From a virus, in the IMG/VR virus record IMGVR_UViG_3300030328_001035, positions 1-23,364 of that record: DNA of 23,364 nt. The stretch is one strand, 5' to 3'. Under the pieces are notes generated by a model. It did no database searches. It saw nothing but the letters and a program-made list of their open reading frames with translations, and was not told where the DNA came from. Made by a program: the position numbers and the translations under genes. Below, one piece after another: positions 1 to 23,364 of this stretch; the first letter of the stretch is position 1; each line of letters begins with the position of its first letter.

Positions 1-382
1 TTTTCTCATTAAGTTTTTGTATTGGATCAGTACCATTTGAACAAATTATATTATCGCCAAATTGTGTAAAGCTCCAAAAATCTCTTGAGCCTTCCGTTGT
101 CTTAGAGTTATAACCACCAGACTTTGATATATCAGAAAAAGCTAAACCACTCATTCTATACAGTTTGCTTTGATCTCCTGCATAGTTTGTAGTTCCATCA
201 TCTCCAATACTAGAAAATAATCCAGTTGCATTATTTGTTAATGCATTAGAACTTAAAGCTGTAAAACTAGGAAACGATTTATAACCAACTGCTAAAGGGA
301 TAACATTATCAACTTGTATTGATCCTGTATTCTCATAGCTTGGTAAATCTGCTTGTAGTTGTCCGAATTGTATGTCTGGCAT
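1..382 (-). CDS. Tail nozzle/hub-type protein, 5' part only (cut by window edge)
   Basis: An open leftward frame starts at an ATG at 380-382 and runs off the left edge, giving about 127 residues that begin MPDIQFGQLQADLPSY. The ATG shares one base with the stop of the adaptor gene upstream (TAATG junction). The visible part has a pattern I associate with P22 gp10-like and SU10 nozzle-like tail proteins of podoviruses: a stretch near VDNVIPLAVGYKSFPS, then an aromatic and Gly/Ser-rich segment containing FWSFTQFGDN that resembles beta-propeller blades. Such proteins sit under the adaptor ring, close the portal channel and form the tail tube. Position directly after portal, capsid and adaptor genes supports this. 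Family assignment is from memory of the pattern; most of the protein lies outside the window. Confidence 0.7.
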   Translation of the reverse strand, partial: MPDIQFGQLQADLPSYENTGSIQVDNVIPLAVGYKSFPSFTALSSNALTNNATGLFSSIGDDGTTNYAGDQSKLYRMSGLAFSDISKSGGYNSKTTEGSRDFWSFTQFGDNIICSNGTDPIQKLNEK

Positions 383-1011
383 TACACCACCATTTTAGCT
401 GACATCATTAAAGGAGCAGATGATGTTCTACCTCTTTGTGCTGACTCATTAGCTGTCTTAACTCCTTCTTTATATAAAGATGCCCAGACTTGTAATCGTT
501 CATCATTCATTAAAAATGGCTCACTCTCTGCTAGGCAAGAATATAAATATAAGTCTGGAAAATTAGTTAAAACAAGATTGTCTGCATTAGTTGATGACAA
601 ACCTGTTGGTCTTTTAAAAAATCCTAATTCTAAAACTTTTGCACTATCTGGTTGCATTCCTAAATAAATTTTACTACCAATAATAGTATAATGAGATGGA
701 CTACCAGAGCCTTCTCCTGCATTATACACTCTCATAAAATCTGGAGGCGTAAGATAAGTTAAAAATGTATAAGGACTTGTTTGTAAAGCAACATATCTCA
801 TCTCTAAATAACCTGTTGGCAAATCATAAGATTGAGTTCCAGAAACAGTTGTAATTGATGTATCAATTGTTTCCATTTCTCTTAATCGTAAATCTCTTGC
901 CATACGAGATTCAGCTAAATCAATAAATGTATCAAGATAAGATGTTAAATCTGTCCTGTTTAAATATGATGCTATCTCGTTCTTGAGAGTAGTATATGAA
1001 GTTAAAGCCAT
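382..1011 (-). CDS. Head-tail adaptor (connector) protein, SU10/P22 gp4-like
   Basis: A 209-residue protein. The N-terminal 40 residues form an amphipathic helical segment (LKNEIASYLNRTDLTSYLDT then FIDLAESRMARDLRLREME), followed by a beta-rich middle (YDLPTGYLEMRYVAL) and a helical C-terminal half with LYLYSCLAESEPFLMNDERL. This order of helix, beta insertion and helix is typical of the adaptor that forms a ring below the portal in SU10-like and P22-like podoviruses and receives the nozzle. The gene lies between the capsid block and the nozzle gene, overlapping both neighbours by one base, so it is translated from the late leftward message by stop-start coupling. Function from family resemblance and gene order; no catalytic role expected. 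Confidence 0.75.
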   Translation of the reverse strand: MALTSYTTLKNEIASYLNRTDLTSYLDTFIDLAESRMARDLRLREMETIDTSITTVSGTQSYDLPTGYLEMRYVALQTSPYTFLTYLTPPDFMRVYNAGEGSGSPSHYTIIGSKIYLGMQPDSAKVLELGFFKRPTGLSSTNADNLVLTNFPDLYLYSCLAESEPFLMNDERLQVWASLYKEGVKTANESAQRGRTSSAPLMMSAKMVV

Positions 1012-1367
1012 TATATAGTTCCATTATAAGTTTTAAAAAATCTGTTATCGGGATCGTTAAGCCATTTTCTAAAGCGAACTTTATCTTTAATAGCTCCAGC
1101 ATTTGTCATAATGCCTTGTTTTGATAATTGTTGAACAACAACAAGAGGAATAGAGGCAACCTTAGTCATTCCTGCATGTTTTCCTAATTCGCCTCTCATC
1201 CTAAGTGCTTCATTACCTAAATTAGACTCTTTTTTATTCATGTCTATAATAGGTTGAATATCTTGCACATCTTCAAAGTGATATTTATTTTCGCTTTCGT
1301 CAATGTGCATTCTTGTTTTTAAAGTTGATGCACTATTTTTATCGTCTATCCAAAGTTTTTTTGTCAT
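1011..1367 (-). CDS. Conserved phage protein of unknown function (probable head-associated)
   Basis: A 118-residue protein with a charged N-terminal half (WIDDKNSASTLKTRMHIDES) and a C-terminal half containing VASIPLVVVQQLSKQGIM and the motif RKWLNDPDNRFFKTYNG. I recognise the WLNDPDNRxF segment as recurrent in small proteins encoded next to head genes of podoviruses, but no function is known to me. It ends one base into the adaptor start and begins four bases inside the upstream gene, so it belongs to the late leftward operon. Probably cytoplasmic or virion-associated; no membrane segment or signal peptide is visible. Confidence 0.6.
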   Translation of the reverse strand: MTKKLWIDDKNSASTLKTRMHIDESENKYHFEDVQDIQPIIDMNKKESNLGNEALRMRGELGKHAGMTKVASIPLVVVQQLSKQGIMTNAGAIKDKVRFRKWLNDPDNRFFKTYNGTI

Positions 1368-1660
1368 ACCATCTCGGTTGCGTATAAACTTCCACTTGTA
1401 GATGCTTCTCTGATAGCTCCAATTTTATCGCCACCACTTACTTTAATGAAAATAACTTCATCTTTTGGTAAATAAGATCCAGTATTAACGGTTGCAGTTG
1501 GAGATGATGCAACAACAAAATGACAGCCTGCTGTTTTTGCACATAACATTATATAACTCGTATCTGCACTAAAAGCAGTTGAATTTGCTACTGACGAATC
1601 AGTAAAATCAATTTTATGTATTGTTGATGGTCTGCCATAATATATCCCTGCATTAGCCAT
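1364..1660 (-). CDS. Small virion-like protein, possible capsid decoration
   Basis: A 98-residue protein rich in Ser, Thr, Ala and Gly with alternating hydrophobic residues, suggesting a compact beta-sandwich. The C-terminal segment IFIKVSGGDKIGAIREAS followed by GSLYATEMV is the kind of strand-turn pattern seen in phage surface or decoration proteins. It lies two bases after the similar-sized gene 1663-2016 and overlaps the next gene by four bases. The two tandem proteins both look all-beta and may be structural partners on the capsid. No family is recognised with confidence, so the decoration role is inference. Confidence 0.5.
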   Translation of the reverse strand: MANAGIYYGRPSTIHKIDFTDSSVANSTAFSADTSYIMLCAKTAGCHFVVASSPTATVNTGSYLPKDEVIFIKVSGGDKIGAIREASTSGSLYATEMV

Positions 1661-1662
1661 AA

Positions 1663-2016
1663 TTACCCCATTCTTCTGATTACGAAAGTTACTTCACACT
1701 CACAAGCAGTTGAAGATGCACCATCTGTAATCATTTCGATTGTTTGACCTTCTGCTACATAATTTGCACTTGAAGGAGTTGCTGAATCAACATCTCCTGC
1801 AGCAGAGCCAGATTGTGTTATTGTAATACCACCACCACCAACAGCTACTCCACCTATCTCAAAAGATAGACCTGCATCAGCAGAGGAAATTGCATTTTTA
1901 ATTGTAGTATAAATTTTAATAATTTTTCCAGAATCAGGAGCAGTTACAAAACTACTACCTGCTGTTGAGATAGTTGTAATCTTTCCTGTTAAAAAATAAT
2001 CGTTTAATGTTCTCAT
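1663..2016 (-). CDS. Small virion-like beta protein following the capsid gene
   Basis: A 117-residue protein starting MRTLNDYFLTGKITTIS. It is Gly/Ser/Thr/Ala-rich with strand-like stretches (GKIIKIYTTIKNAI, GGGGITITQSG, CEVTFVIRRMG) and few charges. Proteins with this opening and a single beta domain are common downstream of SU10-type capsid genes in marine podoviruses and are usually called hypothetical or putative decoration proteins. It is the first gene after the capsid terminator, so its expression must come from read-through or a promoter in the 80-bp gap. Role as head decoration or fibre is inference. Confidence 0.55.
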   Translation of the reverse strand: MRTLNDYFLTGKITTISTAGSSFVTAPDSGKIIKIYTTIKNAISSADAGLSFEIGGVAVGGGGITITQSGSAAGDVDSATPSSANYVAEGQTIEMITDGASSTACECEVTFVIRRMG

Positions 2017-2050
2017 TGTTTTTCCTATTGTTCCGTGATTTATTCACTTC

Positions 2051-2080
2051 AATAAAAAAGGGAGGACTTACTCCTCCCTT
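2051..2080 (-). terminator. Rho-independent terminator after the capsid gene
   Basis: A perfect 9-bp stem (AAGGGAGGA at 2058-2066 with TCCTCCCTT at 2072-2080) and a 5-base loop. Read leftward, the stem is followed by a U-rich stretch (2057-2051). It lies 17 bases past the capsid stop. It would end most late transcripts there, so capsid, scaffold and portal are made in excess over the tail genes beyond. Confidence 0.85.
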
Positions 2081-2096
2081 ATAAAAAAATATAAAT

Positions 2097-3101
2097 CTAT
2101 GCAGTTAATGCAAAGATACCATAGTTAGCATTTGGACTACGAGCAGTTAAAGCATACTCTGTTACAAGCATTCTTTTATCACTATCGCCAGTCTTAGCTA
2201 ATTCTTTTGTCTCAAAAGGTCTGAGGTAAGAAACTTCCCATTTATCCATTTCAAGAATATCAACTCTATTCTCTTGCTGAAATCTATCTGGTACGAAACT
2301 CACTTCGGAGAAATCAGATACATATACATCTACGGCACCAATTACTCTTTTGTCTTTAATGTCGTTTGTATTTGTAGCAATTCCATTGAAACCACTTGCA
2401 GTTTGTTTATGAGAAGCAGTCATTAGAACTACATCTGGATTTCCACCAAGCTCAAAACATTTTTTAAGACCTGCTTTTAACAAATCTTCTGTGAAAGCTC
2501 TTAGAGTTCCGTTAGCATTTCTTTTTACTAAACCATCTCCATTTAAACCAGCACCTACTGCTCCCGCAGCATTTGCATAAGTAGTATTAGCTGCAGCACT
2601 GTAATTGTTAGCTGCAGTTGCAGTTCCTGCGATGTTTCCACCGTACCAAGTTCCTACACTACCTGTATTACGGGCTGTTCCTGCAGCACCAGCTGTTTTA
2701 AAAGTTTCTGCGCCTATGAAAGTATGTTCCATATCCCGCTTAATTTCTTTTCCAGCTTTGGCTAGTTGATAAGCCAGTTCGTCTCCACGACCGGCGTTAG
2801 TTACTGCTTGATCAGTTCCTGATACACCAATAACTTTGTTTGAGATTTGAGTATAGTTTCCAAGTCTGACTGTTGCAGCCATAGATGTATTCCCAAAATC
2901 ATCTCCTTCAATTTGTGCGTTTGCTCCTGCACTTGCTAGTCCATCAGTCTGCCATTCATGGTTAGTTTGTGAAGCATTGCCTTTTCCAGCATTGCTCATG
3001 AACGGACATTCTGTTGGAGCTATATTATATATAACATCAGCCAAATCTTCTCTGATTCCGACTCTGTTGTATGTCTGTACTGTATTTCCCGGTACGGCCA
3101 T
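2097..3101 (-). CDS. Major capsid protein, SU10 type (HK97 fold)
   Basis: A 334-residue protein beginning MAVPGNTVQTYNRVGIREDL. The N-terminal region (DVIYNIAPTECPFMSNAGKG, then NHEWQTDGLA) and the C-terminal segment KWEVSYLRPFETKELAKTGD match the SU10-like major capsid family (DUF5309-type HK97 fold). Several hundred copies build the icosahedral head. The segment around residues 140-190 is rich in Ala, Gly, Asn and Thr and could be a surface loop. A good ribosome site (AGGAGA) precedes the ATG. The scaffold gene lies 9 bases upstream and a strong terminator directly downstream, the usual arrangement for a highly expressed capsid gene. Length is normal for this family. Confidence 0.92.
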   Translation of the reverse strand: MAVPGNTVQTYNRVGIREDLADVIYNIAPTECPFMSNAGKGNASQTNHEWQTDGLASAGANAQIEGDDFGNTSMAATVRLGNYTQISNKVIGVSGTDQAVTNAGRGDELAYQLAKAGKEIKRDMEHTFIGAETFKTAGAAGTARNTGSVGTWYGGNIAGTATAANNYSAAANTTYANAAGAVGAGLNGDGLVKRNANGTLRAFTEDLLKAGLKKCFELGGNPDVVLMTASHKQTASGFNGIATNTNDIKDKRVIGAVDVYVSDFSEVSFVPDRFQQENRVDILEMDKWEVSYLRPFETKELAKTGDSDKRMLVTEYALTARSPNANYGIFALTA

Positions 3102-3110
3102 ATTAGTCTC

Positions 3111-4139
3111 CTATTCGTTAAAGTACATTTCCTTCAACACATTTTGTGCATCAGAAATATGTCCCGATTGTTTAAGTCTTGACATTCGTTTATCAACATT
3201 TTGCTTTTTATCTGAATCTTCTCTAACATTTGAAGCATTAGAAGTAACAACTCTAGGAGCTTTATTAACTTTTTTATCAGCTAACTTTGTTTTTTTAAGT
3301 TGATTATATCTATAAGCATCTACAAGGAGGAGAACAGCTCTGTGATCTACCATCATTGCGATTTCTTGGTCGCTATAACCACTTTCTTTTGCAAAATTAG
3401 AAAGATTTTTAGTCAACTCTGGACCTTTTACTTTGTCAGCATAAATTGGAAGTTTTTCGGTCAAGATTTTTCGTTCATTAGCAATGTACTCATCATAAAC
3501 TTTCTTTTGCTCTTCTTGTTGTTCTTGTCGAATACGCATTTGCTCTTGTTGAGCTATTTGTAATGCTTCTTTACGCTTATCTGATTCTGCTTTTTGTTTT
3601 ACATATTCAGCAGGATCGCTTTCGTAAAGACTATCCCAATCAATGTTTTTTTCTTCTTGCTTTAAATTTTTAGATAAAGTTTCTAATTGTTCAGCATATT
3701 GATTTCTCGAATTTTTAACTGCTTCTAACTCTTTATTTAAGTTTTCTTGCATTGAGTCAACCTCTTTGCGTTGATTACCTAAGTCCTGAGTTTTTTTAGT
3801 ATAGTCCGACTCCCGAGAGTAACCTTTTAGGAGTTCATCAAGGGTAACTTTTTGTTTGTTACCATTAATAGTAACATCATAAAGTTCCTCTTCACTTTCT
3901 AATTTGGCTTCTGTGTTTTCGTCTATTTCTTCTACATCTAAATCTTCTATTAAGGGATCGTTGGTGTCTTTTTCAAGATCGCCTTTCCCTTCTTCTTCTT
4001 TAGTTGTTGTTTTTGGCTCTTCGTTCCTTGCAGTTTCTTCATTATTTAATAGGGTAGCGATAGCCGTTGCTGTTTCATCAGTTTTATTATAGGGTGGTTG
4101 CGAAACAACAGACTCCTCACTAGAGGGTTGCTCTGTCAT
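3111..4139 (-). CDS. Capsid scaffolding protein
   Basis: A 342-residue, very acidic and helical protein. Residues 1-85 are Glu/Asp/Thr-rich and probably disordered. A short conserved patch follows, DVTINGNKQKVTLDELLKGY then SRESDYTKKTQ, which is characteristic of scaffold proteins next to SU10-type capsid genes. Residues of about 110-230 are a long coiled coil full of Gln, Glu and Lys. The C-terminal tail is basic (KKTKLADKKVNKAPR and later RMSRLKQSGH), as expected for the region that contacts the inner capsid surface. It would template prohead assembly and then leave. The gene sits immediately before the capsid gene. Confidence 0.85.
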   Translation of the reverse strand: MTEQPSSEESVVSQPPYNKTDETATAIATLLNNEETARNEEPKTTTKEEEGKGDLEKDTNDPLIEDLDVEEIDENTEAKLESEEELYDVTINGNKQKVTLDELLKGYSRESDYTKKTQDLGNQRKEVDSMQENLNKELEAVKNSRNQYAEQLETLSKNLKQEEKNIDWDSLYESDPAEYVKQKAESDKRKEALQIAQQEQMRIRQEQQEEQKKVYDEYIANERKILTEKLPIYADKVKGPELTKNLSNFAKESGYSDQEIAMMVDHRAVLLLVDAYRYNQLKKTKLADKKVNKAPRVVTSNASNVREDSDKKQNVDKRMSRLKQSGHISDAQNVLKEMYFNE

Positions 4140-4153
4140 ATAACTCCTTTTTA

Positions 4154-4399
4154 TTATTTATTAATCTGTTTAGATGCTAGTTTACCAGTTTCCATTACAG
4201 ATTGTAGTTGCACTAGAAGGACATTTAACATTTTTTTCATCATGTAAATTTTTTCTCTTCCTTCTGTGTCTCTTATCGGAGAGTTTAACCATTCTAAGTC
4301 TAACTCACTCGAAACCTTTTGTATTGCTTCTGCAAATATTTCATCATCTAATATTGCTTTTGCTCTATGTCCTCTTTGTATCTCTTTTTCTTTATCCAT
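4154..4399 (-). CDS. Small conserved phage protein between scaffold and portal genes
   Basis: An 81-residue, wholly helical protein: RGHRAKAILDDEIFAEAIQK, then LEWLNSPIRDTEGREKIYMM, ending in METGKLASKQINK. I recognise the pattern RGxRAKxxLxDEIF...REKxYxxLK as recurrent in head modules of podoviruses and siphoviruses, where it lies between portal and scaffold genes and has no known function. A helical head-assembly or internal protein is plausible. It overlaps the upstream gene by one base and is followed by the scaffold gene after 14 bases. Confidence 0.6.
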   Translation of the reverse strand: MDKEKEIQRGHRAKAILDDEIFAEAIQKVSSELDLEWLNSPIRDTEGREKIYMMKKMLNVLLVQLQSVMETGKLASKQINK

Positions 4400-5325
4400 T
4401 ATTTATCGTAATCTTCCATGTATTGCTGTTGTGAAGCAGTCATTTGTGGAGGAGTAATAAAAGGATTACCACCACTAAATCCAGATTGCGTATGTGGATT
4501 TGCTATTCCACCTCCTGTTTGCATAGTGCCAACATTACCTGGATTTTGTGTGTAATTAACAAAATTATTATTGTTTGGATTATTTGAACTAATGACAACA
4601 TTACCACCACCAAAATCTTCTCCACCTCCATAACTGCCACCAGTTGATCCATCATAATATGGTACTTCGGCTTCATTTGTTGTAGCAGGAGGAGTTAAGA
4701 AAACATTAGGCTCTTGGTTTAAATCATAAATAGGATTGTTGTTATTATCATATTGACCTGTAAAATAACCTCTTCTGCGAAGTTCTATATCCATAGCGTC
4801 TCTTCGCATTTGATTTTGTTTTCCAAAAGGTAATTGAAAAGCTAAAGGCATAAATTGACCACCAAGAGTAACTTGGCTTCCTTTACTATCAAGAAAACCT
4901 AAAGGACTATTTTTTAACCATCCATCTTTTAAATAATCAATTAAATCTTCGTCAGATAAACCTTTCATTGCATCAATAGAATAATATTTTCTTGGCTCTT
5001 CTTGATTATCGTCTCTATCTCTATTTTCATCATAAGCTGATCTACCAAAAGTTTCTATTGGCTGACATATACCATCAACTAACATATATCCTTCTTGGCA
5101 AGGATCAACAGGGGTGTTTGGTTGAGAAAAATCTAATTGTGGATTTGGAAAATCTGCACTAGGATCAAGAGTTCCTGCTTTTTCTTGCTCTGTTCGTAAA
5201 TCATAAATTGGATTACGAAATTTACCCGCACTATTAACATTAGGTGTGGCATTCATTTTACCACCAAGATAATCATTAATAATACTTTGAGCTTTTGAGC
5301 TTTGCATAAATGGGGTAAATGCCAT
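4399..5325 (-). CDS. Gly/Asn-rich virion-associated protein, unknown function
   Basis: A 308-residue protein of low complexity. The first 70 residues contain MQSSKAQSIINDYLGGKM; a small cysteine motif CQEGYMLVDGICQP follows near residues 76-89 and could form one disulfide. The central part has a short helical block (GLSDEDLIDYLKDGWLKNSP) and the last 100 residues are dominated by Gly, Asn, Pro and Gln (GGSYGGGEDFGGGN). Similar Cys-Pro-Glu-Gly-Tyr motifs occur in proteins of marine podoviruses that I cannot assign. It shares one base with the portal stop and with the next start, so it is made in step with the portal. A flexible internal or tail protein is inference. Confidence 0.5.
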   Translation of the reverse strand: MAFTPFMQSSKAQSIINDYLGGKMNATPNVNSAGKFRNPIYDLRTEQEKAGTLDPSADFPNPQLDFSQPNTPVDPCQEGYMLVDGICQPIETFGRSAYDENRDRDDNQEEPRKYYSIDAMKGLSDEDLIDYLKDGWLKNSPLGFLDSKGSQVTLGGQFMPLAFQLPFGKQNQMRRDAMDIELRRRGYFTGQYDNNNNPIYDLNQEPNVFLTPPATTNEAEVPYYDGSTGGSYGGGEDFGGGNVVISSNNPNNNNFVNYTQNPGNVGTMQTGGGIANPHTQSGFSGGNPFITPPQMTASQQQYMEDYDK

Positions 5326-7289
5326 TAATTTAATCCTTGTTCTAAAATTTTAGATGCTAATTTTTCTTTTTCTAATTCATTAACATTTTGATCTTTAACA
5401 ACTTGCGTTGCCAATTTTTGTTCATCAAGTTCTAATTTTCTATTTTTATATTCCATGTCTGCCATTGCCTTTTGTTTACTAATTTCTATTTGTTGAGCTG
5501 CAAGTTGCAGAGCTGGATCTTGTTTATCTTCTTTAGGTGGTTGAGGTGGTTGTTGAGATGGATCGTTAAAAAATTGCGTTGCATCTTTATAACCACTATT
5601 TTGCAGATACGCCTCAATTGTGTTGTATATAGTTTGAGGAGTAACCATTCCCATCCCGCCCATGTTAATCATTTTTTCTTGAACATTTAAAACTTGTTGT
5701 AATACTTCTAATCGTTGATCTTGATTACCTGTTCCCAATCCTACTTGAACCGTGCAATCATAATGATCAGTCCATTCTCTCGGATTCATTGGAATAAATT
5801 GACCTCGTAATTTAACAATTCTTTCTTGATCTTGGTATTCACAAACAACAGCTAAAATATTTTTAAATATATCTTTTACACCATCAGCAAAACTTCGAGC
5901 AACAAGTTCAATTCTTTGTGTGCTAGAGTTCATCATTTGATTAACACTTTGTGCGGTCGTATGTGATTTGTTAATCGTATCTGGGTTTAAACCCATTAAT
6001 TGATTTGGTACACCAGATCTTTTTTCTTTAAGTTGATCTATTTTTTGCATCATAGCCAAACCTTCATTTAAAAAATTTGGTTGAGGCATTGGAGTAACAG
6101 CGTTTGGAGATTTAACTCTTACAATTCCACCAGGTCTTGTAGTAAGTAAATCATCTAAGTTTGCTTGACCATCTACTACGACAGTTCTTGCGTTTCCTAA
6201 TGTGTACATATTATCAAGCGACTGTCTCATTATTGCAGTACTCATCATCTGTACATCAGCCAATAGATCATACATGGATAAACCAAAAAATCTAAATGGC
6301 ATAGGAACTGCCACACACATTGCAAAAGGAAGATGATTTATTTCTTCATTTTCCAATATGTTATAATTGTTATAACCACTACCACCTACAATAATTTTTC
6401 TAAGTTCTGCAATACCATCTCCATCAACATCTACATTCATATAACATTCTGTTATTTGAACAACACGCATAGAAGGATCAATATTAGAAACTTCAATATC
6501 CATAGTTGGATCATCATAAGATCGTCTAGTCGTAGCTTCCGTGTTAAAGACTTGATCTTCCGCACTTGGCAAATTTTCAACATCTTTTTTATTGAAACCC
6601 ATATCTAATAATTCAGATACAGTTTTGGTAACTCTATGAGCTATGAAGTTACAATCTTTTAAGTTTTTTGCTCTTGGAGAAACCAATATTTCTTCTGGTG
6701 GAACTGGGTCTATTTGGCATCTTCCATATTCTTTTGTTCTTCTAAGTTCTACATCATAGAAAATACCATCAACTTCTTCAATAGTTTCTATTTCTAATAT
6801 TTCAACATCACTATCAATTAATAATGCTTGATATTGCATTTCGTCTAAATGTTTATAAGACTCTTTCTTTTGTTTTTTAGATGTTTTCCAATAGATTTTA
6901 CAAAAGCCATTCTTTTGAAGTAGTGCAGTCTTAAACATAGAATGCAAAATAGAAAAACCATCATTATCACGATTAAAAATAAAGTTACAATAGTCTGTAA
7001 TTTGCTCTGCGTATGGCACATCTTCTGGACCTTGAGGCTCAAAGTTAACCATCTTATCGCTTTGCGTAAACATTCGCATTAGACTAGGCAACATGGACTC
7101 AACAACTTCCAATAAGTCTTGGCTGACCACACTTGATCTACCTTCTACCTCATTTCCTAGTGGCTCTCCTAAATAATATTTAAGAGCATCCTCTCGTTGT
7201 TTTGATAGATCACTAGAATAAAATCCTAAAGAGCTAGAAATCTCTTGAGAGATTAAAGCTAGTAATCTTGATTTTGATAATTTTGCCAT
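5325..7289 (-). CDS. Portal protein
   Basis: A 654-residue protein with the features of podovirus portal proteins: an N-terminal region with RSSVVSQDLLEVVESMLPSL and the stretch QNGFCKIYW (the hydrophobic crown-to-wing start), the stem segment around MYDLLADVQMMSTAIMRQSL, and RPGGIVRVKSPNAVTPMPQP. The C-terminal 130 residues are Gln/Glu/Lys-rich and helical with a Pro-Gln stretch (DPSQQPPQPPKED), consistent with a barrel. Twelve copies form the DNA channel at one head vertex and bind TerL during packaging. It starts 8 bases after the methyltransferase gene. The family match is strong, with normal length for this group. Confidence 0.92.
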   Translation of the reverse strand: MAKLSKSRLLALISQEISSSLGFYSSDLSKQREDALKYYLGEPLGNEVEGRSSVVSQDLLEVVESMLPSLMRMFTQSDKMVNFEPQGPEDVPYAEQITDYCNFIFNRDNDGFSILHSMFKTALLQKNGFCKIYWKTSKKQKKESYKHLDEMQYQALLIDSDVEILEIETIEEVDGIFYDVELRRTKEYGRCQIDPVPPEEILVSPRAKNLKDCNFIAHRVTKTVSELLDMGFNKKDVENLPSAEDQVFNTEATTRRSYDDPTMDIEVSNIDPSMRVVQITECYMNVDVDGDGIAELRKIIVGGSGYNNYNILENEEINHLPFAMCVAVPMPFRFFGLSMYDLLADVQMMSTAIMRQSLDNMYTLGNARTVVVDGQANLDDLLTTRPGGIVRVKSPNAVTPMPQPNFLNEGLAMMQKIDQLKEKRSGVPNQLMGLNPDTINKSHTTAQSVNQMMNSSTQRIELVARSFADGVKDIFKNILAVVCEYQDQERIVKLRGQFIPMNPREWTDHYDCTVQVGLGTGNQDQRLEVLQQVLNVQEKMINMGGMGMVTPQTIYNTIEAYLQNSGYKDATQFFNDPSQQPPQPPKEDKQDPALQLAAQQIEISKQKAMADMEYKNRKLELDEQKLATQVVKDQNVNELEKEKLASKILEQGLN

Positions 7290-7297
7290 TTATTTTT

Positions 7298-7852
7298 TTA
7301 AATCCAGTCTATTGTTGGTAATCCATTGTAATTAACATCATAAATAAACCAACCAAAAGCCATAAGACCTCTAGCCACTTCATCTCCTTGTTTTTTAAAT
7401 GGAACTCGTCTTGAGAAAATTAAAACTTTTTCTAATTTTCTTTTATTAAATATTTGTTCTCTTCTTTTTAAACCTTCTAAATAAGAAACTTTAGAAAGCA
7501 TAACAACTTTTTTACGAGCCAATGTAAAAGCATGAGTTGTAAATTCTGTTGCTAAATTAAAAGGTGGATTAGTTACTATGTTGTCAACTTGTTTTGTTGA
7601 TTGTAAAAAATCTATTCCTGTTTCTCCATATCCTCTGTCAATTAAATCTGAAGAATAAACATCATATCCTTCTTTAATTATTAATTTGGACATAGCACCA
7701 TTCCCACAAGCACACTCCCAAATGTTGCCATTAAACTTTTGTCTATCTAATAATGATTGTGTGGCATTATCTGGTGTAGGGTAAAAATCGTTTTCTTCTC
7801 TATCATTATTTGCGTTATGTCCAACATAAGCTAAAGCAGAAGATTTTTTCAT
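7298..7852 (-). CDS. Orphan DNA methyltransferase (probably N6-adenine)
   Basis: A 184-residue, single-domain SAM-dependent methyltransferase. Visible motifs: DFYPTP at residues 22-27, a SAM-binding motif I (ECACGNGAM, 46-54), an acidic residue after strand 2 (SSDL, D69), and the catalytic motif IV NPPF at 95-98. The order motif I before NPPF fits the gamma-type amino-methyltransferases that act on adenine N6 (N4-cytosine is possible). No restriction endonuclease or separate specificity subunit is nearby, so it is likely a solitary enzyme that marks phage DNA, for protection from host restriction or to influence packaging. Its location between terL and portal, 3 and 8 bases from its neighbours, is unusual. 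Target sequence cannot be read from the protein. Confidence 0.82.
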   Translation of the reverse strand: MKKSSALAYVGHNANNDREENDFYPTPDNATQSLLDRQKFNGNIWECACGNGAMSKLIIKEGYDVYSSDLIDRGYGETGIDFLQSTKQVDNIVTNPPFNLATEFTTHAFTLARKKVVMLSKVSYLEGLKRREQIFNKRKLEKVLIFSRRVPFKKQGDEVARGLMAFGWFIYDVNYNGLPTIDWI

Positions 7853-7855
7853 ACT

Positions 7856-9106
7856 TTAAACTATTCCTAAATTGTTATATTTTAATTTTGATCCCCAATC
7901 ACTTGATTGATTATTGCCAACAGCGAAGTAACGAAAAGCATCTGCGCTATGAGAAGTCCAATTATGTTCTGGTTTATTTTTTATTTCGCCTCGTTCATTC
8001 GTAGCCCATCTATATTGCCTTAATGCATCTAGACCATGTTTTGTTTTTTCGTGATCCCACCAACAGCGTGATAAAATCATTCTAACTGCGTTAATACCAT
8101 CTTCAATAGATAGTTTAGGTACTATGCTAGTTCGCATTCCTAAAGATTGTGCGGTCTCTATTCGTGAAACTCCAGTCCCTAGTTCCCGTACACTTGCATC
8201 ATGCGGAAAATAATGTGTGCCAAATCTATATCGTTTTTCATCTAGCATAGAAGCGTAGTATTCTAAGCCTTCTCCACTATCCTCAAAATAATCAATTAAA
8301 TGAAATGCACTTCCTTTTTGTTGCACAAACCATACAGCAGTCTTATCTGCCATACCTAAATCCCAGAAAGTATCTACTTTGACGCTAAGATCGTATGGAA
8401 CTTTTGATATACGCCCTTCATCTTCTGCCAATTCTAAACCTTTAGCATAGATTGATCCAATCGCTGCACTATCAAAGCTACATTCAAACTCAGCGTCATA
8501 CACTTCGGGAGGCATGAGGTGTTTCGCTTCATTTAATTCTACTTCACTAATGATGTTTGTATCACTAGCTTTATAAGTTCTTGCCAACCATTCGTCTTGA
8601 TGATTTGCATAATCATATAAATCCCAAAATGAATTATGACCTTGAGGAGTGCCAATAGCTATCATCCAACCCTCACGGTCAGACAGAGCGGGTCTAATTA
8701 CTTCAGTCCATAGTCTAGGAGGCATTTGAGCAACCTCGTCAAGTATGACTCCATCAATATATAATCCACGCAAGGAGTCTGGTCTTTCACATCCTAATAA
8801 TTGTATTCTTGCACCATTAGGTAGATCAGCTCGTAATTCAGTTTCATGGTATTGAACATTTGGAAGAACACTCGTATATTCTTTCAAATAATCCCATGCG
8901 GTTCTTTTTGCCATTGAGTAGGTCGGAGCTAGATAATAATATCTAGGTCTTGTTAATGTATTTTGCATAGCCTTTTTTAATAGCTCATTGATACATAACA
9001 CGGTCTTACCAAATCTTCTGTGGCAGACTAGAACATTAAATCTTCTTAAAGAGGCGTGGACTTCTTTTTGATGATCTCTAGGTTTATAAGGAATAACAAT
9101 TTTCAC
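7856..9106 (-). CDS. terL: Terminase large subunit (ATPase and nuclease)
   Basis: A 416-residue packaging motor. Walker A is CHRRFGKT (residues 28-35), Walker B ends in ILDE (121-124) and the coupling motif is GTPQG (152-156). The C-terminal RNase H-like nuclease shows acidic residues in FWDLGMAD (D249), FPHDASVRE (D303) and HSADAFRYF (D389). This is the Terminase_6 class. The enzyme cuts concatemeric DNA and drives it through the portal. The start is GTG at 9104-9106, preceded by an AAGGA ribosome site; the overlapping ATG four bases upstream is in another frame. TerS is not adjacent: about 600 bases, a repeat-rich gap and a small gene lie between. Identification is firm. Confidence 0.95.
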   Translation of the reverse strand: MKIVIPYKPRDHQKEVHASLRRFNVLVCHRRFGKTVLCINELLKKAMQNTLTRPRYYYLAPTYSMAKRTAWDYLKEYTSVLPNVQYHETELRADLPNGARIQLLGCERPDSLRGLYIDGVILDEVAQMPPRLWTEVIRPALSDREGWMIAIGTPQGHNSFWDLYDYANHQDEWLARTYKASDTNIISEVELNEAKHLMPPEVYDAEFECSFDSAAIGSIYAKGLELAEDEGRISKVPYDLSVKVDTFWDLGMADKTAVWFVQQKGSAFHLIDYFEDSGEGLEYYASMLDEKRYRFGTHYFPHDASVRELGTGVSRIETAQSLGMRTSIVPKLSIEDGINAVRMILSRCWWDHEKTKHGLDALRQYRWATNERGEIKNKPEHNWTSHSADAFRYFAVGNNQSSDWGSKLKYNNLGIV

Positions 9107-9112
9107 TCATCC

Positions 9113-9277
9113 TTACTTTCCTTGCTCATTTAAAAAATCTCTCATCCTCGCTACATCATTTCCTTTAACAACTCCCTTACCACTAGACTCTGGCATTTGA
9201 GTTTTCTTTTGCATAGCTAGAACTAGCTCCTTAAAGGGATCAATTCTTTTTTTTGTTTTAGTTTTTTTAGGTTTCAT
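9113..9277 (-). CDS. Small basic protein upstream of terL
   Basis: A 54-residue protein starting at the ATG at 9275-9277 (MKPKKTKTKKRIDPFKELVL). The frame could be extended to a TTG at 9325, but that adds 16 residues with no ribosome site. The N-terminus is Lys/Thr-rich and could bind nucleic acid; a helix (PFKELVLAMQKKTQM) and a C-terminal motif NDVARMRDFLNEQGK follow. It ends six bases before the terL start and is presumably co-translated with it. A packaging accessory role is only suggested by position. No family recognised. Confidence 0.5.
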   Translation of the reverse strand: MKPKKTKTKKRIDPFKELVLAMQKKTQMPESSGKGVVKGNDVARMRDFLNEQGK

Positions 9278-9450
9278 AAAAATCTCATAGTGGTTTTGTA
9301 TTGTGTTGAAATGGGTTACTAACAATTACACAAGCAACGGGTAGGGTACATCCATATATAAACAGATGCTATACATACCCAATGATTTGTTTTTGGCTTA
9401 TTCCCTAGCTTATTTAAACATTTGGGAAATAAATTAAGAAAAATTATCTG

Positions 9451-9474
9451 TTACGATAATAAATGTTATCGTAA
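9451..9474. repeat. 24-bp perfect dyad (9-bp arms, 6-bp centre)
   Basis: TTACGATAA at 9451-9459 is exactly inverted as TTATCGTAA at 9466-9474 around the centre TAAATG. Neither side is followed by a proper U-run, so it is more likely a protein-binding dyad than a terminator. A 6-bp centre flanked by ATAA and TTAT recalls XerC/XerD (dif-type) sites, but the outer arms do not match the dif consensus well. Confidence 0.6.
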
Positions 9475-9479
9475 GTTAG

Positions 9480-9506
9480 AAAAAAAAGCTCTTACATGAG
9501 AGATCT
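9480..9506 (-). terminator. Possible terminator downstream of terS
   Basis: Read leftward, a short hairpin (CTCT/AGAG with two further pairs after a 2-base bulge, loop CATGTA) is followed by eight U residues (9487-9480). It would end the terS transcript before the dyad and the terL operon. The stem is weak, so confidence is moderate. Confidence 0.45.
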
Positions 9507-9548
9507 GTGTAAAAAAAGATAAATTTTATATTAAACTTATATATTCCC

Positions 9549-9688
9549 TACTCTTTTACTCTCAAGCCTACTCACTATTACTCATACTTACTATCTATTT
9601 GATACTATTTTCAATACTAATTCAAACTATTTGGTATCTTTTGGTTTAAGTTTTAGTTATGGTTTTAGTTTGCTAAGCATTTGCTAAG
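9549..9688. repeat. Cluster of short direct repeats next to terS
   Basis: TACT occurs at 9549, 9557, 9569, 9579, 9585, 9589, 9603 and 9615, the first four extended to TACTC. Further right are TTTTAGTT at 9651 and 9663 (12-bp period) and TTTGCTAAG at 9669 and 9680 (11-bp period). Many intervals are near 10-12 bp, one helical turn, as expected for cooperative binding of an oligomeric protein such as TerS or an initiator. The motifs are short and the DNA is AT-rich, so some copies may be chance. Confidence 0.5.
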
Positions 9689-9703
9689 TCATTGTCTATG
9701 TAC

Positions 9704-10120
9704 TTAATCGCTTTGCCAACTAATCTCTATCTTCTTATCATCCTTATCAGTAATAGATAATGTTTGTTGTTTCTCAGTACCGTATTGCTTCGGAGAAAGT
9801 TTTCCTGCTTTCCATTGTAAATTTTTAGAATAGATTTCAAGGAGCTTAACCTCAGACATACTTATCTTAGGCTTATCTAATGCTGACTCAATGCGTTTAT
9901 CCATATCGCTGATGATATACTCTATGCCTATCTCTTTACTCTTTGCATAGGCTTCTTTCAGCTGTTCATCCTTTAAAATCCAATTCCTCCAGCTTGACCA
10001 TGTAATGCCACAATTCTTAGTTGCATCTCTAATTGATATGCCTTTAGATAATTGCTCAAGTATTTCCTTAACCAAAGTCTTATTGTATTTAGTTGGTCTG
10101 CCTTTTATTACTTTATCCAT
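9704..10120 (-). CDS. terS: Terminase small subunit
   Basis: A 138-residue DNA-recognition subunit of the packaging enzyme. The N-terminus GRPTKYNKTLVKEILEQLS followed by KGISIRDATKNCGITWSSW is the helix-turn-helix typical of Sf6-type TerS proteins, and the C-terminal part with LQWKAGKLSPKQYGTEKQ is the oligomerisation and conserved LxPKxYG signature of this family. The protein normally forms a ring, binds the packaging-initiation site and hands DNA to TerL. The start at ATG 10118-10120 directly abuts the stop of the preceding small gene. A 425-bp repeat-rich gap follows, which is a natural candidate for its binding site. Confidence 0.85.
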   Translation of the reverse strand: MDKVIKGRPTKYNKTLVKEILEQLSKGISIRDATKNCGITWSSWRNWILKDEQLKEAYAKSKEIGIEYIISDMDKRIESALDKPKISMSEVKLLEIYSKNLQWKAGKLSPKQYGTEKQQTLSITDKDDKKIEISWQSD

Positions 10121-10306
10121 TTAATGTAATGTAACCTTTTCATTTAACTCTTCATACTCGGGTTGGCTTTTGAAAGTGTGAGCAAATTCCATAGCCTGCG
10201 CCTCCGTCTCAAAGTTAGTAAATCTAATAATTATTTCTGGTTGTTTTGTTTCAGGGTTTTTGACCATAAACATACTACAAAACAAATCGTCTATTAAAAG
10301 TTTCAT
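10121..10306 (-). CDS. Small conserved-looking protein, unknown function
   Basis: A 61-residue protein. The middle reads as a beta-alpha unit: PEIIIRFTNFETEAQAMEFA followed by HTFKSQPEY. The pattern of a strand IIIRF then a helix with AxEFA resembles residues 40-60 of the rightward gene 14831-15094 (KLIIRFRNEEDLQDFATKI), perhaps a shared small fold. It starts 32 bases inside the upstream gene and ends immediately before terS, so all three are translationally linked. I do not recognise a family. Confidence 0.5.
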   Translation of the reverse strand: MKLLIDDLFCSMFMVKNPETKQPEIIIRFTNFETEAQAMEFAHTFKSQPEYEELNEKVTLH

Positions 10307-10553
10307 TTAATAAATACCTTATATCCTCCAAAGTTAAATAATGTTTATGTTTACTTATATCCTTAAACATCTTTATTACTTCATTTGGTTGACATTGAGC
10401 ATAAGAACAAACAAGATTAAAGTCTTTTGATCCTATCCACTCTTGAGCTTCTATGTGATATTTAGAATTAAGCCTACTGGACCACTTAAATTTATTAAGT
10501 GCGTCAGTTATTCCCTGAACTAAAACTGCAATAAAGAGTTTTTGTTCATTCAT
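10275..10553 (-). CDS. Small phage protein with W-[IL]-x-S-x-D-F-x-x-V-C motif, unknown function
   Basis: A 92-residue helical protein. Residues around EWIGSKDFNLVCSYAQCQPN resemble a motif seen in small proteins of alphaproteobacterial phages (A-x-x-W-[IL]-x-S-x-D-F-x-x-V-C-x-x-A-x-x-x-P), for which I know no function. The ATG at 10551-10553 lies directly at the end of the U-run of a terminator, leaving no ribosome site of its own, so translation needs read-through RNA and probably non-canonical or leaderless initiation. It overlaps the next gene by 32 bases. Confidence 0.55.
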   Translation of the reverse strand: MNEQKLFIAVLVQGITDALNKFKWSSRLNSKYHIEAQEWIGSKDFNLVCSYAQCQPNEVIKMFKDISKHKHYLTLEDIRYLLNETFNRRFVL

Positions 10554-10581
10554 AAAAAAAAAGCTACCTATGAAGATAGCT
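10554..10581 (-). terminator. Rho-independent terminator abutting a start codon
   Basis: Read leftward, AGCTATC (10581-10575) pairs with GGTAGCT (10568-10562; one G-U pair) around a 6-base loop, followed by eight U residues that end exactly at the ATG of the next gene. It ends the LexA-like/DUF1376 transcript. The 92-bp gap upstream (10582-10673) has -10-like hexamers (TATACT, TATAAT read leftward), so transcripts for terS may start there and cross this hairpin. Confidence 0.8.
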
Positions 10582-10673
10582 ATAAGTGTAGTCGTAATTG
10601 TATTGATTATATAATTTAGTATAGATTTATGTTTGATTTGTTAATAAGTACACAATAAGAACATTAAAAAAAA

Positions 10674-11177
10674 TTACATATCAAAAAATAATATTAATCT
10701 ATCAAGAGCTTCTCTTAACTCATCCATCCTTTTCTTTGCAGGTTTGTTTTCAATAATAACATCCCACAATATTTTACTATGTTTACCCATTTCTTTATCT
10801 ATAAAACGAAATTCACTCTTTGCATTCAAATTATTTAATAAAAATTCTTCTTTAGAACTACCACCTAAATTTTCTTTTAAGCTAGAAGTTATTTTTTGTC
10901 TTATTCCAGCATTTTCAAACTTACTTTCATACTTAGATCCAGCAAGATACCTAAGACTATTGTTATTTTTATCTCTTATATCTAGTAAATCTCTTAAATA
11001 ATAATTTTGTAAGACACTATTTATCTCTTTTTCTAAATGTCTATCTTGACCATAAGCTACTAATCTAAGCCTAGCTCTATCAACTTTTCTTATAAAAGTA
11101 TTAGATTTATCATCTCTTATGAGTTCTTGACCTCCTAGATCAATAGTATGCTTATCTTTTTTCTTTTTCTTTACCAA
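10674..11177 (-). CDS. Basic helical protein of unknown function in the DUF1376 operon
   Basis: A 167-residue protein, apparently starting at TTG (11175-11177) that overlaps the stop of the upstream gene; no in-frame ATG occurs near the N-terminus. It opens with a Lys tract (KKKKKDKHTIDLGGQEL). The C-terminal 40 residues HSKILWDVIIENKPAKKRMD and ELREALDRLILFF look like a helix-turn-helix in which the last helix carries REALDRL, vaguely like sigma-region-4 or DUF6456-type phage proteins, but too weakly for assignment. Location after the LexA-like and DUF1376 genes suggests a regulatory or replication role. Uncertain. Confidence 0.5.
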   Translation of the reverse strand: MVKKKKKDKHTIDLGGQELIRDDKSNTFIRKVDRARLRLVAYGQDRHLEKEINSVLQNYYLRDLLDIRDKNNNSLRYLAGSKYESKFENAGIRQKITSSLKENLGGSSKEEFLLNNLNAKSEFRFIDKEMGKHSKILWDVIIENKPAKKRMDELREALDRLILFFDM

Positions 11178-11953
11178 GCCTTAAACTCTTCTTCTGTTAT
11201 TAAATTTTCTTTTCTCATTTGCCTAACCATATCATCTGAAATAGATGTACTTCTAATGCCTTTTTTTACAAAATTAACATAGTCTTTATGTGATTTCTTT
11301 GGTTGAATGCCAAAGTTATCTGTTTCTTTCTTTGTCGGTAATTCTTCTTCCCATCTCTCATGGTTTAACCATGTAGCAAAATGTGGAATAAACTTAGGAT
11401 CATCTGCTTGCGAACATAAAGCATTATATTTTTCAATTAATATTTCTGGTTTAATATCTCTAGCAACTTTAAGCCATGATCTTAAACCAACACTTTTAGA
11501 GCCTCGTTTAATTGATAACTTTTCCCATATACTATTATATATAGATATAGATTTAGAATTAGAATCAGAGTCTTTGCTAGACATTTGCTTCGCTTTTGCT
11601 AGACCACCTTTTTTCCCTGTTTCTTGCCTAATTTTAACAATATCAACCTTATTTTCTCTTCGTTCTTTTTGCACTAATTGATGATAACGACCATCAATTA
11701 ATGTTAATTTAGCATTAATAACCCACATCAAGTCTGCCTTTTGTTGTTCAATTGTATCTAAATTATCAGTTGGATCTGCAACCATCCTAAAAATAAAATT
11801 AAAATCATTTGGTAAACCTCTACCATTTGCTAATCCTAAATGACAAAACAACCTAGCATACAATCCTTCTTGTTGAGCAGTCATTCCAGCACATCCACTT
11901 CTCCAATCGCCATAATAAAAATCTATATAAGGGAATTTTATATTATCACTCAC
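11171..11953 (-). CDS. DUF1376-family phage replication protein
   Basis: A 260-residue protein whose N-terminus FPYIDFYYGDWRSGCAGMTA, then QQEGLYARLFCHLGLANG, is the DUF1376 (YdaU-like) signature: a winged-helix region found at the front of phage replication-initiation proteins. The middle (GKKGGLAKAKQMSSKDSDSN) is a polar linker and the C-terminal part around WLKVARDIKPEILIEKYNAL then FATWLNHERWEEE resembles the DNA- or helicase-loader-binding region of DnaT/DnaD-type proteins. It would recruit host helicase to the phage origin. The start is GTG (11951-11953) overlapping the LexA-like stop, preceded by AAGGA. No catalytic helicase or primase motif is present. Confidence 0.75.
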   Translation of the reverse strand: MSDNIKFPYIDFYYGDWRSGCAGMTAQQEGLYARLFCHLGLANGRGLPNDFNFIFRMVADPTDNLDTIEQQKADLMWVINAKLTLIDGRYHQLVQKERRENKVDIVKIRQETGKKGGLAKAKQMSSKDSDSNSKSISIYNSIWEKLSIKRGSKSVGLRSWLKVARDIKPEILIEKYNALCSQADDPKFIPHFATWLNHERWEEELPTKKETDNFGIQPKKSHKDYVNFVKKGIRSTSISDDMVRQMRKENLITEEEFKAW

Positions 11954-12215
11954 AGGGAATATCCTTGAGAATTACTATTGATCTATTTTTATGAGGTACT
12001 TTAGCCAAGTATTGTTTATCCACAAGTGCCTCAATATGAAAAGATACAATACTATTAGATTTGTAATTTAAACCTTTAACAATATCTCTAATTGTAGGAA
12101 TATTATTGTTTTTTTTCTTAAAATTTTTAATAAATTGTAAGACTTTTAATTGTTTATTTGTTAAGTTTTGGCTTAAATTCATGGTTTTATTACAAATGTT
12201 GCACTTAATTTTCAT
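11946..12215 (-). CDS. LexA-type winged-helix regulator lacking the peptidase domain
   Basis: An 89-residue protein. Residues 17-85 match the LexA N-terminal DNA-binding domain in order: LTNKQLKVLQFIKNF, NNIPTIRDIVKGLNYKS, IVSFHIEALVDKQYLAK, then RSIVILK. The S24 autoprotease domain of LexA is absent, so it cannot be switched by RecA-stimulated self-cleavage. A short extra N-terminus carries CNICNK, half of a zinc-ribbon-like pair. As first gene of the leftward operon beside the divergent control region with repeated palindromes, it is the best candidate for the phage transcription switch and may repress its own promoter. A perfect consensus DnaA box lies inside the gene. DNA-binding role is well supported; target is inference. 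Confidence 0.8.
   Translation of the reverse strand: MKIKCNICNKTMNLSQNLTNKQLKVLQFIKNFKKKNNNIPTIRDIVKGLNYKSNSIVSFHIEALVDKQYLAKVPHKNRSIVILKDIPCE
12016..12024 (+). promoter_or_regulatory. Consensus DnaA box
   Basis: TTATCCACA, the bacterial DnaA-box consensus, lies inside the LexA-like gene about 200 bp from the divergent region. The phage encodes a DnaA domain IV protein that could read it. A single copy in a window of this size can be chance. Confidence 0.3.
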
Positions 12216-12256
12216 AATGTTTTTATTATGTTCTAGGTCTTAGGGATTAATTTTTA

Positions 12257-12306
12257 ATTTGTAAATATAAAATTTATTTTCAAATTTGCAAATAATAATT
12301 GCAAAT
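12257..12306. repeat. Operator-like array of 10-bp palindromes
   Basis: ATTTGTAAAT at 12257-12266, ATTTGCAAAT at 12284-12293 (perfect palindrome) and AATTGCAAAT at 12297-12306 (one mismatch). They flank and overlap the candidate leftward promoter. One more exact ATTTGTAAAT occurs at 14196-14205 inside a gene. Probable binding sites for the adjacent LexA-like protein. Confidence 0.5.
12264..12291 (-). promoter_or_regulatory. Candidate leftward promoter of the LexA-like operon
   Basis: Read leftward: -35-like TTGCAA (12291-12286), 16-bp spacer, -10-like TATATT (12269-12264), about 50 bp before the ATG. The -35 lies within one palindrome and the -10 overlaps another, as expected for autorepression. 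AT-rich DNA gives many such matches. Confidence 0.4.
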
Positions 12307-12356
12307 CACAAATTAATCCATTAAAGAACATATTATCATTTTAGATTGCTCCTAAA

Positions 12357-12464
12357 ATGGTGGTTTTCTCTTATCAACTCATTCGAGAAAATCAAAATAA
12401 TTGGCGAAGTAGGTCATGGGATGAGCTTATGACCTACTTTATATCTTCATTAAGGGAGGCATAA
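12357..12464 (+). CDS. Possible 35-residue leader protein (uncertain)
   Basis: ATG at 12357 opens a frame of 35 codons (MVVFSYQLIRENQNNW onward, ending SSLREA) that stops at 12462-12464. The peptide has a plausible helical composition (SWDELMTYFISSLRE), but there is no ribosome site and the frame coincides with three hairpins, so this may be a structured leader rather than a gene. It could also be a leader peptide whose translation changes the hairpins. Confidence 0.3.
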   Translation: MVVFSYQLIRENQNNWRSRSWDELMTYFISSLREA

Positions 12465-12475
12465 AAACCTCCCTT
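12362..12475 (+). repeat. Three consecutive hairpins in the rightward leader
   Basis: Hairpin 1: GGTTTTCTC (12362) with GAGAAAATC (12385-12393), one G-U pair. Hairpin 2: perfect 11-bp arms AAGTAGGTCAT (12407-12417) and ATGACCTACTT (12429-12439). Hairpin 3: perfect 8-bp arms AAGGGAGG (12452-12459) and CCTCCCTT (12468-12475). None is followed by a clear U-run, so they are not ordinary terminators. They end 16 bases before the first rightward start. Confidence 0.65.
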
Positions 12476-12491
12476 ATAAAAAGGAGTAAAC

Positions 12492-12698
12492 ATGAAAACG
12501 AATTTAAAAATGGTTGATGATAATTTTGAAAAAGAAAAAGAGTCAAAAATTATATGTTCTGCGTTGGAATGGAAAAACATGGATAGAGAAGAGGCTTTAC
12601 AAAAAGAATGCCAAGAAAGAAAAAAACTAAACAAACCTTTAGGTAAAAAAAATAAGTATGTTTGGTTAGGAATACTTGAAGCAACAAATAATTCATAA
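12492..12698 (+). CDS. Small charged protein, first clear gene of the rightward operon
   Basis: A 68-residue hydrophilic, helical protein (MKTNLKMVDDNFEKEKESK onward; GKKNKYVWLGILEATNNS at the end) with an excellent ribosome site AAGGAG seven bases before the ATG. As the first strongly initiated gene after the control region it is likely expressed early. No family recognised. The following DNA continues in the same frame after the TAA with a readable stretch up to the ATG at 12741, but nothing shows read-through. Confidence 0.55.
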   Translation: MKTNLKMVDDNFEKEKESKIICSALEWKNMDREEALQKECQERKKLNKPLGKKNKYVWLGILEATNNS

Positions 12699-12740
12699 TG
12701 GTTTCGTTGTATCAATTATCTCCGTCAAGACATTGATCCA

Positions 12741-12863
12741 ATGGATATGGTGGCTGTATTTAAAAAAATATTTTCATTTTTTCTCCAAAAAAAGAAAAGT
12801 ACAGCCACTTATATTAAAGTTTATTGGGAAGCAGAAGAACATAAAATAAGAAAGGATAAATAA
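12741..12863 (+). CDS. Short basic protein, 40 residues
   Basis: ATG at 12741 (or 12747) gives a 40-residue peptide with a hydrophobic segment (MVAVFKKIFSFFLQKKK) and a polar end (TYIKVYWEAEEHKIRKDK). The stop TAA shares its last base with the ATG of the next small gene, arguing that it is translated. Inside it, GTGGCTGTA (12750-12758) is perfectly inverted as TACAGCCAC (12800-12808), so the RNA can fold into a 9-bp stem with a long A/U loop. A weak ribosome site is a caveat. Function unknown. Confidence 0.4.
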   Translation: MDMVAVFKKIFSFFLQKKKSTATYIKVYWEAEEHKIRKDK

Positions 12864-13009
12864 TGGCTTTGTTTGGAAATATGGCAGGAGCTACCATACA
12901 AAAAAAACTTGCTCGAACTTTTGATAAAAAACACAAACCACAATTTACAAAAAAAATTAAATCAAAAAGATTAAGAAAAAAATTAAAGGAACTTAATGCC
13001 AACAGGTAA
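12863..13009 (+). CDS. Short, highly basic protein, 48 residues
   Basis: A 48-residue peptide beginning MALFGNMAGATIQKKLART and ending in a Lys/Arg-rich tail (KKIKSKRLRKKLKELNANR). It starts on the last base of the preceding stop and overlaps the nuclease gene by 14 bases, the normal style of this operon. The strongly positive C-terminus suggests nucleic-acid binding. No family recognised. Confidence 0.45.
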   Translation: MALFGNMAGATIQKKLARTFDKKHKPQFTKKIKSKRLRKKLKELNANR

Positions 13010-13283
13010 TTACATATTAAATGATAAAAAAGTTCCTAGTGTTACTACTATCATAGGTAGATTTAAAAATGCACAAGGTTTGATAATTTGGTCAAATAAA
13101 CTTGGACTAAAAGGAATTAACTATTTTGATGAATTAAACAAGGCTGGAGATATTGGAACTAATTTACATGATTTGGCTGAGCTTCATATTTTAAAAAAAG
13201 AATATCAATTGCCAGATGATCCAATTGTTAAAAATTGTTTTAATCAATTCTTAGAATGGTGGAAGGATTTTAGCAATGAGTAA
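12996..13283 (+). CDS. N-terminal part of a RecB/Cas4-like phage exonuclease (split gene)
   Basis: A 95-residue protein. VPSVTTIIGRFKNAQGLIIW followed by SNKLGLKGINYFDELNKAG and DIGTNLHDLAELHIL is the helical N-terminal region of phage PD-(D/E)XK exonucleases of the RecB/Cas4-like type (the GTxLHDLxE block includes the motif I histidine). In related proteins this runs straight into the catalytic core within one chain. Here the frame stops at TAA 13281-13283 and the core follows in the next gene, +1 shifted, overlapping by eight bases. The start has a good AAAGGAA site. Either two subunits reassemble the nuclease, or a single-base change split it. Confidence 0.7.
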   Translation: MPTGNYILNDKKVPSVTTIIGRFKNAQGLIIWSNKLGLKGINYFDELNKAGDIGTNLHDLAELHILKKEYQLPDDPIVKNCFNQFLEWWKDFSNE

Positions 13284-13644
13284 TTTTGAGATTATTTGGA
13301 CAGAGAAAAAAATGGGTAGCATTAAATTAGAATGTGGAGGTTGTCCTGATTTGCTAGTTAGAAAAAATGGAGAGTACATACTTATAGATTTTAAAACCTC
13401 AAAAGATTTTTATAGTGATATGTTAGTTCAGTTATCGGCTTATGGATATTTAATAAAAGAAACTGAAGGCATTGAGATTGATAAAGCTATCATTGTTCGA
13501 TTTCCAAAAGATGATGATAAATTTAAAGTAAAAGAATTTTCAAAAAAAGATTTAGCTCTAGGTTTAAAACAATTTAAAATTTTAAAAAAGGCTTTTGATT
13601 TAGATAAAGAATTAAACAAACTAATGAAAGGTAAAAAGAAATGA
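13276..13644 (+). CDS. Catalytic part of a RecB/Cas4-like PD-(D/E)XK exonuclease (split gene)
   Basis: A 122-residue protein carrying the nuclease core: GGCPDLLV with D25 (motif II), LIDFKTSK with D38 and K40 (motif III) and QLSAYGYL with Q52 and Y56 (RecB motif). These residues coordinate metal and cut DNA. It has its own ribosome site, AAGGA eight bases before ATG 13276, so it can be made independently. The partner half is the gene just upstream. Together with the ERF annealase directly downstream (overlap of four bases) it would form an exonuclease-annealase recombination pair comparable to lambda Red. Residues are intact, so activity is plausible if the N-terminal half associates. Confidence 0.82.
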   Translation: MSNFEIIWTEKKMGSIKLECGGCPDLLVRKNGEYILIDFKTSKDFYSDMLVQLSAYGYLIKETEGIEIDKAIIVRFPKDDDKFKVKEFSKKDLALGLKQFKILKKAFDLDKELNKLMKGKKK

Positions 13645-14189
13645 AAAAACAATCTGCTGAAATAATTGCACAAGCCTATGAAGAAGGAGAGCATTCATTA
13701 ATAGGAGCTTTAAATAAGTTTCAAGACTTAAATATTAAAGCACAAAAAAGTTCTACTAACCCACACTTTAAAAGTAAATACTCTGATTTAACAAGTGTCA
13801 TTAATGCAGTTAATTATGGTGCAGAGTTTGGTTTATCTTTTACTCAATCAATAGAATATAAAAATATTATACTTGATAGAGTGCAAATTAAAGAGGATGG
13901 AACTCAATTAAAATATCAAGAAATACATAAAGATATTTTTGTTACAACAACAGTAAATCATATTGCAGTGAGTAATACTTTAACTTGCAGTGTTCCAGTT
14001 TTGATTAATGCAAATGATAAAGACAATCCTCAAAAAATGGGATCAGCTATTACTTATGCAAAACGGTACGGATTACAAAGTTTATATGGTTTAGCTAGTG
14101 ATGATGATGATGGAAATTTAGCATCACAAAGTAAACCTATGAAGAGCCAAAATAAAAGAGCAAGTGAGGATTTTATAATCAATGGATGA
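13641..14189 (+). CDS. erf: ERF-family single-strand DNA annealing protein
   Basis: A 182-residue recombinase of the ERF superfamily. Signature segments: NPHFKSKYSDLTSVINAV at about residues 40-57, AEFGLSFTQS at 61-70, and GSAITYAKRYGLQSLYGLAS then DDDDGN at 134-159. ERF proteins form rings on single-stranded DNA and pair complementary strands, for end repair, genome circularisation or recombination with related phages. It overlaps the nuclease gene by ATGA and the next gene, a possible single-strand-binding partner, by eight bases, so the three are made together. The last 20 residues are polar and probably flexible. Length is at the short end of the family. Confidence 0.9.
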   Translation: MKKQSAEIIAQAYEEGEHSLIGALNKFQDLNIKAQKSSTNPHFKSKYSDLTSVINAVNYGAEFGLSFTQSIEYKNIILDRVQIKEDGTQLKYQEIHKDIFVTTTVNHIAVSNTLTCSVPVLINANDKDNPQKMGSAITYAKRYGLQSLYGLASDDDDGNLASQSKPMKSQNKRASEDFIING

Positions 14190-14454
14190 TAAACAATTTG
14201 TAAATGGGATGTTTCCTAGCAGACCAGAGAATGCTCCAGACTTTATTAAAATGAAAATATCTTTGAAGAGAGATGAGTTTTTAGAGTTTATGAGAACTAC
14301 TACTAAAGAGGATGTTTGGATTAATATTGACATAAAAGAGTCTAGGGCAGGAAAATTATATGCTGAGAGAAATACTTGGAAGAAGCCTGAATCTAAAGAT
14401 GAAAGTATTAATAATAACAATAGTAATATTAAAGAAGAGGACATCCCCTTTTAA
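14182..14454 (+). CDS. Small protein with SSB-like acidic C-terminal tip
   Basis: A 90-residue protein. The body (FIKMKISLKRDEFLEFMRT followed by KEDVWINIDIKESRAGKLYA) reads as a small beta-alpha domain seen in many marine phage genomes without assigned function. It then has a disordered Asn/Glu-rich linker and ends in EEDIPF, nearly the DDDIPF tip with which bacterial SSB recruits host repair and replication enzymes. Placement between ERF and a DnaA-like gene supports single-strand DNA binding or loading of host proteins. No classical OB-fold SSB signature is seen, so this is inference from the tail and context. It overlaps the next gene by one base. Confidence 0.6.
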   Translation: MDDKQFVNGMFPSRPENAPDFIKMKISLKRDEFLEFMRTTTKEDVWINIDIKESRAGKLYAERNTWKKPESKDESINNNNSNIKEEDIPF

Positions 14455-14831
14455 TGTCAAAAAAATTTACAGATGAACAGGTTGAGGCTTTAGTTAGAAT
14501 ATCTAAATATGAAAAAATTTTAAAAAGGATGTGCGATAATCCTATGTTTAAAAACTTTGAGCCTCTACCTGATTATGAAATTCACACTCCAATTTCACTA
14601 AGAAGAATTAGAGAAAAGGTTTGTGAATATTATGAAATACAATCTAGTGAGTTTTATAATGGGAGAAGAGACAAAAATTTAGTTAATGCAAGAAGGGATT
14701 TTTGCCATCTTGCTACTAAACATACGAAACATAGTAGAATTGTTATTGGTCGAGCAATGGGAAAAGATCATACAACAGTTATTCATCATTTAAGTAAAGA
14801 GCCAATTTATGCAAATAAAATTATTATTTAA
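14454..14831 (+). CDS. Stand-alone DnaA domain IV-like DNA-binding protein
   Basis: A 125-residue protein. From residue 48 it follows the C-terminal domain of DnaA: ISLRRIREKVCEYYEIQSSE, then GRRDKNLVNARRDFCHLA, then the signature IGRAMGKDHTTVIHHL (98-113), whose DHTTV residues contact the DnaA box in true DnaA. The AAA+ ATPase domains are missing. It could bind DnaA boxes in the phage or host chromosome, compete with or seed host DnaA, or act as a regulator. The N-terminal 45 residues are helical and unassigned. It sits in the recombination/replication cluster with one-base overlaps on both sides. Confidence 0.82.
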   Translation: MSKKFTDEQVEALVRISKYEKILKRMCDNPMFKNFEPLPDYEIHTPISLRRIREKVCEYYEIQSSEFYNGRRDKNLVNARRDFCHLATKHTKHSRIVIGRAMGKDHTTVIHHLSKEPIYANKIII

Positions 14832-15094
14832 TGAACAAAAAAAAGACACCTTCTCTTTTTGGAGAAGAATTTGAGAAAGAGTTTTGGCAAGATGAATGGG
14901 AAGGAATGCCTGAGTTTGTTCAAGAGCAAGAAGAGTCATATCACAAATTAATTATACGATTTAGAAATGAGGAAGATTTGCAAGATTTCGCAACAAAGAT
15001 AAGTCAAAAAATAAACAATAGGACTAAAAGTATTTGGCATCCCAAATTAACTTTTAAAGATCATTTTAGTAAGAGGTATATTGATGATAAATAA
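14831..15094 (+). CDS. Conserved phage protein of unknown function (WxxEWxxMPEF)
   Basis: An 87-residue protein with the recurrent phage pattern FWQDEWEGMPEFVQE, then a strand-helix unit KLIIRFRNEEDLQDFATKIS and a final TKSIWHPKL. I recall this arrangement from many phage and plasmid genomes, often near DNA-modifying enzymes or ParB-like proteins, but without a known activity. It overlaps the DnaA-like gene by one base and the methyltransferase by 11. No catalytic motif is visible. Cytoplasmic. Confidence 0.6.
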   Translation: MNKKKTPSLFGEEFEKEFWQDEWEGMPEFVQEQEESYHKLIIRFRNEEDLQDFATKISQKINNRTKSIWHPKLTFKDHFSKRYIDDK

Positions 15095-15827
15095 TTTTTT
15101 AAATTTACAAGGTATTAATAAAACTAAAATTATAAGATTATTTAATGTTAACAAAAAAACTAATACAGTAACAGGAGTTAGTGCTTTAGTAAGATTAGAA
15201 ACATCAGATGAATTTGTTATAGAAGAAATATTTAAAAGGAAAACTTACAATAAATTAAATATTTTACCTCAAGACATTGTTTTAGATATAGGTTTAAATA
15301 TTGGAGCTTTTACTATTTTAGCTTTACAAAAAGGTGCAGTTGTTCATTCATACGAAGCAGAAGAAGATAATTTTAAAATAGCTCAACATAATATTAGAAT
15401 AAATAATTTAGAAAATAATTATACTATTAACAATAAAGCAATTATTGGCAATGATGATAAAGTTAGACCTTTTTCAATTAATGTTAAAAGAAATAAAGGA
15501 GGTCATTCATTAGTTGCAAAACGAGGTAGAGATACAGTTAATGTAAATTGTATAAACATTAACGAGGTATTAGAAAAAGTTAAACCTACAATAATTAAAA
15601 TGGATATTGAGGGTGGAGAGTATGAATGTTTAAAAGCTGTAAAAAGTTTTGAGGGAGTTAGAGAATTAATTTTAGAATTTCATCACGCACATTTAAACGA
15701 TATTAAAACGAGAGATAAATATAAAGAAATAATATCTATTTTAAAAAATCATTTTAAAGAAGTTTCTTATAAAGAAGAGCCTAAAGGGGCATGGGTAACA
15801 TTAATATATTGTAAAAATGACTCCTAA
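15084..15827 (+). CDS. FkbM-type SAM-dependent methyltransferase
   Basis: A 247-residue enzyme. The SAM-binding motif is VLDIGLNIGAF (residues 66-76), the acidic strand-2 end is SYEAEEDN, and the family hallmark KMDIEGGEYECL is at 172-183, as in FkbM/Methyltransf_21 proteins, which usually O-methylate sugars or other small hydroxyl groups. The start is ATG 15084 with AGAGG upstream, rather than the TTG three bases earlier. It overlaps the glycosyltransferase gene by 11 bases, so the two probably act in one pathway: a sugar is added and then methylated, or a surface or DNA modification is decorated. The substrate cannot be told from sequence. A host-derived gene is possible. Confidence 0.85.
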   Translation: MINNFLNLQGINKTKIIRLFNVNKKTNTVTGVSALVRLETSDEFVIEEIFKRKTYNKLNILPQDIVLDIGLNIGAFTILALQKGAVVHSYEAEEDNFKIAQHNIRINNLENNYTINNKAIIGNDDKVRPFSINVKRNKGGHSLVAKRGRDTVNVNCININEVLEKVKPTIIKMDIEGGEYECLKAVKSFEGVRELILEFHHAHLNDIKTRDKYKEIISILKNHFKEVSYKEEPKGAWVTLIYCKNDS

Positions 15828-16701
15828 ATATCCAATTTACATAGTTTCTAAAGGAAGATGGGAGTCTAGATTGACAAGCAAATCTTTAGAAAGAATGAAA
15901 GTATTTTATTATATTATAGTCGAAGAACAAGAATATGAAGAATACACTAATGTTATTGATAAAGAAAAAGTTTTAATTTTACCAAAAGAATATCAACTTA
16001 ATTATGATGTATTCAATGATGAAATAGGAAAAGGAAGAGGCACTGGTCCAGGTGCAGCTCGTAACTTTGCATGGGATCACTCCATAGGATTAGGAGCTAA
16101 AAGACATTGGGTTTTAGATGATAACATTTATGATTTTTATAGATTAAATCGCAATGCAAAAAACATAGTACAAACTGGAACTATATTTAGATGTGCAGAA
16201 GATTTTGTTGATCGTTATACAAATGTTTTAATTAGTGGATTTAACTATTGTAAGTTTTGTTTAGCTAGTGAAAAATATCCTCCATATCTTTTTAATACTA
16301 GGATTTATTCTACTTTACTTATTGATAATAAAACAAAATATAGATGGAGAGGTCGCTATAATGAGGACACAGATCTATCACTAAGAGTTTTAAAAGATGG
16401 AGATTGCACTCTTCAATTTAATGCATTCCTCCAAGAGAAAGCCACTACACAAAGAATTAGAGGAGGGAACTCTAAAGAATTTTATGATGAAGAAGGCACA
16501 TTAAATAAATCTAAAATGCTAGAAGAAATGCATCCAGACTTAGCTAGAGTTACATGGAGATTTAATAGGTGGCATCATTTCGTAGATTACAAACCTTTTA
16601 AAAGAAACAAGCCAATTAAAGTTGAGGGTTTATTCATTCCAAAGGGCATTAATAATTATGGAATGAAAATGATTAACATAAAGGAATTAGCAAATGATTG
16701 A
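15817..16701 (+). CDS. TET-associated glycosyltransferase (TAGT/GREB1-like) family protein
   Basis: A 294-residue GT-A-type glycosyltransferase. The N-terminus PIYIVSKGRWESRLTSKSLE, the segment TGPGAARNFAWDHSIGLGAK, the metal-binding HWVLDDNIYDF (DDN at 101-103), and a second acidic motif NEDTDLSLRVL at 182-192 match the TAGT group, first described beside TET/JBP oxygenases in phages, where these enzymes are proposed to glycosylate hydroxymethylated bases in DNA. No TET, JBP, cytosine C5-methyltransferase or nucleotide hydroxymethylase is seen here. It may modify DNA made elsewhere in the genome's pathway, or protein or surface sugars. Overlaps the FkbM gene by 11 bases. Family is well supported; substrate is inference. 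Confidence 0.75.
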   Translation: MTPKYPIYIVSKGRWESRLTSKSLERMKVFYYIIVEEQEYEEYTNVIDKEKVLILPKEYQLNYDVFNDEIGKGRGTGPGAARNFAWDHSIGLGAKRHWVLDDNIYDFYRLNRNAKNIVQTGTIFRCAEDFVDRYTNVLISGFNYCKFCLASEKYPPYLFNTRIYSTLLIDNKTKYRWRGRYNEDTDLSLRVLKDGDCTLQFNAFLQEKATTQRIRGGNSKEFYDEEGTLNKSKMLEEMHPDLARVTWRFNRWHHFVDYKPFKRNKPIKVEGLFIPKGINNYGMKMINIKELAND

Positions 16702-16786
16702 GATAGTTTTAGAAATTTTACAGTTAGTTATTTTAATATTTATAGCCTTTATGATTTGGGGAATTGGAGAAAGACTTTACAAATGA
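16694..16786 (+). CDS. 30-residue single-pass membrane peptide
   Basis: A short frame starting inside the glycosyltransferase stop region and ending TGA at 16784-16786, overlapping the HNH start by ATGA. The peptide is almost entirely one hydrophobic helix (VLEILQLVILIFIAFMIWGI) after MIEI, with a short GERLYK tail. Coupled overlaps on both sides support translation. It may sit in the inner membrane. Holin-like, anti-host or regulatory roles are all possible. It is not next to the lysis genes. Confidence 0.55.
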   Translation: MIEIVLEILQLVILIFIAFMIWGIGERLYK

Positions 16787-17079
16787 AAAAACATACTCAA
16801 ATATTTTTTGATTTTTGGAATGATGAATTTACAATTTATCAAACTTACCAATGTTTTAGTTGTAGTAGTTGGGAAGGCACGGACATCCATCATATTGAGC
16901 CAAAACAAATGGGCGGAAGTAAATGTAAAGATCATATTACTAACCTAACTTGTCTCTGTCGTAAATGCCATGATCTTTGTCATAAAAGCAAAGACTTTAA
17001 CAAAAGTGTTCAAGTAAAAACATTAAGATTAATAGCCGATAAATTAGAAGAGCAAGTTGAGGGAAATTATGAGCATTGA
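16783..17079 (+). CDS. HNH endonuclease
   Basis: A 98-residue nuclease, starting at ATG 16783 (an in-frame TTG at 16756 lies within the membrane peptide gene and is less likely). Motifs: CFSCSS (C24, C27) and CLCRKCH (C59, C62) bind a structural zinc; DIHHIEPK provides H36-H37, N54 in NLTCL and H63/H67 complete the HNH site. Such small HNH proteins may nick or cut DNA at packaging, act as homing nucleases or degrade host DNA. No intron or intein is seen. Its gene lies in the rightward operon far from the terminase genes, so a packaging role is less obvious. Confidence 0.85.
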   Translation: MKKHTQIFFDFWNDEFTIYQTYQCFSCSSWEGTDIHHIEPKQMGGSKCKDHITNLTCLCRKCHDLCHKSKDFNKSVQVKTLRLIADKLEEQVEGNYEH

Positions 17080-17440
17080 TAAAGGATTAAGTAAGTATGA
17101 TCCTCATAAAATTGCTGAGGCAAAAATGGAGGCAATCAAAAATTATAGAGAAGCTAAAAGAATGTTTAATCAATTAACTAGACAAAAAGATGAATGCGAA
17201 AAATCTAAATATTTACATTATCGTTTTTTTAGTAATGAAAAAAATAGTGTTGAAGATGCAAAAGCTAAATCAAGAGTTAATGATGAAGTAACTGATTTTA
17301 ATAAATTGTTAGATGATGCTGAACAACTCATGGATGAAATGTTTGCACAGCTTGATCGAATTACCACGAAGATAGAACTGATGTCAGATGCCAATGCAAC
17401 AATGAGAGCAGAAATGAAACTTGGAGCATTTACCCCATGA
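17069..17440 (+). CDS. Coiled-coil protein of unknown function
   Basis: A 123-residue, almost entirely helical and charged protein (start ATG 17069 with GAGG upstream; a TTG at 17057 is less likely). Heptad-like repeats run through KMEAIKNYREAKRMFNQLTR and FNKLLDDAEQLMDEMFAQLD, then RITTKIELMSDANATMRAEM. It probably forms an oligomeric rod or binds a partner. It overlaps the HNH gene by 11 bases and the next gene by four. No family recognised. Confidence 0.55.
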   Translation: MSIDKGLSKYDPHKIAEAKMEAIKNYREAKRMFNQLTRQKDECEKSKYLHYRFFSNEKNSVEDAKAKSRVNDEVTDFNKLLDDAEQLMDEMFAQLDRITTKIELMSDANATMRAEMKLGAFTP

Positions 17441-17718
17441 ATTATTATAAAAGAAATATTGGTCGCTTATGGCAAGGCAAGGCTAGTTTAAAAGATTATG
17501 AAGTAGAAAAAGCAATTAAACAAGGTGGAGCTATTTTAACATTATTAGAAAATAACGAAAAGATGTTTTTAAATGTAGAGCAATTAAAGTCTGCATTAAT
17601 GACTAAAACAAAAAAAATTATTCCACCAAGATTTAAAGGAGAACAACCATTTAGAATGTGCAATGTTTTCTGGAAACAAAAAGCCAACACAAATCAAATG
17701 GAGTTATTAAATGAGTAA
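17437..17718 (+). CDS. Small hypothetical protein
   Basis: A 93-residue protein, starting MNYYKRNIGRLWQGKASLKD, with a central amphipathic helix (AIKQGGAILTLLENNEKMFL) and a basic end (KKIIPPRFKGEQPFRMCNVF). It overlaps its upstream neighbour by ATGA and the next gene by ATGAGTAA, the same junction sequence as at the split nuclease. Unassigned. Confidence 0.55.
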   Translation: MNYYKRNIGRLWQGKASLKDYEVEKAIKQGGAILTLLENNEKMFLNVEQLKSALMTKTKKIIPPRFKGEQPFRMCNVFWKQKANTNQMELLNE

Positions 17719-18214
17719 AAAAATTATTAAGATAGAACAAATAGATAAGGGAGGTTTAAATGAGAAGGGCGTACAAGTTGATAAATTATGGAATTTATTT
17801 TTTGAAAATGAAACTGATCCTAGATTATTAGATTACTCACAAATTTTACAATACTTAACTAAGGGTACAAGTCCACCTAAAAGCGTCTATTCTTTTAAAA
17901 GATGGGAGTCCACTTTTAAATCAACAGATAGAGTTCATTATTGGTGGTGTATTGTTTATGATGATAAAGACCATATTCTATTATTGCCGAATAAATTTTA
18001 TGATTTGATATTTGAAGGTCATAGAAAGCAAGAAGAAGAAGAAAAAGCTGCTGTAATTAGCCACACAGCACCTGAAAACCCTGTTCTATACATAACTAGC
18101 GACAGCGAAAAGAAAGAGCTTGAGGAAGGTCGAAAACACCCGAATTACAAATTAGATGAAGAAGATATGATTAATATTATCAAAAGAGAGGAATATGAAG
18201 TTGAAAATGAATAA
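17711..18214 (+). CDS. Hypothetical acidic protein
   Basis: A 167-residue protein. The N-terminal 110 residues look globular with aromatic residues (LWNLFFENETDPRLLDYSQI, then RVHYWWCIVYDDKDHILLLP), and the C-terminal part is a Glu/Lys-rich helix and acidic tail (KRKQ-like repeats, EYEVENE at the end). It overlaps the HTH gene by 20 bases. I do not recognise a family and no catalytic motif stands out. Confidence 0.5.
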   Translation: MSKKIIKIEQIDKGGLNEKGVQVDKLWNLFFENETDPRLLDYSQILQYLTKGTSPPKSVYSFKRWESTFKSTDRVHYWWCIVYDDKDHILLLPNKFYDLIFEGHRKQEEEEKAAVISHTAPENPVLYITSDSEKKELEEGRKHPNYKLDEEDMINIIKREEYEVENE

Positions 18215-18404
18215 AATGTATGAAATAAAAGATGTTGCCATTAGGCTTAATAGACATCCTCGAACTATGAGGAAAGATATTAAAGAGTTACAATTCAAAT
18301 TTCCCAAAGAGTCTGCTTTACATACGAAGATTGGTAAACGATTAAGATTTACCGATCAACATATTGAAAGGATAATTGAATTATGCTCCTCACAGCCAAA
18401 GTAA
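18195..18404 (+). CDS. Excisionase/MerR-like helix-turn-helix DNA-binding protein
   Basis: A 69-residue protein. MYEIKDVAIRLNRHPRTMRK is a winged helix-turn-helix start of the MerR/excisionase type and KIGKRLRFTDQHIERIIELC is its wing and following helix. Such small proteins act as excisionases or transcription regulators; no integrase gene is visible, so a regulator is more likely. GAGG lies just before ATG 18195; ATGs at 18207 and 18216 are alternatives. It is the last gene before the 168-bp leader of the GHKL gene, which it could control. Confidence 0.7.
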   Translation: MKLKMNKMYEIKDVAIRLNRHPRTMRKDIKELQFKFPKESALHTKIGKRLRFTDQHIERIIELCSSQPK

Positions 18405-18572
18405 TATATAGTTAAATTTATCCTAGAAAACTGGGGTAAAATAGTTAAAAATAATTCTAGCATTCCCTCGACACAAATGCTAATAATGTTATGTAAAGTA
18501 ATAAATTGGGAAATTTGGTATCTTTATGTAACAAAAGGGAACATAATGAGCCATCTAACTAGGGAGGGTTAA
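18405..18572 (+). promoter_or_regulatory. Leader and probable promoter region of the GHKL-protease operon
   Basis: A 168-bp gap in an otherwise gapless rightward operon. It contains a 7-bp hairpin (TAGCATT 18458-18464 with AATGCTA 18476-18482), the sequence TTGGGAAATTTGGTATCTTT near 18507 that recurs in pieces in the terS-terL gap, and a strong ribosome site (GGGAGGG) before ATG 18573. No U-run follows the hairpin. Separate control of the downstream three genes is likely. Confidence 0.5.
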
Positions 18573-20021
18573 ATGAAAAATAGTTGGTTTGAAATAGACA
18601 AAAAAGGATTGCAACAAATTCAAAATGATAAAAATAAATTTTTTATTATTAAAGAATTAGTTAGTAATTCTTTTGATGAAGATATTAACAGATGTGTTTT
18701 AACTTTAGATTTTGATAAAGATAAAGAATTATTTGTTAATGTTCTTGATGATAGCAAAGATGGTTTTAAGGATTTAAAAGACTCTTATACTATGTTTGCT
18801 CCAAGTTATAAAAAAGGCATTGCTACTAAAAGAGGTAGATTTAATGTTGGAGAAAAATTTGCCTTATCAATGTTTAGAACAGCTTGTATTACTTCAACCA
18901 CAGGCAGAGTAACTTTTTTAGAAGATGGTACTCGAAAAAAAACTTACACTAAAATTGATAAAGGTACTTTATTTATGGGTAAGTTGCCAAAAATAAATAA
19001 ATCTCAATATGAAGATTTAATTAATCAATCGCAAAATATTATTCCACCTAAAGATGTAGAATTTTTAGTTAATGGAAAAGTTATAGATAGATTGCCTATT
19101 TATAAATCTTTTATTGAGGAACTTCCAAGTATCACTAAAGATGATGAAGGAAATTTGGTTAAGACTAAAAGAAAAACAGAAATTGAATTGTTTAAAACAG
19201 ATGAACATTTTATTTATGAAATGGGAATTCCTGTTGTATCAACTGATATTGGTTTTTCAATTAATGTTAATCAAAAAATTCCATTAAGTAAGGATAGAGA
19301 TAATGTAAGTCCAAGTTATTTGAAAAAATTAAAGACTTATATTCTTAACCATACTTCATCTGATTTAAGTGAAGAAGAAACTAAATCATCTTGGGTACAA
19401 GAAGCATTAGAAAATGCAGATACTCATGCAGTTAAAGATGTTATTGATGTAAGATATGGAGATGATGCAGTTGTCTTTGATGTTAAAGACCATGAAGCTA
19501 ACAAGAAGGCTTTTGCAGATGATAAAAATGTCATAACTGGTGGCTCTTTTAATTCTCAAGTTTGGGATAATATTAGAAAAACTAGAGATGATTATGAAGA
19601 TTTTGCAAAGCCAAGTGGCTCAATAGGTAAATATGCTAGTCCTAATATGAGTGGAACTAGACCTGCTGAACTTTTGGATAAATCTAAAATTACAAAAGAA
19701 ATGAAACAAGTAATTTCTTTAGCAAAAAAATTACACAAAAAACTTTTTAATCAAGAGTTGAATGTTGAAATTTTTAATGAAAAAGGTTTAGGTGGAAATA
19801 GATTGTTAGCCACTTATTGCAAAGGTTATTCTGGATCTGATTTGAGTTTTTATTATAAAACTTTAGGTAAGGACTGGTTTAATTTAAAAAATAATAAAGT
19901 TAAAATTATGGAATTAATTATCCATGAGTTTGGACATTTTTATAGTGGAGATCATTTAAGCGAAAGATATTATGATGGTCTTTGTGAAATTGGAGCTAAA
20001 CTTTATTGTAAGGAGGGTTAA
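18573..20021 (+). CDS. GHKL ATPase fused to an HExxH metalloprotease
   Basis: A 482-residue protein with two recognisable ends. The N-terminus is a Bergerat-fold ATPase as in Hsp90, MutL and Topo VI-B: N-box ELVSNSFDE (E28, N32, D35), G1-like box LDDSKDGF (58-65) and G2 box GRFNVGEK (88-95). The middle has IPLSKDRDNVSPSYLKKL, which recalls the transducer domain that follows such ATPases. The C-terminus contains a zinc-protease site, MELIIHEFGHFY with HEFGH at 451-455, and a following E472 in LCEIGAKL as a possible third ligand. ATP binding may gate proteolysis or substrate unfolding. Targets are unknown: host defence, host regulators or phage assembly. It has its own leader. Domain calls are strong, the function is inference. 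Confidence 0.8.
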   Translation: MKNSWFEIDKKGLQQIQNDKNKFFIIKELVSNSFDEDINRCVLTLDFDKDKELFVNVLDDSKDGFKDLKDSYTMFAPSYKKGIATKRGRFNVGEKFALSMFRTACITSTTGRVTFLEDGTRKKTYTKIDKGTLFMGKLPKINKSQYEDLINQSQNIIPPKDVEFLVNGKVIDRLPIYKSFIEELPSITKDDEGNLVKTKRKTEIELFKTDEHFIYEMGIPVVSTDIGFSINVNQKIPLSKDRDNVSPSYLKKLKTYILNHTSSDLSEEETKSSWVQEALENADTHAVKDVIDVRYGDDAVVFDVKDHEANKKAFADDKNVITGGSFNSQVWDNIRKTRDDYEDFAKPSGSIGKYASPNMSGTRPAELLDKSKITKEMKQVISLAKKLHKKLFNQELNVEIFNEKGLGGNRLLATYCKGYSGSDLSFYYKTLGKDWFNLKNNKVKIMELIIHEFGHFYSGDHLSERYYDGLCEIGAKLYCKEG

Positions 20022-20201
20022 ATGGCAAGAAAAAGAAAAGGTAAACCAACTTGGCAAAATTTATGGCATAAAAAACCAGAAGATGTTTCTGATAAAGCAT
20101 TTGATAAATGGTTAAATTACCAAGAAAAAATACAAGATGGTTATGAAAAAGCTATTAACAAAATAATACTGCAAAGAAAAAACTTAGATAAAAAAGAATA
20201 G
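20022..20201 (+). CDS. Small basic protein following the GHKL-protease
   Basis: A 59-residue protein (MARKRKGKPTWQNLWHKKP onward) with a Lys/Arg-rich N-terminus, a helical middle (AFDKWLNYQEKIQDGYEKAI) and a basic end. The ribosome site AAGGAGGGTTAA repeats almost exactly the one before the GHKL gene, suggesting matched expression. The start codon directly follows the GHKL stop. A cofactor or nucleic-acid-binding partner of the large protein is possible; no family recognised. Confidence 0.55.
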   Translation: MARKRKGKPTWQNLWHKKPEDVSDKAFDKWLNYQEKIQDGYEKAINKIILQRKNLDKKE

Positions 20202-20214
20202 TTAGGAAAGTTAA

Positions 20215-20421
20215 ATGAAATTAATAAATAATATTAAAAGAATTATAGACGAAGAAAGAAACTGGTTTTTACATACAGAAATTGTAAGTGAAGAAGAATT
20301 AAATAAATTAGATCGTATAAATAACAATAAAGATTATGATTCAGAGTTTAGAAAAAAAATAGATGAAAGGGTAAAAGAAATTATAGATGATATTGAAACA
20401 AGAATTTTAAAATTATTTTAA
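20215..20421 (+). CDS. Small helical protein ending the rightward operon
   Basis: A 68-residue, charged, fully helical protein (MKLINNIKRIIDEERNW onward, ERVKEIIDDIETRILKLF at the end). It follows the basic 59-residue gene by 13 bases and has an AGGAAAG ribosome site. Its stop overlaps the stop of the convergent leftward gene by four bases and no terminator hairpin is visible at this junction. Unassigned. Confidence 0.5.
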   Translation: MKLINNIKRIIDEERNWFLHTEIVSEEELNKLDRINNNKDYDSEFRKKIDERVKEIIDDIETRILKLF

Positions 20422-20660
20422 CTTAAATACTTAATATCTTTTATAACTCCACGAGGAATGACTTGTGATCTACCATACAAATCATCCTCGTTGTGAGTAT
20501 CTTTATCAGCTAAAATAACTATTAACTCGTCTGTTTCTTTATAAAGCCAACCTAAAGAGTCAATACTACAAACTTCAGATTTATCTAAATCTTCTTTTTC
20601 AATCCATCCACCAACTGAGTTTTCGTTAGTGTCCAGCCAAGTTACTAAAACTATTTTCAC
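20418..20660 (-). CDS. Conserved small phage protein (SH3-like or beta fold), unknown function
   Basis: An 80-residue protein starting at GTG (20658-20660), overlapping the previous stop (GTGA). The sequence VLVTWLDTNENSVGGWIEKE, then SLGWLYKETDELIVILADK and VIPRGVIKDIKYL is a pattern I know from small phage proteins of unknown role (a W-x-D...GWI...GWL...IP-x-x-x-I order). It is last in the leftward lysis block and converges with the rightward operon. Confidence 0.6.
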   Translation of the reverse strand: MKIVLVTWLDTNENSVGGWIEKEDLDKSEVCSIDSLGWLYKETDELIVILADKDTHNEDDLYGRSQVIPRGVIKDIKYLS

Positions 20661-20752
20661 TTTTTCTTTTTAGATTTCTTCTTTTTTTTATCTTTTTTCT
20701 TTTTAGGTGGTCTCCCTTTTTTACTTCCATAAGTTCCCATTCCGTACGGCAT
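20657..20752 (-). CDS. 31-residue poly-lysine protein with AT-hook-like core
   Basis: A 31-residue peptide, MPYGMGTYGSKKGRPP followed by a tail of almost only Lys. KKGRPPKK resembles an AT-hook core (GRP flanked by basic residues), which binds the minor groove of AT-rich DNA. Peptides of this type recur in marine podovirus genomes. It overlaps the next gene by GTGA. Role could be DNA condensation or binding in the virion; inference only. Confidence 0.55.
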   Translation of the reverse strand: MPYGMGTYGSKKGRPPKKKKDKKKKKSKKKK

Positions 20753-20753
20753 A

Positions 20754-20864
20754 TTATTTCTCCTTTTTTTTATTTTTCTTTTTAGATTTTTTAGTCCATT
20801 TTTTCGCTAACGCAGGTTTGTTTTTATACATATACCTGCGTTGCTTTTCTGATTTAAAAGGCAT
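20754..20864 (-). CDS. 36-residue conserved basic phage protein (MPFKSEKQRRYMY)
   Basis: A 36-residue peptide that begins MPFKSEKQRRYMYKNKPALAKKW, a very common small phage protein pattern (KSEKQRRYL-x-x-N-x-P-x-[IL]-A-x-[KR]-W), here with a Lys-rich end instead of the usual KEYG tail. Its function is unknown to me. Inside the gene AACGCAGGT (20809-20817) is perfectly inverted as ACCTGCGTT (20834-20842). It follows a small membrane protein gene by eight bases. Confidence 0.65.
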   Translation of the reverse strand: MPFKSEKQRRYMYKNKPALAKKWTKKSKKKNKKKEK

Positions 20865-20872
20865 TTGAGCTT

Positions 20873-21007
20873 TTAAGCTCCTCCACCTAACATATTAGAA
20901 ACAATCCATAATACTATTAGAGCTACAATACCTGCCTTAATCCAATCTTTAATTGACCAGTCAGACCACTCTAATAAATGTTCCCATAAATCTTTAATAA
21001 GTTTCAT
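20873..21007 (-). CDS. 44-residue membrane protein beside the holin gene
   Basis: A 44-residue peptide, with a polar tryptophan-rich N-terminus (MKLIKDLWEHLLEWSDWSIK) and one membrane helix (AGIVALIVLWIVSNML) ending GGGA. The AAGGAGG ribosome site is near-perfect. It follows the 3TM holin gene by nine bases. It may be a second holin, antiholin or spanin-like component; small proteins of this shape are common in such lysis cassettes. Confidence 0.6.
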   Translation of the reverse strand: MKLIKDLWEHLLEWSDWSIKDWIKAGIVALIVLWIVSNMLGGGA

Positions 21008-21016
21008 ATAACCTCC

Positions 21017-21397
21017 TTATTTTTTAAAAAATTTAGTTGCTCCTTTTATTCCAAAAGAAGCCGATACAATCACTCCGAGAGTATATTTATACCAGTCCGG
21101 AGTTCTTGATAGTGCATCAAAGCCTCTCTCAACATATTCAACAGTAAACGGTAGAAAACAGAGTAATAACGGGATGCTAAAAATAATTGTCAGGTACTCG
21201 TCTTTCCACGAACCTTGAGTATTTTTCATAGCTTGAATATCCCAATCTACCTCTCCAGATATTTTCTTTTCCATTAAAGATGTTTCGGCTTCAATCTTTT
21301 TTACTTTTAATTCAGCTTTCGCTTTTTTAGTATCTACAAAACCTTTGATTGAACTACCAATAATATCTGTTACTGGTCCTAAAAGTAAATTTAACAT
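21017..21397 (-). CDS. Holin, 3-TM type
   Basis: A 126-residue protein from the ATG at 21395-21397, chosen because AGGAG lies just upstream; an earlier in-frame ATG at 21436 lies inside the lysozyme gene. MLNLLLGPVTDIIGSSIKGF, a charged coiled segment (KKAKAELKVKKIEAETSLME), then WKDEYLTIIFSIPLLLCFLP and YKYTLGVIVSASFGI match the phage holin_3TM/GTA-holin pattern. It would form membrane lesions that let the lysozyme reach the cell wall. Adjacent to the lysozyme gene. Confidence 0.75.
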   Translation of the reverse strand: MLNLLLGPVTDIIGSSIKGFVDTKKAKAELKVKKIEAETSLMEKKISGEVDWDIQAMKNTQGSWKDEYLTIIFSIPLLLCFLPFTVEYVERGFDALSRTPDWYKYTLGVIVSASFGIKGATKFFKK

Positions 21398-21405
21398 ATT
21401 CTCTC

Positions 21406-21846
21406 CTATAAATCTCTCATTAATAATGACATCCAAGAAGCCCGACCTGGAGTCTGTTTATACCACATACTGTCAATCATTTGGTCTGCAGCTTCGACAT
21501 AATCATTTTCTTCTAATGCTTTTTTTAATTTTTTAAAATTATGTACTCTACTTCCCATTTGATATGCCATTTCTATAATAATGGTAAAAGCTTCAAACTT
21601 AATTTTATCTTTATCAATAAAATGTTCTGCTTGCTTTAATGCTTCCGCAAAATCTTTTTCAAAAATTTCATCCCATCCTTCTTTTGTAGTCGGAGCGATT
21701 TCATCTTTTCCTAACTTATGACCATATCCGCCTGTTAAAAAATCTTCTTTAACTTTTTTACCATCTTTTGTTTTATAAGATAGTTGATAAGGCTCTAATT
21801 TATAACCTTCATGTTTTTTAATTCTATCTTTTAATTCTTCGTACAT
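21406..21846 (-). CDS. Endolysin, GH24 (T4-type lysozyme-like)
   Basis: A 146-residue muramidase from the ATG at 21844-21846, preceded by GGAGAA; the frame could extend eight residues to ATG 21870. The motif KKHEGYKLEPY supplies the catalytic Glu (E13), and LTGGYGHKLG with T38 and H43 corresponds to the TIGxGH block of T4 lysozyme. The Asp that normally lies six residues before that Thr is not in place; an insertion rich in Lys precedes the motif and D35 or D28 may substitute. C-terminal FTIIIEMAYQMGSRVHNFKK then PGRASWMSLLMRDL fits GH24. No signal peptide, so holin is needed for export. Confidence 0.8.
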   Translation of the reverse strand: MYEELKDRIKKHEGYKLEPYQLSYKTKDGKKVKEDFLTGGYGHKLGKDEIAPTTKEGWDEIFEKDFAEALKQAEHFIDKDKIKFEAFTIIIEMAYQMGSRVHNFKKLKKALEENDYVEAADQMIDSMWYKQTPGRASWMSLLMRDL

Positions 21847-22022
21847 TCTATTAATTTCTCCATATACCATTTAGCTTTTTTTAAATCTTCAATTCCGTTT
21901 TTTTCTTTATACCGAGATACATACTTAATAATATTACCTTCTAAAAAGTTCATTTTGTATTCAATTATAAAATCTGTAACTTGTATTTTTTTTTTGTAGT
22001 AAGGTGGATTAATTTTATCCAT
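21831..22022 (-). CDS. DUF3310-family small phage protein
   Basis: A 63-residue protein with the DUF3310 pattern: INPPYYKKKIQVTDFIIEY, then NFLEGNIIKYVSRYKEKNG, then IEDLKKAKWYMEKLIE. The family is often labelled nucleotide kinase-like, but there is no P-loop here and the activity is unproven. Usually longer proteins carry this as one domain. It overlaps the phosphoesterase gene by one base and the lysozyme gene by 16. Confidence 0.8.
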   Translation of the reverse strand: MDKINPPYYKKKIQVTDFIIEYKMNFLEGNIIKYVSRYKEKNGIEDLKKAKWYMEKLIECTKN

Positions 22023-22732
22023 TAAATTTTACCAGTCCATTCTCCTCTCTCGTTGAGAGGCATTGCGTAAATAATTGGCTGGTTATTTATTATTGCTCCT
22101 ACACTAATTATTGGTCTTTTGATAAAGTTTTTTGCATATTTAAAAGCCTCATGTTTTGGATTAATTGAACATCCGACACACATTGCAAAATTCAAAGCAA
22201 GAGGAGAAGAGATATAAGTAAGTTGCGATAAAGTATGCTGATGACCGCACACATAACTCATTCCTAATTCTTTAGCACTAGAAATAACATTTGATTTAAA
22301 ATGATGTGTAAAAAAAACTTTAGTCTTATTAGGCAATTCTAAAATAAGTTTATCGTGCCAAGTCCATTTCCATTTAGGATCAATTTCTAAAATATCATTT
22401 ATATTGCGTAGAAATGAATTTGGTATTTCTGATTTTTCTGCAAGCCTTTGAATGCGTATATCGTGATTACCATTTATAATAGGCATTGGTTGAGGAAATA
22501 TTTTACGCAATTTTTTAATACACTTAATGGCATCTTTAATTTCGTATTTAATATTAGGCAACTCTGCACTATGTAAATGCTGTGATATGCTATGAAAGTC
22601 CGCTAAGTCTCCAATATGTAAAACCATAGTTGGATTAACTTTTTCTTTTATTTTTTTAATCCAATCAAAATAATCTGGTATTTGATACGGAAAATGTGTA
22701 TCACTTAATATAAGTATTGATTTTGTATTCAT
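22022..22732 (-). CDS. Calcineurin-like metallophosphoesterase
   Basis: A 236-residue enzyme with all dinuclear-metal motifs in order: SDTHFP (D11, H13), HIGDLADF (D42), NGNHDIR (N89, H90), FFTHHF (H143-H144) and CGHQHT (H164, H166). Phage enzymes of this type may cleave cyclic nucleotides, nucleic-acid ends or small phosphodiesters; because some bacterial defences signal with cyclic nucleotides, an anti-defence role is conceivable but not shown. The gene starts nine bases left of the tRNA gene, which reads in the opposite direction. Confidence 0.88.
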   Translation of the reverse strand: MNTKSILILSDTHFPYQIPDYFDWIKKIKEKVNPTMVLHIGDLADFHSISQHLHSAELPNIKYEIKDAIKCIKKLRKIFPQPMPIINGNHDIRIQRLAEKSEIPNSFLRNINDILEIDPKWKWTWHDKLILELPNKTKVFFTHHFKSNVISSAKELGMSYVCGHQHTLSQLTYISSPLALNFAMCVGCSINPKHEAFKYAKNFIKRPIISVGAIINNQPIIYAMPLNERGEWTGKI

Positions 22733-22741
22733 ACAATCCTT

Positions 22742-22816
22742 GCTGATGTAGATTAATGGTAAATCGCCTGCTCGACACGCAGGAGTTAGAGAGTTCGAGT
22801 CTCTCCATCAGCACCA
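22742..22816 (+). tRNA. tRNA, anticodon loop TCGACAC (reads as Val-GAC), CCA encoded
   Basis: A full cloverleaf folds on the + strand: acceptor GCTGATG/CATCAGC, D-arm GATT/AATC with GG in the loop, anticodon stem CCTGC/GCAGG with 7-base loop TCGACAC, variable AGTTA, T-arm GAGAG/CTCTC with loop TTCGAGT, discriminator A and encoded CCA. The central triplet is GAC, that is valine (GTC/GTT codons). Position 33, almost always U, is C here. It exactly fills the gap between two leftward genes and is transcribed against them. Either a functional translation helper, an acquired host tRNA, or a former attachment site. Confidence 0.85.
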
Positions 22817-22817
22817 T

Positions 22818-23012
22818 TTAATCTAGTAATCTAAAAAATGTATAAATTGCTCCTAAAATTCCACCAATAAATAAAGCTACTTTTAATCCTCCGATTCCCA
22901 TATTGGAAGTCTGATTTAAGTCTCTTATTTGTTTTTGCATAATTGTAATATCTTCACGAATATATTTAACATCTGTTTTTAATTCAGCTACATCTTTTTC
23001 CCAATTAGACAT
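22818..23012 (-). CDS. Coiled-coil plus C-terminal membrane helix protein (XhlA-like)
   Basis: A 64-residue protein: an N-terminal coiled coil (ELKTDVKYIREDITIMQKQI), a Gly-containing hinge and one membrane helix (GLKVALFIGGILGAIYTFFR). This shape matches haemolysin XhlA-like phage lysis accessory proteins, though I cannot confirm the family. Together with the glucosaminidase gene, overlapped by eight bases, it would be a cell-envelope module. Cytoplasmic coiled coil with a membrane anchor. Confidence 0.6.
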   Translation of the reverse strand: MSNWEKDVAELKTDVKYIREDITIMQKQIRDLNQTSNMGIGGLKVALFIGGILGAIYTFFRLLD

Positions 23013-23364
23013 CTTGACCTTTCGCTATTAAAAATATTTCTGGGTATTCTCTTAATAAATAATCTACTGTTTTCTTTATCTTTTTTGTGTAATCTTTATC
23101 TAATGCAAAAGTATTTAATGTATCAATTATTTCATCAAGATTAACTTCTTGTGTAACTGTTTCTTTATTTCTAACTTCTCTATATGCTTTAAATTGTGTG
23201 CCAGTATTAAGTAAGGTAATGTAATCGGCAACACTTTCACATTTTCTTCCATACTTTCTAAGAAGAATATTACTATTAAGTGCTTTGATGTGTGGCTTTG
23301 TATTATCAGTTTCTATCATTCCATAGAAATTATTACCTAATCTAGCAAATCTTGACTCTCCCCA
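23005..23364 (-). CDS. Glucosaminidase (GH73/Bax-like), C-terminal part, cut by window edge
   Basis: The frame stays open to the right edge, so the first internal Met (23317-23319) is not the true start. The visible 119 residues begin WGESRFARLGNNFYG, the block typical of Bax/FlgJ-type N-acetylglucosaminidases, followed by KYGRKCESVADYITLLNTGT and FKAYREVRNKE, which match the C-terminal part of this fold. The catalytic Glu normally lies upstream of WGxSRFA, outside the window. A virion or lysis enzyme that cuts peptidoglycan is likely. Edge-truncated, not broken. Confidence 0.78.
   Translation of the reverse strand, partial: WGESRFARLGNNFYGMIETDNTKPHIKALNSNILLRKYGRKCESVADYITLLNTGTQFKAYREVRNKETVTQEVNLDEIIDTLNTFALDKDYTKKIKKTVDYLLREYPEIFLIAKGQDV

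Follow-up and report, generated by a model that had tools for sequence, protein, structure and literature searches.

The window, the whole stretch of 23,364 nucleotides analyzed here, is part of a 25.8-kb viral record, and its portal protein is 37–40% identical to marine phage portals, e.g., those of Methylophilales phage Venkman and Pelagibacter phage HTVC106P. The structural genes are on the minus strand. Apart from them, on the plus strand, lies a gene for a putative fusion of a GHKL ATPase with a metalloprotease, preceded on the same strand by exonuclease, Erf annealing protein, methyltransferase, glucosyltransferase, HNH, and excisionase-like genes. The exonuclease (phrog_298) is split into two overlapping ORFs (12996–13283 and 13276–13644) that lie in different frames and cover consecutive portions of the family, owing to a frameshift, programmed slippage, or a sequencing error. 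Two genes at 15081–16701 encode a methyltransferase and, next to it downstream, a protein with a match to the beta-glucosyl-HMC-alpha-glucosyltransferase family (phrog_842, E 6e-53), and this pair may serve DNA or glycan modification. The features of the fusion gene are as follows.

18547..18575, plus strand: cassette boundary, made up of the 3' arm of a hairpin linker, the ribosome-binding site, and the start codon; common to unrelated accessory genes in other phages
18573..20021, plus strand: predicted GHKL ATPase-metalloprotease fusion gene, 482 amino acids, ATG start, TAA stop; homologues of the same length and architecture
18573..18986, plus strand: GHKL/Bergerat ATPase domain, residues 1–138 (AlphaFold2 model; Foldseek matches to Hsp90, MORC, TopoVI-B, and MutL; Pfam HATPase_c_3 in 63/74 members)
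18654..18680, plus strand: N-box, residues 28–36 (E28, N32, D35; E28 the presumed catalytic base), conserved among 85 relatives
18747..18764, plus strand: G1-like box, residues 59–64 (D59, G64), in 85/85
18831..18857, plus strand: G2-like lid loop RGRFNVGEK, residues 87–95 (G88, G93, and K95 in 85/85)
18987..19367, plus strand: transducer (S5-like) domain, residues 139–265 (AlphaFold2 model; alignments of the Hsp90 and MORC classes cover the region)
19272..19307, plus strand: transducer motif QKIPLSKDRDNV, residues 234–245 (Q234 and R242 invariant), resembling HtpG DLPLNVSREILQ
19368..19607, plus strand: helical middle region, residues 266–345 (AlphaFold2 model)
19608..19688, plus strand: lower-confidence linker, residues 346–372 (pLDDT about 77 across residues 351–370)
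19689..20018, plus strand: predicted C-terminal mini-zincin domain, residues 373–482 (AlphaFold2 model; WLM, YgjP, SprT, and M48 profiles; Foldseek zincins)
19923..19955, plus strand: predicted zinc site H451-E452-x-x-H455-x5-H461, invariant in a 74-member alignment (A5) and in 104/104 homologues spanning the site

Examination of the sequence bore out the reading frame, length, strand, and motif positions given in an initial annotation of this DNA. The N-box E28-x3-N32-x2-D35, the G1-like D59...G64, the G2-like R87-G-R-F-N-x-G93-E-K95, and H451-E-F-G-H455 are present, and their conservation argues against chance occurrence; the transducer-like "RDN" segment corresponds to R242-D-N. A third histidine, H461, lies ten residues past H451 and had been missed. 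Conservation was assessed in a non-redundant set of 85 relatives (<80% identity), which came from viral contigs, from plasmids, and from bacteria belonging to many phyla. N32, D35, D59, G64, G88, G93, K95, Q234, and R242 were found in 85/85 and E28 in 84/85, and at the C-terminal site H451, H455, and H461 were each found in 83/85 and E452 in 84/85. The exceptions were L030, which lies at a contig edge, L116, which carries a frameshift, and L124, which is homologous in its N-terminal part only. Both active sites were intact in every one of the 104 aligned homologues covering both, at identities down to ~21%, and thus the homologue survey suggested in the initial annotation revealed no loss of the HExxH histidines and glutamate among these 104.

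The Bergerat fold and a transducer following it, as anticipated, are seen in the whole-chain AlphaFold2 model (pLDDT 92.6, pTM 0.80; input with 73 relatives). Foldseek searches of the PDB returned full-length Hsp90/TRAP1 at the top (E about 1e-12, TM about 0.43), followed by MORC, TopoVI-B, and MutL, and searches of viral models returned one close homologue and many RIIA proteins. Against Pfam HATPase_c_3 (PF13589; cut-off 25), the window protein scored 21.6 bits and a huge-phage relative (L012) 28.7 bits, above the cut-off; with the A5 profile, weak matches to MutL and sacsin were obtained. The transducer motif QKxPLNxxRDxV and HtpG DLPLNVSREILQ are paired in a forced alignment that is not significant alone; the arginine of DLPLNVSREILQ contacts ATP. 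Direct Hsp90 homology was considered and rejected (hhalign to HtpG gave a probability of 0.3%, with only the short PLNxxR motif aligned). Membership of the RIIA family was rejected as well: the window protein has no RIIA match by PHROG or sequence, no RIIA-named PHROG was found for its relatives, and the similarity is one of fold only. No PHROG, NCBIfam, or PADLOC model matched the window protein, and the PADLOC match of its relatives was limited to the GHKL part of TmtA. Conservation and the structure model together identify residues 1–265 as a predicted Hsp90/MutL/MORC-type unit of GHKL ATPase and transducer, in which all residues for hydrolysis are conserved.

With Hsp90 as the nearest whole-chain fold match, the protein might be pictured as an Hsp90-like chaperone joined to a maturation protease for phage structural proteins, and some phage zincins have been proposed to act in virion maturation (PMC7824862). 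We consider this most improbable: the fusion gene is on the strand opposite to the structural genes of the window, and relatives occur on bacterial plasmids and contigs, with no capsid linkage.

The isolated C-terminal domain (residues 361–482, 122 residues) was modeled by AlphaFold2 with a pLDDT of 95 as strands followed by the HExxH helix. Foldseek searches with it returned weak but consistent zincin matches, namely ZMPSTE24, TTHA0227, SPRTN (6mdw), Ste24p, and MATCAP; the best E was 0.016, none was below 0.001, and several baculovirus nucleocapsid chains fell in the same score range. The top matches are zincins, as expected of this part, but their scores are weak, and because the best E is only 0.016, the fold assignment draws chiefly on motif, topology, and similarity to known families. 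Of these families, WLM was the top Pfam match (24/74 members, best E 8.6e-4), followed by DUF4932, Reprolysin, M48, M64, YgjP, and SprT; the WLM similarity is under the Pfam cut-off (L014, 12.2 bits against a cut-off of 26). Sequence searches of the PDB gave weak matches to myroilysin and Wss1p. The spacing of +10 from H451 to H461, found in 97/104 homologues, is that of the Wss1 alignment and is usual in WLM/Wss1 and metzincin peptidases. H461 is likely to be the third zinc ligand, which gives H451, H455, and H461 as predicted ligands and E452 as the predicted base. The domain might instead bind metal without being a protease, e.g., in a structural or regulatory site, in keeping with the weak fold scores and with the EExxH of a neighboring paralogous family (see below). 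Such a role is very unlikely, as the general-base Glu452 is invariant together with the three histidines and a purely structural site needs no such glutamate. Overall, linked conservation, profile matches, and structure models strongly support the fusion of GHKL, transducer, and zincin-type domains.

The best C-terminal profiles include WLM/Wss1 (24/74 members, with Wss1p in the PDB), SPRTN (6mdw) is among the fold matches, and the third histidine is spaced as in the Wss1 alignment. These matches are consistent with a protease for DNA-protein crosslinks or roadblocks on the phage genome, in which a GHKL clamp on DNA would let a Wss1-like protease digest stuck proteins and clear the way for replication or recombination. 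MORC, MutL, and TopoVI clamps bind DNA, and the fusion gene shares its strand with the exonuclease and Erf genes. We nevertheless regard this role as rather unlikely, since repair would predict a steadier genome context than the sporadic, cassette-like one of the fusion gene, and since the Wss1 similarity is under the Pfam cut-off.

Profile scans revealed 176 relatives in viral contigs, 80 of which were fetched, ranging from marine fragments to contigs of >400 kb. A further 32 were found in bacterial or archaeal assemblies (Planctomycetota, Verrucomicrobiota, Pseudomonadota, Actinomycetota, Chloroflexota, Acidobacteriota, and others); several of these loci are in draft bins, and therefore some may be phage contigs. 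One 485-kb phage record and three plasmids carry full-length homologues with 32–39% identity, and three Picosynechococcus plasmids carry proteins similar at the N-terminus. In the 485-kb phage (L012, 4203–5567), a further HExxH protein (454 amino acids, "HEMGHH") is encoded shortly upstream of the fusion gene. Viral and cellular sequences were intermixed in a quick tree, with 14 changes of the virus/cell label by parsimony compared to 25 for shuffled labels, and at least four changes forced by supported branches. The fusion had been described as a phage one; with relatives on plasmids and bacterial contigs, mixed with viral ones in the tree, it can no longer be called phage-specific. The sequences indicate that the fusion protein moves between viruses and cells.

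Comparison with a close copy (L018) revealed 98.6% identity across 18561–20014 and 73–83% identity or no homology outside it. This fall in homology indicates that the fusion gene moved as a cassette, and in relatives homology ends at the gene or a few bases beyond it. In another locus (L019), a ~1.1-kb stretch with an integrase (4669–5779) sits between the excisionase-like ORF and the presumed leader of the fusion gene; it is missing at window positions 18398–18404, and the window phage seems to be without this integrase. The 168-nt gap in front of the gene (18405–18572) is real, but because of the position of the integrase stretch it reads as the spacer of an integrase gene and not, as first annotated, as the gene's own leader. 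By these sequence comparisons, the fusion gene is exchanged alone, like a cassette, beside an integrase. An own promoter was also considered and rejected, as region scans gave fewer sigma-70-like sites than shuffles. Just 3' of the L019 fusion gene, on the minus strand, lies a second small metallopeptidase-like gene, encoding a 110-amino-acid protein with "VIHEMLH".

The ribosome site of the fusion gene is AGGGAGGGTTAA. The nearly identical sites ascribed to the gene and two small partners were found in part: only two positions, 18563 and 20012, carry the 13-mer GGAGGGTTAAATG, and the third ORF has a looser match. The small ORFs themselves (20022–20201 and 20215–20421) gave no useful family match in Pfam and PHROG searches. 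They exist in the window, yet they are absent beside the 98.6%-identical gene of L018, which is followed directly by a minus-strand ORF of 80 amino acids, and beside those of L019 and L003. The view of a self-contained module with two small partners is therefore not supported.

The 29 bases up to and including the start codon (18547–18575) recur exactly or nearly so in other phages, and in some of these the gene that follows them is an unrelated one. The 29 bases constitute the 3' arm of a hairpin linker, a stable one. The 22-base hairpin GGTGGCTCAATAATGAGCCATC was found in 61 viral stretches (window 18547–18575; L154–L215), with up to three copies per contig. In 59/59 testable cases the ORF upstream ends Val-Ala-Gln-stop inside the hairpin, and the ORFs downstream belong to 30 families of unrelated accessory genes. 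The hairpin resembles a connector that is reused to join one accessory gene to another in marine phages.

Clustering of the neighbors at 126 loci revealed no conserved partner: no family was common to more than 16 loci, and the commonest were ordinary phage genes. The neighbors of bacterial relatives include phage-like genes (UvsX, helicases, integrases, and thymidylate kinase), and the matches to defense genes near them were isolated, with no recurrent system. In two Picosynechococcus plasmids (L016, 7386–12660; L017, 7388–13859), a divergent GHKL-HExxH relative lies between genes for a diadenylate cyclase (DAC) and a CHAT-domain protease. These loci look like a second-messenger conflict operon; a literature search on diadenylate cyclase with CHAT and GHKL found nothing relevant.

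Some of these neighbors could fit a cell-side or prophage-borne anti-phage effector, in which the GHKL part would sense infection and the protease would kill or disarm, comparable to VcSduA with its nuclease. Relatives are found on plasmids and in bacterial genomes; one plasmid relative adjoins SIR2-HerA genes, an SNF2 helicase, and an integrase, and among the neighbors there are single matches to a CBASS cyclase, to a 2TM effector, and to a type I restriction enzyme. The divergent cyanobacterial relatives between DAC and CHAT genes and the L019 fusion gene next to its integrase would also agree with a defense role. We judge it unlikely, given that most copies found are in viral contigs, very large ones included, that no PADLOC model matches the window protein, and that the defense neighbors are isolated cases.

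A second family of ~480 amino acids adjoins the fusion gene in several phages and one planctomycete (L049, 7762–9204; L050, 8319–9743; L056, 7241–8677; L098, 3900–5291; L127–L152). In this paralogous family, a circularly permuted Bergerat domain is predicted from motif order only: G1 and G2 come first and the N-box (REFxSNAID) follows about 80 residues later. The C-terminus of the family carries EExxH...D[NST]SRDFQ. No Pfam match was found for the family, hhalign of the C-termini was weak, and the fusion gene lay within the fetched flanks of 6/26 of its viral loci. It is quite unlikely, though conceivable, that the fusion protein represents a new class of nucleotide-gated clamp proteases that is exchanged among phages, plasmids, and bacteria and that would, in some of the phages, form a two-component ATP-controlled proteolytic machine with this putatively permuted Bergerat EExxH neighbor.

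Both domains of the fusion protein are known singly. It shares the N-domain and middle-domain fold and the transducer PLNxxR with Hsp90/HtpG, whose C-terminal dimerization domain is replaced here by the zincin-like domain (residues 373–482). The clamp fold of GHKL plus transducer is that of MORC, MutL, and TopoVI-B as well, whereas the MutL endonuclease and MORC CW domains were not matched. HExxH is common to the Wss1/WLM, YgjP, and SPRTN mini-zincins, and the third histidine at +10 is of the Wss1/WLM type; to our knowledge, these mini-zincins are not fused to an ATPase domain. The zincin-like MPTases of polyvalent proteins are zincins of phages and plasmids that likewise occur in fusion with further domains, but their third ligand is Glu, in contrast to the invariant candidate H461, and a GHKL fusion is not mentioned (PMC5512222). 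T4 RIIA has a GHKL N-terminus and a variable C-terminus, and a role in conflict has been proposed for it (PMC7824862). As a phage GHKL ATPase with transducer it resembles the fusion protein, with many Foldseek matches, but the RIIA chains among these matches have about 600–1000 amino acids compared to 482, and no HExxH domain has been reported in them. In VcSduA, a bacterial defense protein of the Shedu type with a GHKL N-terminus, the ATPase is proposed to control a C-terminal hydrolase effector within one chain (PMC12137116), but this effector is a PD-(D/E)xK nuclease and not a zincin. A GHKL-zincin fusion is not covered by any family in Pfam, NCBIfam, PHROG, or PADLOC, and no published GHKL-metalloprotease fusion was found in the literature searched. 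The protein is thus a predicted GHKL-effector fusion with a mini-zincin as effector, undescribed in the libraries and literature searched. The retention of both active sites in every intact relative found suggests a family of nucleotide-controlled proteases that has not been described before.

From its sequence and model, the fusion protein is best read as a predicted nucleotide-gated protease. GHKL proteins with a transducer dimerize on ATP and open on hydrolysis, and from this we infer that the motion of the clamp gates the zincin. ATP binding would close the lid and clamp two N-terminal domains together; in the transducer, R242 and K235 would contact the nucleotide and pass the closure on through the helical middle region. 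Closure would then position or expose the C-terminal protease, which would cut the bound protein, and hydrolysis would reset the clamp. The clamp may select the substrate, either a protein or a protein on DNA. As an accessory conflict factor, the protein would cleave a host, rival-phage, or DNA-bound defense protein. The conflict-factor, DNA-clearance, and defense-effector readings share the same biochemistry and differ in the target. No constant defense or counter-defense neighbor was found among the neighbors of relatives; a gene that is accessory, exchanged, and located next to an integrase is more in line with a conflict factor than with housekeeping or a function in the virion, and by analogy VcSduA (PMC12137116) and RIIA (PMC7824862) may serve as precedents for GHKL-effector fusions in conflict. 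In our estimate, the chances are even that the protein is an ATP-gated protease with the role of an accessory conflict factor.

Bacterial ATP-dependent proteolysis is otherwise carried out mainly by AAA+ machines, and GHKL clamps (Hsp90, MutL, topoisomerases, MORC, and RIIA) couple ATP to the capture of DNA or protein. With a GHKL clamp and a zinc protease in a single chain, energy-controlled proteolysis would be achieved through another design. The protein is compact (482 amino acids), with an easy pair of active-site mutants. Since its effector domain is recognizable, it also offers a concrete way into the long-standing question of what RIIA and other phage GHKL proteins do.
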